DNA from: Candidatus Methanoperedens sp. BLZ2
Lineage (GTDB): Archaea; Halobacteriota; Methanosarcinia; Methanosarcinales; Methanoperedenaceae
NCBI RefSeq assembly: GCF_002487355.1
Contig: NZ_NTMG01000068.1
Span: 62,001-126,000, forward strand
Reading direction: 5' to 3'
Length of the DNA stretch: 64,000 nt
How positions within the stretch are numbered: position 1 is the stretch's first letter; each line of letters starts with the position of its first letter. The notes beneath the pieces are model-generated. The model did not search any database. It worked only from the letters and a program-made list of their open reading frames with translations, and had not been told where the DNA came from. Position numbers and translations under genes: made by a program. Below, one piece after another: positions 1 to 64,000 of this stretch.

Positions 1-411
1 TCCTCATTCCTCCTGTCCTGCGCCCAATATTTAATATACTTATATTATTTAATTATCGGCGCCGATATTTCAGCATCAATGAATGGATTTGAAAATTTGG
101 AACCGCAGATGGACGCCGATAAACGCAGATGTGAAATCCATTTGCGGCGCATGAACACATAATCAAAGGACGCCACAGCTTTGCGCTCTTTGTGAGCTTT
201 GCGGTGAATATCGCATAAAACAACGCAAAGAACAGCCGCATTTTAACACCATATTTACCTGCAAATTAGCCGTTTCAAGTCAACCGCAAATTTTCGAACA
301 GAGGGGGCGCAGAAATCGGCGGTGGGAGATTTGGAGATGATGAAATAATATGGGAGCAATATGTAGAAAGCGCAGATTTATCTTAAATAGAATTAAATGA
401 GTAGATAAACA
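1..411. other. Intergenic region without a recognisable gene
   Basis: No credible coding frame is seen before the ATG at 412. The stretch holds a CGCAGAT-type repeat (103-130) and, around 180-235, a sequence of the kind CTTTGTGAGCTTTGCGGTGAA that resembles interspersed intergenic repeats of many prokaryotes. The 62-codon minus-strand frame at 53-241 covers this repeat and has no protein-like character. Confidence 0.5.
103..130. repeat. Interspersed CGCAGAT repeat, copy 1
   Basis: A 28-base block beginning CCGCAGATGGACG and ending AAACGCAGAT matches the block at 16129-16156 with two mismatches by eye. It is itself built from the 7-mer CGCAGAT (or CCGAT) spaced by 2-4 bases. It lies outside genes in both places. 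A weaker relative is near 46954. Function unknown. Confidence 0.55.
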
Positions 412-1269
412 ATGACCAAATTAAAACCAAGCGTGATAGATGCTTTGTCGGATATGATTTGTGGAGATAATCCTCCTAAGAATTTTCCATACCGTTCAAC
501 ATCTTTTTTGACCTCGTTTTTTAGAGGAATCGACTTGGATTATCGCCATGAAGCTCCTTGGAGGAGTAAGTGGGTTGCTAACGTTTTAGAAGAGTTAAAT
601 AAGAAACCGAGTTTAGAGCCTGATTTCCCTTCGCCGGAATTAAAAAGAGTTATAGAACACCTTTTAGATCCAACTAATTTTATAGATTTAAATCACGAAC
701 GAGCAATAGAACAAGTAAATCAACTTCTCAAATCACAAAATCTAATTGTTGAAAAAGATAAAAATACAGGTAATGTAACTCTTTGTAAAGTTATAGATGG
801 TTTTATTTCGACCTCAATTAATATAAAAGAAGTGAAAACAGTAATTACCTTTTCACCTTCAGTATTCACTATTCCCAAAAGGTCTGTTGTAAATAATTTA
901 GTATCTGTTATGATGCCATTTGATATGAAATTTGATAAGGTCCTTGAAACTATAAAGGCAGCTTGTTCTAATGTTAATATGCAATGCAGTCGGGTAGATG
1001 ACCTTTGGAATAATAGCACTATAATTCAAGATATTTTTGAGTTAATTTATTGTTCTTCAATTGTTATTGTAGATTTTTCAGGAAAAAATTCAAATGTGTT
1101 TTATGAGGCTGGTATTGCTCATACTTTAGGGAAAAATGTGATTCCAATAACTCAAAATATTGAGGATATTCCTTTTGACCTTCGACATCATAGAGTTTTA
1201 AAATATTTAAAAAATAGTGAAGGGCTACAAGAATTAAAACAAGGTATAGAAAATAGATTGAATATCTGA
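412..1269 (+). CDS. AbiJ-NTD-like/TIR-like (deoxyribosyltransferase-fold) putative defence effector
   Basis: The C-terminal half (about residues 163-270) carries the pattern of the TIR-like/nucleoside 2-deoxyribosyltransferase-like domain: a first strand ending VSVMMPF, a conserved DI...I..S..VIVDFSG segment, then NVFYEAGIAH with the candidate catalytic Glu near residue 231, then VIPITQ and PFDLRHHR. In related proteins this fold binds or cleaves nucleotides such as NAD, often as an abortive-infection effector. The N-terminal part (residues 25-115, with RSTSFLTSFFRGI..DYRHE and a following VLEELN) resembles AbiJ N-terminal sensor-type domains; that match is from memory of the family pattern. 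No signal peptide or membrane segment is seen, so it should be cytosolic. The ATG at 412 gives the full frame. An AlbA_2 gene follows after 34 bases in the same direction, suggesting one transcript. The DNA is clearly more AT-rich than the neighbouring housekeeping genes, consistent with transfer. The function as defence is inference. Confidence 0.7.
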   Translation: MTKLKPSVIDALSDMICGDNPPKNFPYRSTSFLTSFFRGIDLDYRHEAPWRSKWVANVLEELNKKPSLEPDFPSPELKRVIEHLLDPTNFIDLNHERAIEQVNQLLKSQNLIVEKDKNTGNVTLCKVIDGFISTSINIKEVKTVITFSPSVFTIPKRSVVNNLVSVMMPFDMKFDKVLETIKAACSNVNMQCSRVDDLWNNSTIIQDIFELIYCSSIVIVDFSGKNSNVFYEAGIAHTLGKNVIPITQNIEDIPFDLRHHRVLKYLKNSEGLQELKQGIENRLNI

Positions 1270-1303
1270 AACAGTCAGGCAAACAATAACAAATGGTGTA
1301 TGT

Positions 1304-2605
1304 ATGAGAGACGATAATACTTTATCCCCTGCTGATCAACAAATCAGAGATGAAATAAAAAACTTAATAAAAAAACGAGAAGGAACTTACAAATCAGCTT
1401 TGGTTATAACAGCACTTTCTAAAGCTCAAGATTCTTGGAAAAATGCATTTACTAAAATTATTCTATCAAATACAGATGAAAAAATCTCCGAAAAATTAGA
1501 ATATGATGGCTTTATTTTAAACAAGATCAGTATTACTATTGATGATTTTTTAATTATGCTTGATGATTTTATATTGAGAGGAGATTTAAAAATCAACGAC
1601 TGCCCTGATGTAAAAGCTACTGGAACTTTTGAATACGATACATATTGGCGCTATCGTTCCAGCAACGATGATGCGTATAAGAATGATTGGCCTATGCATA
1701 ATTATATTTTCAGATTAGATGATAATGAACGGGGCCATCCACCGAGTGAACCACTTGTTAGCCCCCAGTATCCTCACTTCCCATACGCTCAAAAAGCAAT
1801 AAAGTATTATTTTGGTTTTGATTTAGAAAATCATCCAAGCAGCATTTTTATTTTTATTCCAAATTATCAACTCAAGATTGACAAACTTACAATAGGCTCA
1901 AATCATCTGAATTTGGAAATAACTGTTAACGGTGTGCATCAAGGAGAGCTTGTCGGAAAACTGTACTATGAAAAGGGAGAGCATATAAAAATCGAAGATT
2001 TTCATATTGATAAAAATCCCAAGAGTATCCATATTGATTTCATACCTGATATGATAAGCGTTTATTTATTAAGGAACGATGGAGAAATTCTAGATTTCAG
2101 AAGAATTCATTTAAATTGGCCAAGTTCACCCTCAAAAGATGTAGTAATCGATATTAAAGAAAGTGATATTCTTACGATGCTAAAACAAGGTGAAAATCAG
2201 TATGTTGAGTTCAAGAGAGAACTGAATAATAAAGATAAAGAAGAGTTTGCAGAAACAGTTGTAGCCTTTGCCAATGGTAAAGGAGGAACTATACTCATTG
2301 GTGTGGATGATAAGTCAAACATTGTAGGATGTGACCAGGATAAAATTGAAGAAGCAATAGTAAGTAGTCTCAAAAGTCGATGTGACCCGTTTATTGCGCC
2401 AGATATAAAAAAGGTTACAACTGATGATGGATCGATAATTGTCATTAGAATTAATGAGGGAACGAATAAGCCCTATACACTAAGGGATAAAGGCATCTAT
2501 GTTAGAAGTGGCTCTACAGATAGAATTGCGAGTAGAATTGAATTGGATGAATTTTATGATCAAAAGAAAAAATATGGAATAGACACAGTTCGTGGTTATC
2601 TATAA
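1304..2605 (+). CDS. Schlafen AlbA_2-domain protein, ATP-binding-like, putative defence partner
   Basis: Residues about 285-425 form a recognisable AlbA_2 (Schlafen-type, divergent AAA-4) domain: an early GENQYVEFKRE segment, then VAFANGKGGTILIGVDD, then a late KGIYVRSGSTDRIASR segment. AlbA_2 proteins bind nucleic acid or nucleotides, and Schlafen relatives cut tRNA/rRNA in antiviral defence. The first 280 residues are not recognised; they are mixed alpha/beta with no membrane segment. The gene starts 34 bases after the TIR-like gene and shares its AT-rich composition, so the two probably form one operon and one functional unit. Its 3' end abuts a decayed minus-strand helicase fragment. It could instead be a stand-alone transcriptional regulator, as some AlbA_2 proteins are. 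Domain call is firm, function inferred. Confidence 0.75.
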   Translation: MRDDNTLSPADQQIRDEIKNLIKKREGTYKSALVITALSKAQDSWKNAFTKIILSNTDEKISEKLEYDGFILNKISITIDDFLIMLDDFILRGDLKINDCPDVKATGTFEYDTYWRYRSSNDDAYKNDWPMHNYIFRLDDNERGHPPSEPLVSPQYPHFPYAQKAIKYYFGFDLENHPSSIFIFIPNYQLKIDKLTIGSNHLNLEITVNGVHQGELVGKLYYEKGEHIKIEDFHIDKNPKSIHIDFIPDMISVYLLRNDGEILDFRRIHLNWPSSPSKDVVIDIKESDILTMLKQGENQYVEFKRELNNKDKEEFAETVVAFANGKGGTILIGVDDKSNIVGCDQDKIEEAIVSSLKSRCDPFIAPDIKKVTTDDGSIIVIRINEGTNKPYTLRDKGIYVRSGSTDRIASRIELDEFYDQKKKYGIDTVRGYL

Positions 2606-3030
2606 AATGCTTCACATCCTCCCCCCACTCCCAGAACCTCTTCGTCTTCGCATAATTCCTCTCAACGATCAAAATATCCCTGTAGAACTCCTCCTTATCC
2701 TCCCTCAGTTCCCGATAACCCTTGAAGCAATCTCATGCCCATACCCCTTGAGGCAAGCGCAATCGCAACAGTCTTCTCGTGCAAGAGAATAAGGTTCATG
2801 TTCTTGAAAACCTGCGCCATTCTTTTTCTTTCCTCTTCTGATTTGTCCTACCTCTTCTTTTTCGCGATCTTATTTCCTCTTCTTCCCATGGCTTAAGCGC
2901 AGCCATAATCCTGCTTCCGCACAATGGACATTCCGGGCGCTCTGGCACGCTTTAGCGGAAAAATCACGCTTTTTACAACCCTTGTCAAGAGCCATTTCTT
3001 GCAGTTAATGCAAAAAATTATGACCTTGAT
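2606..3030 (-). pseudogene. Decayed 3' fragment of an Lhr-type (large helicase-related) ATP-dependent helicase
   Basis: Reading the minus strand in changing frames recovers the C-terminal tail typical of archaeal Lhr helicases: CINCKKW, then ERPECPLCGSRIMAALKPW followed by EEEE, then VFKNMNLILLHEKTVAIALA, then LREDKEEFYRDIL, then ERNYAKTKRFW. The order and spacing fit the family, but at least three frame changes and in-frame stops separate the pieces, and the roughly 800 N-terminal residues with the helicase motifs are absent. It is therefore a relic. It sits directly downstream of the AbiJ/TIR-AlbA_2 cassette, so arrival of that cassette may have broken the gene. Identification is from memory of Lhr C-termini. 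Confidence 0.7.
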
Positions 3031-3038
3031 AATATAAT

Positions 3039-4208
3039 TTAATTTTTCACAAACCTGCCCAGAAAAGGAGTCTTTAATTCAATGGCATTACCTGGACACA
3101 GTTCCTGACAGCAGTAACATCTGATACATTTCTTATGATCAAATGAAGGATAGTCTTCTTTTTTTGATATCGCACCAGAAGGGCAGTGTTCCATGCATAT
3201 CCAGCATTTTTTGCATTGTTGTCTTACCAGTTCAGGTTTTGCAACCAGCATACTGCGAAGGAAACGCATCAGACCCCTTGCACGGAAAAATGATGCAGTA
3301 CCCGAAGGAAGTTTGAAGTCCTCAATTTGCATGTCCTTCATATCCTCTCCAGATACATCGATATGGGAAATATCTCCAGTTCCCATGCCCTGTTCGTGTG
3401 CCAGGCGGGTGGAAGGTACCATGAACGGGTCTATACCGATCATCTTGCAGGCCACTGCATCAAGTGCCACAGGGTCACAACTTGCCAGAATTGCATTGAC
3501 CTGTCTTGGCGTGCCGTTGCTGGGTCCGTTCCCTTCCATACCAACAACTGCGTCCATTACTGTCAATTCAGGCCGCACTATGCCAAGTAGATCCACAAGC
3601 ATCTGGGAAAATGTTTCCGGGTCCTGGGCACGAAGATGCATTTTTGCTTTATTGAGACCTGTTACACAGCCGAAATTATTTTTCACCCCTCCGGTAAATA
3701 ATGTCAGCCCGTGGGTCTTGAGTTTTGGTAAAGATATCAGCACATCAGCTTCCTGGACCTGCTTTGATAAAATGAAGCTCTTGAATATGCGGCCACCGGG
3801 ATTTTTTACCTCGATAGACTCTGCACTGAGATGCAGGATCCGGGCTCCTTCTTCCTCGCATACTTTCATAATACCGGTATTACGACATGCTGCAATGTAT
3901 CTTTTATAATTTGGCCCCCCCTCATAGCCGCTGCAATCGCCAACCTGGGGGATGCCCCCGGCTGCTTTAACCTGACGTATCATAGCCCGAACAATCGCCG
4001 GATGGGTGGTAACTGCTTTTTCAGGAACATCACCTGTCAGGAGATTTATCTTCAGAAGAACACGATCATCGGGTTTAACATAGCTTTTAATTCCGCCAAT
4101 AAGCTCCAGTGCCTTTTCAACCGCAGCATCGATATTTGATTGACCATAGGTCTGGCACCTTACAAGCGATACTGTAGAAAGATTACTGCTCTCAGTTTGC
4201 TTTTCCAT
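3039..4208 (-). CDS. DUF362 domain protein with C-terminal two-[4Fe-4S] ferredoxin module
   Basis: Residues about 25-280 match the DUF362 family (GDCSGYEGGPNYKRY, LPKLKTHGLTLFTGGVKN, DAVVGMEGNGPSNG). The C-terminal 60 residues hold two ferredoxin motifs, CKKCWICMEHCP and CIRCYCCQELCP, each able to hold a [4Fe-4S] cluster. DUF362 ferredoxins are common in methanogens and anaerobes; a defined substrate is not known for most, and an electron-transfer or reductase role is inferred. There is no signal peptide or membrane helix. At 389 residues it has the usual length for the fused form. It is divergent from the F390 synthetase-like gene across a 186-base gap, which probably holds both promoters. 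Confidence 0.88.
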   Translation of the reverse strand: MEKQTESSNLSTVSLVRCQTYGQSNIDAAVEKALELIGGIKSYVKPDDRVLLKINLLTGDVPEKAVTTHPAIVRAMIRQVKAAGGIPQVGDCSGYEGGPNYKRYIAACRNTGIMKVCEEEGARILHLSAESIEVKNPGGRIFKSFILSKQVQEADVLISLPKLKTHGLTLFTGGVKNNFGCVTGLNKAKMHLRAQDPETFSQMLVDLLGIVRPELTVMDAVVGMEGNGPSNGTPRQVNAILASCDPVALDAVACKMIGIDPFMVPSTRLAHEQGMGTGDISHIDVSGEDMKDMQIEDFKLPSGTASFFRARGLMRFLRSMLVAKPELVRQQCKKCWICMEHCPSGAISKKEDYPSFDHKKCIRCYCCQELCPGNAIELKTPFLGRFVKN

Positions 4209-4394
4209 ATTTTACTTTACCCATCCTGACACTTTTTTATTTTATTGTATTGGGGTTTATTTGAATTGAAATGGCAATAAAATAAGTAACGGGCTTGCAC
4301 TGTCATCCTATTAAAACTGCTCTACGATAATGATATAGTTAACGCCTGCATATCAATAGGAAACCATATTATTCTTGAGGTTGTATCTGTTATT

Positions 4395-5738
4395 GTGTTC
4401 TTTAATGAAAAAATAGAGACCATGAGTAGGGGAGATCTTGATTCGCTAATAGAAGAGCGTATACGCTATACTGTCAAGTATGCCAGCGAAAACTCGCCTT
4501 TCTATAAAAAGTGGTTCAAGGAGCACGGAATAAATCCATCCGATGTGCGCACACATGAAGATCTTCGGGAATTGCCCATAATATCTGGCAAAACAATAAG
4601 AGAGTACCAGCCGCCGGAAAGTACAGATTTCCAGTTCAGAAGTGTAGACTGGAGGGAGGTTTTCACACTTCATGAGACATCAGGAACAAGCGGGACTCCA
4701 AAAGCATTCTTTCTCACATGGCAGGATTGGGAACGGTATGCTGAAAAATATGCGAGGAGCTTTGTCTCACAGGGTTTTGGCCCTGGCGATAGGGTGGTTG
4801 TTTGTGCGTCATATGGCATGAACATCGGCGCCAATACAATGACCCTTGCTGCCCGTGAAATTGGTATAACGATCATCCCGATAGGAAAGTGCACATTTCC
4901 ATCCCGCGTCATAAAGAATTATAAGCCCACCGGGATAGTCGGGAGCGTTTTCAAACTGCTGGCTCTTGCCAGGCAGATGAAAAATGAAAATATCCTTCCT
5001 CAGGAATCAAGTATCAGGCGCCTTGTTGTCGGAGGGGAGAGTTTTGCCGATGAGTCGCGTGCATACCTTGCCGAGATGTGGGGTTGCCAGGTCTATAACA
5101 CCTACGGGAGCACGGAAGGAACGATGTGCGGTGAGTGCACCGATCTGGGTGGGCTCCACGTGCCTGAAGACCTGGTTCACCTTGACATCTATGATCCTGC
5201 ATTGAAAAACTTTGTACGCGATGGTGACTGCGGCAGGATCGTCCTTACAACGCTTTTGCCAGTAGGTGGAAAATCCGGTACCCTGTTGCTGAACTATGAT
5301 ACCGAAGACACTACAGCTGTGATCACAAGGAAACGATGCGCCTGCGGCAGGACTCATATGAAGATCATGAATCCCCAACGTGAATCTGAGACCTTCTGGG
5401 TCGCAGAAACTCCCTTTAACCGTGTGGATGTGGAGCGGGGAGTATTCCAGCGCGAGAATATGGAATACCTTACAGGGGAATATGAGGCATTCCTTTATGG
5501 CGGCGATGATGAAGGAGAGACGATTTTGAGAGTGAGCGTTGAATGTCTTGACAGGGATAAGTGTGACAGAAAAGCTGTTGAAGAGAACTTCCTGCGGACA
5601 TTTTTCAGATATAAGCCGCTCCTTGAGCAAGTACATGCAGAAGGAATGTTCAAGATCATTTTCAACTTTGCAGGTCTTCGGGATCTGGAACTCTACCGGA
5701 TAAAGGGCAGACCAAAGCGCCTGGTTGATAGAAGATAG
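4395..5738 (+). CDS. Coenzyme F390 synthetase-like AMP-forming adenylate enzyme (phenylacetate-CoA ligase family)
   Basis: The protein has the adenylate-forming core of the phenylacetate-CoA ligase/F390 synthetase group: HETSGTSGTPKAFF near residue 95 (phosphate loop), GGESFADESR near 214, YNTYGSTEGTM near 234, and a RCACGRTH segment near 313. In methanogens F390 synthetase adenylates or guanylates the deazaflavin F420 as an oxygen or redox signal. The length of about 447 fits that family. Two starts are possible: the GTG at 4395 and an ATG at 4422; a purine run GAGG lies near 4377, so 4395 is kept without strong support. The TspO gene follows 34 bases later. Substrate (F420 versus an aryl acid) cannot be told from the sequence. 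Confidence 0.8.
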   Translation: MFFNEKIETMSRGDLDSLIEERIRYTVKYASENSPFYKKWFKEHGINPSDVRTHEDLRELPIISGKTIREYQPPESTDFQFRSVDWREVFTLHETSGTSGTPKAFFLTWQDWERYAEKYARSFVSQGFGPGDRVVVCASYGMNIGANTMTLAAREIGITIIPIGKCTFPSRVIKNYKPTGIVGSVFKLLALARQMKNENILPQESSIRRLVVGGESFADESRAYLAEMWGCQVYNTYGSTEGTMCGECTDLGGLHVPEDLVHLDIYDPALKNFVRDGDCGRIVLTTLLPVGGKSGTLLLNYDTEDTTAVITRKRCACGRTHMKIMNPQRESETFWVAETPFNRVDVERGVFQRENMEYLTGEYEAFLYGGDDEGETILRVSVECLDRDKCDRKAVEENFLRTFFRYKPLLEQVHAEGMFKIIFNFAGLRDLELYRIKGRPKRLVDRR

Positions 5739-5772
5739 AGCTATGAATCAGTTCAAAATAGGGAGATAATAC

Positions 5773-6261
5773 ATGATAAACAAGAATGTACATGAGTCGG
5801 TCAAACTGATCGTAAGCATTACAATATGTCTTTTCGCGGGTTTTCTTGGTTCGTTTTTTACGATCCCGGCGATACCGACATGGTATGCAACGCTCACCAA
5901 ACCTTCTTTTGCCCCTCCGAACTGGTTATTCTTTCCGGTATGGACCACTCTTTTCGTTATGATGGGTATCTCGCTTTATCTGGTATGGCGAAGGGGTCTT
6001 GAAGGTCAACAGGTCAAAAATGCTCTTGTCATCTTTGCGGTCCAGTTGATCCTGAACGTGCTGTGGTCGGCAGCGTTCTTCGGCCTCCGGTCCCCACTTT
6101 CCGGGCTGATAGAAATTTCTATCCTGTGGATATCAATAGCATTTACAATAATGATTTTCATGAAGATATCAAGAACAGCAGGTCTTTTGCTTATCCCATA
6201 TATAATCTGGGTGAGTTTTGCGGCGATCCTTAATTTCATGATATGGAGACTCAATAGTTGA
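5773..6261 (+). CDS. tspO: TspO/MBR family membrane protein
   Basis: A five-helix membrane protein of 162 residues, the usual TspO length. Diagnostic elements are WYATLTKPSFAPPNWLFFPVW after the first helix (shown by the WYATL..P.FAPP.W pattern), a LNVLWSAAFFGLRSP segment in the third helix region, and a Trp/Asn-containing last helix. TspO proteins bind tetrapyrroles such as haem and protoporphyrin and act in stress or porphyrin handling. A GGGAGAT ribosome site at 5761 precedes the ATG. It lies directly downstream of the F390 synthetase-like gene in the same direction; both may respond to oxidative conditions, which is inference. The 3' end overlaps by 11 bases a decayed minus-strand reading frame. 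Confidence 0.93.
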   Translation: MINKNVHESVKLIVSITICLFAGFLGSFFTIPAIPTWYATLTKPSFAPPNWLFFPVWTTLFVMMGISLYLVWRRGLEGQQVKNALVIFAVQLILNVLWSAAFFGLRSPLSGLIEISILWISIAFTIMIFMKISRTAGLLLIPYIIWVSFAAILNFMIWRLNS

Positions 6262-6559
6262 ATTCTTTGATAATCTCGGTACATAAAGAGTGAAAGGTCT
6301 TGACGATCACTTCTTCGATGGTTGTCTCAAGTCCAGGAGTGCCGTTTGAGCTGAACTTCTCGAAGAAACAGTTAGCGGTTTCGCCCCGCTCGCGGGATGG
6401 ATCGATACCTTTTCTAAACAGTGCCGATAAATTTCCGATAACTAAGGTTTGTTTCCTGAGAAGATCGATCAGGCGCTGAGAAAAAAGAGAATGTTGAATG
6501 GAATAAGATCGTGGCGGAAATTTATTGAGCTTTGACCATGGAGCTTGCGGCTTCGATCT
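6251..6559 (-). pseudogene. Unrecognised decayed reading frame (C-terminal part only)
   Basis: The minus strand is open from an upstream stop near 6560 to TGA at 6251, about 100 codons, but has no usable start codon. The last 60 residues (LVIGNLSALFRKGIDPSRE, then TTIEEVIVKTFHSLCTEII) look protein-like. A different minus-strand frame across 6542-6640 reads LAPSSQLHPAVARVLMKIEA and stops inside, and a plus-strand frame at 6585-6726 reads GELVPYMKNITGKKHIV. I recognise none of them. The overlap of broken frames on both strands suggests gene debris between tspO and the MTH865 relic. Confidence 0.35.
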
Positions 6560-6756
6560 TCATAAGCACGCGGGCGACTGCGGGGTGAAGTTGTGACGAG
6601 GGAGCCAGGAGAGCTTGTTCCCTATATGAAAAATATTACTGGCAAAAAGCATATAGTAAAATCCGGAATGGTAACAGAGGCACATATCGTACCGCCGCAG
6701 GATATCTATATATTGAATATTATATAATTTTTGCAGATAAATGCTGATCGCCCATT

Positions 6757-6780
6757 AAAAAAACAGGGCTTAAAGCCCTG
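6757..6780 (-). terminator. Hairpin plus U-tract terminator of the MTH865-like gene
   Basis: Read on the minus strand, CAGGGCTT-T-AAGCCCTG forms an almost perfect palindrome directly followed by seven T residues (6757-6763). The TAA stop of the shifted MTH865-like frame sits inside the hairpin. It has the form of an intrinsic terminator and marks the original 3' end of that gene. Confidence 0.65.
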
Positions 6781-6914
6781 CTCTTTGAACGATTACATCC
6801 GCAATTCGCACCGTCAGGGAATGCAGAAATAAGCTTTTCCGGTGTCTCTATCGGGAATTTCGCACCTTTGAGTGCCCCGACGATCTGGGCATGGATCTCT
6901 TCTTTGACGCTCAT
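6770..6914 (-). pseudogene. MTH865-like small protein with internal deletion and frame change
   Basis: The start is the ATG at 6914, preceded by AGGTGAGAAC, giving [20 protein letters not shown] and [16 protein letters not shown], the N-terminal half of the MTH865-like family (small helical archaeal protein, normally about 80 residues). After FPDG the reading frame departs from the family. In the +1 frame, however, [12 protein letters not shown] followed by TAA matches the usual C-terminus of the family. So about 25 central residues are missing and the two halves are out of frame. In frame 0 translation would run on to 6720 with unrelated residues. The gene is most likely non-functional. Family identity is from memory. 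Confidence 0.72.
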
Positions 6915-7046
6915 GTTCTCACCTGTTACTTTTTTGTTCGTGTATTTCCATTCTGGCATTTATTACACCTCAATTCAATATACAAATATAACCTTGATAG
7001 TTGTAATAGAAACCTTTTTAAACTGATATAATAAAACAACTCGTAT

Positions 7047-7796
7047 ATGGCTGATAAAAAAGAAAAGTCTCAAAAGGATCTCCTCGAAATAAAAGAAAAG
7101 CTCTATGAGATACATAATGATATGAAAAGATTTATGGAAAGATCAGGCCAGCAGCACCTTGATCACATTCTTTCGGGTTCCAGGACTAATTTTACAAATG
7201 CGATCATAGGATACGTTATTGATGACATTGAAGAAGGTCTTGAAAGCAACATGGTCAAAAAATGTGATATGAGGGATACATGTAAATCAAGCTTTACAGG
7301 ATTCCTGCAAAAGAATGCAGGTCTATTAAAGAATGAAAATGTCAGTGAAGATGCTATTTTGAAAACCCAATCCGAATTAAATGACATGAGAAGTAATGCT
7401 CCATCAAAGCAGTGCGAGAAATGCTTTTCACAGGTACAGGGCCTCTTTGGGAACCAGGTCAATTTAATGCGTTCTCTCAAGATATACAGCTCAAATGAAG
7501 AACAAAAACATGAGATATCCCCTGTTCCGGAAGGATTCATAGCCGGCATATTTGAACCATTATCCAATAAACAGCGCCTGCAAATTTTAAAAGCGATAGC
7601 AATAGAAACAAAAACCTTTTCCGCGCTTTCCGAACTTACAGGGCTTCGCGGGGGCAATCTGCTTTTCCACCTGCAAAAACTGCTTGACAGCGGGATGATC
7701 CTGCAGCGCCATGAGCGCGGTGATTACATGATCACTGACAAGGGTTTCAAGGTCATGAAAAGTGTCAGTGATATGTATTCAGTGTTGAAGTCCTGA
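7047..7796 (+). CDS. ArsR-like winged-helix regulator with Cys-rich N-terminal domain
   Basis: The last 85 residues form a winged-helix DNA-binding domain: EPLSNKQRLQILKAIAIE, then a recognition segment GLRGGNLLFHLQKLLDSGMI, then a wing ending GDYMITDKGFKV. This is the ArsR-like type frequent in methanogens. The N-terminal 160 residues are helical and contain two Cys pairs, KKCDMRDTC near residue 74 and QCEKCF near residue 128, which could bind a metal or act as a redox switch. No membrane segment is present. It has its own promoter region: an A/T-rich TTTTTAAACTGATATAATAAA block lies within 35 bases upstream (7014-7036). Target genes are unknown; the convergent QueG-like gene lies 37 bases downstream. 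Confidence 0.75.
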   Translation: MADKKEKSQKDLLEIKEKLYEIHNDMKRFMERSGQQHLDHILSGSRTNFTNAIIGYVIDDIEEGLESNMVKKCDMRDTCKSSFTGFLQKNAGLLKNENVSEDAILKTQSELNDMRSNAPSKQCEKCFSQVQGLFGNQVNLMRSLKIYSSNEEQKHEISPVPEGFIAGIFEPLSNKQRLQILKAIAIETKTFSALSELTGLRGGNLLFHLQKLLDSGMILQRHERGDYMITDKGFKVMKSVSDMYSVLKS

Positions 7797-7833
7797 TACT
7801 TCTATGTTAATCCCTTAAAGTTTAACAATTCAT

Positions 7834-8565
7834 TCATATTTTCTGTTTTCTTCCGTATGGGCACACATACAAACACAACCCGCAGACTGCTATCTCATTT
7901 TTTTCTTCCATGGAATCAAAATACTGGTCACATTTTCTTGCATCAAATCTTTCTTCTCGTGGTTCGTTCGATCTGAATGGTCTCCCTGTGATCGCATGTA
8001 TCGGGCAAATGTCAATGCACTCTTTGCAATCTCCACATTGTTCCTGCTGCATCTTTCCGGTAGATTCAAGTGGTGCATCAGTCAGTATAGTTGCCCAACG
8101 GACTCTTGGTCCGCATTCTGGCGTGATAAATAAACAGCTCTTTCCGATCCATCCCAGTCCGGCCAGATCAGCACCCAGCTTATGTGAGAAAGATGCACAA
8201 ACACGTTCATCATCTACACGCTTTGAGGAAGGAATCGGTAAGGCCCTGAACCCGGATTTTTGGAGATAACCGCTAATAACCGAAGCTGCAAGATCCAGCC
8301 GTAAATTAACTATATCATAAGCGTTATGACGGTAGCTCACTCTTACCGCTTTTTCATTTCGCTGTGGCAAAAGATCAACAATTGGATTAAGCAGGGATAT
8401 CCCAATAGAGATTGAGAAAGGAAAGCCAGCTATGAAACTGCCTCCCTGTTCAAGTATAGCCGTATGGGCTTGTGAAAGATCTGCAACACCAAAATGGTCA
8501 GCTCCATTAATAGATGCTAAATTGTGTAGTTGTTGATTCAAATTCCTGTTATTCTTAATTAACAT
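7834..8565 (-). CDS. QueG-like (epoxyqueuosine reductase-related) double [4Fe-4S] protein
   Basis: The protein has the layout of QueG-related iron-sulfur proteins: an N-terminal alpha/beta part with RVSYRHNAYD, a conserved AGLGWIGKSCLFITPECGPR segment near residue 133, and two cluster motifs, CGDCKECIDICP near 173 and CGLCLYVCPYG near 228. QueG reduces epoxyqueuosine in tRNA using cobalamin. This protein has only 243 residues, shorter than bacterial QueG, as are many archaeal paralogues whose substrate is unknown. It is of interest because queA and a bacterial-type tgt lie at 23-25 kb, but it is not linked to them and may have another role. The ATG at 8565 is the first in frame. Confidence 0.7.
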   Translation of the reverse strand: MLIKNNRNLNQQLHNLASINGADHFGVADLSQAHTAILEQGGSFIAGFPFSISIGISLLNPIVDLLPQRNEKAVRVSYRHNAYDIVNLRLDLAASVISGYLQKSGFRALPIPSSKRVDDERVCASFSHKLGADLAGLGWIGKSCLFITPECGPRVRWATILTDAPLESTGKMQQEQCGDCKECIDICPIHAITGRPFRSNEPREERFDARKCDQYFDSMEEKNEIAVCGLCLYVCPYGRKQKI

Positions 8566-8803
8566 GATCTTCCTACTCTATTTAAAATAGTAAATGTTCG
8601 TATGCACTTAAATGTTGCTGACCACTACAGACATCATCATGAAAAAAAGAGCGTGCGAAGCGCTCACCGCCCAAATTATAAAGGATATAAACAACTACCT
8701 CTAATAATTCGTCGTGAACGCGAAAAATATAAACCAAATATGCACTTTGATTGTGTTGATCCTGTTATCCAAAATTGTAAAACAAAAGAGGGATAAAAAC
8801 TAA

Positions 8804-9616
8804 TTGAAAACAAACATGATTGTTGAACCAATAATAGAAAATGATATTCACTATCTTCGAGAATTACAACCTGATGGCTGGCCAGATATAATACCAATAT
8901 TCGAACATTATCTAAATATTCCCTTTTGCAGACCAATTAAAGTTGTTATTGAAAATAAAATTGTTGGTATAGGAACTGCGATCTTATTGAATAATTCAGC
9001 CTGGTTAGCTCATATTATAGTAAATACGGAATTTAGAAGAAAAGGAATAGGAAGCTTGATAGTTCACCATTTATTGGGAAATTTTAAAAAAATTGGTTTT
9101 GAAACAATTTCATTGATTGCAACTGATATGGGATATCCGATTTATAAAAAAGCAGGTTTTAAAGAACAAACAGAATATGTTTTCTTTGAAAGAAAAGAAC
9201 CGTTAAAAGATTATTATAGATCAAAAAATGTTGTTCAATATACAAACACAAATATTGAGAATATATTTTTTTTAGATAAAATTGTAACAGGCGAAGATAG
9301 AAGAGTATTGTTAAATGATAAATTAGAGAATTCTTATGTTTATCAAGAAAATGGAAAGCTAACTGGTTATTATATACCAGGATTAGGAGAAGGTTTGATT
9401 ATTGCTGATAATGTAGAGGCTGGGATTGAATTAATGAAATTAAGATATTCAATCATAAACAAAGGAGTTTTACCAATTGATAATATTGAAGGTATCAAAT
9501 TTCTCAAAGAAAATGGATTTTTAGAAATAAAAAGAGCGAAAAGAATGATTTTGGGAAAGGAATTTTCATGGCAACCTGGTAAAGTATTTAATAGAATAGG
9601 TGGAAATCTTGGGTAA
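8804..9616 (+). CDS. GNAT family N-acetyltransferase, two GNAT-like halves
   Basis: Residues 1-135 are a GNAT domain with the acetyl-CoA pyrophosphate-binding motif VNTEFRRKGIGSLIVHHLL and a following YKKAGFKEQ segment. Residues 140-270 look like a second, degenerate GNAT half (acetyltransferase domain 18 arrangement), ending with a GIKFLKENGFLEIKRAKRM segment. The substrate cannot be predicted. The TTG at 8804 lies 11 bases behind a GAGGG ribosome site; an ATG at 8816 in the same frame is an alternative. The gene is strongly AT-rich with many AAA/ATT codons, unlike its neighbours, which suggests recent transfer. It stands alone, with 238 empty bases upstream. Confidence 0.75.
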   Translation: MKTNMIVEPIIENDIHYLRELQPDGWPDIIPIFEHYLNIPFCRPIKVVIENKIVGIGTAILLNNSAWLAHIIVNTEFRRKGIGSLIVHHLLGNFKKIGFETISLIATDMGYPIYKKAGFKEQTEYVFFERKEPLKDYYRSKNVVQYTNTNIENIFFLDKIVTGEDRRVLLNDKLENSYVYQENGKLTGYYIPGLGEGLIIADNVEAGIELMKLRYSIINKGVLPIDNIEGIKFLKENGFLEIKRAKRMILGKEFSWQPGKVFNRIGGNLG

Positions 9617-9703
9617 CCTGTATCTGCGAACCGTTATCTACCATTACTCATATTTTTCAATAAAAATGTAGCATAGCTACAGCTGAACTAAGCATATGGA
9701 AGT

Positions 9704-11464
9704 TCAAACTCTCCATTTAATTGGATAAAATATTAAACCAGTTTTAGAATTCTCAACCTGAATGCTGATATCCCCCATCAAATGGGTAGCATTTCCAGGA
9801 GACAGATCAATCGGATCTTTATTCCTGAGTTCAATTGTACCGTTTTCAACAGAAATTACTTCCATGGCGCCGAAGGTAACGCCTTTCCCGATCTCGACAA
9901 TATCCTGGGACCTGAGCCATGCATATTTGAAATCTACTGCATCCGATTCAGGTAACGAGCGCATGTTGGAAATGTAAGTAACAAAGATTGGAATGCTGTA
10001 ATTTGCATCCCCTGGATAGGTATAAGTATATATCTGTGGGAAAATTACATTTTCAATTATATTATTATCCTTAAAAAGTGAAAACCATCCCTGCCTTCCA
10101 GTAGCCTTTGCAGCTATTGAATTGATATAAATCTTATACCCCTCTCCAAATTTCCATGTCTCCCCTGTGACCATAGTTTTCAGTTCAGTAGCGTTTTGTT
10201 CTAAAATTATCCTCGCAAGCCTGTCTCCAGGCAAACACACATATTTTTCACCCAGCCAGCCGATTGCAGAATAATAACCATCTATGCCGGACGGAGTTAT
10301 GTTGGCATGTGCATAGACATTGTACTTCAAAAGTACCGGGCTTGTTGTATATATCAGGTTATGTTTCTCTATAACCCTGTGGGTGGTATTCAATACGTTT
10401 TGATCTATTACCAGTGTTTCAGTTGAGGTATTTGTCCCAGGCTCATGCCAGAAGCCTGTAAAATTCTCCCCACTCCATCGTTTCGTAAGGTTCCCGGCAC
10501 TTTCGTCAAAAGCCTTTCCTGCGAAATATTTCACAAGAGGCTTTCGTGGAGTTATGGCCATTTTAAATATTTTCTTTTCTTCAAGGTCGATTGTATAGCG
10601 GACTATTTCTCCAGGTCTATCTGGTTCTCCAATGTCCACAGTGACAACAGGCAAAAAGCCATAAAAATTCTGAAGATCGTAGGTCTCTGATGAAATTTCG
10701 GTGATATTATACTTCCTGCCCTTTAGATATGAATCATTGATTGCTATTGCTTTCGCATCCTCTTTTTCAGTATAATTTAAGGGAGGGGACTCGTATCTTT
10801 CATAACCTATGTTCCACGTTCCCATATGCAGCAGCTTCTCTTCATCTTCGCTTCTCCCCTGCAAATCCATCTTTGTGCCTTTACCGATCTTAAAGGACAA
10901 TATACCGTTCCCGACCTGTAAATCTTTATATTTTGCAGCCACAAGTATGTAATAACTTCCATCAGCAGCTTTAGGACTTATATTGATCGTCAGATTGGAA
11001 TACAGTAGCTTCTCGGGTACATCCCATCCTTTGATGGTTTGCTTGAAGACCAACATCTCCTTATCGGGGATTAACTCAACAACGCCGGAATTGGATTCAA
11101 AATGACCATCCGTGTGCAGCAGCAGTGTTTTATAGTCAAGGGAGATCCCAGTTCCTTTGGTGATATTGTTACCGCTTATGAAAAGTTTGAGATTAGTCGA
11201 CGTTCCCCTATAAACAGGCGAGCTAATCGACTCAACGCCAATTATTACAATATTGGGGATTGTAACATTACCTTCAATTCTTTCGAGGGAGTCATAGTCT
11301 GTCAGATTGACTTTTAATATCCCGGGCTGTTGTGATACGCATCCTGATAGTATCGTAAATCCAATGGTTGAGACAAGTAGCATCGACTGAAAAATTCTGG
11401 ATGGTTCACTCTCACACTTCATCCATTTCATACCTTTCACTTTTTCGAATGTCAATTTGGCCAA
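9704..11464 (-). CDS. S-layer-domain lipoprotein of Methanosarcina type
   Basis: The N-terminus has a hydrophobic stretch followed by LSGC (Cys42), a lipobox, so the mature protein should be lipid-anchored on the outside of the membrane. The C-terminal 230 residues match the S-layer duplication-domain family of Methanosarcina surface proteins: EKYVCLPGDRLARIILEQN, then WKFGEGYKIYINSI, then a YPGDANYSIPIFVTYISN stretch. Only one copy is seen, where true S-layer tiles have two. The middle holds extracellular beta-type sequence with many N-glycosylation-like NxT/S sites. TTG at 11464 is chosen because ACAGGAG lies just upstream. It closes a minus-strand surface cluster (14061 to 9704). It may be a minor S-layer-associated protein, not the main lattice protein. 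Confidence 0.82.
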   Translation of the reverse strand: MAKLTFEKVKGMKWMKCESEPSRIFQSMLLVSTIGFTILSGCVSQQPGILKVNLTDYDSLERIEGNVTIPNIVIIGVESISSPVYRGTSTNLKLFISGNNITKGTGISLDYKTLLLHTDGHFESNSGVVELIPDKEMLVFKQTIKGWDVPEKLLYSNLTINISPKAADGSYYILVAAKYKDLQVGNGILSFKIGKGTKMDLQGRSEDEEKLLHMGTWNIGYERYESPPLNYTEKEDAKAIAINDSYLKGRKYNITEISSETYDLQNFYGFLPVVTVDIGEPDRPGEIVRYTIDLEEKKIFKMAITPRKPLVKYFAGKAFDESAGNLTKRWSGENFTGFWHEPGTNTSTETLVIDQNVLNTTHRVIEKHNLIYTTSPVLLKYNVYAHANITPSGIDGYYSAIGWLGEKYVCLPGDRLARIILEQNATELKTMVTGETWKFGEGYKIYINSIAAKATGRQGWFSLFKDNNIIENVIFPQIYTYTYPGDANYSIPIFVTYISNMRSLPESDAVDFKYAWLRSQDIVEIGKGVTFGAMEVISVENGTIELRNKDPIDLSPGNATHLMGDISIQVENSKTGLIFYPIKWRV

Positions 11465-11626
11465 GTTTTCTCCTGTGATTTTGTAGTACTTTCAGGGTAG
11501 TTCTACAAATAATTTCAATGACAATCATCTACACATCTAACTCATACAAGATTTTCTTAAACTTCGAATGGATCCGTCGTTATAGCTATCCATGTAAACA
11601 TTCAAATTTTTCTCTTTTATTACCGC

Positions 11627-12601
11627 TCACTTCTGAACCTTTCTTCCATACGGATACGGCAGTTTATAAGTCGCAAGGGATGAAGGTATCTTCATTTCAG
11701 AACTCACAAACTGGTCTACCCACGTTGCGGTTACAACCACTTTGTATCTATCTCCCATCTTGCCTTTTACCACAACAGGAGACCTTGCATATTTCTCTGT
11801 GGAAGATTCATCCTTAGCAAGCTCAATAACTACGATGGGTGAATATGTATCGGTCTGGGTATCTATTTTTGCCCCCGTCACCGGGTCGTAGGTGAAAATA
11901 CGGTTCTGCCAGATCACAAGGGGTTGAGAGGAATATGGTATGTCTTCCTCACTGTGTAAAGAATATCCTCTTGTAACCGTCTTAACTGTTTTATTTGTTT
12001 CTTCATCAATTACCGAGATATTGACTGCTACACCCGGAGCATAGCCTTTTCCTCTTAGTCGCAAATAACCATAAACAGAGTGTATTTCATTGGTTCCATT
12101 TGTGCTCTTATATTTCTCAAGAAAAATCTCAATTGTCGGCTTGAGAACATTGAGTTCGATTATTCTTGAATCTGCGAATTTTCCCTGCTGGTATACCTCC
12201 ACCTCGACTTTTTGTGCGCCTGGTACCTGGTATCCTATGCTAACAAGTATGATATTACTGCCCGGTTTTAATAGAACTTCTTTTTGGGGTCTATCGACTG
12301 CATTGAGAGACTTATAATTGGACATATTACTCAAATTTCCATATGCCAGAATTGTGAATCCTTTTAAACTTTCCCCTTTTTCATCTACAAATGCATTTTT
12401 CACGTTTATTGTTACATTTACATCCTCCGAAGCATTATTTTGCAGATTGATTCTAAGCTCATCCAACTGTCCTATCGCGATTTCTTTGGGCGCATCTATG
12501 TTTACAATGCTGATTTCTGAAGGTGTAAAATACCAGAATAGCACCATCCCGGATAGCAATACTGCTGCTATTATCGCTCCAGTTATCATTTTATTTCTCA
12601 T
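11627..12601 (-). CDS. Single-pass membrane protein with large extracellular domain
   Basis: Starting at the ATG at 12601 (MRNKMITGAIIAAVLLSGMV), one N-terminal transmembrane or signal-anchor helix is followed by about 290 residues that are probably extracellular, rich in beta structure, Asn and Thr, with repeated NVT/NIS glycosylation-type sites. The pattern of two successive beta-sandwich-like parts resembles CARDB-type adhesion domains, but I cannot assign a family. The longer frame beginning at 12634 is unlikely because this ATG overlaps the end of the upstream winged-helix gene, as in translational coupling. Located between that regulator and the S-layer lipoprotein, so a cell-envelope role is inferred. 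Confidence 0.65.
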   Translation of the reverse strand: MRNKMITGAIIAAVLLSGMVLFWYFTPSEISIVNIDAPKEIAIGQLDELRINLQNNASEDVNVTINVKNAFVDEKGESLKGFTILAYGNLSNMSNYKSLNAVDRPQKEVLLKPGSNIILVSIGYQVPGAQKVEVEVYQQGKFADSRIIELNVLKPTIEIFLEKYKSTNGTNEIHSVYGYLRLRGKGYAPGVAVNISVIDEETNKTVKTVTRGYSLHSEEDIPYSSQPLVIWQNRIFTYDPVTGAKIDTQTDTYSPIVVIELAKDESSTEKYARSPVVVKGKMGDRYKVVVTATWVDQFVSSEMKIPSSLATYKLPYPYGRKVQK

Positions 12602-13181
12602 TTTTCTCACCTCGCAGCTTATCAGCCAGGGCAATCTTATTGGTCAGACCATACTGCTTCTTAACCACCACTCCTCTTTTTTCAAGATCGGTCAGCATCC
12701 TTGAAACCTTTGCTTTTGAGAAATCCAGTGAAAGCACAAGTTCGTTCTGGAGCATTTCACCACCGTTGTCTGCTATTTCTTTAACCAGCTTCTTCTCATC
12801 ACCCTCAAGTGCGGTTAAGACAGCATCGATCAATAACGATTCATCGTTGACATGCTCTGCAATAGCAGCAATATCCGTATGGGGAGCCGGGATTTCCACT
12901 GGTTTTTCTATTATTATCATGTCCTTAACCTCGCTTTTTCCTGCTGCAAGCAGGTTTGTGAAGATATACGAGAGCATCATGCCGCCGACTGTGGAGCCGA
13001 TAACAAGAACATACGCGTCGTTCCTGGTATAAGTGTAAGGAAGTTCAAGGATTTTGAAAGACCCATCATTTATCTGGATAATTGATGGTTTTGTAGCAAG
13101 CAGCATACTTGTGACGATAACACCTGCTACCATCAGCACAGCGCCTGCCAGCACCATTGTCCCTGTTTTTCTTGAAATCAT
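12591..13181 (-). CDS. Membrane-anchored winged-helix regulator
   Basis: Two transmembrane helices occupy residues 7-30 and 55-78. After a linker, the C-terminal 85 residues form a winged helix of MarR/DUF7343 kind: DEKKLVKEIADNGGEMLQNE, then LDFSKAKVSRMLTDLEKRGV, then VVKKQYGLTNKIAL. Archaeal proteins with this arrangement are thought to be membrane-bound transcription regulators sensing envelope state. The gene overlaps the following membrane-protein gene by 11 bases, so the two are probably cotranslated. It may regulate its own surface cluster, which is inference. Confidence 0.75.
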   Translation of the reverse strand: MISRKTGTMVLAGAVLMVAGVIVTSMLLATKPSIIQINDGSFKILELPYTYTRNDAYVLVIGSTVGGMMLSYIFTNLLAAGKSEVKDMIIIEKPVEIPAPHTDIAAIAEHVNDESLLIDAVLTALEGDEKKLVKEIADNGGEMLQNELVLSLDFSKAKVSRMLTDLEKRGVVVKKQYGLTNKIALADKLRGEKNEK

Positions 13182-13206
13182 CGAACTTGCTCCTTAGCCT
13201 GAGCTA

Positions 13207-13425
13207 TCAATTGTACCTCCTTTTAAATAAATAGATTGTATATAGAATCCCTGTTGCAAGCGTTGCGCCAAAATCCGGCGCTCTGGGAGTTGTTTTTATT
13301 GATTCGGTTATCTGTGATGTTGCTGTGATGGTTCTTCCAGACGATAGTTGTTCATTCAATGAATTCTGAATAATCAGAAGCCTGCTCCCATCAAAGAGCC
13401 ACTTATGATCATATCCAGAAAAAAT
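13207..13425 (-). pseudogene. C-terminal relic of a surface protein with a PDFGA-type sorting signal
   Basis: The minus strand is open from 13425 to the TGA at 13207 (about 72 codons) with no start codon. The end reads TTPRAPDFGATLATGILYTI followed by a short hydrophobic run and KRRY. A Pro-x-Phe-Gly-Ala motif, one hydrophobic helix and terminal basic residues make the tripartite layout of PGF-CTERM-like signals processed by archaeosortase in euryarchaea. The rest of the protein is absent; the frame just upstream reads DPAIEFFLDM in another register. It lies between two surface-protein genes, so a deletion within the cluster is likely. Confidence 0.5.
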
Positions 13426-13437
13426 TCAATGGCAGGA

Positions 13438-14061
13438 TCATTTGATAGACCTTGCCATCTTTATCATCTCTTCTCTATTGAGGGAACTGCTTGTCTGGTT
13501 CTGACCTTCGTTCTTCCAGCTCATAACGCTCAAGCTGAGGTTTCCGATCTTCCAGCCAATTATTTTTATGCCGTTCTCTTCCGAATAACGACCTTCAATT
13601 CCATTTATATCTACGATTTCTCTGGTGTCTTGCCGAGTGAATTGTTCTGTTTTCGGTTCGGTTTTTATCACTAGTGTCTCTTTAATAGTTAACTGTTCAT
13701 CTTCATTTTTGTAGGAAAACGACGCCATATCGATATCGGTTGTGGCTCCTTTGAACTTTTTTCCCTCTATACTTTCGAACTTATAGCCGGAAGGAATGTA
13801 CGATGGTTCGATAATCCTGAATGAGACATTCGACTGAGCATACTGGATTGCCCCTTTTATATCAATCTTAGGATCAGAATCAGAAATCCCTGTATCTGCC
13901 AGTGTCATCTGGACTTCTTCCTTCTTTACCGGCTCATTAACTTCAGTATTAGCAAATGAATTGGACTTTGTTCCTGGATTGCCAAAGCCCAGTGCAACTG
14001 CTGCAATAAGTATCCCAAGTACAGTTACAATAGATATTCCAATCAATATTGATTTCTTCAT
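13438..14061 (-). CDS. Signal-anchored extracellular protein, DUF4367-like
   Basis: From the ATG at 14061, preceded by GGTGATAAT, the protein begins with Lys-Lys and one hydrophobic helix (residues 4-27), then a Ser/Asn-rich linker. Residues 75-205 resemble DUF4367-type extracytoplasmic domains: FRIIEPSYIPSGYKFESIEG, then a short charged beta meander, then ENGIKIIGWKIGNLSLSVMS. The 34 codons upstream of this ATG lack a signal character, so the longer frame is rejected. Exposed on the outer face of the membrane by prediction. First gene of the minus-strand surface cluster. Confidence 0.65.
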   Translation of the reverse strand: MKKSILIGISIVTVLGILIAAVALGFGNPGTKSNSFANTEVNEPVKKEEVQMTLADTGISDSDPKIDIKGAIQYAQSNVSFRIIEPSYIPSGYKFESIEGKKFKGATTDIDMASFSYKNEDEQLTIKETLVIKTEPKTEQFTRQDTREIVDINGIEGRYSEENGIKIIGWKIGNLSLSVMSWKNEGQNQTSSSLNREEMIKMARSIK

Positions 14062-14278
14062 ATTATCACCTCTATATTTAGAGCGCATATTTTGCGCCCA
14101 AGTCTTACTACAGATGAAACAACTAATACTTTTTATGCAAGACCACATGCTAAACGGTTGCATAAAAGTGAAACCAGTGTTCTTCGAATATCGATATTGC
14201 TGTTCACTTCAAATATTCTCTGTGACAAGCATTTACATATGGTTTAAACTGCTATTTCACAATATTACCACTTTTATT

Positions 14279-16087
14279 TCACTTATCAATCTTCGTCGAA
14301 TGCCTCAACTCCACAGCCATGCCCTTCCCGCATCCTTTCATCTCCCATCCGCTCATGTTCGCCCTTCCGACCCCTAAAAATCTCTCGCCAATAACTATCA
14401 CTTCGTCATTGGGGCGTATCTGCGGATCAGCATCCATTATTCCAGGCGCAAGGATGCTGCTGTGCGGAATGAAATCGCCTATCGTTACTCTGTAATACGG
14501 ATGATCGCGAAGACGTATCCCGCCGTCAACAGTAAGTGCAAGAGCTCCATATTGGGGGATCAATGTTGCAAGCTGCTTTCCTGCAAATAACTGAAATTTG
14601 GGGAACGGTGCCCTGATAATTGCATCGTCGGGAACAAGCAGGTCGCTTGCTCCTTTTCCGAACTGGTAATCCGCAGTTGCCCGCATCATGTCAAGTTTTC
14701 CCTGCTCTGCTGTTCTTTTTCTGGTATTTTTAAGTTCAAGTCCTGAAACAGCAAGCTCAAGGCTCTTAAGAGATTCATGTGACGTTACACCAGTATCAGC
14801 CGTATAAATAAATTCAAGCCCAAGCTCGTCTGCTACGGATTCGCAAATCTCCCTGTATGCGCCATGCACATGTGCTATAATATTCCTGTACTTATTTTTT
14901 TGAAGATATTGCCGCAGGCATCCTCCCACCCATGCTCTCTCTTCAAGGTCCCAGTGACCCGTTACCGGAGTATCGTAATGCGCTGCCGGATACATCAATT
15001 CAAGTTCGCGCGGGACAACTCCCATCGGGGAAGTGATTATTACCTCATGGACAAATTTGCGGTTTTTACCAAGAGCATTTATGAATTTCTGGTGCGAGAG
15101 GGAGACCGAATACGGCTTTTTGGCTGAGCATGGAAGAAGCACAAGCGTATCAAGATCAGGCGCAGTATAGCGTTCCAATACACGCTGCGCAAATCTTCTT
15201 ATCTCGACCCTGTTCAGTGATTCCGGGGTATTTGCATACAGTGTATTTGATCTCAGGATCGTAGTTCTTTTTTCAAGAAAATCATATTGCATATCCATCA
15301 AACGCAGCATTGCTGTCAGCCATGGGCGCGCCCTGCACTGTCGTTCCACATACTCGCGAAGACTTCCTGACCGGATGTGTTCGCGGACGGATCGAAGTTC
15401 TTCGCCAAGCTTCAGGGAATTATGCTGTGCCATCAGTTGGGCGCGCTCTTTTTTGGGTAATTTGAGCATTTCCTGCGGTGTTTTTGAAGAACACACTGTG
15501 CATGCGCATGGGAATTCGTGCAGCCTGTCGAGGTGGAATTCTCCTGAATTTGTAAGATAAATATCCTGGTATCCTTTGATAATAGGAAAGGTCTCATCGA
15601 CCAGATCCACTCCAAGATAAAGGAGCAGTGCCAGGTTTTCAGGTGCAGCAAGGGCCGGAGCATAAAGAAGAGAGTCCGCACGGGTGTTTTCCTTTAGCCG
15701 GATGATTGAATCCACGAGCTCCCGTGCCCTGTTCTCAAGCTGCTTTGCTGTTCCGAGGACATAAAGTTCAGATTCCGGATATTCATTGGTGAATGGATGT
15801 ACAACAAGGCCAGTATGAGCCCGATTTGAATTATCAAGTGGCACTTTTAGCTCTATTATAATCTCTTCTCTTGTTTGCAGGGGAAGTGATTTATGAGGAA
15901 GAATGATTATTTTGTTATCATTTTGTTCGACAGGTACAGCCCTTTTCCAGACAGAACCGGAATCGATTATCGGGCAATCCTTTTCATGAAGATTTATAAT
16001 AGCAGGGGTTGACAATTCCTTTTCAAGAACGAGTTTACCTATCCTTGCTGCTGCGTCGCGATGGGTGATTTCAAATATTTTGCTCAT
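14279..16087 (-). CDS. arcS: Archaeosine synthase alpha subunit ArcS (TgtA2)
   Basis: ArcS converts preQ0 at position 15 of archaeal tRNA to archaeosine. The 602-residue protein has the usual order: a TGT-like N-terminal part that has lost the transglycosylase catalytic signature but keeps CACTVCSSKTPQEML (residues 195-210), the DUF5591 part with LLPCSAKKPYSVSLSHQKF near residue 320, and a C-terminal PUA RNA-binding domain (about residues 520-600) with VDGGIRLRDHPYYRVTIGDF just before it. Presence of arcS shows that this organism modifies tRNA with archaeosine, which matters for the nearby bacterial-type queA-tgt pair. Monocistronic, minus strand; the canonical arcTGT is not in the window. 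Confidence 0.88.
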   Translation of the reverse strand: MSKIFEITHRDAAARIGKLVLEKELSTPAIINLHEKDCPIIDSGSVWKRAVPVEQNDNKIIILPHKSLPLQTREEIIIELKVPLDNSNRAHTGLVVHPFTNEYPESELYVLGTAKQLENRARELVDSIIRLKENTRADSLLYAPALAAPENLALLLYLGVDLVDETFPIIKGYQDIYLTNSGEFHLDRLHEFPCACTVCSSKTPQEMLKLPKKERAQLMAQHNSLKLGEELRSVREHIRSGSLREYVERQCRARPWLTAMLRLMDMQYDFLEKRTTILRSNTLYANTPESLNRVEIRRFAQRVLERYTAPDLDTLVLLPCSAKKPYSVSLSHQKFINALGKNRKFVHEVIITSPMGVVPRELELMYPAAHYDTPVTGHWDLEERAWVGGCLRQYLQKNKYRNIIAHVHGAYREICESVADELGLEFIYTADTGVTSHESLKSLELAVSGLELKNTRKRTAEQGKLDMMRATADYQFGKGASDLLVPDDAIIRAPFPKFQLFAGKQLATLIPQYGALALTVDGGIRLRDHPYYRVTIGDFIPHSSILAPGIMDADPQIRPNDEVIVIGERFLGVGRANMSGWEMKGCGKGMAVELRHSTKIDK

Positions 16088-16128
16088 AAGTTTCCATAGG
16101 TTTTTGCGATTTATATAAGTTCAATTAA

Positions 16129-16156
16129 CCGCAGATGAACGCAGATAAACGCAGAT
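16129..16156. repeat. Interspersed CGCAGAT repeat, copy 2
   Basis: The block CCGCAGATGAACGCAGATAA and the following ACGCAGAT is three CGCAGAT units in tandem and matches 103-130 with two mismatches. It lies between the arcS start and the left end of the IS200/IS605 element. Confidence 0.6.
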
Positions 16157-16211
16157 TTGTTAATATTGTGCTGTTTAGGTGAGGGTTTTATTTAACTCGT
16201 TGGGTCAAGGG

Positions 16212-16248
16212 GTAGAGAAGTCCCCTTCCGAGAGGGAGGGGATGAATC
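16212..16248 (+). repeat. Left-end hairpin region, identical to that of the second element
   Basis: 37 bases identical to 53374-53410. The core CCCCTTCC-GAGA-GGGAGGGG folds to an 8-bp stem with one T-G pair and a GAGA loop. Such subterminal hairpins are recognised by IS200 TnpA as single-stranded DNA. Confidence 0.8.
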
Positions 16249-16305
16249 GTGCCCCCTGGGTAAGTGCATCAGATACCGAAATAACCATATAGTTTCAAAT
16301 GAATA

Positions 16306-16725
16306 ATGGTAACTATGCAATACAAACTCGAACGCGGTGCTCATTCTGTATACACTTTACAGTATCATTTGGTTCAGGTTGTAAAGTATCGAAAAAAAGT
16401 CTTTGGTAATGAAAAGATCGTTGATCTGTTGAAACAGAAAATACATGACATCAGTACAACCTTTCATGTAGAGGTGCTGGATATTGGTTGCGACATAGAT
16501 CATTTCCATATGATATTCAGGTCAAAACCTACGTTGGAAATTCCAAAGTACCTGAATGCAGTAAAAACCATAACATCCAGGGAGATAAGAAGAACATTCC
16601 CAGAGATAAAAGAGAAGTTGTGCGGTGATGCCTTTTGGTCTCCGTCGTATTTCTTAGCTACAACAGGTCAGGTAACGCTGGAACAGTTGAATAAATATGT
16701 TGAGAATCAAGGGCAAGGGGAGTAA
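16306..16725 (+). CDS. tnpA: IS200-type Y1 HUH transposase TnpA
   Basis: 139 residues, the normal length for TnpA of the IS200/IS605 family. The HUH metal site is seen as DIDHFHMIF near residue 64, and the catalytic tyrosine lies in a late helix, LEQLNKYVENQ near residue 131. The N-terminal YTLQYHLVQVVKYRKKVFG pattern is typical. The enzyme cuts and joins single-stranded DNA at the element ends. It appears intact and could act on both elements in this window because they share left-end sequence. The downstream tnpB starts four bases after its stop, so the two are translated from one message. Confidence 0.93.
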   Translation: MVTMQYKLERGAHSVYTLQYHLVQVVKYRKKVFGNEKIVDLLKQKIHDISTTFHVEVLDIGCDIDHFHMIFRSKPTLEIPKYLNAVKTITSREIRRTFPEIKEKLCGDAFWSPSYFLATTGQVTLEQLNKYVENQGQGE

Positions 16726-16729
16726 TAGT

Positions 16730-18007
16730 ATGCAACTAACAGAAAAGATCAGGATACATCCAACACCTGAACAGGAAGAAGTATTATGGCATTTGTCTGA
16801 GCAGTGCAGGCTACTATACAATTTTGCATTGGCTGAACGAAGAAAGGAATGGGTACTCAATAACTTGAGAGATTCATTTCAGGTATTTCCATGGGGTAAA
16901 ACAGAATACAAGGTAAACTACAAAAAACAGCAGAATGATCTACCCGCCATAAAAGAAAAGTACCCAAGATATTCGGTAGTATATTCGAAAGTACTACAGA
17001 TGGTTTTGAGAGGGTTAGACGGGGATTATAGCTCGTTCATAGAACAGAGGGTAAACGGTGATAAGAATGCACATCCACCGGGGTTCAAAGGGAAGCCGTA
17101 TTTCACTACTATGATATATAACCAATCCGGGTTCAAGATCAAAGACCAGACAATCTCATTATCCCATTTTTATAATGAGATACCTCTGGTATTCGAGTTA
17201 TTGCGAACCTATAGCAGGGTATACCAGGTAACTGTATTTCAAAAAGATGGGAAATATTATCTGGGTATTGTCCACGAAGTAACAGAAAAGCCGTATGTAG
17301 ACAACGGATTATATCAGGCGATTGACCTTGGGATCACAAAGACCATAACTGCTATAAACACAGAATCAAAGTTTTTTGAAGCAACAAATCCAAGACCGGA
17401 TAAATACTGGAATCCAAAAGTCGATGAACTCCAGGCACGAAGAGACCATTGCATAAAAGGAAGCAAGCACTGGCACAGGCTCGATAGAGCGAAAAACAAG
17501 TTAACCCGAAAATGCAGCAACCAGATAAAAGATATTCAGCACAAACTCACAAGAAAGATGGTAGATAACACCAGAGCCAATACGATCATTATCGGAGACC
17601 TTGATGTCAAGAAAATGGCTCAATCTAAAAAGACAAAAACAAAATTACCAGTGAAGGCAAAGAAAAGTCTCAACAGATCAACTCAAAATAATGGATATTT
17701 ATCTCAGTTTGTTAGGTTTCTAACCTACAAAGCAGAACTTATAGGTAAGAAAGTAATAGAAATCGATGAGCGGAAAACGTCAAAGAGGTGCTATGTATGT
17801 GGAAAAGAGCATGATATGCCTCTCTGGAAGCGTACTATGAACTGTGATTGCGGGAACGTGATTGATAGGGATAGGAACAGTTCTATCTATATCATGTTAC
17901 GGTTTCTATCACAAAATGCCATGTGGACTGGCTACCAGCAATTTGTTGGTAATCTACGACAAACAGGGCTTATGGTGCCGAAACTAGCACCACAAGCATA
18001 CTCGTAG
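16730..18007 (+). CDS. tnpB: TnpB RNA-guided nuclease family protein, RuvC-II Glu replaced by Gly
   Basis: The ATG at 16730 is chosen because a GGGGAG ribosome site precedes it; the longer frame from 16697 overlaps tnpA. The protein (425 residues) has an N-terminal helix-turn-helix part (LTEKIRIHPTPEQEEVL), a middle beta part, and a split RuvC nuclease with a zinc finger. RuvC-I Asp is in AIDLGITKTI (D199). At RuvC-II, where most TnpB proteins have (V/F)EDL, this one reads IIIGDLDVKKM, Gly289 in place of Glu. RuvC-III is DRDRNSS (379-385). Zinc ligands are CYVC and CDC. A Glu further on, in EIDERKTSK (E344, E347), could be a relocated catalytic residue. It may be active by rearrangement or be a dead variant. 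Confidence 0.88.
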   Translation: MQLTEKIRIHPTPEQEEVLWHLSEQCRLLYNFALAERRKEWVLNNLRDSFQVFPWGKTEYKVNYKKQQNDLPAIKEKYPRYSVVYSKVLQMVLRGLDGDYSSFIEQRVNGDKNAHPPGFKGKPYFTTMIYNQSGFKIKDQTISLSHFYNEIPLVFELLRTYSRVYQVTVFQKDGKYYLGIVHEVTEKPYVDNGLYQAIDLGITKTITAINTESKFFEATNPRPDKYWNPKVDELQARRDHCIKGSKHWHRLDRAKNKLTRKCSNQIKDIQHKLTRKMVDNTRANTIIIGDLDVKKMAQSKKTKTKLPVKAKKSLNRSTQNNGYLSQFVRFLTYKAELIGKKVIEIDERKTSKRCYVCGKEHDMPLWKRTMNCDCGNVIDRDRNSSIYIMLRFLSQNAMWTGYQQFVGNLRQTGLMVPKLAPQAYS

Positions 18008-18038
18008 GAAGCCCCAGCCCGAAAGGGGGGTAGTTCAC
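17900..18038 (+). ncRNA. Probable omega/right-end RNA of the first TnpB element
   Basis: In IS605-type elements the guide RNA of TnpB overlaps the 3' end of tnpB and ends at the element's right boundary, with the guide coming from flanking DNA. Here the last part contains GGAAGCCCCAGCCCGAAAGG, a CCC-GAAA-GGG hairpin, just before the right end. The guide would begin near 18039 (ATCTCGTGCC). The 5' limit is a guess; expression is not shown. Confidence 0.35.
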
Positions 18039-18203
18039 ATCTCGTGCCTGAATGGAAAAAATATTATGTCATCGAAGATATCAGGGCAACGATAATGGGG
18101 GAAAAGATCAATTCCGGAAATCTCACTGAAAGCAGAAGGGCTCAGGATGGAAATCGGAATGGAAAGCTGCTAAATTCTGATAAAATATAGGAGAAAAAGG
18201 AAT

Positions 18204-19205
18204 ATGAATAGCGAGGAACCAAACCCGGAAAAGATAATTGAGACAACATTTGCCTTTGCAACAACAAGGGTGCTAATTACGGCGATAGACCTTGAATTGT
18301 TCACACATATTGCTAAAGGGAACCATACTGTTATTGAAATTGCAAAAGCTGCATCAGCAAGCGAACGAGGTATGGAGATTATACTGAACGGGCTCACATC
18401 GCTGGATTTTCTTATAAAATCCAATGGTACATACGATCTTACCCCGCTCTCGGAGAAATTCCTCGTTAAAGGCAAACCATCATACTTCGGGGATTTTGTG
18501 CAGCATGGGGATGATCTGTGGGAGCCGTGGAGCCACCTGACCGATGCGGCTAAGAAAGGCAAACCCTTCAAGAGAATTGAAAAAGAACAGGGTCCTGAGT
18601 TCTTTGAGAGGATGGTGGTTCAAATTTTTCCGATGAGCTATCCCTGCGCAAAGGCCGCAGCAGAAGCGCTTGGTGCGGGTTCTTCATGGAAAAACCTGGA
18701 TATACTTGATGTTGCTACGGGTTCAGGTGCATGGAGCATTGCATTTGCACAGGTTGATAAAGGTGCAAATGTAACAGCCCTTGATTGGCCGAATGTGCTT
18801 GAAGTAACAAAAAAGGTGGTGAATAAATTTGGTCTTGGCAAGAGATTCACCTTTTTGCCGGGGGACCTGAGAGAGGTGGATTTCGATGAGAAACAATATG
18901 ACCTTGTCATACTGGGGCATATTTGCCATACAGAAGGAGCAGAGAAAACCCGCGAATTGTTTTATCGGGTTCACAGGGCGCTAAAGCATGGTGGGAAAGT
19001 TCTGATTGCTGAAATGATACCTGATGACGAACGTAAATGTGCAGTCTTTCCCTTGATGTTTGCTGCAAATATGCTTGTAAACAGCACGGAAGGTAATACT
19101 TTTACGATGGCAGAATACACAGAATGGCTTGATGATGCAGGTTTTAAGGATATGACAATTATTGATGCGCCCGGTCCATCCCCACTTATTGTGGCAAGTA
19201 AGTAA
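18204..19205 (+). CDS. SAM-dependent class I methyltransferase, O-methyltransferase type with N-terminal dimerisation domain
   Basis: Residues 10-90 form the winged-helix-like dimerisation domain of plant/bacterial O-methyltransferases (ELFTHIAKGNHTVIEIAKAA, then YDLTPLSEKFLVKGKPSYFG). Residues 160-330 are the Rossmann methyltransferase core with motif I LDILDVATGSGAWSIAFAQ, then ALDWPNV, then FLPGDLREVDF, and the acceptor-side GGKVLIAEMIPDDE. Similar archaeal enzymes act on quinone- or tetrapyrrole-like substrates, but the substrate here cannot be read. It begins 166 bases after the IS right end; that gap holds no gene. The downstream neighbour on the opposite strand is a TBP relic. Confidence 0.82.
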   Translation: MNSEEPNPEKIIETTFAFATTRVLITAIDLELFTHIAKGNHTVIEIAKAASASERGMEIILNGLTSLDFLIKSNGTYDLTPLSEKFLVKGKPSYFGDFVQHGDDLWEPWSHLTDAAKKGKPFKRIEKEQGPEFFERMVVQIFPMSYPCAKAAAEALGAGSSWKNLDILDVATGSGAWSIAFAQVDKGANVTALDWPNVLEVTKKVVNKFGLGKRFTFLPGDLREVDFDEKQYDLVILGHICHTEGAEKTRELFYRVHRALKHGGKVLIAEMIPDDERKCAVFPLMFAANMLVNSTEGNTFTMAEYTEWLDDAGFKDMTIIDAPGPSPLIVASK

Positions 19206-19232
19206 CAGGTGGTTGCAGGATCAAAACTACTT

Positions 19233-19430
19233 TCAGGGATGGCTCAATAAGTTTAAATTGAAAAGAATGTTCCTGATGCGAAGTAATGCATTTTCGCAAT
19301 CTTCTGGAGACTTTCCACCAGTAATGACGAGTTTTCCGGAACCGAACAATAAAAGAACTACTTTAGGGTCAAACTTCAGATTCAGGTCATCTCCGAGTTC
19401 AGCGGATGCCACTATATTCTGAATGACCAC
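19233..19430 (-). pseudogene. TATA-binding protein relic with in-frame internal deletion
   Basis: The 65-codon minus-strand frame reads VIQNIVASAELGDDLNL, the start of the second TBP repeat, and then directly FDPKVVLLLFGSGKLVITGG and KSPEDCENAL, the last part of that same repeat. A full TBP is about 180 residues with two such repeats. Here the entire first repeat is absent, and about 24 residues in the middle of the second repeat (the segment usually holding YEPEQFPGLVYR) are missing without loss of frame. The apparent start is a GTG in the middle of the ancestral protein. No ribosome site is seen. It is almost certainly a dead paralogue. Archaea related to Methanosarcina carry several TBPs. 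Confidence 0.8.
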
Positions 19431-19494
19431 TTCATAATTTATTCAGGAGGTTTGAACCACAATCTATTTTTAGTATGGCAAAATATGTATTATC

Positions 19495-19638
19495 ATGGAT
19501 TTACGCCAATGCAAGAAGGGTTGTGAGGTATGCACACCATGCGAGGATTGCAAAGCGCCACAGTTCAATGTGAATTTGATGTGCGGAAGCTGCCTGCAAT
19601 GTGAGACCCCACATGTCGAAATGTATGAATGGAAATAA
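19495..19638 (+). CDS. Small Cys-rich protein, 47 residues, eight cysteines
   Basis: An ATG at 19495 opens a 47-codon frame ending TAA at 19638. It encodes MDLRQCKKGCEVCTPCEDC, a ten-residue spacer, then CGSCLQCETPH. Cysteines are spaced C-x3-C-x2-C-x2-C-x2-C-x10-C-x2-C-x2-C, eight in 47 residues, which suggests binding of zinc or an iron-sulfur cluster. A T/A-rich block (TCTATTTTTAGTATGG) lies 20-35 bases upstream and could be a promoter. It is not a member of a family I know. Coding status is supported by the regular Cys pattern and by the absence of any competing frame, but remains unproven. Confidence 0.5.
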   Translation: MDLRQCKKGCEVCTPCEDCKAPQFNVNLMCGSCLQCETPHVEMYEWK

Positions 19639-19706
19639 TTGAAACCTGCTCGTTGTTTTTTCTAATGAGACTAAAGAGTATCAGCCATAACATTAATTAA
19701 CCCGGT

Positions 19707-19717
19707 AAAATATATAA
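19707..19717 (+). promoter_or_regulatory. TATA box of purP
   Basis: AAAATATATAA lies 24-34 bases before the ATG at 19741, preceded by a CGGT element that could serve as BRE. The distance fits a leaderless or nearly leaderless archaeal transcript. Confidence 0.6.
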
Positions 19718-19740
19718 CTGTTGCACTATACAGGTGCATA

Positions 19741-20811
19741 ATGGTAGAAAAGAAGGAGATACTCAGGATTTTAGATGGCTACGATAAGGAGAATATAGCT
19801 ATTGCTACTGTTTGTTCACATAGCAGCCTTCAGATATTTGACGGGGCCAGGAAAGAGGGTTTCAAGACCATCGGGATAAGTGTCGGATCGCCCCCAAAAT
19901 TCTATGATGCCTTCCCGAAGGGAAAGCCGGATGAATTTTTCATTGTAAAGGATTATAAGGAAATCCTTTTAAAAACAAAAGAACTTGCAGCAAAGAATGC
20001 GATCATAATCCCGCACGGGTCTTTCGTGGAATATCTTGGCCCTGAAAATTTCCAGAAGCTGCGCCTTCCCACATACGGAAACCGAAGCGTTCTTGAATGG
20101 GAATCAGACCGGGATATGAGCCGCAAATGGCTGGAATCAGCGGGAATAAAAATGCCGCGCCAGATAAAGAATCCGGAAGATATCGATTCTCCTATGATGG
20201 TCAAGTATTATGGCGCAAAAGGCGGAATGGGATTTTTTGTTGTCAAGAATTATTCTGATTTCCAGAAACGGATCAATCCTGCTGAAAAATACACCATTCA
20301 GGAATTCGTTCTCGGGACACGTTATTACATGCATTATTTCTATTCACCAATTAAGCATGATGGCTATAAGCTGAGTATTGGGTCCCTTGAACTGCTTGGC
20401 ATCGACAGGCGTGTTGAATCAAATGCTGATGAGATATTCAGGATCGGTTCTCCGACTGAGCTTGCAGAAGCTGGCATATATCCGACTTTTGTAGTGACAG
20501 GAAACCTGCCTCTTATGATCCGGGAATCGCTTCTCCCCAAGATTTTCGAGATGGGGGAGAAGGTAGTGGAGAGATCACTTGAGTTGTTCGGGGGCATGAT
20601 CGGGCCATTCTGTCTTGAAACTGTTGTAACAGACACACTTGAATTGAAGGTTTTTGAAATATCAGCCCGCATAGTTGCAGGGACTAATCTTTTCATTTCC
20701 GGTTCGCCATATTCGGATCTTATAGAAGAAAATTTATCCATGGGGCGGCGTATGGCTCGCGAGATAAAAGTTGCACAGGATACTGATTCGCTTCCGGAAG
20801 TAATATCATGA
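19741..20811 (+). CDS. purP: PurP, formate-dependent FAICAR synthetase
   Basis: PurP is the archaeal ATP-grasp enzyme that formylates AICAR with formate and ATP in purine biosynthesis. The N-terminal DUF1246 part has IAIATVCSHSSLQIFDGARK (residues 17-36), and the ATP-grasp DUF1297 part has MVKYYGAKGGMGFFVVKNY near residue 153, YTIQEFVLGTRYYMHYFYSP near 180, and a late GPFCLETVVTDTLELKVFEI region. At 356 residues it has the family's usual length. The last four bases ATGA overlap the start of the FAD-dependent dehydrogenase gene, so the two are probably cotranslated. Confidence 0.95.
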   Translation: MVEKKEILRILDGYDKENIAIATVCSHSSLQIFDGARKEGFKTIGISVGSPPKFYDAFPKGKPDEFFIVKDYKEILLKTKELAAKNAIIIPHGSFVEYLGPENFQKLRLPTYGNRSVLEWESDRDMSRKWLESAGIKMPRQIKNPEDIDSPMMVKYYGAKGGMGFFVVKNYSDFQKRINPAEKYTIQEFVLGTRYYMHYFYSPIKHDGYKLSIGSLELLGIDRRVESNADEIFRIGSPTELAEAGIYPTFVVTGNLPLMIRESLLPKIFEMGEKVVERSLELFGGMIGPFCLETVVTDTLELKVFEISARIVAGTNLFISGSPYSDLIEENLSMGRRMAREIKVAQDTDSLPEVIS

Positions 20812-22193
20812 TGCAGAAAAAAGAATATGATGTCATTATTATAGGTTCAGGACCTGCAGGGATGTTTGCAGCGTATGAGCTTGCCGAAAAGATGGATGTC
20901 CTTGTCATAGACATGGGCCGTGATATTAAAGAGCGGGAATGCAAAATGAAGCGCCGCGGCATCTGCACCCATTGCGACCCATGCGATATTATGTGCGGCG
21001 TGGGCGGCGCAGGGACATATTCTGATGGGACCCTGAACCTTCGCCCTGACGTCGGGGGGGATCTTGCCGAGCAAACAGGGGATACTGAATATGCATGGCA
21101 GCTTGTTGATTATGTGGATAAGGTATTCCTGAAATACGGAGCTCCTGACCATCTTTATATTCCTAAAGGCGACGAGGTGGAGCAACTAAAGCGAAGGGCA
21201 GCGTCTGTCGGGGCGCGGTTCATTGAAATTATCCAGAGGCATATCGGGTCTGATAATGCGCCTGTAGTTATTGCAAATTTTGAAAAGGACATGAAAGAGA
21301 AAGGCGTTGAGTTCCTGCTTGGTACGAAAGTAGAGGATCTGGTCATAGAAGAAAATACCTGCACAGGTGTTGTTCTATCGGACAGTACAAGGATCAGCTC
21401 CCGCTTTACTATCATTGCGCCCGGGAGGGTAGGCGCGAAATGGATCGATGAGATTTTGCATAAACACAAAATTGAGGCAAAATATGCTCCCATTGATGTA
21501 GGAGTAAGGGTTGAAGTCCCTTCGATAATAATGGATCCGATAACATACATAAATCATGATCCCAAATTCCACATCCAGACAAAGACATATGATGATTTTG
21601 TGAGGACTTTCTGTACTAATGAGAGGGGTTTTGTGGTAAAAGAAGAATATGAGGATTTTATCGCCACTAATGGCCATTCCATGACGAATGAGCAATCGGA
21701 GAATACGAATTTCGCTTTTCTCGTCAGGGTCGAACTCACCGAACCCATTGAGAATACAGTACGCTATGGAAGGTCTATCGCAAAGCTTGCAACAACTATC
21801 GGCGGTGGGAAACCCGTGCTCCAGAGGATGGGCGATCTGCGTCGCGGAAGGCGAACCACCCAGAGCAGGCTTAAAAAGAACCAGGTAATAAATACACTTA
21901 AAGATGTGACGCCAGGTGATATTTCCATGGCCCTGCCGCACCGCATCGTTACAGATATAAGGGAAGGGCTTGATGTATTAAATGAGATTATACCGGGTGT
22001 AGCGTCGGATTCAACACTATTATATGCCCCTGAGATAAAATTTTATTCGATGCAGGTAGTTGTTAACCGTGACATGGAATCAAGCATCAGGAATCTTTTT
22101 GCGGCCGGGGATGGTGCAGGGCTTTCAAGGGATATTGTGAATGCTGCGGCAACTGGTGTGATTGCAGGAAGGGGAATATTGAAGAAAGTTTGA
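20808..22193 (+). CDS. FAD-dependent dehydrogenase (COG2509 family)
   Basis: The N-terminus has the FAD-binding Rossmann motif YDVIIIGSGPAGMFAAYELA. A CTHCDPCDIMCGVGGAGTYS segment near residue 55 combines four Cys with a Gly-rich loop typical of COG2509 proteins. The C-terminal FAD motif is NLFAAGDGAGLSRDIVNAAA. A RRGRRTTQSRL region near 347 is also family-typical. These are flavoproteins of undetermined substrate, related at a distance to geranylgeranyl reductase-type oxidoreductases. The gene overlaps purP by four bases. A hairpin and T-run follow at 22212-22237. Confidence 0.82.
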   Translation: MMQKKEYDVIIIGSGPAGMFAAYELAEKMDVLVIDMGRDIKERECKMKRRGICTHCDPCDIMCGVGGAGTYSDGTLNLRPDVGGDLAEQTGDTEYAWQLVDYVDKVFLKYGAPDHLYIPKGDEVEQLKRRAASVGARFIEIIQRHIGSDNAPVVIANFEKDMKEKGVEFLLGTKVEDLVIEENTCTGVVLSDSTRISSRFTIIAPGRVGAKWIDEILHKHKIEAKYAPIDVGVRVEVPSIIMDPITYINHDPKFHIQTKTYDDFVRTFCTNERGFVVKEEYEDFIATNGHSMTNEQSENTNFAFLVRVELTEPIENTVRYGRSIAKLATTIGGGKPVLQRMGDLRRGRRTTQSRLKKNQVINTLKDVTPGDISMALPHRIVTDIREGLDVLNEIIPGVASDSTLLYAPEIKFYSMQVVVNRDMESSIRNLFAAGDGAGLSRDIVNAAATGVIAGRGILKKV

Positions 22194-22211
22194 GCTCTTG
22201 ATCCGATAAAT

Positions 22212-22237
22212 GATGGAGACTCCATCACCATCTTTTT
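22212..22237 (+). terminator. Hairpin and T-run after the purP-COG2509 operon
   Basis: GATGGAG-A-CTCCATC is a perfect palindrome (22212-22226), followed six bases later by TTTTT (22233-22237). Placed 19 bases after the stop codon, it fits the end of the operon. Confidence 0.5.
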
Positions 22238-22295
22238 ATACTATTATGATCATAAGTATCATATAAGTATCATCGCATAAAAGAGTGCAATTATT

Positions 22296-23153
22296 ATGGC
22301 CGAGTCGAGTGAGTTTGAAAAGTATTGTATTCAGACACTGGAAGTATATTTCGGGGAGTTGGCAGGTGGAATTGTAAATAATGTAAAGACGAAGAAAAGC
22401 CTGAATGATGGATCAAATATCAGCGATTATAAGGAATTTATCGACCTTCTGGAAATTAATATAAGTATACTGGCAGGAAAAAATACGGCTAACGATATTG
22501 GAAATACATTAAGGAACAAAACCCTTGATTTTGTGGAGAAAAAGAAAAAACCGGAACCTATCTTAGATGGTGATATGGAAAAAGAAATATATACTTTTTT
22601 GGATAAAAATACATTACCCACTGAACGGGATATTGCCGATTATGCTAAATACCTGACATTAAAATATGGCGGTCAGGCGAAGAATGTTGAAAAAGAAATA
22701 ATTGAAAAAATTAAAGACCAGATAAAAAAAACAATCAGCTGGAACAAAATAAATGGAGAAATAAAGGATTTACTTTCAAGATTCCAGGAGCCCACTAAAA
22801 CCGATATTGATGATTTTATACATTATCTTCGTCTTTCAAAACTGGTTTTTGAGGAAAATGAACTGAGAGATGAGATTGAAAAAGAAAGGCTTTACAGGAA
22901 ATTCCATGGGCCGCAGGATACTGTAATGCCATCACAGATCAATGAACTTGTCAATTTGATCAAAAATACAACCAATAAAGATGCGCTCAGTAAAAAATTA
23001 GGAAAACAGGAACTAAGCTATCTTATCAAGGATGAATCCGGGGTTTCCGATAAATCAGTCTCAGAATTCATAAAGCTCATGACGCCTTCTGAAGATGATA
23101 CAAGAGATACGCTTGAAGACCTTGGGCTTAAACATCTTATCAGCGATAAATAA
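22296..23153 (+). CDS. Hypothetical helical charged protein
   Basis: 285 residues, soluble, with very high Lys, Glu and Asp content and predicted helices throughout; no membrane or signal segment and no Cys cluster. Two stretches have similar layout, TFLDKNTLPTERDIADYAKY (residues 94-113) and LLSRFQEPTKTDIDDFIHYL (158-177), each followed by a KYGG or KLVF element, which suggests an internal duplication. The last 60 residues repeat the theme again (LIKDESGVSDKSVSEFIKLM). I do not recognise the family. It stands 36 bases before queA in the same direction and could share its transcript, although its own A/T-rich upstream region argues for an own promoter. Confidence 0.6.
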   Translation: MAESSEFEKYCIQTLEVYFGELAGGIVNNVKTKKSLNDGSNISDYKEFIDLLEINISILAGKNTANDIGNTLRNKTLDFVEKKKKPEPILDGDMEKEIYTFLDKNTLPTERDIADYAKYLTLKYGGQAKNVEKEIIEKIKDQIKKTISWNKINGEIKDLLSRFQEPTKTDIDDFIHYLRLSKLVFEENELRDEIEKERLYRKFHGPQDTVMPSQINELVNLIKNTTNKDALSKKLGKQELSYLIKDESGVSDKSVSEFIKLMTPSEDDTRDTLEDLGLKHLISDK

Positions 23154-23189
23154 AAAATTACTTAAACAACAATGTAAACTTAGCAGTCA

Positions 23190-25305
<2,116 letters not shown>

Positions 25306-25309
25306 TGAC

Positions 25310-25858
25310 TTAATGTTTTATCCTAACAACAACGGTTCCGGCTAAGCGATCCCCGAGTCTCTGTCTTTTCTCTGTGATCGCCATAACGATAAATCCCAAT
25401 ATGTAAAAGGAAGGTAGACTATCTATTATCCGCAAAACATTTCTCAACAGCGCTGCTAAAAAGTCACATGGCTCTCCATTTTCTTTAACAACAATAATCC
25501 CGAGGATCATCTTACCAACAGTCTGGCCTTTCCATGTTTCCAATAATATACCATAAAATATCCAGAGGAGCATTATAATTAATAAACTCATGAAAAAACC
25601 GCTCATGGCCGTCATCGGTGATCCCGCCGCAAGGCCGGGAACAATTGAAGCACCGACAATACTGAATGATAAAAATACCATTACAAAATAATCAATTATT
25701 ACGGCAAAGATCCTGTGCAGGACAACATCTTTCTCAGTCCCCATTTCACCCCTGGAAGATACGTTTACAGCAACCGTGGAGATTTTCAGGTTGGTGCCAC
25801 ATTTTGAGCAAAATTCCGCGTCATCCGGATTCATTGTTCCGCATTTGCTGCAATACAT
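25310..25858 (-). CDS. RDD-family membrane protein with N-terminal zinc ribbon
   Basis: Residues 1-25 form a zinc ribbon (YCSKCGTMNPDDAEFCSKCG). Residues 45-180 are an RDD domain with three transmembrane helices, beginning VLHRIFAVIIDYFVMVFLSF, continuing with a TWKGQTVGKMILGIIVV segment that contains the conserved G-x-x-x-G-K pattern, and ending ITEKRQRLGDRLAGTVVV. RDD proteins include transporters and membrane chaperone-like proteins; the zinc ribbon fusion is frequent in archaea. The stop is four bases from that of tgt on the other strand, so the two genes converge. Confidence 0.85.
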   Translation of the reverse strand: MYCSKCGTMNPDDAEFCSKCGTNLKISTVAVNVSSRGEMGTEKDVVLHRIFAVIIDYFVMVFLSFSIVGASIVPGLAAGSPMTAMSGFFMSLLIIMLLWIFYGILLETWKGQTVGKMILGIIVVKENGEPCDFLAALLRNVLRIIDSLPSFYILGFIVMAITEKRQRLGDRLAGTVVVRIKH

Positions 25859-25950
25859 TTTTACACCTTGTTACAATATTTACTCATGGTATTTAAAAAT
25901 GTTGATGTATGTTGAGATTATCTAAAATATTTTCTCAATGTAAATAAAGA

Positions 25951-25960
25951 AACATATAAA
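25951..25960 (+). promoter_or_regulatory. TATA box of polB
   Basis: AACATATAAA lies 25-34 bases upstream of the polB ATG at 25985, at the distance expected for a leaderless archaeal message. The preceding AAATAAAGA may contribute a BRE. Confidence 0.55.
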
Positions 25961-25984
25961 CACATTAAATCAAATCTAACCTGC

Positions 25985-28567
25985 ATGAAATTCCAGATTC
26001 TCAATGCTGACTATACCTACAGCGATGATTTGCCTGTAATAAGACTTTATGGAAGAGATGAATCTGGAAACAGTATATGCTGCCATGTGCCAGGTTTTGA
26101 ACCTTATTTTTATGCAAAAGCAAAGCCTGAATTGTCAACTATTTTGCTGGAAAAGTTTAAAGAGCATATAAAAAGGATCGAGCAAGTAAAGCGGTTTGAA
26201 CCGGTGGGTTATTTCAAGAATAAAACAAGCATGCTAAAGATCATCCTGTATGATCCGAAAAGCGTTCCCATCATCCGCGATGATATCCGAAAAATGGTTG
26301 ATGAGATATATGAGACAGACATCCTTTTCAGGAACAGGTATATGGTGGATAAAGGGCTTGGCGGCATGGGTTGGGCAAAAGCAGAACCGGAAAAGGATAC
26401 AATAAGTAATGAGGTCATAAGCGACCTTAAAATAACATCAGGGAATGTAGAACCTGTTGAAATCCTGAAAAACGCACCACTGCGCCATCTTGCATTCGAT
26501 ATTGAGTGCCTGCCATTAAATGGCGCCATGCCGGTGCCTGAAACATCACCGATTGTGTTAATAAGCCTTGCTTTTGCGCCTGATTTTGAAGGAAAGAAAA
26601 CACTTGTGCTTGTTGGGAAGGATGCAAAAGCAGATGATGAAACCGAGAGTTGTGGCAGCGAAGAAGCCATGCTGAAGCGATTTTTTGAAATAATAAAGAA
26701 ATATGACCCTGATATTCTCGTGGGTTACAACTCGAACAGTTTTGATATTCCGTATATTGTTGACAGGATGAGAACTCTTAATAGAAAAGGAGCACGGATA
26801 GAGCCGATCGCAGGAAGAGATGGCAGGGATCTCTATTATAAGAAAATCGGGAATGTTACAAGAATAAGCGTGATGGGTCGCATTGCTGTGGATGTATTAC
26901 CTTTGCTTCGCAGGGAATTTTCGCTCAAACAATATACATTAAGAAATACGGCAAAGGAATTGCTGGGTTCTGAAAAACTCGAAATACCATTCCTTGAAAT
27001 GGAAGATTACTGGAAAGATAATGGTGAAAAGCTTTCAAAATTCATCGAATATTCAAGACGCGACTCTGAACTCGCACTTCTTTTCCTGTTGAAACTCCAG
27101 CTTATCGATAAATATATCGCTCTTGCAAGAGTGAGCGGGACTCTGCTTCAGGATATTCTCGATGGCGGGCAGACCCAGATGGTGGAGAGCCTGATGCTTC
27201 GTGAATACATGAAAAATGACCGTGTGTTACCTGCGCGCCCAACAGGGGAAATGTCCGATGAGCGCTATGATGAAGGCGAGGAACTGGCCGGGGCTGAAGT
27301 CCTGCCTCCAAAGAAAGGCCTTCTTGAGAATATCGTCATCCTTGATTACAAATCACTCTACCCGACCATAATGATGGCGCATAACCTGTGTTATACCACA
27401 GAGGTTGTGGGAGAGCGGCCAGCTGATGTTATAGTAGCGCCAACAGGCGGTGTTTTTGTTTCCAGCAAAGTTGTAAAAGGTATCGTGCCATCCATTCTTG
27501 AAGACCTCCTGAACCGCAGGCAGGAGACGCGCGCTAAAATGAAAACAGCAAATGAGGAGGAAAAACGAGTTCTGGATGCCACACAGCTTGCGCTTAAAAT
27601 CCTTCTTAACAGTTTCTACGGCTATTCAGGATATACAAGGGCGCGGCTGTACAGCTTGACCCTTGCAAGCGCAGTAACGAGCTTTGGAAGGGAGAATATC
27701 CTGAGAACGAAAGACTTGATAGAGAAGGACATCAGGGAAATAATCCTGAAGGACGGAAAAGCTTTCAAAAAAGATGAAAATATAAGCGGGAAGCGTATTG
27801 GTTTATCGGTGGTTTATGGAGATACGGACAGCGTTTTTGTGCATCTTGCTGATAAAGAGATTAACTTTGATGAGGCGCAGCTTGTGGGAAATACAATCGC
27901 AAATACCGTTACGGATTCTCTTGTTAAGCCAATGGAGCTTGTTTTTGACTCTTTTGCTAGGCGCGCCATATTCCTTGCCAAGAAGCGTTATGCTCTCCTT
28001 ATCCAGGAAAAAACGGCGAAGGGTCTTAAGGAAAAGATAAAAGTGAAGGGAATGGAGACAGTTCGCCGCGACTGGTGCGAGCTTACCACAAAGACTATTG
28101 AGAAAGTCCTTGAGCTTGTCCTGAAGGAAGGAAAAGTGGATGATGCCGTTCTTCTTGTCAAGAATACGATAAATAGCATAAAAACAATAGATTCCACAAG
28201 CCCGCTTTTTGACGACCTTATCCTGACACGCCAATATACAAAAAAAATTGAAAGTTACAGGAACAGGCAGCCACATATAACCGTAATAGAAAAGCTCCAG
28301 AAAAGGGGCATAATCTCACATGTCGGTGACAGGATACCATTTGTGATCGTGGCAGGCAATGCGATCTTTGTTGACCGCGCCGAAGACCCTGAATATGCGC
28401 AAAAGAAAAACCTGCCTATTGATGTTGATTATTATATAAATAAACAGATACTTCCGCCTGTTGAACGGATATTATCTGATTTTGGTGTAACAAGAGAAAT
28501 GTTAAGAGGGATGGGAGAAAGAAAGGTGCAGACTGAAACAAAGCAGAAACAATTATTTGAATTTTAG
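25985..28567 (+). CDS. polB: Family-B DNA polymerase, replicative
   Basis: 860 residues in the normal order: N-terminal uracil-sensing-like domain, 3'-5' exonuclease with Exo I AFDIECLPL near residue 170, Exo II GYNSNSFDIPYIVDRM near 246, Exo III YSRRDSEL near 356, then the polymerase palm with motif A LDYKSLYPTIMMAHN near 452, motif B KILLNSFYGYSGYTRAR near 537, and motif C YGDTDSVFV near 611. All metal-binding Asp residues are present and no intein interrupts the motifs. The protein ends with KQKQLFEF, a PIP-box-like tail (Q-x-x-LFEF) for PCNA binding. Own promoter upstream; the DUF89 gene follows after 11 bases and is probably cotranscribed. Confidence 0.96.
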   Translation: MKFQILNADYTYSDDLPVIRLYGRDESGNSICCHVPGFEPYFYAKAKPELSTILLEKFKEHIKRIEQVKRFEPVGYFKNKTSMLKIILYDPKSVPIIRDDIRKMVDEIYETDILFRNRYMVDKGLGGMGWAKAEPEKDTISNEVISDLKITSGNVEPVEILKNAPLRHLAFDIECLPLNGAMPVPETSPIVLISLAFAPDFEGKKTLVLVGKDAKADDETESCGSEEAMLKRFFEIIKKYDPDILVGYNSNSFDIPYIVDRMRTLNRKGARIEPIAGRDGRDLYYKKIGNVTRISVMGRIAVDVLPLLRREFSLKQYTLRNTAKELLGSEKLEIPFLEMEDYWKDNGEKLSKFIEYSRRDSELALLFLLKLQLIDKYIALARVSGTLLQDILDGGQTQMVESLMLREYMKNDRVLPARPTGEMSDERYDEGEELAGAEVLPPKKGLLENIVILDYKSLYPTIMMAHNLCYTTEVVGERPADVIVAPTGGVFVSSKVVKGIVPSILEDLLNRRQETRAKMKTANEEEKRVLDATQLALKILLNSFYGYSGYTRARLYSLTLASAVTSFGRENILRTKDLIEKDIREIILKDGKAFKKDENISGKRIGLSVVYGDTDSVFVHLADKEINFDEAQLVGNTIANTVTDSLVKPMELVFDSFARRAIFLAKKRYALLIQEKTAKGLKEKIKVKGMETVRRDWCELTTKTIEKVLELVLKEGKVDDAVLLVKNTINSIKTIDSTSPLFDDLILTRQYTKKIESYRNRQPHITVIEKLQKRGIISHVGDRIPFVIVAGNAIFVDRAEDPEYAQKKNLPIDVDYYINKQILPPVERILSDFGVTREMLRGMGERKVQTETKQKQLFEF

Positions 28568-28578
28568 GAGAAAATATT

Positions 28579-29436
28579 TTGAAGACCCATCCCAGATGTG
28601 CGCCGTGTTTATTATCAAGAGTACAGTTTGAGGCAGAACTTTCAACAAAAGATGTGGAATTGCAGAAAAAAGTAATTATCGCAGGGATAGAAGTACTCAG
28701 GAAATACATGGTTGACGGGGCGGCGACGCATCTTTCCACAAAGATCCACAGGGAAGCATACAGGATACTTGGAGATATTGACCCGTATTCAGAGAAAAAA
28801 AAGGAAAGCAATGCGGCTGCAATGAAGCTTTTGCCCATGGGAAGGGAATTTGTTTCTGAAAAAGACTCATTCAGGCGCGCGGTGCTTGTATCAATTATCG
28901 GCAACTCGTTTGATTTCGGAGTGCTCGGGTTTGACGCTGATAAAGCAACAGCTAAGGAAGCGATGCAAAAGCAGATCAAACACGGGCTTGATGTGGATGA
29001 TTCAGATAAGATAAAAACGATGTTGAGCAACGTTGTCTATCTTGCCGACAACTGTGGGGAGATCGTGTTTGACACTCTGCTGTTTGAGCAAATAAAAAAG
29101 CTCGGGGGCAGGATCACCCTTGTTGTCAGGGGCGCGCCCATCCTGAACGATGTCACCATGAAAGAAGCGCTGGAACTTGGTATTGACAAAATGGTTGACA
29201 GGGTGCTCACAACGGGTTCAAATGCCATTGGTCTGTGCTTGCAGGAAGCGCCGCCAGAGCTTGTGGAAGCGCTCAGGAATGCATCGCTTATTATCAGTAA
29301 GGGGATGGCAAATTACGAGACAATGTCTGAATATGATTTCAGACCGATTGCGTATCTTCTGAAGACAAAATGCGAATCGGTGGCTGAGGCGATGGGATTG
29401 GAGAGGAATATGAATGTGGCGAGGGTGGAGGAATAA
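28579..29436 (+). CDS. DUF89/ARMT1-like damage-control phosphatase
   Basis: The TTG at 28579, 11 bases after the polB stop and behind AGGAGA, begins KTHPRCAPCLLSRVQFEAEL, the N-terminal helix with the CxxC pair of the archaeal DUF89 subfamily. The active-site region is NVVYLADNCGEIVFDTLLFE near residue 152, followed by LVVRGAPILNDVTMKEAL, and a late LIISKGMANYETMSEYDF segment. DUF89 enzymes are metal-dependent phosphatases that hydrolyse damaged or excess sugar phosphates and related metabolites. The 285-residue length is normal for archaeal members. Why it is paired with polB is unclear. Confidence 0.88.
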   Translation: MKTHPRCAPCLLSRVQFEAELSTKDVELQKKVIIAGIEVLRKYMVDGAATHLSTKIHREAYRILGDIDPYSEKKKESNAAAMKLLPMGREFVSEKDSFRRAVLVSIIGNSFDFGVLGFDADKATAKEAMQKQIKHGLDVDDSDKIKTMLSNVVYLADNCGEIVFDTLLFEQIKKLGGRITLVVRGAPILNDVTMKEALELGIDKMVDRVLTTGSNAIGLCLQEAPPELVEALRNASLIISKGMANYETMSEYDFRPIAYLLKTKCESVAEAMGLERNMNVARVEE

Positions 29437-29505
29437 CCACTTACACTTTCTTAATGAAATAAAAATTTATATTACTTATTTTTACAATTCTTGAAGAAGT
29501 AAGGT

Positions 29506-29709
29506 TCATTTCAAAAAATATTCATCAAATTCTTCAATGTTATTGAATCTAATGCCTTTCTGTTTCTTTATTTTTTCTAATTTTTTTAGATATTGTGGAT
29601 TTACTTCCATATGAAGATCTTGATCGATTTCATTAATGACAATCTCTAATCGGCTCATTTGCTCTTTTAAAGCTGCCATATCATCCGCCATAATTGAGTT
29701 TAGTAACAT
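29506..29709 (-). CDS. Small hypothetical protein, DUF2683/antitoxin-like
   Basis: The protein of 67 residues (or 61 from the ATG at 29691, MADDMAALKEQ) begins with a coiled-coil helix and ends NPQYLKKLEKIKKQKGIRFN followed by NIEEFDEYF. This closing pattern resembles DUF2683-type small proteins of Methanosarcinales, which are usually coded next to RelE/ParE-like toxins. No toxin gene is adjacent, so it may be an orphan antitoxin or an unrelated small protein. The family match is tentative. Confidence 0.45.
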   Translation of the reverse strand: MLLNSIMADDMAALKEQMSRLEIVINEIDQDLHMEVNPQYLKKLEKIKKQKGIRFNNIEEFDEYFLK

Positions 29710-29745
29710 ATAAAACTTTAGTGCATTATAGGATTATTCTAAAAT

Positions 29746-29889
29746 ATGTGGGAGTATCTGGATATGGGGGATAAAGGGAATGCGCGGGAACACTTTGCGA
29801 AGGCTAAAGGGATGATCGGGAAGAAGGGGTATCAAAGGCGGGATGGGGAAGTGAAGGAACTGGAAGAGCAGCTTTCAAAAAAGGATTAA
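29746..29889 (+). CDS. Short TPR-like open reading frame, likely remnant
   Basis: ATG at 29746 to TAA at 29889 encodes 47 residues including GDKGNAREHFAKAKGMIGKK, the A/B-helix pattern of a single tetratricopeptide repeat. Full TPR proteins in this lineage end with such a unit, so this may be the 3' end of a lost TPR gene with a fortuitous ATG in front. Base composition (G-rich codons) differs from the AT-rich surroundings. No partner gene is seen. Confidence 0.35.
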   Translation: MWEYLDMGDKGNAREHFAKAKGMIGKKGYQRRDGEVKELEEQLSKKD

Positions 29890-29952
29890 AAATGAATTGA
29901 GTCACCAAGCATCAGAAATTTTATATAGTGCATGAAATAACTTATAATATAT

Positions 29953-30513
29953 ATGGATATTTTACTGGTGGTATCTGTCCTTATAATAATATTCCTGGTT
30001 AGTGTATTCTATTTCTTTTCCACATATAACAGGCTCAAAAGTTTAAGGAATGCAGCAGATGCAACACTGTCCCAGACAAGAGTTGCGATGAAAAAGCGGC
30101 TTGACATGATCGAACAGCTTGTTGAGGCAGTTAAAAGCTATGCCAAGTTCGAAAAGGATACTTTTGAGAAGATAACGAGCCTGCGGGCAAATGTGGGAAA
30201 AGCAGGTACGGGGGAACTGAAAAAAATTGATGTTGAAAGCCGCGGGATTCTTGGAAATATTATCGCAGTTGCTGAAAATTATCCTGCATTAAAAACCTCG
30301 GAGACCGTAACTTCACTGATGACCTCGGTCAAAGATATAGAGGATGAGATCGCAAGACACAGATATACCTATAATAATATTATCCAGGAATACAATACCA
30401 TGATGGATACTATTCCTTCAAGATTCATTGGACGTTCGGCTGGTATGAGCAAGAAGGAATATCTGGATTTCTTTGATGAGGAATTAAAAAAGCCAGTGGT
30501 GAGCTGGGGTTGA
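29953..30513 (+). CDS. lemA: LemA family membrane protein
   Basis: A single N-terminal transmembrane helix (residues 3-24) is followed by a four-helix bundle typical of Lem[21 protein letters not shown], then [20 protein letters not shown], then the late helix with [20 protein letters not shown]. The closing part includes [20 protein letters not shown]. LemA proteins often occur with DUF2207 or a TPM protein and are linked to membrane-protein assembly. A TATA-like TTTTATATAG lies at 29919-29928. It overlaps the DUF2207 gene by four bases (TTGA), a clear coupled pair. Confidence 0.92.
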
Positions 30514-32396
30514 ATGAAAATAAGGAAATCGTAATTTTATTGATTATCGTAGCGCTGATAGGTTTAGCCGGGCTTTACCTGACCGGAGGGTTGCCTGGCA
30601 TGGAGAACGCATGCGGTTTAGGAGGATGCGGGGATGTTTATGTTGAGACTTACAATGCGAACCTGTACCTGAATGGAACACTTGAGGAAAATTTTGTTTA
30701 TGAGATCAAAGAACCGGACAAATACAGGATGCTATATCGAGACTGGAAAGTACCGCTTTCTTACGGGATACCAGATGATACAACAGTAAAAACAAATCCT
30801 CACATAGAACTTGTCAGTATCTCTTCGCCGCCCGGAACATTTCCTTATATTAAGGATTTTCAAGGCAACACCAGAGTCATTTCAAGTGCAGATGCCCGAT
30901 ATGCAAATGAAATTTCATCCCTTGCTGTGCAAAACGAAGCAGGCAGCTACAACCCTGTAAGATTCGATGCCGGAAAATATGAAATGAACTATGTTTTTAG
31001 TCTGCATCCCCCTCTTGAATGTGATAAGGAATACTGCCATCTGAATTTAAAACTCGCAGACGAGCATCTGCCATACAATAAGGTAATAATAACTATTCAT
31101 GACCCACAGGGCTATATTTCTCAGCTTTTTGAACATTCTTTAATGGACGTAAAGAAAGAAGGTGATACATGGATTGTGAGAGGTATAAGCCCGAAAGATA
31201 CACTTTTTGAGATCGAGCTATTACTCAATCCGGCGAGTTCAGGAGGAATAGACGGATTCCCCAGAGAGGTACCTGACGTTAAACGACAAACACTTTCAGC
31301 AAATTCCAGATATTCCATCTTTTCACAATTAAGTTCTGCTCTCAAAGCCATGGTGTTCCTGTTTCCTGTATTGCTTGCATTTATTTATTATAAATTCGGC
31401 AGGGAGAAAAGTTTCACTGTGCCAAAATTCCTGAGTTTTGTTCCCAGGAATCGGAAGCCATGGCTCGTGAATCTTGTTTTTAGAAAAGATTCCTTTGACT
31501 ACGATGAAAATGGATTTTATGCAACACTTCTTGACCTGCATAAGCGAGAGATTATTAAAATTGAAACTGAGGGAGAAAAGCAATCAAAGATCAAAATACC
31601 GGGAATTAAAGGATCAGAAGACACAAAATCCGGGGGATTAAGGATAACTCTCATAAAAGGGCATGAAGCTGGAGAAGATCAATATGAAATTAAGGTGCTG
31701 AAGTTTCTGGAGAATTACTCAAAAAATAATTTATTTAATACCAGTGAACTTGAACACAAAATTGAAAATTTGAGGAATAAGATCATGGCGAAGAGTTCTG
31801 ATGCTGAGTATGATTTGATCATTATTCGGGATAATATGAATGATGTAATGAAGGTTCCTCAGAAAAAGGCTGCCAATGAATTTGTAAAGAGCGGAAAAAA
31901 GTATACCTGGATGATATTCGGGTTTTTCCTATTAGTCCTGGTCGTTACTTCTTATCTCTTATCCATTGGTATATATACTTCTCTCGTCCTGTTACTACAA
32001 ACTATTCCCCCGTTATTTGTTTCATCTTCGCTTTTCGGAAGATGGAAAGAAAATTATTACAAAGAGAAACTCGAATGGGATGCTTTCAAGACATTCCTTT
32101 CTGATTTCGCATCAATAAAGAAATATGCACCACAGGATATAAAGATGTGGCAGGAATGGCTTGTCTATGCAACAACGCTCGGCATCGGGGATAAGGTTGT
32201 TGAAGCCATGAAACAACTTAATATACAAATACCTGAAATCCAGGCAGTGACCTACATGCCGACATACTTTAGAGGCGCATATGGCATGACTTCTCCGCCA
32301 TCCCCGCCTTCATCCGGTGGCGGTGGGTTCAGTGGCGGCGGTGGTGGATTCGGCGGAGGCGGTGGATTTGGAGGCGGAGGAGGGGGAGCCAGGTGA
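30510..32396 (+). CDS. DUF2207 membrane protein with Gly-rich C-terminus
   Basis: The start is TTG at 30510, overlapping the lemA stop (TTGA). A signal or anchor helix lies at residues 6-24, followed by an exported beta-rich DUF2207 domain to about residue 270, a transmembrane helix near 280 ([20 protein letters not shown]), a cytosolic part, and two further helices at about 467-510. The end is a low-complexity tail made of GGGGF units and closing GAR. The DUF2207/LemA pair is widespread, with predicted roles in envelope upkeep; no enzyme activity is known. The Gly-rich tail resembles those of TPM/LemA-associated proteins and may mediate self-association. Confidence 0.88.
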
Positions 32397-32464
32397 GAAT
32401 GGAAAATATTGACATATTATAATCCTGTTATTTACTTTTATTCTTATCAGAAGGGTTTTCAATA

Positions 32465-32795
32465 ATGAATAATAAAAAGATCAAAGAGTCAGGACTGAAA
32501 GAAATTGCAAAGATCGGTCTTGAAAATAAAAAGATCAGCAGATGGAGAACACGACTTTTAAATTACAAATTCAATGGCGCATATCCGGATGATAAATATG
32601 TCTGGCTGACAAATGTGCTGGCATTAAAAGGTGTGGATTCAGGTAACTTTGGTGTTGGATGTATTTTAGTGGATGTTTATGGTAATGTAGTCGTTCAAGG
32701 TCACAACGAAGTATTTCATCCATATCTTTCATTTGAATGTGGATGAACTGATTAACAAAATTAAAAATATTCATTCTATGAAGGAAAGATTATGA
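32465..32795 (+). pseudogene. Cytidine/dCMP deaminase-like gene cut short by deletion and frame change
   Basis: The intact frame (32465-32746, 93 codons) reads LTNVLALKGVDSGNFGVGCI, then VDVYGNVVVQGHNEVFHPYL, the pattern just before the H-A-E zinc site of nucleoside deaminases. Instead of the zinc site it stops at SFECG. In the next frame, starting within the same codons, HLNVDELINKIKNIHSMKER runs to a TGA at 32795 and looks like the family's C-terminal helix. The central zinc-binding part (HAE and PCxxC) is missing, so no activity is expected. The N-terminal 50 residues are Lys-rich and helical. Family call by pattern only. Confidence 0.5.
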
Positions 32796-32831
32796 AAATC
32801 TTTATAAATTAATAAATCATAACCTCTTCAA

Positions 32832-33221
32832 ATGGATAGATTATTGGGTGGAATAATTGATGATATTACTCTGTATCGAATTATTGAAGGGGTAATTATA
32901 ATACTTACCTTGTTTACAGTTTTTCTTGCTATTCAAATAATTTTGGCATGGAAATCCATAAACAAGGAAGAAACAAATTCAGATGAAATAATTTTCAATA
33001 AAAAAAGTTTTTACCGAAGTAGCATATTTATATTCATAGCAGGATTTTTTATGATCTTTCATGAATTTCTTGAAGGCCTTGAGGAAAATGCACCTGATTA
33101 TACAACCTATAAATTTTTTGAATTCATGGCACTTTCAGGATTAATTCTCTTTATGCTTGAGTGGTATAATATATTGAAGAAATTACAAAAGAAGCAGAAA
33201 GCTCGATATCGCACAATTTAA
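32832..33221 (+). CDS. Small membrane protein, three helices
   Basis: 129 residues with transmembrane helices at about 18-43, 66-84 and 96-113 and a basic C-terminus (KKLQKKQKARYR), which should be cytosolic. The layout is like the protein at 44330-44719 (helix, charged loop with a Lys-Glu-rich stretch, two helices, W-Y-x-x-x close to the end), so they are probably paralogues of one archaeal family unknown to me. The start is an ATG at 32832. A TTATAAATTAATAAATC block lies 15-32 bases upstream, in promoter position. Confidence 0.6.
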   Translation: MDRLLGGIIDDITLYRIIEGVIIILTLFTVFLAIQIILAWKSINKEETNSDEIIFNKKSFYRSSIFIFIAGFFMIFHEFLEGLEENAPDYTTYKFFEFMALSGLILFMLEWYNILKKLQKKQKARYRTI

Positions 33222-33247
33222 TCGTAATTCAATTGAAGTCAAGTTTA

Positions 33248-33433
33248 TCATTGAATTGGCTTTGTCCAGATAACGAAATTATGGACCATAAAAATGATAA
33301 AACCGAACATTATGGCACCTAATAATGCACTTTGCCAATCAAAGATTTCATTCTGTAAAAAAAATTTCAGCAGGACATAAATAATAAAATATGAGATTGA
33401 GGCCGTAAAAGTCAGGATAATCGTTTTTTTCAT
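33248..33433 (-). CDS. Small two-helix membrane protein
   Basis: From the ATG at 33433 (MKKTIILTFTASISYFIIYV) the product has 61 residues with two transmembrane helices joined by QNEIFDWQSALLG and ends VIWTKPIQ. The frame can be extended to an ATG at 33448. It converges on the membrane-protein gene at 32832-33221, separated by 26 bases. I do not recognise a family. Composition is consistent with a real membrane peptide and not a shadow frame, as the opposite strand carries no gene here. Confidence 0.5.
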   Translation of the reverse strand: MKKTIILTFTASISYFIIYVLLKFFLQNEIFDWQSALLGAIMFGFIIFMVHNFVIWTKPIQ

Positions 33434-33553
33434 GATGGATTGTAACATTATTTTATTTTTTAATAAGCATTTTCCAAAATTATATCCAAATCATAACCAC
33501 ATTCAAAATCTTCCCTGTAGTATAATATATTATCTATATCTTAAGATATTCAT

Positions 33554-34192
33554 CTATATCTTGAGATATGCATCGATACTTTCTTTGGGGATTTTCAATT
33601 CGCCAAGGAACCTCTCCATCATTGTAATGTTAAGTTTTTCCCTGGATAATTTGTACAGGTATCTTGCATCATCAATATCTTTTGGAGAACCCTTGAATAA
33701 GTTATATGGTATTTGCATTTCAAGAGGTGAAATAAATAAATTCCTGTCGCCCAGTATTATCTTTTTCCGGTATTTCAGTGTAAATCTGTCCATTTCATTT
33801 TTGACTATCTTTATCCTGAACTCCGGAATTTGATTATCTTTCTTTGCAATCCTCACAGCATGATGGTTTTTCAGGTAGGCATTGTATGCATCAATGGGAT
33901 CGCCTGTGTTTTTGCATTCGTATGATCTTTCGATTTCAAGCCACAATTTCAAAAATTTCTCAAATGAGATGTTCTGGATCAGGATATCAATATCCTTTCG
34001 TTCTTCCTTTTCTTCATTTGTTTCATTATTACCGAATAGAATAGAAACATATCTTGAGAAAAGCACATAACGGATATTATTTCTTGCGAGTATTTCCGAA
34101 AAATCCAGGACCAAATAATCTATAATTGATAATTTTTTGTAAAGGATTATTTCATTATCGTTGAATTCTATTTTCATTTTACTCTGATCCAT
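33554..34192 (-). CDS. Nucleotidyltransferase-fold protein (putative)
   Basis: Residues 20-110 have the pattern of the minimal nucleotidyltransferase fold: IIDYLVLDFSEILARNNIRY, then VLFSRYVSILFG, then an acidic KDIDILI strand that would supply two catalytic Asp (D-I-D). The later part (DRNLFISPLEMQIPYNLFKG, then DIDDARYLYKL) is reminiscent of AbiEii-like or HepT-associated nucleotidyltransferases, which take part in toxin-antitoxin or antibiotic-modifying systems. The usual GS motif before the Asp pair is not clear (FGNNETNEE). Start either at 34192 or at the ATG at 34177, both within a few bases of the end of the ERCC4 nuclease gene, so the genes are coupled. Confidence 0.5.
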   Translation of the reverse strand: MDQSKMKIEFNDNEIILYKKLSIIDYLVLDFSEILARNNIRYVLFSRYVSILFGNNETNEEKEERKDIDILIQNISFEKFLKLWLEIERSYECKNTGDPIDAYNAYLKNHHAVRIAKKDNQIPEFRIKIVKNEMDRFTLKYRKKIILGDRNLFISPLEMQIPYNLFKGSPKDIDDARYLYKLSREKLNITMMERFLGELKIPKESIDAYLKI

Positions 34193-34799
34193 ACCGCCCT
34201 CCTGAAAGTTCCCTGATCCTTTTTGCGGTCCTGTAGCCAACACGTTCCACGTTCATCAGTTCCTCAAGCGGCGCCGTCATGACATTTTCCACGCTGCCAA
34301 AGTGTTTTAGCAGATTCCTTGCAGCAACCTGCCCTATACCCGGAAGTGACGATACAATATATTCTTTAGCTTTACTTTGTGAGAGACGGCTGCGCTTTCC
34401 GTGTAAATTGAAAGACCTGGTTTTATCTATTTGCTCTTTTGCAGCGATCATCGTGATAACCTGCGCCGTTTCTGCCTCGTTAAGCGTGTATATAGTCGGG
34501 ATACGCATAAGGGCAATGGAATTAAGAAAACCCTGTATCGCTTTGGGGTTCATCCTTCTGCCTGAAAAGAAGAATATATCTTCACCCTCAATGATCAGAA
34601 TGGGTTTCCTGTACGATTTCGCCAGGTCCGTAAGTTGTGAAAAAAGCTCCCGGCGTTCGATCAGGGTTGCGAAAACATCATCGACCGTCTTTCTTTCGAA
34701 TGCCACGCGATCACTTACAACATAATCACCTGTCTTCAGGGTGCTGATCTCAATTTCTGCGCCAAGTTTTACAAGCGCTTCTGGTACCCTGGAACGCAT
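34179..34799 (-). CDS. ERCC4-type (XPF/Hef) nuclease with helix-hairpin-helix domain
   Basis: The catalytic motif of ERCC4 nucleases is present: GDYVVSDRVAFERKTVDDVF (G-D-x-n-E-R-K-x3-D) at residues 24-43. The C-terminal 60 residues carry tandem helix-hairpin-helix motifs, SSLPGIGQVAARNLLKHFGS and NVERVGYRTAKRIREL. This is the short archaeal XPF form without a helicase domain; it should cut branched DNA as a dimer, with PCNA help in related species. The ATG at 34799 leaves out IVIDHRE just upstream, which in the family supplies a further metal ligand. That segment is in frame back to 34826, where an ATA codon follows a GGAGAG ribosome site by six bases, so the true start may be noncanonical. 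Confidence 0.85.
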   Translation of the reverse strand: MRSRVPEALVKLGAEIEISTLKTGDYVVSDRVAFERKTVDDVFATLIERRELFSQLTDLAKSYRKPILIIEGEDIFFFSGRRMNPKAIQGFLNSIALMRIPTIYTLNEAETAQVITMIAAKEQIDKTRSFNLHGKRSRLSQSKAKEYIVSSLPGIGQVAARNLLKHFGSVENVMTAPLEELMNVERVGYRTAKRIRELSGGRYGSE

Positions 34800-34905
34800 T
34801 TCACGGTGGTCAATGACAATCTTTATAGCTATCTCTCCTTAATGTTTCAAAACGCTATACCGACAGGACAGATGATATACTATTTTAAAGTGCGAAGTGA
34901 AAGTA

Positions 34906-35919
34906 TTATGCTGCTTTCCTCTTTACCTTCCCGGTTTCCTTTAATATCGTGTCAATGCCGCTTTTTACAAGCGCTTCAAACTTTTCACCACGCATGCTTG
35001 CCCTGTTGAGCGTTTCCCCGAGATCGAGGGGAAGCGCAATATCAACCCAGTTATCCCTTACCCTGTGAAGCAATGGTTTCTCAAGGATTTCCTTTGCTTT
35101 TTCATTGGCAGAAGACGCAGTCTCGCTATCTTTGAATTTTATTGGTACATGCAGTGTGAGGGATGTGATCTTTCCATCCTTTTCCTTTGGCGTGTATAAT
35201 CGTACGATCTCACTCCCGAAGCGGCCGAAGAACTGGTCTGTTCCTTTTCCAAATCCTATTTTTTCGATTGCCGATACTGCCCCTGCGGGAATATCATCCA
35301 TTATGCAGCCGCACAATGCGCTTGTTATCTCTTTTTCTTCCGTACTTTCTGCGATCCGGACAAAATCATCAAGTGGAAAACCCATTACTACCTCGTCATC
35401 CCTGTAGCCTGAGAACATCCTTGCTCCATTGCAAAGAAGCGACAGGTTTACTTTTTTCTCCATGAACGGGATTGCAGTACATTCACCACATACTGCGAAC
35501 TCTCCTTTGAATTTAACTTCAACAGGTCGTTTTTCATGCAATTGCGCAAGTATTGTGGAAACGCGCATTATTTTTCGCGGATTTCCGATTATTATCACCA
35601 CATCGGGTTTTTTTTCAGTCTTTTCAAGGGAGCTGACACTTACGAGTTTCGTGTTTGCAGGCTTTATTCGCGGATAGACCTCGCCATAGCTTGGCTCCGT
35701 GAAACCAAGAGCAAGTTCAGCGCTTGTGCAGGTGAGTTCTTCTACGCTAAAAACGAAATTTTCCCCGTAAAAAGCGCTTCTTCTTACCATTTCACAAAAG
35801 CGCATTGGCTGGCTGCTTGTTTTTTTCTCTGAAGAGTCATTAATGATCCTGACAGCTACTGGTGAAGAAGGAAGTTCAAAAAATTTCCTGAATTTCATTG
35901 ACAATTCTGCATATTTCAT
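34906..35919 (-). CDS. DUF169 family protein
   Basis: 337 residues matching DUF169: an N-terminal SSPVAVRIINDSSEKKT segment, RFCEMVRRSAFYGENF with Cys, then ELTCTSAELALGFTEPSYGE near residue 62, and FAVCGECTAIPFMEKKVNLS near 143. Conserved Cys residues (near 42, 63, 143, 146, and in LCGCIMDD near 203) suggest a metal or Fe-S site. Function of the family is unknown. Methanogens often code for DUF169 proteins near methanogenesis or sulfur-assimilation genes; here it is two bases from SepCysS, a Cys-tRNA enzyme, so a sulfur-related role is possible. Soluble protein, no signal peptide. Confidence 0.82.
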   Translation of the reverse strand: MKYAELSMKFRKFFELPSSPVAVRIINDSSEKKTSSQPMRFCEMVRRSAFYGENFVFSVEELTCTSAELALGFTEPSYGEVYPRIKPANTKLVSVSSLEKTEKKPDVVIIIGNPRKIMRVSTILAQLHEKRPVEVKFKGEFAVCGECTAIPFMEKKVNLSLLCNGARMFSGYRDDEVVMGFPLDDFVRIAESTEEKEITSALCGCIMDDIPAGAVSAIEKIGFGKGTDQFFGRFGSEIVRLYTPKEKDGKITSLTLHVPIKFKDSETASSANEKAKEILEKPLLHRVRDNWVDIALPLDLGETLNRASMRGEKFEALVKSGIDTILKETGKVKRKAA

Positions 35920-35921
35920 CG

Positions 35922-37121
35922 TTATTCCTCGACTTTTATTCCGTTTTCTCTTGCTATATCCTTGAAAGCATTAGCTACATATTCGATCTGTTCATGCTTC
36001 AAGCCATAAGTGTTGATCTTGAAATTCTTGCTCATGCCTGGGTGAAGACCAACGATCTTTCTCTTTTTTAACTCATGATACAGGAAATATCCCCTGCGCT
36101 TATCCTTCTCTGCGATCTCATGAAGCGGCAGGCTTTCAAAGTTCATAAGAGGATGCTGTTTTGGCTTGACACCCATCTGGTGGAACCCTTCGATTTTCTC
36201 AAGCTCGTTTACAAAATACTGTGCATTCCTGACCTCTTTGTCCCAATGCTTTACCCGTTCTACAACTGCGGGAAATGAGGCCATGAGCGTTGCCACTGGC
36301 GCCCCGAACACTGGCGAGCAGCCGAACAATGCAACTTCTTTTTTCGAGAATCCGCGCCCGCTCCAATCCCCGCGGCATGTTGATTTATTGAACACCCTGG
36401 TGCTCCATTCGTAAGTTGTTGCAAGTATTCCGATAGGGGCAGATGCCGCCCAGCTTTTATGTCCTGAGCCGCACAGGAAATCCACATGGAGCTTCTTGCC
36501 ATCAACTGGCATTATTCCTGATGAATAAGCGGTATTCAGGAGGAACGGGACACCATATTCTTTGCATATCTCCCCAACTTTTTCGGCATCAGCGATATTA
36601 CCATACCTGTAATCAACATGCGTGAGCACCGCGATCGAAGGGAGTTTTCCTGTCTTTTGCTCTATCTCTTCGAATTTAACGGCATATCCCTGCGGGTCAA
36701 TTTCAAACATGGGATAACCATTATGCGGAACTTCAACAATGCATAATTTGTTCGCCTCTGCGGCAAGATATGAAGTATAATGGGCAAGCGCATCTACTAC
36801 AACGGTATCGCCTGGCTCGCAAACCATGTGCATTACAGCCCATTTCGCATGGCGACAGCCTGCCGTGAACCTGACATCGTCCATGTTAAGGAATTCTGCG
36901 ACATCCCCGGTAAAATCGTGAACTGGCGGTTTATCAACAAGGTCTACCCTTGATTCGAAACAATAATCGCATACCGAATAACCGTCCCCGAATTCAAGAA
37001 GGGCTTTTCGCGCTTCTGCTGTCAATACCCCCCCGCGCTGGATGGGATGTACGTTCACATAAGTGTCAGAGATACCGCGAGTAAGGTTTTTGTATTTGTT
37101 AAGGTCCATGCTCTTAATCAT
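35922..37121 (-). CDS. pscS: O-phospho-L-seryl-tRNA:Cys-tRNA synthase (SepCysS)
   Basis: SepCysS is the PLP enzyme that converts phosphoseryl-tRNA(Cys) to cysteinyl-tRNA(Cys), used by methanogens and Archaeoglobus. Features: N-terminal NVHPIQRGGVLTAEARKALL, the Cys-rich YSVCDYCFESRVD segment, RFTAGCRHAKWAVMHMV, the PLP Lys in FLCGSGHKSWAASAPIG (about residue 228), and NKSTCRGDWSGRGFSKKEVA. 399 residues is normal. Two ATG starts compete, 37121 and 37109 (MDLNKY). The DUF169 gene follows after two bases, implying one operon. The partner SepRS is not in the window. Confidence 0.93.
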   Translation of the reverse strand: MIKSMDLNKYKNLTRGISDTYVNVHPIQRGGVLTAEARKALLEFGDGYSVCDYCFESRVDLVDKPPVHDFTGDVAEFLNMDDVRFTAGCRHAKWAVMHMVCEPGDTVVVDALAHYTSYLAAEANKLCIVEVPHNGYPMFEIDPQGYAVKFEEIEQKTGKLPSIAVLTHVDYRYGNIADAEKVGEICKEYGVPFLLNTAYSSGIMPVDGKKLHVDFLCGSGHKSWAASAPIGILATTYEWSTRVFNKSTCRGDWSGRGFSKKEVALFGCSPVFGAPVATLMASFPAVVERVKHWDKEVRNAQYFVNELEKIEGFHQMGVKPKQHPLMNFESLPLHEIAEKDKRRGYFLYHELKKRKIVGLHPGMSKNFKINTYGLKHEQIEYVANAFKDIARENGIKVEE

Positions 37122-37202
37122 GTTCCAAGAGTTTATTAATGAACTTATAATTTACGGAAAAGGCAAAAGAAATAATATGTAAATCTATAAAATAATGTGA
37201 GA

Positions 37203-37282
37203 TGTAAAAAAAACCGAAGAACTCCTGCAAGACTCGCGCCTTGCATCGAGCGTGGCGATCTGGAGGACATATGTTGTGTGCG
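37203..37282 (+). repeat. Degenerate copy A of the 37-38 kb repeat
   Basis: AAACCGAAGAACTCCTGCAA and the following CTCGCGCC, TTGCATCGAGCG and GATCTGGAGGACAT align with copies B (37760) and C (38408) but with small gaps and more mismatches. It lies upstream of hicB. Confidence 0.55.
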
Positions 37283-37408
37283 TGATGGGGCTGAGGGAGA
37301 TTGAGGTAGGGGCGTAGAATCTTTTAGATTTATTCCCATGCGTTGGTTCACGTGACATTTATGTTCTTTGGTTAAGTATATATCGAACAGTATTCATATA
37401 ATTCATAA

Positions 37409-37624
37409 ATGAAATTTGCTGTTATAATCAGAGAAGATAAAGAAGACAGAGGATATGTAGTTAGTTGTCCAGCTCTCCAGGGTTGTCATTCACAAGGAGA
37501 TACAATGGAAGAAGCACTGGCTAACATTAAAGAGGCTATTGAAGCTTATTTGGAAAGTCTTGAATTAGATAATCTGCCATCGCCTTCAATGCCGACAATT
37601 GCAGCAGTAGAAGTGGAAGTGTAA
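37409..37624 (+). CDS. hicB: HicB-family antitoxin
   Basis: 71 residues with the HicB partial RNase-H-like fold: MKFAVIIREDKEDRGYVVSC, then PALQGCHSQGDTMEEALANI, then KEAIEAYLESL. HicB antitoxins neutralise the HicA mRNA interferase and repress their promoter. No extra DNA-binding domain follows, as in the short form. The hicA start overlaps the region of the stop (GTG at 37626), but hicA is broken, so this antitoxin is an orphan. A TATA-like block (TAAGTATATATCGAAC) lies 25-40 bases upstream. Confidence 0.82.
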   Translation: MKFAVIIREDKEDRGYVVSCPALQGCHSQGDTMEEALANIKEAIEAYLESLELDNLPSPSMPTIAAVEVEV

Positions 37625-37625
37625 T

Positions 37626-37752
37626 GTGTCTAAGCTTCCTGTTATTTCAGGAAAAGAAACGGTAAAAGCGCTTTCTAAAAAAGGGAATGCTACGGGATAT
37701 TATAAAGGATGCTGGCTTGACTATAGATGAATTTGTATGTCTGCTAAAATGA
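37626..37752 (+). pseudogene. hicA: hicA toxin gene with internal deletion and frame change
   Basis: GTG at 37626 begins SKLPVISGKETVKALSKKGN, the normal N-terminus of HicA. The frame then gives unrelated residues and a stop. In another frame LRDIIKDAGLTIDEFVCLLK ends with TGA at 37752, the normal C-terminus of HicA. The whole central part (about 35 residues, including the dsRNA-binding G-S-H motif with the catalytic His) is missing. The remnant spans 127 bases where an intact hicA needs about 230. No toxin activity is expected. Confidence 0.75.
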
Positions 37753-37759
37753 TGGCTTG

Positions 37760-37872
37760 ATGCCAGACACCAACAAAACCGAAGATTTCCTCAAGAAACT
37801 CGCGCCCTGCATCGAACGCAGCGGCCTTGATGCATGCGTGGAGGAAGCGGCGCGGCTGGCGAGGGAGATGGA
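37760..37872 (+). repeat. Copy B of the 37-38 kb repeat (coding-like)
   Basis: 113 bases aligned without gaps to copy C at 38408-38520, with 102 identical by my count. The ATG at 37760 opens MPDTNKTEDFLKKLAPCIER then SGLDACVEEAARLAREME, a helical pattern that resembles the first helices of corrinoid-protein (B12-binding_2) domains; that resemblance is weak. Several of the differences from copy C are silent, so the copies were probably once coding. It starts eight bases after the hicA relic and runs up to the end of the DUF2283 gene. Confidence 0.7.
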
Positions 37873-37882
37873 ATCACCGGAT

Positions 37883-38107
37883 TTATGCAATTGCCTTATG
37901 TGCAGCTTTCTGTCCCTTGATTTCGTATAGAATAGCCTGTGGGTCAGATATATTTTCAGAAGCATCAAGCATTTCTATTGCCACAATTTTGTTATCTTCC
38001 CCATAATCGATTATGAGACCTTCCCGAATCTCATCGCTTTCTTTGACAGCCATTTCCCTTAGAATCAAAGTGAGTGAATCGGTTTGTGGGTCATATATTA
38101 TTTTCAT
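37883..38107 (-). CDS. DUF2283 family protein
   Basis: 74 residues with the DUF2283 pattern MKIIYDPQTDSLTLILREMA, then GLIIDYGEDNKIVAIEMLDA followed by SENI. DUF2283 proteins are small beta-rich proteins usually found next to a DUF4258 or other toxin-like gene, hence suspected to be part of toxin-antitoxin systems. The upstream gene on the same strand (38149-38340) is an antitoxin-like protein, so the pair may form a small module. Its 3' end touches repeat copy B. Confidence 0.8.
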   Translation of the reverse strand: MKIIYDPQTDSLTLILREMAVKESDEIREGLIIDYGEDNKIVAIEMLDASENISDPQAILYEIKGQKAAHKAIA

Positions 38108-38148
38108 TTTGATCCTTGTTTATATGTGAAGAACAATAAAGATAAGTT

Positions 38149-38340
38149 CTAAATCCCCAGTTCTTCAGCTAATTCTTCAAAATCCCTGGCTTTTGTGCCA
38201 TCTTTCGTACCTTTTTCAAGCTGTTCCATGATATAGATATCCGACAGAACTTCAATGGTTTCCTTCATAGATTCATATTCATCTGTTGATATTGTAATCC
38301 ATCCTGATTGATGTTTTCCAATTGCGGACACTGTAGCCAT
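38149..38340 (-). CDS. Small antitoxin-like protein
   Basis: 63 residues: ATVSAIGKHQSGWITISTDE, then YESMKETIEVLSDIYIMEQL, then a Lys/Glu-rich end with ARDFEELAEELGI. This is the layout of a Phd/YefM-like or RHH-type antitoxin whose C-terminal arm would wrap around a toxin. The usual ParE/RelE partner is absent; a DUF2283 gene follows after 41 bases. The segment from residue 17 (TISTDEYESMKETIEVL) is especially Phd-like. Family call is tentative. Confidence 0.55.
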   Translation of the reverse strand: MATVSAIGKHQSGWITISTDEYESMKETIEVLSDIYIMEQLEKGTKDGTKARDFEELAEELGI

Positions 38341-38407
38341 TTCGATATCTTTATAGGATGGTTATCTATTTAAATCTTAATATGGGTTTTAACAAATATT
38401 GAAAATT

Positions 38408-38520
38408 ATGCCAGAAAACAACAAAACCGAAGAATTCCTCAAGAAACTCGCGCCCTGCATCGAGCGCAGCGACCTGGATGCATGTGTGGAGGAGGCGGCG
38501 CGGATGGCAGGGGAGATGGA
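38408..38520 (+). repeat. Copy C of the 37-38 kb repeat (coding-like)
   Basis: The ATG at 38408 opens a 44-residue frame (to 38542) that starts MPENNKTEEFLKKLAPCIER and continues SDLDACVEEAARMAGEME. It is nearly the same as copy B. The following TatD-like gene begins at 38524, inside this frame, so the repeat borders that gene directly. The small frame may be translated, but is more probably the 5' end of a gene that has lost the remainder. Confidence 0.7.
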
Positions 38521-38523
38521 GAT

Positions 38524-39384
38524 ATGGGCGGGGGAATTTTAATCTTGACCCTCCCCATCCTCGACAACCACATGCACCTCAACCCCTCAGGCCGATGCCT
38601 TGACGCAGTCCGCGAATTCGCGCGCGCGGGCGGCACGCATATAGTTCTTGTCTCACTCCCGCCCTGGTCACTGGGTATCGATATTAACTCACCCGAAGAT
38701 TACAGGAAAGTATTTGATAAAATCCTGAAAATCGCCCGGCGTGCCCAGGAAGCTGAAAAAGTAAAAGTTTTTGTGGTTCTTGGCGTGCATCCTGCCGAAC
38801 TTACGAAATACTACGGGCGCCTTGGCCTTTCGCGCTCTGTTGAGATAATGAGGGGCGGGCTTGAGATTGCGCGCAAATATGTGGTTGAAGGACGGGCTGT
38901 TGGATTAAAATCCGGGCGCCCGCATTATGAAGTTGAGCCCGGAATCTGGGATGCATCAAATGATATAATGCGCTACGGTTTTGAGCTTGCAAAGGATGCA
39001 GGATGCGCTGTGCAGCTTCATACAGAAAGCGCGACAGAAGAAGGGCTCGCCGGGATCGCGGGAATTGCAAGAAGCGTGGGATTGCCTGATGGAAGAGTAA
39101 TCAAGCACTTTTCACCGCCCATGGTTAAAATATGCGAAAAACATGGAATTTTTCCCAGCGTCCTGGCGGGTGAAAATGCGATTGAAACAGCCCTTGGCGA
39201 GGGAACACGTTTCATGATGGAAACCGATTACATCGATGACCTTGAAAGACCAGGGTCTGTGTTGGGACCAAAAACAGTCCCAAGAAGGACAAAACAACTC
39301 ATTGGAAAATGGGGAGAGGATGTATTCTGGAAGGTCCACAAAGAAAACCCGGAGAAAGTGTATGGCGTGGAGATCGATATATAG
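38524..39384 (+). CDS. TatD-related metal-dependent hydrolase
   Basis: The start is set at the ATG at 38524, because the 14 codons before it belong to the repeat copy C. The N-terminus LPILDNHMHLNPSGRCLDAV supplies the first metal-binding H-x-H of the amidohydrolase/TatD fold. Further ligands are likely in VLGVHPAEL near residue 80, in QLHTES near 162, HFSPP near 194, and the Asp in METDYIDD near 229. The 286-residue length suits the archaeal TatD-like family, whose members are presumed nucleases or hydrolases with unknown substrates. No partner gene next to it; downstream gene is convergent. Confidence 0.82.
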   Translation: MGGGILILTLPILDNHMHLNPSGRCLDAVREFARAGGTHIVLVSLPPWSLGIDINSPEDYRKVFDKILKIARRAQEAEKVKVFVVLGVHPAELTKYYGRLGLSRSVEIMRGGLEIARKYVVEGRAVGLKSGRPHYEVEPGIWDASNDIMRYGFELAKDAGCAVQLHTESATEEGLAGIAGIARSVGLPDGRVIKHFSPPMVKICEKHGIFPSVLAGENAIETALGEGTRFMMETDYIDDLERPGSVLGPKTVPRRTKQLIGKWGEDVFWKVHKENPEKVYGVEIDI

Positions 39385-39385
39385 G

Positions 39386-40426
39386 TTAAGTTGAAGAATA
39401 CAATAAAATCATGGACTCTCCTTTGAATTCCGGGACTTTGAAATCCCTTGAAATTATTTTACCAGTACCCAGGATCAATTGTACCGTTCCCCTTTCATAA
39501 GAATAAAGCTCCTGTTTTGTCGATGACAGGTTGATCGTGATAATTCCCACATCACCCTTTTTTAGTATTGTATTCCCTTTTCCGGTCTTTTTCCCTTCAT
39601 AATAAAAATGCGATTCATCAGCATTTGTACCGTATTCCAACGTTGATGAGATCTTTTTGTCTATAAACTTCACTGTTATGGAATTAAAATTGAAATCCAG
39701 ATCCATTGCCTCAAGATATATGGAAAGGCCAGTAATAGGACCTCTGGATATATTTTTTCTTTCTCCTGCAATAGAGGTGATATATAAATTAGAGGATATA
39801 TCAGTTATGTCTTCCTCACCACTTGACATGGATTTTTGATATAAATTATCCACTGATGTGACCAATTTATTGCTTGAAAATACTAAAATAATTATAATAA
39901 TAGCAATAACAAAAAAAACAAGGGTTTTTCGATTTACAAATTCACTTAAAAAATTCTCACGATGTTTCACGTCCATGAAAATCAAATTGAAGTCAAATAT
40001 GAGTGATTTCAATAAGACTATCGATGGGAGAAAAAGAATTATTATGAACAATATCAAAACGACTTCCGGATAAGCTCCTCCTGATGTTACATTTCCGATT
40101 ATGAAAATTGCAGTAGCTATTATAATATTTGAAATGCTGGATATAAGTTCTAATGTGATCTTATCAATTAGTTTTATTTCTACAAAATTCGGGTCCTCTT
40201 TGCTTTCGTCGTTTTCAAATTTAACGGAATTAACATCCAGGATCAGGTTTCTCAGGAAAAAAATAAAAGCGATAAGAAAAATCCCGATAATTACTGATGG
40301 AATAAATATATTATCGTCAAACCAGCTATAAATACTGGCATAAATAAGTATTATAACAGCAATAAAGAAAGACAGGCTGGCATAAAGTTCCAGTGCGACC
40401 TTATATCTTAAAGATATTTTTATCAT
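39386..40426 (-). CDS. Multi-pass membrane protein with C-terminal extracellular domain
   Basis: 346 residues. Five hydrophobic helices lie in the first 190 residues (at about 15-35, 43-62, 90-110, 118-142, 168-186), in an arrangement that repeats a KISLRYKVALELYASLS-like unit (KISLRYKVALELYAS and KLIDKITLELISSIS), suggesting duplication. Residues 195-346 form a soluble beta-rich domain (LYITSIAGERKNISRGPITG, then SITVKFIDKKISSTLEYG), similar in style to archaellin/pilin-like (DUF1628-type) beta domains. No known family assigned. Transcribed toward the TatD-like gene and ends one base from its stop. Confidence 0.6.
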   Translation of the reverse strand: MIKISLRYKVALELYASLSFFIAVIILIYASIYSWFDDNIFIPSVIIGIFLIAFIFFLRNLILDVNSVKFENDESKEDPNFVEIKLIDKITLELISSISNIIIATAIFIIGNVTSGGAYPEVVLILFIIILFLPSIVLLKSLIFDFNLIFMDVKHRENFLSEFVNRKTLVFFVIAIIIIILVFSSNKLVTSVDNLYQKSMSSGEEDITDISSNLYITSIAGERKNISRGPITGLSIYLEAMDLDFNFNSITVKFIDKKISSTLEYGTNADESHFYYEGKKTGKGNTILKKGDVGIITINLSSTKQELYSYERGTVQLILGTGKIISRDFKVPEFKGESMILLYSST

Positions 40427-40594
40427 ATTTTTTGCTGGTTCTTTTGAATTGCATTTTATTCAATATGAACCACGTTTATATACGCATATATAGAATACTT
40501 ATTATATATTTCTTTTTTCCGCCTAATTTATCTTTGATGATGAAATCATTCCGTAAATTATAATGCTATCCTCTTAGAATTAAACAACCTCAAT

Positions 40595-41818
40595 ATGACC
40601 AGGGACTACCTCACTGTCGATGACATTAATACAAAAGGGAAGACGGTTCTATGCAGGCTTGACCTTAACTCGCCAATGGATCCGAACGGGATCATTCTTG
40701 ATGACAGCCGGTTCAGGAGCCACCATATAACCTTGAAGGAACTGGAAAACTCAAAAGTTGTAATACTTTCCCACCAGAGCCGACCCGGAAAGAGCGATTT
40801 TACCACGATGGAGCCTCATGCAAGGCTATTGTCAAAATTGATGAAGCGTAATATTAATTATATTGATGATATTTTTGGTTCACATGCTATTGATACTATA
40901 AAAAAAATGAGTAAGGGCGATATAATCCTGCTTGAAAATACGCGTTTCTATTCGGAAGAATCGATTGAACGCGCGCCAAAAGACCATAAGAAAACCCATA
41001 TGGTAAGGCGCCTTGCTGCTGTTTGTGATATATTTCTGAACGATGCATTCTCGGTATCCCACAGGTCGCATCTTTCCGTAACAGGTTTTACAGAATCATT
41101 ACCAAGTATAGCTGGAAGAATTATGGAAAAAGAAATTGATTCATTAAACAGGGGATTATCATGCAGCGAGCGCCCGTGCGTCTATGTTCTTGGGGGAACA
41201 AAAGTTGATGATTCTATAAAAGTCACAAAAAACGTGCTTGAGCGGGGATGTGCAGACAGGGTGCTTGTTACAGGGGTTGTAGCTAATGTGTTCCTGGCAG
41301 CTTCCGGAGTAAATATCGGAGATGCGAATATTAATTTTATCGATAAGCAGGGTTACCTGCCCCAGATAGACATAGCAAAAAGTCTTCTCAAACGTTTCCC
41401 GGAGAATATCGGTCTTCCTGTAGATGTTGCATTGAATAAGAATGATGAACGCATCGAAGAAAAAATAAGTAACCTGAGGCCTGAATTGCCTATCCACGAT
41501 ATCGGTATAGAAACAATGGTCAAATTCTCACAGGAAATAAGTGATGCCAAAACCGTAGTAATGAATGGGCCTGCGGGCGTATTTGAAAATGAACCTTTCG
41601 CCCTGGGAACTCGTGAACTAATCAAGGCAGGATCGAAATCGGGTTTCTCCGTGATAGGAGGCGGTCATATAGCGGCAGCAGCAGAACAGATGGGTATTTC
41701 AGACAAGTTCTCCCACGTAAGTACAGGTGGAGGCGCCTGTATTGATTTCCTGGCCGGTGAAAAACTGCCAGGTATTGAGGCATTAAAGGATGCTGCAAGG
41801 AAATACAGGCAAAAATAG
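40595..41818 (+). CDS. pgk: Phosphoglycerate kinase
   Basis: Catalyses ATP-dependent interconversion of 3-phosphoglycerate and 1,3-bisphosphoglycerate in gluconeogenesis/glycolysis. Substrate-binding residues are in VLCRLDLNSPMDPNGIILDD and SRFRSHH, the SHQSRPG segment, and LLENTRF. The nucleotide site is seen in VLGGTKVDDSIKVTKNVL, NGPAGVFENEPFALGT and a late SVIGGGHIAAAAEQMG and STGGGACIDFLAGEKLPG. The 407-residue length is normal for archaea. Upstream DNA (40480-40590) is A/T-rich with TATATACGCATATATAG, a promoter-like block. The stop overlaps the possible start of the downstream metallopeptidase-like frame. Confidence 0.96.
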   Translation: MTRDYLTVDDINTKGKTVLCRLDLNSPMDPNGIILDDSRFRSHHITLKELENSKVVILSHQSRPGKSDFTTMEPHARLLSKLMKRNINYIDDIFGSHAIDTIKKMSKGDIILLENTRFYSEESIERAPKDHKKTHMVRRLAAVCDIFLNDAFSVSHRSHLSVTGFTESLPSIAGRIMEKEIDSLNRGLSCSERPCVYVLGGTKVDDSIKVTKNVLERGCADRVLVTGVVANVFLAASGVNIGDANINFIDKQGYLPQIDIAKSLLKRFPENIGLPVDVALNKNDERIEEKISNLRPELPIHDIGIETMVKFSQEISDAKTVVMNGPAGVFENEPFALGTRELIKAGSKSGFSVIGGGHIAAAAEQMGISDKFSHVSTGGGACIDFLAGEKLPGIEALKDAARKYRQK

Positions 41819-41846
41819 CGTTACAGGTTTTGATTTCACAGGCAAT

Positions 41847-42413
41847 ATGACCTTGCTTGTGGATGATATTGTTAAAACACATCCTTTTTTCAAACATATT
41901 AAGGTTAAGAATATTCTTATTGCAATGTCTCCTTCAAATGGCAACAGGAATGGGGTTGTTGCAAAACTGCGGCCTATGCTTTTTGAAGGAGGTTCAAGAA
42001 CAAAAACCGTCAGGAGAATTGAATATGCAGCGCCGGAAGTTATGATAAATGGAACAAATATCCTGTACATTGTCTATTTTCATTTACCGCGTTTCCTGAA
42101 TCACGGGGATCAAAAGACAAAACTGGTGACCGTTCTGCACGAATTGCATCACATTTCTCCTTTATTTAATGGTGATATAAGGCGGTATTCAGGAAAAAAT
42201 TATGCTCACGGCAATTCACGCAAGGATTTCGATAGTCTGGTAAGTATTTATACTGACGAATATATCCATGCTACAGCCCATCCTGAGTTAAGCATTTTTC
42301 TAAAATTTAAATATAATGAACTTAAGCGCAAATACGGGGCGATCTATGGGGATATGATACGTATTCCGCGTTCAAAAAATGTATCTTTTCAAAAACCCAT
42401 GGGAAACATTTAA
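41847..42413 (+). CDS. Putative zinc metallopeptidase-like protein
   Basis: A possible zinc site HELHH lies in VTVLHELHHISPLFNGDIRR at about residue 100 of this form, fitting H-E-x-x-H; GNSRKDFDSLV follows. The family resembles archaeal putative metallopeptidases of about 200 residues, function unknown. The ATG at 41847 (MTLLVDDIVKTHPFF) is chosen; an upstream ATG at 41790 in the same frame lies inside pgk and gives 19 more residues. There is no signal peptide, so it should be cytosolic. Location right after pgk suggests cotranscription. Confidence 0.6.
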   Translation: MTLLVDDIVKTHPFFKHIKVKNILIAMSPSNGNRNGVVAKLRPMLFEGGSRTKTVRRIEYAAPEVMINGTNILYIVYFHLPRFLNHGDQKTKLVTVLHELHHISPLFNGDIRRYSGKNYAHGNSRKDFDSLVSIYTDEYIHATAHPELSIFLKFKYNELKRKYGAIYGDMIRIPRSKNVSFQKPMGNI

Positions 42414-42438
42414 CACTTCAAGATATTATTAACCCAAG

Positions 42439-43395
42439 ATGAAGAAGCTTCATTTATTCATTCAAATCATTATTGGTGTATCCATTATTGCTTTTATTTT
42501 GAATAAACTGAACCTGAATGAGATATTTGAGGTTCTAAAAAAAACCGATTTAAGCTATTTCATCATGGCATGCCTCTCATACCTTTTCCTGGATTTGATA
42601 CTTGCATTACGTTTATCTTATCTGCTTAAAAAAATAGGGCACGAAATGAAATTAAAGGACGTTTTTCTTTCACATATGGGAGGAATGATTATTGGAGATA
42701 TAACCCCTGGAAGAAGCGGTTATTTTTTAACACCTTTAATATTAAGAAAAAAATCTGGCGTTCCTATTACAGAAGGAATGGCATGCATTTTTGCTCCACA
42801 GGGGATTGAATTCATCCTTAAGGTCGCAGGGGCTGTTGCAGCTATAATTTATTTATCTTTTTATTTGAATATTGAAAAAAATTTCATTATTTATGCAGGA
42901 ATAGGTTCGGTAATTCTCCTGGTTGTCGGGATATTAATGCTATTGGTATCATGGAATAATGAAAAAATGACATCAAAGTTCCTGGTTAGGATCCCTTTTC
43001 TTAACAAATTTACTGAAAATCTCTCTTCTTTTAAAGATAGAAGCATCCTGATCAAGGACAGCTTAAATATAATCTTGATATTATATACGATGGGATGGAT
43101 ATTTGCTGCATTGCAGTGGTACTTTTTAGGAAAAGCTATCGGGATTGAAATTTCATTTTTTATTTTTTTCTTGCTTCATCCCCTTATTACAATCCTGATG
43201 TTTGTTCCATTATCACCCGCTGGCCTGGGGCTTATGGAAGGAGGAATAATCCTTGTATTTTCGTTTTTTGGAATTTCACCGGCTCTGGGAATGGCCTTCT
43301 CAGTTCTGGTAAGAGTCAGTATTTTAGTTGTTGATATAATTGGTTTGAAGACTGTAATTAGTGTATCAGGAAGAACGCAATCTGAAGAGTGGTAA
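42439..43395 (+). CDS. Flippase-like integral membrane protein (UPF0104/AglD-MprF N-terminal type)
   Basis: 318 residues with about eight transmembrane helices. Family features are an N-terminal LHLFIQIIIGVSIIAFIL, a GDITPGRSGYFLTPLILRKK segment near residue 88, an EGMACIFAPQGIEF segment, and a late PLSPAGLGLMEGGIILVFSF loop. This is the lysylphosphatidylglycerol synthase transmembrane region/UPF0104 family, which includes lipid or dolichol-linked sugar flippase-like proteins. In archaea similar proteins are linked to glycosylation. No glycosyltransferase domain is attached here. Confidence 0.83.
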   Translation: MKKLHLFIQIIIGVSIIAFILNKLNLNEIFEVLKKTDLSYFIMACLSYLFLDLILALRLSYLLKKIGHEMKLKDVFLSHMGGMIIGDITPGRSGYFLTPLILRKKSGVPITEGMACIFAPQGIEFILKVAGAVAAIIYLSFYLNIEKNFIIYAGIGSVILLVVGILMLLVSWNNEKMTSKFLVRIPFLNKFTENLSSFKDRSILIKDSLNIILILYTMGWIFAALQWYFLGKAIGIEISFFIFFLLHPLITILMFVPLSPAGLGLMEGGIILVFSFFGISPALGMAFSVLVRVSILVVDIIGLKTVISVSGRTQSEEW

Positions 43396-43432
43396 GGAAT
43401 GAGTATTACTGATATGTAATTACTTAATACAA

Positions 43433-43615
43433 TTATTCTCTCAATTCCGGCGGCAGCATGTTTGGAATACCATCGTCGATCGGATAATACTCTTTACATT
43501 TTCCGCAATAAAGCGTCCCTTTAACGATCTCTTTCTCATTCTCCTCTGTAACTTCAAGTACGAGGTCGCCTTTGCACATTGGACAGCACAGGATATCCAT
43601 CAGATCTCTTTTCAT
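43433..43615 (-). CDS. Trm112-like zinc-binding small protein
   Basis: 60 residues with the Trm112 layout: KRDLMDILCCPMCKGDLVLE with a C-P-x-C pair, a charged beta hairpin, LYCGKCKEYYPIDDGIPNML with the second C-x-x-C and the P-I-x-D-G-I-P signature, and PELRE at the end. Trm112 proteins activate several methyltransferases acting on tRNA, rRNA and release factor. The length is normal for archaeal Trm112. It is transcribed divergently from thpR; the 97 bases between hold both promoters. Confidence 0.88.
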   Translation of the reverse strand: MKRDLMDILCCPMCKGDLVLEVTEENEKEIVKGTLYCGKCKEYYPIDDGIPNMLPPELRE

Positions 43616-43712
43616 TATTATTACACCTTTTATCCTTTAAACACCTTTTTTATTATCAAGCTATCGAATCAAATAATTTTTATTGCTTAAATGAGTATTT
43701 ACATTGATCAAT

Positions 43713-44252
43713 ATGATAAGGACATTCATAGCTGTTGAGTTGCCTGATAAATTTATTCCTGAAATAAAAAAAATCGGATCTGCCCTGGATATGCCTGGAA
43801 TAAAACTCGTTGAGCCAGAACAGGTTCATATAACCCTGAAATTCCTGGGGGATATCAAGGAAAGTGATGTCGACTCCATTTTATCCGCGTTATCACAGAT
43901 AAATTGCAGGCAATTCGAAGCGAAAATAAAAGAGGTGGGAGTGTTCCCGAAACTTGCTTATATAAAAGTTATATGGCTTGGGGCAGAAGGTAATTTTGAT
44001 GTGCTGCATGACGAAGTTGAACGTGTACTTTCGCTGTTTAAATTCGAAAAAGATCACCATTTCTCGCCCCATGCAACCCTTGCCCGTGTTAAACAATTAA
44101 GGGACAAGTCCTTACTTCTTGGAAATTTGAAAAAATTGGAACATATAGATCTTGGCATGATGAATGTTGGATCCATTCTACTCAAGAAAAGTACACTGAC
44201 ACCAGCTGGTCCTGTATATGAGACCCTGGGGGAAATAAGGCTTAAAGATTAA
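43713..44252 (+). CDS. thpR: RNA 2',3'-cyclic phosphodiesterase (2'-5' RNA ligase family)
   Basis: The ATG at 43713 (MIRTFIAVELPDKFIPEIKK) is preferred over a TTG three codons upstream. The two H-x-T-x catalytic motifs are HITLKFLGDI near residue 43 and HATLARVKQL near 126. The 179-residue length is that of ThpR. The enzyme opens 2',3'-cyclic phosphates of RNA and can join tRNA halves in vitro. Followed after 78 bases by a small membrane-protein gene. Confidence 0.92.
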   Translation: MIRTFIAVELPDKFIPEIKKIGSALDMPGIKLVEPEQVHITLKFLGDIKESDVDSILSALSQINCRQFEAKIKEVGVFPKLAYIKVIWLGAEGNFDVLHDEVERVLSLFKFEKDHHFSPHATLARVKQLRDKSLLLGNLKKLEHIDLGMMNVGSILLKKSTLTPAGPVYETLGEIRLKD

Positions 44253-44329
44253 TGCTTCACACGTTTTGTTCAATAAATCATATATACATACCACCTTAAG
44301 TATGACTTCAGTTTAGAAAAAGAGGCGTT

Positions 44330-44719
44330 ATGATTACTTCATTCGGTATGGATTTTGTTGACACATTCATGGTATTATACAATGCCGGGGCAGCATTCAT
44401 AATAATATTCATGATAGGACAAATTCTTATAATGATGCGCAAAGTGGACAAAGAATTGCTGAGGGCACGGTTATTCCTCAATAATTCGATAATCCAGAAG
44501 ACCTGGATATATATTTCAATAGCAGGCGCTTCATTTGCATTAAATAATGTATTCAAATTCATTATTAACTTTATATCAGAAGGAGAGATCCTCAATGTGT
44601 ATCATCTGGCTGATCTTGCCCAGATGGTCTTTTTGATATCTTTCATATTGGCTGTACAAAACTGGTATGAATTTATTGGAAGTTTCAAGTCCAGAAAAGT
44701 AATCGAAATGTTTAATTAA
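44330..44719 (+). CDS. Small membrane protein, three helices
   Basis: 129 residues, helices at about 13-36, 60-83 and 93-112, and a loop with RKVDKELLRARLFLNNSIIQ. The arrangement, including the W-Y-x-F near the end, resembles the protein at 32832-33221, so the two are probably paralogues. Family not known to me. Its stop is 21 bases before the BofA-like gene, which is cotranscribed by position. Confidence 0.6.
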   Translation: MITSFGMDFVDTFMVLYNAGAAFIIIFMIGQILIMMRKVDKELLRARLFLNNSIIQKTWIYISIAGASFALNNVFKFIINFISEGEILNVYHLADLAQMVFLISFILAVQNWYEFIGSFKSRKVIEMFN

Positions 44720-44740
44720 AAGGAGAGCCACTTAACTACT

Positions 44741-44989
44741 GTGGCACTTGAAATTATAATCGTATTATTAGCGATAATAGGAGTTATTGTTGCATATTAT
44801 TTATTAAAAACTGCGACTCATCTCATAATAAATGCTGTGCTGGGGCTTATTATTCTTGTTGCTGCCAACGTAATTTTTAATCTCGGTATAAGTTATTCTC
44901 TTCCAGCATTACTTGTTTGCGCCTTTGCGGGAATTCCAGGTGCAATTATTGTAATAATACTCCATTTGTTCGGAGTGGCTTTTGTATAA
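44741..44989 (+). CDS. BofA-like (pro-sigmaK processing inhibitor family) membrane protein
   Basis: 82 residues starting at GTG 44741, after AAAGGAG. Two to three hydrophobic helices include LLKTATHLIINAVLGLIILV with the conserved Asn, and PALLVCAFAGIPGAIIVIIL. This matches the archaeal branch of the BofA family. In Bacillus BofA controls an intramembrane protease; archaeal members have no established role and there is no sporulation. The pyrH gene follows 24 bases later. Confidence 0.8.
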   Translation: MALEIIIVLLAIIGVIVAYYLLKTATHLIINAVLGLIILVAANVIFNLGISYSLPALLVCAFAGIPGAIIVIILHLFGVAFV

Positions 44990-45013
44990 GAAATTTAATA
45001 TCCCCAGAGAATA

Positions 45014-45799
45014 ATGAGAGGGCTCATGAAGATCGTTGTTTCCATTGGTGGATCAGTTCTCGCAAAGGAATTGCAGCCTGAAAATTTTAAGAGCTATGCA
45101 AATGCGATTAAAGAGATTGGAAAGGATCACGCGGTGTTTATTGTTACGGGGGGAGGAAAAGCTGCGCGTGAATATATTGGAGTTGCGCGAGATCTTGGTT
45201 CTGATGAAGCCACCTGTGATTTTATAGGTATTGATATTACGCGCATAAACGCCCGGCTTCTGATCGCAGCCATTGGCGATGCAGCCTATTATGAGCCTCC
45301 ATTGAACTATAAAGAAGCAAGAACCGCAAGCTTGACCGGCAAAATAATAGTAATGGGAGGCGTAACTCCGGGACAGACTACTGATGCTGTTTCTGCTGTC
45401 CTTGCAGAATATATCGGCGCAGATATGCTCATAAACGCGACATCCATTGATGGTGTATATACGAGTGACCCGAAAAAGGACAAAGATGCAAAAAAATTTG
45501 GAACCATGACGCCTCATCAGCTTATTGAAATCATAATGAAGACTGAAATGGTTGCAGGAGCCAATTCCCCGATAGACCTTCTGGCAGCAAAGATCATCGA
45601 ACGAAGTAATATTAAAACCATTATACTTAGTGGAGAGAATCCGCAAAATATCATTGATGCGGTTAGTGGAAAACATAACGGGACAGTCATAGGGAAGGAC
45701 AAAAAAGTAAAAGTTAAACCAGGGCAAAAACAAAAGACTGAATTCGAAAAAGATGCCTGCAACCTTGGTTATTACAGTGATGTCGGTTGCGACAAATGA
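45014..45799 (+). CDS. pyrH: UMP kinase, archaeal type, with C-terminal extension
   Basis: Phosphorylates UMP to UDP. The amino-acid-kinase fold is shown by KIVVSIGGSVLAKELQPENF, IVTGGGKAAREYIGVARDLG, FIGIDITRINARLLIAAIGD, VMGGVTPGQTTDAVSAVLAE, and DPKKDKDAKKFGTMTPHQLI. The family ends near the segment HNGTVI; here about 35 additional residues follow, highly charged and containing CNLGYYSDVGCDK, so there is an unusual tail. Two starts are possible: ATG at 45014 and ATG at 45026, the latter with GAGAGGG just before it. The DUF6159 gene follows 40 bases later. Confidence 0.92.
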   Translation: MRGLMKIVVSIGGSVLAKELQPENFKSYANAIKEIGKDHAVFIVTGGGKAAREYIGVARDLGSDEATCDFIGIDITRINARLLIAAIGDAAYYEPPLNYKEARTASLTGKIIVMGGVTPGQTTDAVSAVLAEYIGADMLINATSIDGVYTSDPKKDKDAKKFGTMTPHQLIEIIMKTEMVAGANSPIDLLAAKIIERSNIKTIILSGENPQNIIDAVSGKHNGTVIGKDKKVKVKPGQKQKTEFEKDACNLGYYSDVGCDK

Positions 45800-45839
45800 T
45801 TATTAATTAACTTATCTGAAAAAAGGAACGTGAAAAATT

Positions 45840-46694
45840 ATGTTTGAAAATGTATTCAAAGGTTTCTCCTTTATAAAGGAGAGTTTCAGCTTAATAGGCA
45901 AAGATGCAGATGTCATTAAACCTTCATTCTATTCAATATTCGTAGGGGTGTTTTTTACTATATTTTCAGTTATTATCATGCTTTTCCTTGAATCGGGCTT
46001 GAAGCTTGGAAATATATTTTATCTCTTTGCCTTTCTTGTTTTACTCGGAAATTATTTCATCTCATACTTCTTCACAGGAATGACAGCGTTTCTTGTTTAT
46101 GATTATTTTAAAGACGGCGATGCTACTATGTCAGAGGCATGGGCTGCAACAGAGAAAAATAAGTTTACTATATTATATCTTGCAGTAATTTCAGCTATTG
46201 TCAATATAATCCTGGGAGTATTAAGAGGCAAGGCGCAAAGAGGACAAGGTGCAATTGGAGTTGGGGGTTTATCCGGTATGATCCTGGGATTTATAGAAAA
46301 AGCCTGGACTGTTGGCACTCATTTCATGATCCCTGCAATAGTTATTGAAGACAGGGAGCTTGGAAGCGCTGTAGAAAGAACAACCCAGATCATCAAAAGG
46401 AATCTTCTTCCCATAGGAGTTGGTGAAATAGCGGTAGGACTTGTTACAGGAATTATTTCGTTCATCGGCATTATAATTGCAATCTTTATCGGTTTCTCAT
46501 TGGTCAATATCGCAGGTCCGATAATAGCATTATTATTGGCAGCCATTTTGATCGTCATTGTGATCGCGCTTTCCATGTATGTCACGACAACATACCATAC
46601 ATGCCTTTTCCTGTGGGCAAGGAATGTTGAAGTAGCCCCGGGAAGCTCAATAAAACCTCCGGCGCCGATTGCGAATGCTCTGGGGATCAGGTAA
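45840..46694 (+). CDS. DUF6159 family membrane protein
   Basis: 284 residues, six helices. Family signs are the first SFIKESFSLIGKDADVIKPS segment, a central TGMTAFLVYDYFKDGDATMS loop, KAWTVGTHFMIPAIVIEDRE, and a final YVTTTYHTCLFLWARNVE. DUF6159 proteins are widespread in archaea and bacteria with no known activity. The C-terminus ends with a Pro-rich PPAPIANALGIR tail on the cytosolic side. Probably in the same transcript as pyrH. Confidence 0.82.
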   Translation: MFENVFKGFSFIKESFSLIGKDADVIKPSFYSIFVGVFFTIFSVIIMLFLESGLKLGNIFYLFAFLVLLGNYFISYFFTGMTAFLVYDYFKDGDATMSEAWAATEKNKFTILYLAVISAIVNIILGVLRGKAQRGQGAIGVGGLSGMILGFIEKAWTVGTHFMIPAIVIEDRELGSAVERTTQIIKRNLLPIGVGEIAVGLVTGIISFIGIIIAIFIGFSLVNIAGPIIALLLAAILIVIVIALSMYVTTTYHTCLFLWARNVEVAPGSSIKPPAPIANALGIR

Positions 46695-47081
46695 AGGTAA
46701 AAAATATTTAATGGAGTAAAGAGAGCCCCGGGGGCAGGTCTGGAATGGGATGGAGAGGGTGTGCATGTCTCTTCCAGTGCAAGCATAATGGTGCTTTGGG
46801 TTATGGGTTGATCCAGCAATCAAGATGCCTAAATAGGGTTTTATTGAATTAACTAATTATTGAACGATAAAAAACTAAAAAATGCTATAATATACCGTAT
46901 AATTGATTTTAAAACCTTAATAACTGTATAAACTTTCAGTATACTTATATCAATCGCAGATAGACGAATATCTGTGATAATCTGTATGATGATGATGTTT
47001 TGCGCACATAATGCGGAGAATCTAAAAATGAAAAATTGAAAATTGAAACTGTTGAAAAAAAATTGGTAACCTTGAGGATTC
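46695..47081. other. Intergenic region with GC-rich structured patch
   Basis: No protein frame is credible. At 46720-46810 the DNA is GC-richer than its surroundings and contains GAGCCCCGGGGGCAGGTC with a CTGGAA...TTCCAG pairing, so it may fold; I cannot match it to a known RNA. A weak relative of the CGCAGAT repeat lies around 46954-46985. The remainder is A/T-rich. Confidence 0.4.
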
Positions 47082-47234
47082 ATGTTGGAAACTATTGAAG
47101 AAAGAGTAAAATTATTAAAAGCAGGTTTAACTGGAAAGGAAATTGAGGGACTATATATTGTTAATAATAATTTCAAAATAGTCCGTAATATCCTTTATTA
47201 TGATCCTGTTATTGAAAAAAAAGCAACGGTATAA
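47082..47234 (+). CDS. Small protein, 50 residues, unknown
   Basis: ATG at 47082 to TAA at 47234 codes for MLETIEERVKLLKAGLTGKE, IEGLYIVNNNFKIVRNIL, and a short YYDPVIEKKATV end. Helix-turn-helix-like character in the first 25 residues (VKLLKAGLTGKEIEGLY) suggests a DNA-binding or adaptor role. I seem to remember similar short proteins of Methanosarcinales, but cannot name a family. The purine-rich CCTTGAGGATTC in front offers a weak ribosome site. Confidence 0.5.
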   Translation: MLETIEERVKLLKAGLTGKEIEGLYIVNNNFKIVRNILYYDPVIEKKATV

Positions 47235-47267
47235 AAAATTGCTAAAAAAGATAATACCGACTTATTG

Positions 47268-48497
47268 CTATTTATTATAAGCCTTCTCGCCATGTAAATG
47301 CTTATCGAGTCCCTGCTCTTCTATATCTTTTGACACGCGAAGCGACATGGTATTGTCAATGATGAAGAATATCAGAATAGTTATCAGAAAAGCATAAAGC
47401 GATGCGAAGGCAACCGCTGCGACCTCTTTTTTGAAGAACTCGATCCCCCCGTACAAAAGACCGTTTGCTCCGTCATTGTTAACCGAAAGTGTGCTGAATA
47501 CGCCAAGAAGCGTTATGCCAAGGAACCCGCCGATCCCATGTACACCCCATACATCCAGCGCGTCATCCCATTTGCGCCTGTTCTTTAACATTACTGCGAG
47601 GTAACAGATGGTCCCTGCAAAAATACCGAATAATATTGATGAGCCAGGCGTAATATATCCGGCAGCGGGAGTTATTACAACAAGCCCGGCAAGACCCCCT
47701 GTCAGGAATCCGACAAGCTTTGGCTTGCCTTCCATGCTCCAATCCATCATCATCCATATAAATGCAGCAAAACCCCCGGCGATCGCGGTGTTGAGAAATG
47801 CTACAACTGCAACGTCATTCATTGCAAAAGCATTCCCGGCTGTGAATCCGAACCAGCCAAACCACAGGATCGTCATGCCGATAGCAATGAGGGGAATGCT
47901 GTGCGGCAGGTCTTTGACTTTGCGGTTTCCAAGATAAATAACACTTGCAAGAGCGCTCATCCCGGCTATTGCATGGACGACAATACCTCCCCCGAAATCC
48001 TTAACACCCCACTGCATCAGGGCGCCGCCTCCCCATACCATGTGGACAAGCGGGTAGTAGACCAGGAGCTGCCAGAGAACAAGGAATACGATGTATGCCT
48101 TGAATCTGACGCGATTAGTGAAAGCCCCGGTAATAAGAGGCGGCGTAATGACTGCTACCATCAACTGATAGGCAAGGAAAATATAAAGAGGCAATGCAGG
48201 ACTTACTGGTGATGGAGTGGAAGCAGAGATATTCGAAAGGAGCGCATAATCAAGATTTCCGATAACTCCGTAATAATCTCCGCTAAAACTCAGGGAATAG
48301 CCCACGAGGACCCACATGATCGTAGAGACACCCAGTGCTACAAAGCTTTGCATCATTATCGTAATCGCGTTCTTTCGACCTACAAGACCTCCATAGAAGA
48401 AGGCAAGTCCTGGTGTCATTACCATGACCAGGATGGTCGCTATCATTATAAACGTAATATCAGTTGTATTGAATGCCGGATTTAACATACGATTCAC
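47268..48497 (-). CDS. amt: Ammonium transporter
   Basis: 409 residues, eleven-helix Amt/MEP/Rh fold. Signatures are MMQSFVALGVSTIMWVLVGY, a central DFGGGIVVHAIAGMSALAS with the first pore His, WFGFTAGNAFAMND, a WMMMDWSMEGKPKLVGFLTG segment, and DDALDVWGVHGIGGFLGIT with the second part of the pore. It moves ammonium across the membrane. Unusually no glnK regulator gene lies beside it; downstream there is the small 50-residue frame on the other strand. The start MNRMLNPAF has a short N-terminal tail. Confidence 0.95.
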   Translation of the reverse strand: MNRMLNPAFNTTDITFIMIATILVMVMTPGLAFFYGGLVGRKNAITIMMQSFVALGVSTIMWVLVGYSLSFSGDYYGVIGNLDYALLSNISASTPSPVSPALPLYIFLAYQLMVAVITPPLITGAFTNRVRFKAYIVFLVLWQLLVYYPLVHMVWGGGALMQWGVKDFGGGIVVHAIAGMSALASVIYLGNRKVKDLPHSIPLIAIGMTILWFGWFGFTAGNAFAMNDVAVVAFLNTAIAGGFAAFIWMMMDWSMEGKPKLVGFLTGGLAGLVVITPAAGYITPGSSILFGIFAGTICYLAVMLKNRRKWDDALDVWGVHGIGGFLGITLLGVFSTLSVNNDGANGLLYGGIEFFKKEVAAVAFASLYAFLITILIFFIIDNTMSLRVSKDIEEQGLDKHLHGEKAYNK

Positions 48498-48620
48498 TTA
48501 TCCTGTCTCGCTAGCGTTTTTTAGGAAAAAACCAATGAAACCGGAATCCTATTTCTCAGGTTCTTTGATATAGTTATGGGTATTATTCACGAAAGTCAAT
48601 TCAAGGAATCTTATCATACC

Positions 48621-48738
48621 AATGCGGTGCGCCTCTTGATGGTTTGTTTCTCTGCGCCCTCGCAGAAATATATTATTCCCGCCCGCAGGCGGTCAAGCAT
48701 TCCCGCAGGGCAAACCTTCAAGTTGGGCGCACCGCATT
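48621..48738. repeat. MITE-like inverted repeat upstream of amt
   Basis: AATGCGGTGCGCC at 48621 pairs with GGCGCACCGCATT at 48726-48738; the pairing continues imperfectly inward (GATGGTTTG with CAAACCTTC), giving a stem of about 26 bases with a 60-base interior that itself contains CCCGCCCGCAGGCGG. It is GC-rich in an A/T-rich intergenic stretch (48498-48925) and holds no credible protein. It may be a miniature mobile element or a folded RNA. Confidence 0.55.
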
Positions 48739-48925
48739 TGAGAAATGACAGCGTAGTAACTTATTATTTGAAAATTGATCATTGGTTAGTTCTTTCTTTA
48801 TTATAGCTTTTTTATCGTTTTTGAGCAAAAAAATCTGGAAGTCGTATTTCGATATCCAGATATAGTTTTTACATTTCAGACTTATTTGTCTTTTGTGTTT
48901 ATCTCTAAAAAGATTTTTTAAATTA

Positions 48926-49141
48926 TTATCCAGTCTTTAAAAATATCTTCATCATGAAACGATATGTGAGGTAAGATACTCCAATGTATAGAGGAAGCAC
49001 CGGTGCGGCTAAAAAACCGTATTCAGCTCCAACTGCAACTGTCAAAATTATCGCCACAAACAATCCATACAAAAATGCCACTGCTAAAATAAAAAGTACT
49101 GAAATAAAAAGCACAGATTTTACAATACCCATATTACCCAT
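48926..49141 (-). CDS. Small two-helix membrane protein
   Basis: From the ATG at 49141 (MGNMGIVKSVLFISVLFIL), which follows AAGGAGATAAAC, the product has 71 residues with two transmembrane helices, the second part reading ILTVAVGAEYGFLAAPVLPL and YIGVSYLTYRFMMKIF at the end. The frame from 49171 is 10 codons longer but lacks a ribosome site. Family unknown to me. The arrangement of a conserved A-E-Y-G loop between helices suggests a true protein. Confidence 0.6.
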   Translation of the reverse strand: MGNMGIVKSVLFISVLFILAVAFLYGLFVAIILTVAVGAEYGFLAAPVLPLYIGVSYLTYRFMMKIFLKTG

Positions 49142-49818
49142 GTTTATCTCCTTAAGCTTAGATTCGCACATTAACCTTTTCCATATGCAGGTATTCCTTT
49201 TAGCTATTTTTTTACTTTTTTAAGAGAACTATTTTTTCACCTATCCATTATGTGATGGCTCCTACTGCTATATTATCTAGTAAAACCACCTGCCACTTAA
49301 GCGAGTCCATTATATTATAAAAACCTTCCGCCAAAACTAATAAAATTTAATTATAATTAGATATTTAATTATGATGAACGCATCCTAATTTTTATTCCTT
49401 GCAAGATTTTTATTTAAAAGAGACGGAAGAAGCTATCGTATTTGTACAATGAGCAATAAATCGAATATACAATGAAACGAAGGCAAAAAGTCTGGGTCTA
49501 TAGTCCGCCCAAACCTCCCAAGCCCAAAGTGCCGGAGATGATAGTTTGACACTTGCGATTTTGTCGGGCTTTTCGGGCTTTGATGTTATTTCCTTTGTCT
49601 TGATAGCTTTTGGGACTTTAGTTTCAGATGCAATCTCTTTGGGTTCTTCTTCTGTTTGAAGAAATTAGGGAAATAAATTGATATTTTCCCTATTCCTATT
49701 ATTCTAAATACGTAAGGTCTATGCATCACTATTATAGGATAAGATATTGTATCCTTACATAATTAGCAACATAAATTGAAGCGAGTTCTGTCTTTATTCA
49801 AAACCGTTTCCATATTCC
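49142..49818. other. Intergenic region with gene debris
   Basis: About 680 bases without an intact gene. It contains the relic at 49472-49549 and a minus-strand run (about 49552-49666) open for Glu/Lys/Pro-rich sequence (EEEPKEIASETKVPKAIKTK) that has no start and is closed by a stop upstream. The rest is A/T-rich with no repeats noted. Confidence 0.45.
49472..49549 (+). pseudogene. 5' fragment of a WVYSPPKPPKPKVP-type conserved small gene
   Basis: ATG at 49472 starts MKRRQKVWVYSPPKPPKPKV and stops after PEMIV at 49549. The Trp-Val-Tyr-Ser-Pro and Lys-Pro-Pro-Lys-Pro-Lys-Val-Pro pattern is the beginning of a conserved prokaryotic protein of about 100 residues that I recall from several phyla. 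All of the remaining protein is missing. Identification is from memory of the N-terminal pattern. Confidence 0.5.
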
Positions 49819-50055
49819 TCACTCAATCTCTTTGATCATCTTAACAAGCTGGTCCGACAGGTCCTCAAGCATGTTCTCCAACGTCTTTACCTTTTCGAAT
49901 ATGTCCCTGATCTTTGCATTCTGGGCAGCTTTACCATCCAGTTTCCCGGCTGATATCTCTTCTTTTTCTTTCCTCTTCTGGCATGATGCACGATGCCTGC
50001 CTAACCCTCGTGTATCGAACTTATTTCCGCAGAATTCGCATATTACACCAGCCAT
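49819..50055 (-). CDS. Small C2HC zinc-finger coiled-coil protein
   Basis: 78 residues. The N-terminus AGVICEFCGNKFDTRGLGRH and following RASC make a C-x2-C-x12-H-x4-C zinc finger. The remaining 50 residues are a strongly charged coiled coil (IRDIFEKVKTLENMLEDLSD). Such small zinc-finger proteins occur in methanogen-related archaea; they may bind nucleic acid or dimerise as adaptors. It lies 35 bases downstream of carB on the same strand and may share its transcript. Confidence 0.7.
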   Translation of the reverse strand: MAGVICEFCGNKFDTRGLGRHRASCQKRKEKEEISAGKLDGKAAQNAKIRDIFEKVKTLENMLEDLSDQLVKMIKEIE

Positions 50056-50090
50056 ATCCCGAAGATGGACATTCTTGTTTATATATTACC

Positions 50091-53000
50091 CTATTTGACG
50101 CCTTTATGGTATTCCTGTAATGATTTCACTTCGATACGGTTCTCACGGGCAGCCCTGATCCCTTTGGCAGCTGCACGGCCTGCATCCGTGGTCGTAAAAT
50201 AGGGTATCTTGTATTTAATAGCAGATTTACGGATATAGCTGTCATCCTGAACGCTCTGTTTACCAAGTGGAGTATTAAGTACGAACTGGATTTCCCTGTT
50301 TTTCATCAGGTCCTCGATATTAGGCCGCCCTTCCTGCAATTTATTGACATACTCACATTCTATCATATTTTCCCTGAGAAAATCAGCAGTACCTTCAGTT
50401 GCGATTATCTTAAAGCCCATTTGTGATAGTTCTTTTGCGATAGATAGCGCGCCTTTCCTGTCAACCGGCGCTACGGTGATCAGCGCGCAGCCTTCAAGCG
50501 GCAGTGTAAACCCCGCTGCAACCTGCGATTTATAAAAAGCCATGGCAAACGAATCCGCCATTCCGAGAACTTCACCTGTTGAGCGCATTTCAGGCCCGAG
50601 CACCGGATCGACCTCAGGGAACATGTTGAACGGGAAAACAGCTTCCTTGACCCCGAAATGAGAATATGTGCGCTTGTGGTTATCCATATTTTCCAGTTTT
50701 TCACCGAGCACGACTTGCGTTGCGAGGCGTGCCATTGATATGCCTGTAACCTTCGACACCAGGGGCACAGTCCGCGATGCACGCGGATTCGCTTCAAGAA
50801 TGTAAACTTTGCCATTTTGTATTGCGTACTGGATATTTATAAGCCCGATAACTTTAAGTTCAATTGCTATTCGCCTTGTGTATTCTTCAAGGGTTTTAAT
50901 CTGTTCCTCCTTTATCCCGATCGGAGGCAACACGCAGGCGCTGTCACCGGAGTGGATGCCTGCAAGTTCGACATGTTCCATGATCGAAGGTATTATTACA
51001 TCAGTGCCATCTGATATTGCATCAACTTCGCATTCAAGCGCATCTTCAAGGAACCTGTCAAGAAGCATGGGTTTCTCAGGCGTGATCTCAATTGCGCCAG
51101 CCACATATTTCCTGAGCATTTCCTCATCATAAACGATCTCCATACCGCGTCCGCCAAGCACATAAGAAGGCCTGACCATAAGCGGATAGCCAATGCGGGC
51201 AGCAACGACAAGCGCCTGTGTCAGCGAAGTTGCAGTGCCGTGCTCTGGCGCAGGTATTTCCAATTTATCAATAATTTGTGCGAATAGCTCCCTGTCTTCT
51301 GCAAGGTTGATACTATCAACGCAAGTTCCCAGGATATTTACGCCAGCCTCTTTGAGTTCTGCTGCAATGTTCAGGGGTGTCTGCCCCCCGAATTGCACGA
51401 TTACCCCTTCAGGCATTTCCTTTTCGTAAATACTGAGCACGTCCTCAACAGTAACAGGCTCAAAATAAAGTTTATCAGAAGTATCGTAATCTGTAGAAAC
51501 CGTTTCCGGGTTGCAGTTGACCATGATAGATTCATAACCAATATCCCTGAGAGTAAATGCCGCATGCACGCAGGTATAATCAAACTCGATACCCTGTCCG
51601 ATCCTGTTTGGCCCGCCACCGATAATCATGATTTTCTTCCTGTCAGATACAGGCACCTCATCCGGGGCGTTATATGTAGAATAGTAATAAGCCGCGTTCT
51701 TTGCACCGCTGACTGGTACGATATTCCATGCCTGCTTTAAACCGACTGAAAGACGATGTTCCCGGATATCCTTTTCAGGGATATTGAGGATCCTGCCAAG
51801 ATACCTGTCAGAAAAGCCGTCCTTTTTGGCCTTTATGAGAAGTTCATCAGGCAGTCTTTTTCCCTTATATGAAACGATCTTTTCTTCAAGTTCAACAAGC
51901 TCTTTCATTTGACCAATGAACCAGGGCTTGATGTGTGTAAGTTTATACATCTCCTCTACTGGCATTCCTTTTCGCAGCGCTTCATACATGATGAACTGGC
52001 GCTCAGACGAAGGTTCTTTCAGAAGCTTTCGCAATTCTTCAAGAGAAAGTTTATTGAAATTCTTTGCAAAGCCAAGCCCGTAGCGTCCGGTCTCAAGTGA
52101 ACGGATAGCCTTCTGGAATGCTTCCTTGTAATTTTTCCCGATACTCATGGCTTCGCCCACAGCCCGCATTTGTGTGCCAAGCTTGTCGATCGACCCGGGG
52201 AATTTCTCAAATGCCCACCTTGCAAACTTTACCACGACGTAGTCGCCGGATGGTGTATATTTATCAAGCGTTCCATCTCGCCAGTAAGGAATGTCACGAA
52301 GCAGCAAGCCTCCTGCAAGTTTTGCCGAGACCAGTGCGATCGGGAATCCTGTTGCTTTGGAGGCAAGCGCTGATGAGCGTGATGTGCGTGGATTGATCTC
52401 AATAACTACCACGCGGTCACTCACCGGGTCATGGGCGAACTGGATATTCGTGCCCCCTATCACGCCGATCGCTTCAACTATCCTGTATGAGTATTCCTGC
52501 AATCGTTCCTGCAGTTCTTTCCTGATCGTGAGCATAGGCGCTGTGCAGAAACTATCGCCAGTGTGCACGCCCATAGCATCCACATTTTCTATGAAGCAGA
52601 CTGTTATCTTGTTATTATCTGCATCCCTCACTGCTTCGAGTTCGAGTTCCTCCCAGCCAAGCACCGATTCTTCAATGAGGACCTGCCCGATGATGCTGGC
52701 CGCAATGCCGCGGGCTGCAATGGTTTGAAGTTCCTCAATATTATAAGCGAACCCGCCTCCGGTTCCTCCCATGGTATATGCAGGCCTGATCACAACCGGA
52801 TATCCGATCTCCTTGGCGATCTTTTCAGCGCCTTCTACTGTATACGTTGCCTCGCTTCGGGGCACTTCCAGGCCAAGCTGGTTCATCGTTTCCTTAAAGG
52901 CGATCCTGTCTTCCCCGCGCTCGATGGCATCTGCCTGGACTCCTATGATTTTCACGCCATATTTCTCAAGTACACCCAATTTATTAAGTTCAGAGGTCAG

Positions 53001-53300
53001 GTTCAAACCGTTCTGCCCTCCAAGGTTGGGGAGCACGGCATCCGGTCGTTCTTTCTCTATGATCTTTGTGAGCGTCCGGGCATTGAGAGGTTCTATATAT
53101 GTCCTGTCCGCCATTCCCGGATCGGTCATTATAGTTGCAGGATTGGAATTTACCAGCACGATCTCATACCCCATCTGCCGCAGCGCCTTACAGGCCTGTG
53201 TTCCCGAATAATCGAACTCTGCTGCCTGGCCGATAAGGATCGGCCCGGAACCAATGATCAGTATTTTGTGGATATCCTCTCGTTTGGGCAATATATTCAC
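50091..53300 (-). CDS. carB: Carbamoyl-phosphate synthase large subunit
   Basis: 1069 residues in the usual two homologous halves, each with an ATP-grasp unit, then an oligomerisation domain and a C-terminal MGS-like allosteric domain. First half: [20 protein letters not shown] and [19 protein letters not shown]. Second half: [20 protein letters not shown] and [19 protein letters not shown]. The end has [18 protein letters not shown] in the MGS domain. It makes carbamoyl phosphate for arginine and pyrimidines from glutamine-derived ammonia with CarA. carA is not adjacent; the tnpB element lies 50 bases upstream of the ATG, in the promoter area. No frame damage. Confidence 0.96.
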   Translation of the reverse strand: [1069 protein letters not shown]

Positions 53301-53373
53301 CTGCCCCTTAGAGAGGTTTGGTATTTATTATACTTTTGATTCGGCCTGCATTTTTAACTCGTGGATTCAAAGA

Positions 53374-53410
53374 GTAGAGAAGTCCCCTTCCGAGAGGGAG
53401 GGGATGAATC
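53374..53410 (+). repeat. Left-end hairpin region of the second element
   Basis: 37 bases identical to 16212-16248, with the CCCCTTCC-GAGA-GGGAGGGG hairpin. Sequence around it has diverged slightly (GGATTCAAAGA versus TGGGTCAAGGG), as expected for a conserved TnpA recognition site. Confidence 0.8.
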
Positions 53411-53526
53411 ATACCCTTTGCAATTGTAAATACCTATCCCAAAAAAGTAATTGTCAAGATCACGATTTGAGGGATAGGCATAGTGATATATATTATTAAA
53501 AACATATATAGTTTGTCAAGATCACA

Positions 53527-54711
53527 ATGAGAAAAGCCTACCAATTCAGGATATACCCAAACAAGAACCAGGAAGTCAAACTGAATAGTACACTTTCCAC
53601 ATGCAGACACTTATATAATGATGCTCTTGCCCAAAGAAAACGACAAGCGGAGCTAAACAATCTATGTAGAAGTTTTGATGTTTGCCTCTGGGGAAAACCA
53701 GAATGGATAACGTATCGTGACCAGCAAAACACCCTTCCTGGCAATAAAACCAATTTTCAAAAAGAAGTATTCTCCCAGGTGCTACAAAACACCCTGAAAA
53801 GAGTGGATACCAGTTTCAAGAATTTCTTCAATGGGTTTGGATATCCAAGATTCCAGGGAAGGGGTAGATACAATTCATTCACATATCCACAAGCTGGTTT
53901 CAGGATTGAAGATGGAAGAATCAAACTCTCAAAAATCGGAGCTATCAAGATCATCCAGCACAGGGAGATAGAAGGCAAGATCAAGACATGCACGATCAAG
54001 AAAGACATAGATCAATGGTATGTCATGCTCTCAACCGAAATTGAGAAGCCCATACTTCCAGTTGAGACAAAACAATCAATTGGCATAGATGTTGGTCTAA
54101 GTTCACTACTGACAATGAGCAATGGAAGCCAGATAGAACCGCCTGAGTTCTTGAGATCATCAGAAAAGAAAATGGCAAAAGAGCAGATCAGGCTTTCAAG
54201 AAAAAAGAAAGGAAGCCATAACCGAAAGAAACAGGGCAAAATAGTAGCACGAACTCACAGGACAATCAGGAATCAGAGAAAAGATTTTGCTCATAAAACA
54301 TCCAGAAAACTGGTAGATACCTATGATAAAATCGTATTTGAGGACTTGCAGGTCAAGAACATGATGCAGAATCATCACCTTGCTAAGTCAATATCAGATG
54401 CAGGATGGTATCAGTTGATTCAACTCACAAACTACAAAGCAGAATACGCTGGTAAGATTGTGGAACAGGTCAATGCCAGAAACACATCACAGAATTGCAG
54501 TCAGTGTGGCAATCCGGTACCAAAGAAACTTTCAGTAAGGATGCATTCATGTCCTTTCTGTGGTCTTGTCATGGATAGAGACCACAACGCTGCAATCAAT
54601 ATACTATCAAGATCAAAGAATACCGCAGGAACTGCGGAAATAAAAGCCTGCCCGAGCAATCTAAGCATAGACACAATGAAGCAGGAAGCTCCGTCCTTAA
54701 GGGCGGGGTAG
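53527..54711 (+). CDS. tnpB: TnpB RNA-guided nuclease, canonical catalytic site
   Basis: 394 residues. Start region MRKAYQFRIYPNKNQEVKLN is typical. The RuvC triad is complete: D188 in IGIDVGLSSLLT, E272 in IVFEDLQVKNM, and the DRDHNAA motif beginning at residue 350. The zinc finger has CSQCGNPVP and CPFCG. The C-terminus ends EAPSLRAG, as in many TnpB whose stop lies in the right end. The protein differs clearly from the one at 16730, although the elements share ends. It should be an active guide-RNA nuclease. The ATG at 53527 follows the second copy of the TTGTCAAGATCAC repeat. Confidence 0.92.
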   Translation: MRKAYQFRIYPNKNQEVKLNSTLSTCRHLYNDALAQRKRQAELNNLCRSFDVCLWGKPEWITYRDQQNTLPGNKTNFQKEVFSQVLQNTLKRVDTSFKNFFNGFGYPRFQGRGRYNSFTYPQAGFRIEDGRIKLSKIGAIKIIQHREIEGKIKTCTIKKDIDQWYVMLSTEIEKPILPVETKQSIGIDVGLSSLLTMSNGSQIEPPEFLRSSEKKMAKEQIRLSRKKKGSHNRKKQGKIVARTHRTIRNQRKDFAHKTSRKLVDTYDKIVFEDLQVKNMMQNHHLAKSISDAGWYQLIQLTNYKAEYAGKIVEQVNARNTSQNCSQCGNPVPKKLSVRMHSCPFCGLVMDRDHNAAINILSRSKNTAGTAEIKACPSNLSIDTMKQEAPSLRAG

Positions 54712-54716
54712 TTCAC
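54590..54716 (+). ncRNA. Probable omega/right-end RNA of the second TnpB element
   Basis: By analogy with other IS605-type elements the RNA would overlap the tnpB 3' end and finish at the right boundary. The last 35 bases contain GGAAGCTCCGTCCTTAAGGG and CGGGG, a hairpin with a TTAA loop. Guide sequence would start near 54717 (AAACGCCGCC), which is the end of the helicase gene. The left limit is uncertain and expression is not shown. Confidence 0.35.
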
Positions 54717-55909
54717 AAACGCCGCCTGTTCCTGTCACGCTGATGCGGTTTTCTGGAAATGGGCTTATTTGTCCTTCTTTCAGGCTGCCTGATCGCAGCC
54801 TTCGCAAATGCAGGCAATGGCTCTTCGGTTATCTCCACATCATTTTCTTTCAATACTCTTCCAAAATTATCATAATCCGTTCTTGAAAGAATGTTAATTG
54901 CTTTTCCTTCTGCTCCTGCTCTTGCTGTTCTTCCGATCCTGTGGATATACTGCTTGCTCTCACGGGGAATATCGTAATTGTAGACATGTGAAACGCCGTG
55001 TATATCCAGGCCTCTTGCTGCCACATCCGTGCAAACAAGTACGCAGAATTTTCCTGTATGGAATTGCTGCATCACATCATTTCGTTTGTACTGGGTCAAT
55101 CCCCCATGAATAGCAAGGGCATCTATACCCGAAAATCTGAGATTTTTTGTAACTTTGTCAGTATTTCTTTTAGTGTTACAGAAAACCATGACAAGGTCTG
55201 AGTTCTCGTTCTTCAAAAGATGCAGCAGCAGTGAGAATTTTTGGTCATCTGCCACATCATAATAGGTCTGTACCAGTTTTTTCGGATCAACAAAAGAATC
55301 CACGGAAACCTGGAGCGGTTCGTGCATATAGCGCCTTGAAAGCTGCACTACTTCTTTATTGATCGTTGCCGAGAACAAAAGAGTCTGCCTCTCTTGCGGG
55401 CATTTCCGTATAATTTTTTCCACATCATCCTTAAATCCCATATCGAACATCCGGTCTGCTTCATCAAGGACAAGTGTTCTTACTCTGCCTAACCGAAGTG
55501 TATTTCTTGCAATATGGTCAAGTAACCTGCCGGGTGTTCCTACAACAACATCTGCTGTTTTTAATCCCCTGATCTGCGGATTTATTCCTACGCCGCCATA
55601 GACCGCAATAATTTCTAAAGGTTTATACCTTGAAAATTTACTTAAAGCCTGGGCGACCTGCTCAGCAAGTTCTCTTGTTGGAGTAAGCACAAGGGCCTGG
55701 ATACCTCTTCCTTTTTCAGCGTTCTTTAATATACCGGCAGCAAATGCAAGCGTCTTTCCCGACCCTGTTGCTGACCCCGCTATAACATCTTTTCCCGCAA
55801 TGATCAAAGGAATCGATTTTTCCTGTATTTCGCTGGGACTTTCAAATCTCTCATCTTTTATTGATCTCAAAACAGGCTCACTTATGCCCAGAATTTTAAA
55901 ATTTTCCAT
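54713..55909 (-). CDS. DEAD-box RNA helicase (RhlE/CshA-like)
   Basis: 398 residues with all core motifs: Q-motif FESPSEIQEKSIPL, motif I AGSATGSGKTLAFAAG, Ia PTRELAEQV, Ib TPGRLLDHI, motif II LVLDEADRMFDMGF, motif III SATIN, IV-V VFCNTKRNTDKVTK and CTDVAARGLDIHGV, VI HRIGRTARAGAEG. The tail is short and basic (KPHQRDRNRRRL). It unwinds RNA, probably in cold adaptation or ribosome assembly. The end of the gene is inside the right end of the tnpB element: the TGA at 54713 belongs to TTCAC of the element, so insertion replaced the original stop. Confidence 0.94.
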   Translation of the reverse strand: MENFKILGISEPVLRSIKDERFESPSEIQEKSIPLIIAGKDVIAGSATGSGKTLAFAAGILKNAEKGRGIQALVLTPTRELAEQVAQALSKFSRYKPLEIIAVYGGVGINPQIRGLKTADVVVGTPGRLLDHIARNTLRLGRVRTLVLDEADRMFDMGFKDDVEKIIRKCPQERQTLLFSATINKEVVQLSRRYMHEPLQVSVDSFVDPKKLVQTYYDVADDQKFSLLLHLLKNENSDLVMVFCNTKRNTDKVTKNLRFSGIDALAIHGGLTQYKRNDVMQQFHTGKFCVLVCTDVAARGLDIHGVSHVYNYDIPRESKQYIHRIGRTARAGAEGKAINILSRTDYDNFGRVLKENDVEITEEPLPAFAKAAIRQPERRTNKPISRKPHQRDRNRRRL

Positions 55910-56336
55910 AATTTTTATGAAAAAGCGTAATTGCTCTTTCTTTCTAACCTCTTTAATTTATATTTAAAACAATTAAGAGCTATAAACACAACTTTGTAAA
56001 AGTTCTTATTAATTTTCTACTTAAAAGCTTTATGACAATTTGCTTAACTATTTTTTATATAGTTAAGTTGGGCGTAATATGAGTTTAAGAGATGATAAGC
56101 TTTTTGTACTATGAGAAGCTAGCCTGAAATTCAAAACTGCTGCAACATACATGTATGGGCTAATGAAACTATGCGAAACTGTACATGAAAATCCAATACA
56201 GCGTACAGAAGAAGCGAGAAAAAGATTATCTGGCTTTCCGGTTTTTATTTGGGGATAATAAATGTAGTTGATTATAATGGATTAAAGAAATCTAAGTTCT
56301 GATCTATCAGGCCAAAATAAAAATCAAAATACTTAA
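55910..56336. other. Intergenic region with one open fragment
   Basis: No intact gene. A plus-strand frame at about 56116-56258 is open for KFKTAATYMYGLMKLCETVH and ENPIQRTEEARKRLSGF before TAA; it looks protein-like but begins at a stop, so it is probably a fragment of an unknown gene. A TATA-type TTTTTTATATAGTTAAG lies near 56050. The 3' end carries A/T-rich promoter DNA of the TetR gene. Confidence 0.4.
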
Positions 56337-56389
56337 ATATGACTTGGGGTCATATATGACTATAAGTCATATCAGACTAAAAGTCATAA
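56337..56389 (+). promoter_or_regulatory. Three tandem palindromic operators of the TetR operon
   Basis: Three overlapping 19-base sites repeat every 17 bases: ATATGACTTGGGGTCATAT (56337-56355), ATATGACTATAAGTCATAT (56354-56372, perfect inverted repeat around ATA), and ATCAGACTAAAAGTCATAA (56371-56389, one arm imperfect). They end 10 bases before the first possible start of the TetR gene, so binding would cover promoter and start. This layout fits cooperative autorepression by the TetR protein. No other copy of the site was noticed in the window. Confidence 0.78.
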
Positions 56390-56399
56390 TTGTTAAGAG

Positions 56400-56990
56400 A
56401 TGGTAATTATGTCCCTGCGTGATAAAAAGAAGATCGAAACAAAGAATAAGATTTTCGAAGTGGCGGGAAGATTATTCAAGGAAAAAGGGTATGACAACAC
56501 AACTATTGATGAGATAACAAAAGAAGCCGGGATAGGTAAAGGTACATTTTTTAACTATTTTCCAGCCAAGGAAGCGCTTCTCCAGGATTTCGTTAAGCAA
56601 AAGGAAGAGCTTGTCTTTGACCTGGTAAAAGATCAATTAACCCGAAAAATATCCACAAAAGAAAAGATAAAAAACATACTTATTCTCGTGGCAAAGAGCA
56701 ATGAAAAAGACAGGGAGCTTACAAAATTATTCGTTTTTGAGCATTTGAAACATTATGGACATGAAGAAAGAAGGAGCACCAGCCTTAATCATCTCATTCA
56801 GGTCATATTGGAGAAGGGTGAAAAAACAGAGGAATTCAAGATCGGTTTGGATTCTAAAATGGCTGCCGGAAATTTAACGGCCATCTATTTTTATTCGTTG
56901 TTGGAATGGTTATGGTCAAAGAACGAATATTCTTTTTCAGAGGACATATCAAAAAAAATTGATATGATATTTGATGGTATTGGAAGGTGA
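56400..56990 (+). CDS. TetR/AcrR family regulator
   Basis: 196 residues (193 from an ATG at 56409, MSLRDKKKIE). The N-terminal 55 residues are the TetR HTH domain: TKNKIFEVAGRLFKEKGYDN, TTIDEITKEAGIGKGTFFNY, FPAKEALLQDFV. The remaining helices make the ligand-binding and dimer domain (LTKLFVFEHLKHYGHEERRS). It should bind the three operators at 56337-56389 and repress its own gene and the two genes that follow, released by an unknown small molecule. Its stop is four bases from the GTG of the PEP-synthase-like gene. Confidence 0.92.
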   Translation: MVIMSLRDKKKIETKNKIFEVAGRLFKEKGYDNTTIDEITKEAGIGKGTFFNYFPAKEALLQDFVKQKEELVFDLVKDQLTRKISTKEKIKNILILVAKSNEKDRELTKLFVFEHLKHYGHEERRSTSLNHLIQVILEKGEKTEEFKIGLDSKMAAGNLTAIYFYSLLEWLWSKNEYSFSEDISKKIDMIFDGIGR

Positions 56991-56994
56991 AACT

Positions 56995-59670
56995 GTGAGT
57001 GAGAAAAAGGAAAAATATTTTCTAAACTGGGAAGAATCTGCCAATTCTTGCCCAGCAGAGGTAGGCGGCAAGGGATTGAATCTGGGACGATTGCATCGAT
57101 ATGGTTTTTCAGTGCCTGGCGGGGGTGTTTTGACATCTCCTGCATATCGCGATTTCCTGCAGTTTAACAACCTGACAGGATCTATTAATGCTGCATGCGA
57201 TATCAGGGCGGAACTCGTAAATGATCCGGTTAATGAAAAGAATCTGGAAGAGATCAGGCGAAATATCAATGAAGGCCAGGTACCCGTAACCGTCCGGCAG
57301 GAACTGGCAAAACAACTTGAAGGCACGAAACTACTTGAAAAACCTGTGGCAGTCCGGTCATCAGCAACAGCTGAAGATTCTGCAACGGCATCATTTGCCG
57401 GAGTCCATGAGTCATTCCTGAATATCATGGGAATAGAGAATATAGTCAAAGCAATAAAGGGCTGCTATGCTTCCCTCTGGACACCACGTGCAGTTGCCTA
57501 CAGGCGCAAAATGGGATTGACTGATGATGAGGTGGCAGCAGCTGTGGTTATTATGGAACTTGTGCCTGCGGTGGCATCCGGGGTGGCTTTTAGCTGCGAT
57601 CCGCTGACAGGGCGGTGCGACAGGATCGCCATCAGCGCCAATTTCGGTCTGGGAGAGTCGGTAGTAAGCGGCGCAATCGATCCGGATGAGTACCTGCTGC
57701 AGCCAATGGCTGAGCTGCCTGAAATAGTTGAGAATAAAATCGGCAGCAAGAAGAAATATACAAGACTTGTGCAAAGCGGTGGCACGGAACTTGTAAGTGC
57801 GGGCAGTCAAGAAAACAGCGATAAACGACCTGTTCTCAATGATAATCAGATCATAGAAATGGGCTCGCTGACGCTGCGGGTATTCGAAGCTCTAGGCAAA
57901 GGTGTGGTCAATCAGGATATAGAATGGGCATTCGATGGAAAAAAGTTTCATGTACTGCAAGCAAGACCAGTGACAAATCTCAGAGAACCTACACCCCCGG
58001 AACTGGAAGGTCAGCCTGTTATCTGGTCCAATGCCAACATAAAAGACGCTGCACCAATGGTACTTACAGCGCTTTCCTGGAGTTTTTTTCGCGGCTCTCT
58101 CGATATGATGATGAATGCCAGCCTACTGGCAGCAGGCTATAGGATGCCTGAAGGAACGAGCTGGGTGCGGCTTTATAAAGGCAGGGGATATTTCAACCTG
58201 TCTGCCCTTCAGTGGGGTTTATATGATGCGCTCGGTTATCTGCCTGCAGAGATTAACGCCAGCCTGGGCGGTCACCAGCCCGAGATAAGAGTACCCCCTG
58301 GCAATCCTTTTGGAGGACTTGCGGGAATTAAACGGGTCTGGAGGCGGATGCATCTTATCATCAATGTTCTCAGGACACAGTATTCTTCAAAAAAGATCTT
58401 TAAGGACATGTGGGAAACAGTTGAGCTATGGAAGAAGCAGGATTTCCATGCAATGAACGATCAGGAACTAATCTCTCATTTCTCTGAAACCAATCCGAAA
58501 ATTCTTGAGTATTGTTCCACCTATATGGTTCTCGGCCTCTCAACAGGTGTTTCTTTGTATTTTCTTGTACAGGCACTGGAGAAGGATTTCCCGGGTCGCG
58601 GTGCTGCCCTGGCAAACGGTTTGCTCGCCGGCGCTTCGGAAATAACAAGCGCTGAACACGGCTACAGGCTTATGGAACTGGGAAAGACAGTTCAGATGGA
58701 TAAAGTTGCTCTGAGGTACTTTACTGCTGAACCTTTCAGACCATCGGCATGGAAGGATGAAATTCCCGGAGGTTCACAGTTCCGGAGGGAGTTCGAAGAA
58801 TTCTTGAAGGACTACGGTCACCGCGGGGTCTATGAAATAGACTTGTTGAATCCGCGCTGGGGCGAGGATCCGCGATATTTACTTGAAATCATCAGGGCAC
58901 AGGTGATGTCGCCCGCAAATATTGATCACAGGGCGGTTCAGGAAGCAAAACGCAAAACTGCAGAAAAGGAGATCGCAGGCAAACTCAAATGGGGCTTGCG
59001 GCGGCTCACGGTCAGTAGGCTCATCAAGCAGGCAAGGGATAACGCAGGCACCAGGGAAATGGGAAAATCCGTGCTCGTAAAACCATTTGAAGTTTCACGT
59101 ATGTTTTTTCAGGAGCTGGGGCGGCGTCTTGTGGAACGAGGGGTACTGGATGAACAGGCTGATGTTTATCACTGCGCCTGGCACGAACTTTCGGCGATCC
59201 TGGCAGGATACTCTGATGGCAGCGGGTTGAAGGTACTGGTGGAAGAAAGAAAAAAGATGCGGGAGGAATTATCCCTTCTGGAGCCTCCTGATGTTATAAT
59301 AGATGATGCGCCTCAGCCAAAAGCCGGGGCGCCTGAAGCACACGGGCAGGTGCTGGCAGGCATTGGTGTGGCAGCAGGAAGAGCTTCTGGCAGGGCGCGG
59401 CTGATCCGCCATCCCGGGGAAAATACCCGGCTGCAGGCTGGAGACGTTCTCGTAGCTCCATCCACAGACCCGGGCTGGACGCCGTTGTTTTTAAGGGCAA
59501 ACGCTCTGGTTATGGAAGTGGGCGGCTCTCTCTCCCATGGGGCTATTGTCGCAAGGGAATACGGAATTCCGGCGGTGGTCAATGTGCCTGGGGTGATGAA
59601 GGCTTTGAAAGATGGAGAACAGCTTACAGTTGATGGTGATGAAGGAAAGGTATATCGTAAACAGGAGTAG
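56995..59670 (+). CDS. Rifampicin phosphotransferase-like / PEP-synthase-family enzyme
   Basis: GTG at 56995 follows GGAAGGTGAAAC and gives 891 residues; the earlier ATG at 56971 lies within the TetR gene. An N-terminal PPDK-type ATP-grasp domain (to about residue 330) has VGGKGLNLGRLHRYGFSVPG, KPVAVRSSATAEDSATASFA, and DIEWAFDGKKFHVLQARPVT. A long helical middle domain ends with FLKDYGHRGVYEIDLLNPRW, typical of rifampicin phosphotransferase (RPH). The C-terminal swivel domain holds the phosphohistidine in GGSLSHGAIVAREYGIPAVV (H848). RPH has this three-domain order and about 870 residues. Archaeal RNA polymerase does not bind rifampicin, so another substrate is expected. Cotranscribed with the radical SAM gene (three-base gap). 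Confidence 0.86.
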   Translation: MSEKKEKYFLNWEESANSCPAEVGGKGLNLGRLHRYGFSVPGGGVLTSPAYRDFLQFNNLTGSINAACDIRAELVNDPVNEKNLEEIRRNINEGQVPVTVRQELAKQLEGTKLLEKPVAVRSSATAEDSATASFAGVHESFLNIMGIENIVKAIKGCYASLWTPRAVAYRRKMGLTDDEVAAAVVIMELVPAVASGVAFSCDPLTGRCDRIAISANFGLGESVVSGAIDPDEYLLQPMAELPEIVENKIGSKKKYTRLVQSGGTELVSAGSQENSDKRPVLNDNQIIEMGSLTLRVFEALGKGVVNQDIEWAFDGKKFHVLQARPVTNLREPTPPELEGQPVIWSNANIKDAAPMVLTALSWSFFRGSLDMMMNASLLAAGYRMPEGTSWVRLYKGRGYFNLSALQWGLYDALGYLPAEINASLGGHQPEIRVPPGNPFGGLAGIKRVWRRMHLIINVLRTQYSSKKIFKDMWETVELWKKQDFHAMNDQELISHFSETNPKILEYCSTYMVLGLSTGVSLYFLVQALEKDFPGRGAALANGLLAGASEITSAEHGYRLMELGKTVQMDKVALRYFTAEPFRPSAWKDEIPGGSQFRREFEEFLKDYGHRGVYEIDLLNPRWGEDPRYLLEIIRAQVMSPANIDHRAVQEAKRKTAEKEIAGKLKWGLRRLTVSRLIKQARDNAGTREMGKSVLVKPFEVSRMFFQELGRRLVERGVLDEQADVYHCAWHELSAILAGYSDGSGLKVLVEERKKMREELSLLEPPDVIIDDAPQPKAGAPEAHGQVLAGIGVAAGRASGRARLIRHPGENTRLQAGDVLVAPSTDPGWTPLFLRANALVMEVGGSLSHGAIVAREYGIPAVVNVPGVMKALKDGEQLTVDGDEGKVYRKQE

Positions 59671-59673
59671 AAA

Positions 59674-61041
59674 ATGAAAATATTACTGATACAGCCGGCG
59701 AAAGCCCAAAAAACGATCGGTGGAGAGGATGTTTTTATTTATGAGCCGCTTGCGCTCGAATATCTGGCTTCAGGTGTAAAAAGCGATCATAACGTAAAAA
59801 TACTTGACATGCGGATTGACAAAGACCTTGATTCCCAGATGCAAAAATTCAGGCCGGATGTTGTCGGGATCACTGCATATACTGTTCATGTGAATACGGT
59901 CAAAAACCTTTTTAATAAAATCAAAACAATTGACTCCGGTATCTTTACCGTTGTTGGCGGCCATCATGCAACGGTTGCGCCTGAGGATTTCTTTAATCCC
60001 TGTATTGATCTTGTAGTAATGGGAGAAGGAGTTTTTGTATTCAAGGAAATAATTTCAAGGCTTGTTTCAAAAAGACCCTTTGATGGAATTGCCGGAATAT
60101 CTTATTTGAAAGATGGAGGGAGGGTAATCAATCCTCGTGAACCGGTAACCGACCTTGATATCTTTCCTTTCCCATCCAGAGAATTTACGGAAAAGTACAG
60201 GAAATACTATTACAGTGAATGGATGAGACCGCTTGCATCGATACGCACATCAAAGGGGTGCCCGAACAGGTGTAATTTCTGTGCCCTGTGGAAGCTGACA
60301 GGTGGAAAATATCTGAAAAGAAAGCCGGAAAACATTGTCAGGGAACTTTCCGGGATCAAGGAAAAATACGTTTTTTTTGCAGATGATGAATCCATGGTTG
60401 ATGCCAGCAGGATGAAAAAACTTGCTGAACTGATCAGGGAAGCCGGGATTAAAAAACGTTATTTTCTATATGGAAGAAGCGATACGATCGTAAAAAACCC
60501 GGACCTTATTAAAATATGGAAAGATATCGGACTTGAAAGGGTCTTTGTGGGGCTTGAATTTTTCAGGGATGAAGACCTTAAATATATCAATAAAGGTTCA
60601 ACTGCAGAAAATAATAAAGAGGCAATAAAAATATTGCACTCAAATGGCATAGAGATATATGCATCGTTTATTGTCAGGCCGGATTTTAATGAAGAAGATT
60701 TTAAAGAATTAAAAGAATATTGCAGGAAAATGGAGTTCACTTTTCTAAGCTTTGCTGTTCTTACTCCATTACCAGGGACAGATTTGTATGAAGAAGTTAA
60801 AGACAGTCTCATTACTGAGGATTATGACCTCTTTGATTTTATTCATACCCAGCTTCCAACAAAACTCCCTTTGAAAGAATTCTTCAATAATCTCAATTCG
60901 TTGTATTTCGATACAATACCTCTGGGAAAGAGTATTTCATTTATGAGGAGATATCCATTGAAAGAAATACCGGGTTTGATCTCTCTTAGAATGAAAGTTG
61001 CAAGGCAGATGAAGAATGCATATAAGGATTATGAAACATGA
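59674..61041 (+). CDS. B12-binding domain radical SAM protein
   Basis: 455 residues. Residues 1-140 form a cobalamin-binding Rossmann domain (MKILLIQPAKAQKTIGGEDV, then DVVGITAYTVHVNTVKNLFN, VVGGHHATVAPEDF). The radical SAM core follows with the cluster motif KGCPNRCNFCALW (C196, C200, C203), and FADDESMVDASRMKKLAELI. Members of this class carry out C-methylation and related steps on lipids, antibiotics or cofactors. The SAM-domain end has FLSFAVLTPLPGTDLYEEVK. Third gene of the TetR operon, three bases after the PEP-synthase-like gene. Substrate unknown. Confidence 0.9.
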   Translation: MKILLIQPAKAQKTIGGEDVFIYEPLALEYLASGVKSDHNVKILDMRIDKDLDSQMQKFRPDVVGITAYTVHVNTVKNLFNKIKTIDSGIFTVVGGHHATVAPEDFFNPCIDLVVMGEGVFVFKEIISRLVSKRPFDGIAGISYLKDGGRVINPREPVTDLDIFPFPSREFTEKYRKYYYSEWMRPLASIRTSKGCPNRCNFCALWKLTGGKYLKRKPENIVRELSGIKEKYVFFADDESMVDASRMKKLAELIREAGIKKRYFLYGRSDTIVKNPDLIKIWKDIGLERVFVGLEFFRDEDLKYINKGSTAENNKEAIKILHSNGIEIYASFIVRPDFNEEDFKELKEYCRKMEFTFLSFAVLTPLPGTDLYEEVKDSLITEDYDLFDFIHTQLPTKLPLKEFFNNLNSLYFDTIPLGKSISFMRRYPLKEIPGLISLRMKVARQMKNAYKDYET

Positions 61042-61109
61042 TGCAGGTTGAAGGCTGTTTATCATGGAGTAAAAGTGGCTGCAGGAGAGGCAATGGCAAG
61101 AAAAAATGA

Positions 61110-61490
61110 TTATACTGTCTTTATCTCAAACCCTTCGAACATCTTTCTCATAACCAGGTCCTGAATCGACCCAAAACCTGAAGTGGCGATAATCTTCCCG
61201 TCCAGGTCATCAATAGACCGAATGTCAGAACCTGCCCTCACGATCAGTGCGCTGCCACCTGAATTTACTCCACTGATAATGTATATTCTTCCATTATCAT
61301 TTATCCAGTACCTCAAAAGCGGGGTCACACCAAACGTGGCAATGTCAACTTCCCTGTGAGTGAAAGCATTCGTTATTGCCAGGCCGTTCCTGAATTTCAT
61401 GAACTTGATATTTTTACCGGGGATCAGGCCGACTTTTTCAAAGTACCCTTCTTCCTGTGCTACATAAACTGCAAGGTAATGGATATTACG
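61110..61490 (-). pseudogene. Truncated ABC-transporter solute-binding protein (NitT/TauT-like)
   Basis: The minus strand is open from 61490 to the stop at 61110 and reads HYLAVYVAQEEGYFEKVGLI, NAFTHREVDIATFGVTPLLR, SALIVRAGSDIRSIDDLDGK, and IIATSGFGSIQDLVMRKMFE. This is the first third of a SsuA/NitT-type substrate-binding protein; the signal peptide and the C-terminal 180 or so residues are missing. It starts at a stop codon immediately behind a truncated small frame, so two genes have been joined by deletion. The frame starting with ATG at 61400 gives 96 residues and cannot be a functional binding protein. Confidence 0.65.
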
Positions 61491-61552
61491 TTAGAGATAT
61501 TTTCATTCTTTTTGATCAAATCAACGATCTTATCATCAATATTTTTATTCAT
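61460..61552 (-). pseudogene. 5' fragment of the second gene of the HTH operon
   Basis: ATG at 61552 overlaps the stop region of the HTH gene by eight bases and starts MNKNIDDKIVDLIKKNENIS with NVISI following, then runs into the solute-binding-protein sequence in the wrong frame and stops at 61460. It looks like the first 25 residues of a gene translationally coupled to the regulator, the rest of which has been lost. I do not recognise the family. Confidence 0.45.
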
Positions 61553-61907
61553 GATCTACCACCGGCGTTTCCAGATCGGGTGAAGTCAATTGTTCGTCCG
61601 ATAATAATCTCAATTCATCATAGAATTTTATTAGAAGCTTTGCAGCTTCATTTTCCTCGTTGAGATAGAACGAACGTATCTGTTTCCCGATCTTTTTCTC
61701 AATAATTATGTTATTCTGCAAAAGAGGTTCAATTACTCTTGCCACGCTGGAATGATACAATCCCGTGGCCTGCGCTATCCCTGAAAGATAATTGATCTCT
61801 CCTTTATTATTCATGAGATATTCCAGTACAGTTAATTGTGCTGTTTTTCCAAATAACTTTTCAAGCGGGCTCATATTTTGTCCTGATTGTGCCTCTGGCG
61901 ACAACAT
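61545..61907 (-). CDS. Winged-helix transcriptional regulator
   Basis: 120 residues (109 from the ATG at 61874, MSPLEKLFGKTAQL). Helix-turn-helix region: FGKTAQLTVLEYLMNNKGEI, then LSGIAQATGLYHSSVARVIE, then a wing KIGKQIRSFYLNEENEAAKL. This is a small MarR/ArsR-like regulator common in Methanosarcinales, often in multiple copies with a coupled downstream gene. Here that downstream gene is reduced to a fragment. Upstream 61908-62093 is A/T-rich with several TATATA-type blocks and holds no gene. Confidence 0.7.
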   Translation of the reverse strand: MLSPEAQSGQNMSPLEKLFGKTAQLTVLEYLMNNKGEINYLSGIAQATGLYHSSVARVIEPLLQNNIIIEKKIGKQIRSFYLNEENEAAKLLIKFYDELRLLSDEQLTSPDLETPVVDHE

Positions 61908-62150
61908 TTAGTTAGATCCTTTTTAAATATATTTGCGTATGTATTCATATAGTTATGCTTTTGTAATCATAAGACTATGTGTAATTATATAGAAATTATA
62001 TTGTTTTATCTTACTAATATATGTATAATAAACACCAACTTGACGATTAATAGTAAAGATTATGTATTAAGATGTTCTAATTAAGATTGAGTTTTGTCTT
62101 GTCAGAGAACTTACCTGAAAACGAGTGGAATATCGTACAGGAGGATTAAA

Positions 62151-62876
62151 ATGAATAGAAAAGAAATGAATTCAGACAGAAGAACAGCGATAATTGTGGG
62201 TGTATTCTTCCTTCTTGGGTTTGCAGGCGCATTCAGCGCTGTTATTTTGAAACCCATACTGGATGACCCAAATCTTCTTATTAATTTAACCAGGAATAAA
62301 AACCTGGTGATGTTGGGAGCGTTCCTCGAGTTAGTTATGGCATTTGCATGCGCGAACATTGCAATTTGGCTGTATCCAGTCTTAAAAAAACATAACAAGT
62401 TCCTGGCTCTTGGAGCGGTTGGTTCCCGAATTATTGAGAACGTATTCCAGATTGTTGCTACACTCGGCCTGCTAATATTACTGACACTAAGCCAGGAAGC
62501 TGCAAAAGCAGATGCTCCTGCTGCTTCCACTTTTCAAACAGCAGTTGCTTTGCTGCTCGCAGTGCGTTTTTGGGCGCCCTTAGTGTTGGCACAAATCGCT
62601 TTTTGCCTGGGCGCTTTGATGTATTACTATGTGTTTTACCAATCAAAACTCATTCCAAGGTGGCTGTCGGGTTGGGGCATCGTTGCGATCATATTACATT
62701 TGACTTCAGTCTTCTTGACGATGTTCTTCCAAATTAATCCCTTTTCGGGGTCACCAATCATATTATTGAGCATACCTATATTCTTCCAGGAACTGACACT
62801 TGCAGGATGGCTGATAGTTAAAGGATTCAATCCGTCCGCACTCGCTTCCGGGTCTGCCAAAGTAGATATGAGCTAA
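62151..62876 (+). CDS. DUF4386 membrane protein, copy 1
   Basis: The ATG at 62151 follows AGGAGGATTAAA, so the 19 upstream codons are not used. 241 residues, six transmembrane helices. DUF4386 signs: RRTAIIVGVFFLLGFAGAFS, LLINLTRNKNLVMLGAFLEL, WLYPVLKKHNKFLALGAVGS, a YYVFYQSKLIPRWLSGWGIV loop, and the end WLIVKGFNPSALASGSAK. The family's role is unknown. The next gene is a close paralogue 11 bases away, hence tandem duplication. Confidence 0.85.
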   Translation: MNRKEMNSDRRTAIIVGVFFLLGFAGAFSAVILKPILDDPNLLINLTRNKNLVMLGAFLELVMAFACANIAIWLYPVLKKHNKFLALGAVGSRIIENVFQIVATLGLLILLTLSQEAAKADAPAASTFQTAVALLLAVRFWAPLVLAQIAFCLGALMYYYVFYQSKLIPRWLSGWGIVAIILHLTSVFLTMFFQINPFSGSPIILLSIPIFFQELTLAGWLIVKGFNPSALASGSAKVDMS

Positions 62877-62887
62877 GGAGAGATAAA

Positions 62888-63610
62888 ATGAATTCAAACA
62901 AAAAAATCGCAAGAACTACAGGAATATTGTTTATCATTGCGACGGCTGCAGTTCTACTGGGTAGTGGTCTTACGGAATCCATCGTGGGTGCTCCGGACTA
63001 CCTTGTTCAGATTGCTGCAAACAAGAACCTGGTAGCGCTGGGTGCGATTCTTTACTTTGTCGCGGCTGCCGGAAGTGCCGGCATCGCGATTTCGCTGTAC
63101 CCCGTCTTGCGGAAATACAATGAAGGTCTCGCTATCGGGTCAGTTGGTTTCAGGCTTATTGAGGCGGTGTTCTATATTGTGAGTGCACTCGGCTTGCTTT
63201 CTCTGCTGTCATTAAGCCAGGAATATGCAAGCGCAGAGCCTCAGGCAGTTCCAACCTTTCAAGTCCTGGGCACCTCGATTCTGGCAATGCGTGTTTGGGC
63301 GGGTTTCGTGCTTGCAGTGATTGCCTTCTGCCTGGGCGCAGCTATGTACTACTACGTTATGTATCGATTTAGACTCATCCCACGATGGCTATCAGTATGG
63401 GGTCTGGTCGCGCTCACATTGTTGCTCTTGATGACTCTATTGATCGCATTCGGCGAAAGAATTTCAGGACCTTCAGGCATGCAGGTGTTGTTGGTTCTCC
63501 CGATCCTTGTGCAGGAAATGGTTCTGGCGGTATGGCTGATAGTCAAAGGATTCAATCCATCGGCAATCGCCTCAGGGTCGCCAAAAACCGATACAAACGA
63601 GGTAAAATGA
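62888..63610 (+). CDS. DUF4386 membrane protein, copy 2
   Basis: 240 residues and the same six-helix layout as the preceding protein: KIARTTGILFIIATAAVLLG, LVQIAANKNLVALGAILYFV, SLYPVLRKYNEGLAIGSVGF, YYVMYRFRLIPRWLSVWGLV, and WLIVKGFNPSAIASGSPK at the end. An AAGGAGAGATAAA ribosome site precedes the ATG. Side by side with copy 1 and followed by an alcohol dehydrogenase-like gene after 29 bases, all in one direction; such DUF4386/oxidoreductase sets occur in bacteria too, so gene transfer is possible. Confidence 0.85.
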   Translation: MNSNKKIARTTGILFIIATAAVLLGSGLTESIVGAPDYLVQIAANKNLVALGAILYFVAAAGSAGIAISLYPVLRKYNEGLAIGSVGFRLIEAVFYIVSALGLLSLLSLSQEYASAEPQAVPTFQVLGTSILAMRVWAGFVLAVIAFCLGAAMYYYVMYRFRLIPRWLSVWGLVALTLLLLMTLLIAFGERISGPSGMQVLLVLPILVQEMVLAVWLIVKGFNPSAIASGSPKTDTNEVK

Positions 63611-63639
63611 CAAAATCAAAGTAAATTGGAGGAATAATC

Positions 63640-64000
63640 ATGAAAGCAATTGTACACACAAAATACGGATCACCGGATGAACTACAGCTCAAAGAGGTGA
63701 AAAAACCTATCCCTAAGGACAATGAAGTACTGATAAGAATATATGCAACAACAGTAACAACTACGGACTGCAACGTCCGTAACTTCACATTTGTACCTGG
63801 ATCGTTTAGATTCCCGGCACGGATTCATTTTGGTTTCAGAAAACCAAAAATAAATATACTGGGGATTGATTTAGCAGGAGAAATTGAAGCAGTCGGCAAA
63901 GATGTAAAACTATTTAAAAAAGGTGACCGGGTTTTTGGATCACCCGGTACTAATTTTGGTGGCCATGCAGAGTACATATGTATATCTGAAGATGGGGTGT
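63640..64000 (+). CDS. Zinc-type alcohol dehydrogenase-like / quinone oxidoreductase (MDR), partial
   Basis: The first 120 codons of a medium-chain dehydrogenase/reductase; the gene leaves the window. ATG at 63640 is preceded by GGAGG at 63628. Seen are MKAIVHTKYGSPDELQLKEV, PIPKDNEVLIRIYATTVTTT, NILGIDLAGEIEAVGKDVKL, FKKGDRVFGSPGTNFGGHAE. The GIDLAGEIEAVG pattern and the GGHAEY segment are those of the NADPH:quinone oxidoreductase-like branch without catalytic zinc. The NAD(P)-binding part lies beyond the window. Cotranscribed with the DUF4386 pair by position. Confidence 0.88.
   Translation, partial: MKAIVHTKYGSPDELQLKEVKKPIPKDNEVLIRIYATTVTTTDCNVRNFTFVPGSFRFPARIHFGFRKPKINILGIDLAGEIEAVGKDVKLFKKGDRVFGSPGTNFGGHAEYICISEDGV

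Follow-up and report, generated by a model that had tools for sequence, protein, structure and literature searches.

Two genes in Candidatus Methanoperedens sp. BLZ2, one for a TIR-like protein and one for a Schlafen protein, lie on the same strand with only 34 bases between them. Do they form one defense system, or have two separate genes come to stand side by side? The window analyzed (64,000 nucleotides, G000:C43:62001-126000) lies within a 3.7 Mb genome. The original prediction described a two-gene defense cassette; the TIR-like fold, the Schlafen domain, the low G+C content, the broken helicase gene next door and the defense-type context of relatives all hold up, whereas a single conserved two-gene system does not. 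The reading favored here, as a probable but by no means settled one, is that gene 1 encodes a stand-alone TIR-like effector of the abortive-infection type, that gene 2 encodes a separate Schlafen-type nuclease and that the two were joined at a hotspot for accessory genes. The genes, their domains, the fold, the motifs and the differing segment downstream of gene 1 in a relative are observed; sensing, substrates, toxicity, a role in defense, joint transcription and the independence of the two genes are inferences from domains.

The locus

The features of the locus are as follows.

412-1269, + strand: gene 1, open reading frame for a TIR/NDT-like protein of 285 aa
412-801, + strand: gene 1, N-terminal domain (roughly residues 1-130), largely helical in an AlphaFold model, presumed sensor
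883-1269, + strand: C-terminal TIR/NDT-like domain of gene 1 (residues 158-285), from an AlphaFold model, fold matches and PADLOC
1105-1107, + strand: codon of Glu232, presumed catalytic residue (invariant in alignments; role by analogy)
1270-1303, + strand: intergenic gap of 34 bases, spanned by the match to locus L076, which extends 4 bases into gene 2
1304-2605, + strand: gene 2, open reading frame for a protein of 433 aa with a C-terminal Schlafen AlbA_2 domain (Pfam)
1304-2170, + strand: N-terminal region of gene 2 (residues 1-289), unrecognized
2192-2527, + strand: AlbA_2 domain of gene 2 (residues 297-408) with E297, E302, K304 and D335-D336 (Pfam, alignment with SLFN14)
about 2624-3028, - strand: remains of the 3' end of an Lhr-like helicase gene, decayed and convergent with the two genes (DNA identity to L076)

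The two reading frames, both on the + strand, and their spacing are as originally predicted, and the motifs MMPF and NVFYEAGIAH are present in gene 1. The pair was also said to be AT-rich against its neighbors, which is borne out: the G+C content of 412-2605 is 32.2%, against 41.1% for the whole window, and is lower than that of all 296 other segments of the same size sampled from position 2700 on. A TATA-like element upstream of gene 1 is also kept in L076; it was rejected as a promoter signal because the loose pattern occurs 294 times in the window, with 289 expected, which is no excess over chance. A scan for bacterial-type promoters and terminators was uninformative, the models being bacterial and the host archaeal, and an Rfam scan of the window gave no match.

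The counterpart locus in Ca. Methanoperedens SR-VP

The closest comparison is with Ca. Methanoperedens SR-VP (L076). Window positions 331-1307 correspond to L076 267-1244 at 90.1% DNA identity, and window positions 2624-2951 and 2972-3028 correspond to L076 1464-1794 and 1796-1852 at 77-79% identity. Gene 1 and the helicase end are common to both loci, and the piece between them is what differs: the window has gene 2 (1308-2623), and L076 has 219 bases of remnants in which two proteins are represented by their ends, one MazE-like (34 aa, 65%) and one MazF-like (25 aa, 68%). The MazE-like (antitoxin) name is given by position only, since the full-length relative in L227 has no Pfam match. The L076 contig ends 348 bases before gene 1, and the comparison thus covers the downstream side. 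Gene 1 therefore occurs without gene 2 in its closest relative, with the remains of another module in gene 2's place, which argues for a stand-alone gene 1 and makes the tight spacing of two defense-type genes weak evidence for one system.

Gene 1 is 88% identical to its L076 counterpart and stops 7 residues earlier through a 1-base difference. The dN/dS between the two is about 0.20 over 284 codons (no significance test applied), which is in keeping with a functional effector. In L076, gene 1 faces an intact helicase gene with DEAD, Helicase_C, WH_Lhr and DEAD_assoc domains (Pfam), whereas the copy in the window, lying directly after gene 2 as the broken helicase gene of the original prediction, is fragmentary, each of the three frames being interrupted by stops. 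Another genome of the window's genus (G406) has a helicase 100% identical to that of L076 and, beside it, a gene 1 at 88%. An intact Lhr-like helicase gene is also found on the window's own contig (G000:C43:25871-28699). An origin of the fragment in another lineage was rejected because its last 165 bases are nearest, at 88.3%, to the intact gene of its own genome.

The decay raises the question of whether genes 1 and 2 are leftover passengers of a crumbling hotspot with no present function. The broken helicase fragment at their flank, the nearby Bro-N and DDE_5 genes beyond the window's edge and the loss of 7 residues from gene 1 fit this explanation. Conversely, both reading frames are open, the dN/dS of gene 1 is low and catalytic-type residues are kept in both genes, and this explanation is quite improbable.

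Several observations were made on the helicase end itself. In four loci (L224, L225, L226 and L227, from G336, G399, G416 and G410, respectively), one or two further copies of the last 110-200 bases or so of the helicase gene lie downstream of it; in L227, the contig ends within the helicase gene. The first gap holds a MazF/PemK-type gene (116 aa) in all four, making it a recurring insertion spot; that of L224 matches PemK_toxin, and those of the other three are 83-97% identical to it. The gene directly after the helicase in G408 (L236) has a relative, judged by eye, in G416 (L226), where it lies behind the MazF-type unit and a second helicase end, as if this unit had entered at the 3' end of the gene. 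In the window, the insert has its right-hand border at about 3030, just behind a gene (3039-4208) that we take to be DUF362-like. When L264 and L270 are compared at this point, G396 carries other genes there, and in G413 a sequence that looks TnpB-like by eye interrupts the helicase fragment at a contig end. The DDE_5 transposase and Bro-N genes occupy G000:C43:58865-61895 (L073), just outside the window's left end.

The C-terminal domain of gene 1

AlphaFold was run for gene 1 on 37 sequences, and the best of five models has a mean pLDDT of 82.4 (67-71 for the other four). It has two domains, the N-terminal one helical and the C-terminal one of alpha/beta type. By block, pLDDT is 84-98 in the C-terminal domain, 55-88 up to residue 130 and below 50 for residues 129-148, and with a pTM of 0.50 it is uncertain how the domains sit relative to each other. 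In structure comparisons of the model, residues 160-285 match DNPH1 (Z 14.0, 2.5 Å over 116 residues), a TIR domain (Z 13.9), the SPARTA TIR (Z 13.7) and the SARM1 TIR (Z 13.2). The predicted C-terminal domain thus has the common alpha/beta fold of the TIR/NDT-like superfamily, and the model and its Z 13-14 matches support the TIR-like fold proposed earlier. Since rows within 1 Z are tied, the fold does not separate a nucleotide hydrolase from an NADase, and the substrate of gene 1 could belong to either class.

The glutamate of NVFYEAGIAH, E232, is invariant in the 37 aligned rows and in the 20 rows of a second alignment; by analogy and motif rather than superposition, it is presumably the catalytic Glu of TIR and NDT enzymes. 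The original prediction would have been refuted by a model lacking an NAD or nucleotide site; the ligand-free model has both the predicted fold and the invariant Glu. By analogy with TIR enzymes, gene 1 may hydrolyze NAD: its C-terminal domain would cleave a nucleotide, NAD being the likeliest, at the N-glycosidic bond, and this cleavage would stop the cell.

In PADLOC, gene 1 is matched by the model "Effector, TIR" at E 8e-8, as are all 20 members of its family that were scanned. No Pfam model, including TIR and Nuc_deoxyrib_tr, matches gene 1 over the cut-off; in relatives of gene 1, Nuc_deoxyrib_tr gives weak matches under the cut-off. A PDB search with gene 1 gave no phmmer match, and the single match of a profile search (E 0.15) was taken as chance. 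Gene 1 thus resembles TIR effectors (SPARTA TIR-APAZ, SARM1, PADLOC "Effector, TIR") in fold and PADLOC profile but differs from them in having no Pfam TIR match and, by eye, no Argonaute or nucleotide cyclase beside it. C-terminal domains of the gene 1 type are present on plasmids, on phages and in viral contigs.

The N-terminal domain of gene 1 and its relatives

The N-terminal domain of gene 1, which would sense infection, is common to eight proteins and has 26 invariant positions. It matches no Pfam model over the cut-off, and even at a threshold of E 1 none of the AbiJ_NTD models matched. The label "AbiJ-NTD-like" is accordingly not confirmed, although relatives of the C-terminal domain do carry AbiJ_NTD3 or AbiJ_NTD5. 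Profile comparisons did not show it to be an AbiJ NTD: against nine AbiJ_NTD3-type sequences P was 0.097, in a plausible register near residues 73-115, and against 12 AbiJ_NTD5-type sequences P was 0.071 over only 15 columns, which is no support. Given the plausible register, the N-terminus may, on sequence grounds, be a distant relation of AbiJ_NTD3. A search for the AbiJ_NTD3 family gave matches in 3 of 392 genomes, none over the cut-off.

Two relatives illustrate how the same C-terminal domain is joined to other N-termini. In L086 and similar proteins, the C-terminal domain is 58% identical to gene 1 residues 145-283 and follows an AbiJ_NTD5 domain (E 2.5e-26), in place of the unrecognized one of gene 1. 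L230, from the same genus (G416), is 76% identical to gene 1 residues 124-283; unlike gene 1, it has an AbiJ_NTD3 N-terminus (E 5.7e-52) and is followed by a nucleotidyltransferase/HepT pair. The N-terminus of L230 has matches in 34 plasmid records, and among the 30 listed, 14 are annotated as abortive infection family and 4 as having a Shedu SduA domain. The fold matches, the PADLOC matches in 20 of 20 family members and the joining of AbiJ_NTD3 or AbiJ_NTD5 to the same C-terminal domain all point to gene 1 as a stand-alone effector. If so, the N-terminal domains of this family of TIR-like effectors include another type in addition to AbiJ_NTD3 and AbiJ_NTD5.

Seven relatives match gene 1 over its full length (L076-L080, L064 and L065). 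Two of these that belong to other groups, L079 and L080 (titled Spirochaetes and Brevinematales), have the same neighbors as each other, without AlbA_2, which favors a gene 1 that stands alone.

Gene 2

Residues 297-408 of gene 2 match AlbA_2 (PF04326) at E 1.4e-29, with 103.4 bits against a gathering score of 25.3 (Pfam). E297, E302 and K304 align with E206, E211 and K213 of SLFN14, forming the motif ExxxxExK, and D335-D336 align with D248 and D249. The Schlafen domain of the original prediction is thus firmly matched, and its nuclease motif is kept. The best PDB profile match to this domain is 9ylu (CbCash), at E 1.1e-8. In PMC12215978, mutating the ExxxxExK residues is described as inactivating the RNase activity of SLFN14, and work on bacterial Schlafens acting against phages is cited in PMC12839542. 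By analogy, the AlbA_2 domain of gene 2 may cut RNA (tRNA or rRNA), and the N-terminal region would control this cutting.

That N-terminal region is as long and unrecognized as originally described: residues 1-289 are matched by nothing in Pfam, NCBIfam or PADLOC, nor in plasmids or phages. The sole PHROG matches to it, at E 0.04-0.06, touch residues 245-326, and a scan of viral contigs for gene 2 gave none that was confirmed. A single-sequence structure model of gene 2 had a pLDDT of 35 and was unusable. Although gene 2 shares the AlbA_2 domain and the ExxxxExK motif with SLFN14 and bacterial Schlafens, it differs from them in that its AlbA_2 domain is C-terminal, behind the unrecognized region of about 290 residues. 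It also differs from three scanned AlbA_2 proteins near other TIR-like genes, which are AlbA_2-HATPase_c_4 proteins, two of them with a wHTH.

Within its family, the N-terminal part of gene 2 was found in 1 of 34 genomes, its own. Across 392 genomes of the phylum, the listed matches include full-length relatives only in G098 and G307 (34% identical). In G098, the relative lies directly behind a gene for an Eco57I/TaqI_C methylase-restriction protein of 945 aa; in G307, the upstream gene is, by sequence, a shorter version of that restriction-modification (R-M)-type gene. The intact motif and the place of a relative behind an Eco57I/TaqI_C-type R-M gene suggest that gene 2 is a nuclease in its own right, and its N-terminal region would be a so far uncharacterized Schlafen part.

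Some AlbA_2 proteins may serve as regulators rather than nucleases. Gene 1 could be a DNPH1- or NDT-like enzyme of nucleotide salvage or house-cleaning and gene 2 a transcription regulator, neither of them acting in defense, a combination that we regard as distinctly unlikely. It draws on the presence of DNPH1 and NDT among the best fold matches of gene 1 and on the weak Nuc_deoxyrib_tr matches of relatives, and it is opposed by the attachment of AbiJ_NTD3 and AbiJ_NTD5 to the same C-terminal domain, by the spread of that domain on plasmids, phages and viral contigs, and by gene 2 itself, in which the nuclease motif is kept and no HTH is matched (Pfam).

Association of TIR-like and AlbA_2 genes

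A conserved cassette should recur, and this part of the original prediction fails. Loci with relatives of gene 1 numbered 121 (the best 80 of 330 in genome contigs and 41 in viral contigs; 3.6-13.2 kb, mean 10.7 kb, with flanks of at most 6 kb, less near contig ends). A three-sequence gene 2 HMM and BLAST gave no accepted gene 2 homologue in any of the 121; a 66-aa reading frame in L196 (E 0.007) was judged noise. With an AlbA_2 HMM of 32 sequences, one locus was matched, L124, where the AlbA_2 stretch also has a SIR2-domain gene and, by eye, a methylase-like gene. None of the seven full-length relatives of gene 1 has AlbA_2 in the sequence examined, which is short for L076, L077 and L078 (3.7-7.2 kb). 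Together with the lack of gene 2 in L076 and the single genome of the family that has its N-terminus, these counts led us to reject the pair as a conserved cassette, and the scarcity of AlbA_2 near relatives of gene 1 argues for a gene 1 that acts alone.

TIR-like and AlbA_2 domains do meet in other forms. The comparison covered 73 loci of the phylum with a TIR-like domain, taken from the matches of one search, two matches of a second and the window (3.1-18 kb, mean 7.6 kb), and AlbA_2 is found in five of them (the window, L061, L295, L279 and L307) and in none of 40 control regions. Without the window, 4 of 72 loci have AlbA_2, never more than 1.4 kb away, and the contrast with 0 of 40 controls gives a Fisher p of 0.17; enrichment was rejected on this value and because the two fusion loci represent one genus and nearly the same protein. 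L061:2599-3456 (G184) encodes a single fusion protein of 285 aa with AlbA_2 (E 4.2e-19) followed by a TIR-like domain, and L295:3476-4327 (G273, same genus) is nearly the same but interrupted by an in-frame TAG. L279 (G130) has the two in tandem, with reading frames 118 bases apart; here the TIR-like protein bears an S-layer domain, and HATPase_c_4 and a wHTH accompany AlbA_2 in the other. Seven further loci of the second search, outside the 73 (L197-L202 and L230), have no AlbA_2 in the sequence examined. The recurrence of the combination in other forms means that TIR-like and AlbA_2 proteins may be functionally linked, and the natural fusions are of interest in themselves.

Such a link would be realized in a two-component defense, in which the TIR-like enzyme makes a signal or acts jointly and the N-terminus of gene 2, on receiving the signal, turns the Schlafen nuclease on. 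The 34-base gap on one strand, the fusion in G184, its TAG-split copy in G273, the tandem in G130 and the four AlbA_2 loci among 72 are what this explanation would predict. It is nevertheless unlikely: the proportion is not significant and half of the four loci are the same fusion in one genus, the closest relative of gene 1 does without gene 2, the N-terminal part of gene 2 is confined to one genome of its family, and the partners in G130 are a different TIR-like protein, with its S-layer domain, and an AlbA_2 protein with HATPase_c_4 and wHTH. A two-step archaeal immune switch, in which the TIR-like enzyme would turn NAD into a signal and the N-terminus of gene 2 would bind it and release the Schlafen RNase, is a long shot; if true, it would be a Thoeris-like pathway with an RNase output, its two domain types being fused in L061, from another genome of the phylum. 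A search of the open-licence PMC literature found no paper on Schlafen/AlbA_2 with TIR against phages, an absence that is weak evidence.

On the account of a stand-alone effector and a separate nuclease, genes 1 and 2 would have been brought together at an accessory-gene site adjoining the helicase 3' end; they may be co-transcribed, and neither would need the other. Counting against this account, the 34-base gap, the shared strand and two open reading frames would also fit co-selection, TIR-like and AlbA_2 domains occur as a fusion (L061) and in tandem (L279), gene 1 is 7 residues shorter than in L076, its fold is common to NADase TIRs and nucleotide hydrolases, and some AlbA_2 proteins are possibly regulators.

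Defense-type context of relatives

A defense-type context is supported for the relatives of gene 1. In addition to the HepT pair behind L230, HsdM lies about 3.6 kb from the gene 1-type gene of L065, Mrr_cat adjoins that of L066, and a relative on an Agrobacterium plasmid lies near TIR, caspase and CHAT genes. Among the immediate neighbors of the 72 non-window TIR-like loci, 272 PADLOC models were matched, against 23 for controls (134 genes each, the control genes being a random draw from 254); this is only suggestive, since models overlap on one gene and the counts are of models, not genes. The plasmid region and the PADLOC counts are consistent with gene 1 as a stand-alone effector.

Genes similar by eye to the neighbors of L067 occur in L065 and L066, and those genes have no Pfam match. 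In L067 (G135), the gene 1 relative is interrupted by a transposase-like gene (by eye) and adjoins genes for a Cas1-type protein and a family-B polymerase, a casposon-like arrangement. Four alphaproteobacterial loci (L088, L095, L109 and L118) have two TIR-like genes in tandem that differ in their N-terminal parts.

Follow-up and report, generated by a model that had tools for sequence, protein, structure and literature searches.

A TetR-linked operon of an RPH-like dikinase and a B12 radical SAM protein in Candidatus Methanoperedens, possibly an inducible protection against a toxic small molecule

Gene order and promoter of the operon

The window, a 64,000-nucleotide stretch of contig C43 in a 3.74-Mb genome whose relatives are Candidatus Methanoperedens, carries a tetR-family gene followed on the same strand by genes for an RPH-like dikinase and a cobalamin-binding (B12) radical SAM protein. 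The genes are separated by gaps of 4 bases (tetR to the RPH-like gene) and 3 bases (the RPH-like gene to the radical SAM gene). This order and the gaps agree with the initial annotation of the locus, and Pfam recognizes B12-binding and Radical_SAM domains in the third product. That the stretch is archaeal is supported by the orthologues of the operon genes, which sit in Ca. Methanoperedens.

Table 1 Positions in the window of the operon, its promoter features and the exchangeable segment
Feature	Position	Strand	Basis or remark
TATA-like box CTTAAATA	56332..56339	+	Sequence; overlapped by operator 1
Operator 1, strong 19-bp palindrome ATATGACTTGGGGTCATAT	56337..56355	.	Sequence, genome-wide motif count, shuffles
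Operator 2, strong 19-bp palindrome ATATGACTATAAGTCATAT	56354..56372	.	Expected transcription start approximately here
Operator 3, degenerate (weak) palindrome ATCAGACTAAAAGTCATAA	56371..56389	.	17 bp after operator 2
tetR-family gene, putative autorepressor, 196 aa	56400..56990	+	TetR_N 2.8e-16; orthologue alignment
RPH-like dikinase, 891 aa, GTG start	56995..59670	+	Pfam, residue alignment, predicted structure
Exchangeable substrate-domain segment of the dikinase	57694..59352	+	Block identities, segment tests; approximately ORF residues 241–794 counted from TTG 56971
B12-binding radical SAM protein, 455 aa, HpnR-like	59674..61041	+	Pfam B12-binding and Radical_SAM, NCBIfam, predicted structure

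Of the three tandem 19-base palindromes that had been reported ahead of tetR, two are strong and the third is degenerate but lies exactly in phase, the spacing being 17 bp throughout, and the array overlaps a TATA-like box (Table 1). A double operator site arose in none of 100 shuffles of the window, and the whole 3.74-Mb genome has just two exact copies of the motif TATGAC-N5-GTCATA, which both lie in the operator 1–2 region before tetR. Across 10 Methanoperedens loci, the window's included, a (C/T)TTAAATA or ATTAAATA box is conserved ahead of tetR, and each tetR promoter carries one to three phased operator sites. Because the motif is unique in the genome and the box and sites are conserved before tetR, the regulator most likely serves its own operon alone. 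The protein combines a TetR_N domain with a palindromic operator at its own promoter, as expected of a TetR-family autorepressor, and alignment of orthologues makes ATG 56409 its probable start, giving a conserved MSLR. Operator position, genome uniqueness and conservation thus support the TetR-controlled operon that had been proposed.

Three further observations concern the surroundings in the window. An IS605-type TnpB/OrfB gene (53527–54711) lies between carB and a DEAD-box helicase gene, with none at the equivalent place in genome G005 (L037). Downstream of the operon, a 96-aa minus-strand ORF (61110–61400) looks like what is left of a gene for 346 aa, of which G004 has an intact copy (L038 11018–12058, flipped), and two similar membrane proteins of 260 and 240 aa are encoded in tandem at 62094–63610.

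The dikinase and the radical SAM protein

The dikinase is laid out as an ATP-grasp domain (residues 22–332, Pfam PPDK_N), a middle substrate domain in which Pfam recognizes nothing, and a C-terminal swivel phosphohistidine domain (residues 814–884, Pfam PEP-utilizers) with His848; this is the domain order of the RPH fold, without a PEP-binding barrel. Its best PDB sequence matches are entries for the rifampin phosphotransferase (RPH) of Listeria, RPH-Lm (PDB 5hv1, 5fbs; PMC4844700). The top six PDB structural matches to its AlphaFold model (mean pLDDT 86) are likewise all RPH-Lm, over more than 900 columns, whereas PEP synthase matches over the ATP domain only. The two enzymes share the ATP-grasp, the large middle substrate domain and the C-terminal swivel phosphohistidine but are only about 21–26% identical in structural alignments, and the window's dikinase differs in being archaeal, in its TetR operon and in its radical SAM partner. 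Aligned to RPH-Lm, it keeps K26, R121, S140 (for Thr136), E310, R687, E688, K691 and H848. The RPH-Lm residues so aligned are catalytic or phosphate-holding (PMC4844700), and the set retained includes the catalytic His, Lys22, Arg117, Glu297 and the Arg666-Glu667-Lys670 phosphate network of that enzyme. The phosphohistidine and ATP-site residues are therefore intact, which bears out the intact phosphohistidine domain of the initial annotation.

We conclude, from sequence and predicted fold, that this is an RPH-type small-molecule dikinase distinct from PEP synthase, without implying rifampin activity. Membership of the PEP synthase clade, together with a pair not conserved elsewhere, had been named as the outcome that would count against the initial proposal, and a diverged PEP synthase of central metabolism is scarcely credible: NCBIfam subfamily names do read phosphoenolpyruvate synthase, but the protein lacks the central His domain and C-terminal PEP/pyruvate-binding barrel of such an enzyme, has its phosphohistidine at the C-terminus and matches the RPH-Lm fold over its whole length, and the genome encodes a distinct PEP synthase of 764 aa; the identity was dropped on these grounds. 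As for substrate, residues 338–550, within the region of the rifampin site, gave no significant sequence alignment to RPH-Lm, and the protein scored 417.9 bits against NF041857, the NCBIfam equivalog for rifamycin-inactivating phosphotransferase, below its 999-bit cut-off. For these two reasons the dikinase probably acts on a compound other than rifampicin, as had been suspected.

The radical SAM protein has a CxxxCxxC motif and the domains that place it in the cobalamin-binding radical SAM superfamily. Its best NCBIfam model is the hopanoid C-3 methylase HpnR (TIGR04367), at 253.3 bits against a 650-bit cut-off, and the best structural matches to its model are the B12 radical SAM methylases MgmA, TsrM and CysS, together with OxsB and AprD4. 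It shares both domains and the motif with HpnR and the B12 radical SAM methylases (MgmA, TsrM, OxsB, CysS) but falls far below every curated cut-off and is 15–19% identical to solved relatives; we regard it as a putative methylase. A phage-defence reading was dropped, as PADLOC returned only a weak radical SAM match (28.8 bits). On viral origin, a single contig with a match of 49 residues is uninformative.

Distribution of the pair and mosaic rph genes

Full-length rph orthologues occur in 11 of the 34 genomes of the family, and the radical SAM gene in seven. An intact radical SAM gene stands behind rph at six of the 11 Methanoperedens rph loci (in G028 with an esterase gene between), and decayed remnants stand there at three more: in G012 a 98-nt stretch at 93% with stretches of 23 and 41 nt behind it in the expected order, in G006 40 nt and in G001 67 nt. 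Behind rph in G024 and G019 we found no radical SAM trace (2/11 loci). In G022 (L047 2550–3875), the ORF of a HerA-like ATPase ends in the last rph codons, directly before an intact radical SAM gene, and this junction reads as the scar of rph loss by recombination. From the phylum, 345 genomes yielded no further close RPH orthologue and a radical SAM relative only in G189 (41%), in searches that scored the best two to four candidates per genome and may have missed weaker homologues. G189 has two copies of this relative (L210, L211), each beside a second radical SAM gene and one near a geranylgeranyl-reductase-like gene, possibly for lipid modification.

Two loci, L049 (G027; reverse strand, ORFs 8365–10666 flipped) and L050 (G002; 3565–5319 flipped), encode an RPH-like protein of 571–584 aa with substrate and His domains and no ATP domain. 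By analogy with HpeH, such a protein would need a separate ATP-grasp partner. In G027 the gene is preceded by a tetR that has this same TATA/operator box, and MacB-type genes follow it.

Outside the archaea, the nearest RPH relatives lie in Pelotomaculum, Sporomusa, Desulfosporosinus, Gammaproteobacteria and Acidobacteria, at about 41–50% full-length identity. These uncharacterized genes are of the same subfamily and have tetR upstream wherever this is readable (one gene away in Desulfosporosinus), but none has a radical SAM gene beside it, and their accessory genes are others; in one bacterial locus an ABC exporter lies downstream of tetR–RPH. The gene that separates tetR from the RPH-like gene in Desulfosporosinus nitroreducens (L143 6155–7243) is for a protein of the acyl-CoA:6-aminopenicillanic-acid acyltransferase family.

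The closest relatives found for the radical SAM protein belong to the genus of Desulfosporosinus nitroreducens, in which two genomes (G410 and G389) carry a tetR–RPH–radical SAM triad in the window's gene order, with RPH and radical SAM genes that overlap by 4 bases. The radical SAM protein of the triad is 47–51% identical to the window's, whereas its RPH (806–807 aa) is only 28% identical and its TetR has no detectable similarity beyond family level. Four further bacterial genomes (G381, G413, G797 and G757) have tetR–radical SAM without RPH. Because each enzyme also occurs alone with tetR, yet the two stand together in a pair of far-removed lineages whose RPH proteins are of different subfamilies, gene order provides good evidence of a functional link between them. 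A neighbourhood search had been suggested as the check on the pair, and it finds the pair conserved within Methanoperedens and in these two Desulfosporosinus-genus genomes; none of the papers that our searches on archaeal RPH, NuoB self-resistance and archaeal HpnR turned up describes it. G410 also has a second radical SAM relative (44%), encoded between two PaaK-like ligases (L222) in a biosynthetic-looking cluster with an acyl-AMP ligase, an HMG-CoA-synthase-like protein and an enoyl-CoA hydratase.

Per-block DNA identities give residues 1–120 and 240–790 of rph different histories. Between the sister species G000 and G024 (rpoB 97% nt), tetR is 92% identical (aa) and the rph start 88% (nt), against 64% (nt) for the substrate segment (p=6e-20) and only about 56% for the substrate domains. 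Between G000 and G004 the rph start is 60% and the substrate segment 94% identical (Fisher p=6e-52), and G004 and G012 have the chromosomal locus and rph start in common but not the substrate segment (p=5e-18); the segment tests behind these p values work within one gene pair and treat sites as independent, and the conflicts far exceed ordinary rate variation. The Methanoperedens rph genes fall into four substrate-domain classes. MAG chimerism is an unlikely cause of the mosaic, as the two main classes each recur in independent assemblies and class B is present in Ca. M. nitroreducens ANME-2d. Nor is the radical SAM gene tied to class-A substrate domains, as had first seemed: intact copies also accompany class B (G011) and class D (G028), with remnants behind classes B and C. 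The radical SAM gene, 90% identical (nt) between G000 and G011 against 76% for rpoB, has also been transferred between species.

Pelotomaculum (L138 2305–11894) has two tetR–RPH units plus RPH fragments. The second of these tandem copies is N-terminally like the first and has a substrate domain like that of Sporomusa, so mosaicism extends beyond the archaea. We infer that exchange of the substrate domain under a constant regulator is the behaviour expected of genes chasing variable toxic compounds, not of housekeeping genes.

Sister-operon cargo and the proposed function

Sister operons in G011, G019 and G028 carry an extra NuoB/FqoB-like gene, for subunit B of F420H2:quinone oxidoreductase, between tetR and rph. 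Other cargo includes an HSL-type esterase (G028, with leader remnants in G030, G006 and G001), a CrtI-like oxidoreductase (G011 and G019) and genes of a MacB-type exporter; none of FqoB, esterase and exporter is encoded in the operon of the window itself.

The three operon FqoB copies keep their Cys motifs (metal ligands) in the alignment but depart from 12 housekeeping copies in the pocket. At NDUFS7-equivalent positions, numbered to allow for one extra residue, Thr59 becomes Met or Trp, Met69 Gly or Tyr, Phe86 Gly or Ala, and Gln92 His, with the Met70 equivalent changed to Leu in two of the three; the altered positions are invariant or nearly so among the housekeeping copies. All three operon copies lie outside the housekeeping set at 13 columns, which comprise six of 12 quinone-loop positions and seven of 123 elsewhere (Fisher p=1.6e-4), in a test that ignores shared descent among only three, partly related copies and takes its loop set (58–60, 69–70 and 86–92) from PMC7567858 with the alignment already in view. 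The corresponding loops of mammalian complex I form part of its piericidin site; Thr59, Met70 and Phe86 are listed among the residues close to piericidin, and variants at Met70 are reported to be resistant to DQA and rotenone (PMC7567858). In Methanoperedens, Fqo is probably the enzyme that reduces menaquinone (PMC4683180). The operon FqoB of G028 (L046 6124–6690, flipped) has an in-frame TAA 17 codons early, with the codons beyond still readable.

Our preferred reading, to which we give a probability of roughly one half, is that the operon is an autoregulated, inducible protection against a toxic small molecule. To judge by their position and conservation, the two or three palindromes, which cover the TATA box and the start site, would let bound TetR block its own operon; binding of the compound, or of some related signal, to TetR would open it. 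In the dikinase, His848 would take up the beta-phosphate of ATP and pass it on to a hydroxyl group on the compound, which would be held in the exchangeable middle domain; this mechanism is carried over from RPH-Lm, whose catalytic residues have counterparts here. The B12 radical SAM protein may modify the same compound a second time, most likely by C-methylation. In sister species the operon has also gained an esterase, a CrtI-like oxidoreductase, an exporter of MacB type or an FqoB that may replace the target subunit. We lean to resistance because tetR–rph occurs without the partner in bacteria, because sister operons encode exporters and an esterase as well as a quinone-site subunit with altered residues, and because substrate domains are swapped. 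The initial annotation had offered a resistance, lipid or cofactor pathway; the first of these is now favoured, and the radical SAM protein, for which HpnR is the nearest though distant model, may still modify a lipid or cofactor. To our knowledge, a radical SAM detoxifier would be unusual.

The main rival, which we think unlikely but weightier than the others, is a biosynthetic or tailoring operon in which the RPH-like kinase and radical SAM protein modify an endogenous molecule (a quinone, isoprenoid lipid or secreted natural product), with FqoB, exporter and esterase serving product use, export and self-protection. The nearest named relatives of the radical SAM protein, HpnR and BchE, are biosynthetic, RPH-like enzymes include the biosynthetic ligases PigC and RedH (NCBIfam), one Desulfosporosinus-genus radical SAM relative sits in the L222 cluster, and an altered FqoB could serve a modified quinone. 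Yet scaffold-making genes are absent from every locus examined, occurrence is patchy (11/34 genomes), tetR–rph and tetR–radical SAM are also found alone, and the substrate domain is swapped while the regulator stays unchanged.

The genes might instead be two unrelated inducible enzymes brought under one promoter by an accident of gene shuffling, the kinase detoxifying one compound and the radical SAM protein acting independently. Each does occur alone behind a bacterial tetR, and five of the 11 Methanoperedens rph loci have kept rph and lost the radical SAM gene; but the pairing recurs in the Desulfosporosinus genus with another RPH subfamily and TetR, and remnants show that the pair is the older arrangement in most Methanoperedens loci, which makes accident improbable.

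Less probable again is a role in catabolism, in which the operon would activate an aromatic compound at its hydroxyl so that it can be degraded. RPH-like enzymes do include catabolic phenol kinases: HpeHI, CreHI and phenylphosphate synthase (PpsAB) likewise use a swivel phosphohistidine to carry phosphate from ATP to an aromatic hydroxyl, differing in that they are two separate proteins within degradation pathways (PMC12167813), and the genus and its bacterial relatives include anaerobes. The Methanoperedens loci, however, hold no carboxylase, ring-reduction or CoA-ligase genes, and a radical SAM partner is not known from such pathways.

Returning to protection against a toxic compound, the quinone site of F420H2:quinone oxidoreductase is one plausible class of inhibitor target, and our leading guess at odds well short of even, because the sister FqoB subunits are altered at quinone-pocket residues. 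The fullest form of the proposal is a cross-domain, inducible two-enzyme module in which a respiratory inhibitor of the quinone site is modified first by an RPH-type kinase and next by a B12 radical SAM methylase. Some archaea would also have a substitute FqoB, and the kinase's substrate domain would be a cassette swapped between species, with the regulator and the beginning of the ATP domain left in place; that all of this holds together we consider doubtful. The parts are of known kinds, and what is new is their combination, its recurrence across domains and the domain swapping.

If the protective reading is true, anaerobic methane-oxidizing archaea would be under enough pressure from toxic chemicals to select for drug-modifying enzymes that are inducible and swappable, and few examples of this facet of archaeal ecology are known. 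Through the altered FqoB subunits the target class is open to direct test, and the RPH–radical SAM pair, which archaea and Firmicutes both have but with RPH of different subfamilies, might point the way to a new substrate for each superfamily.
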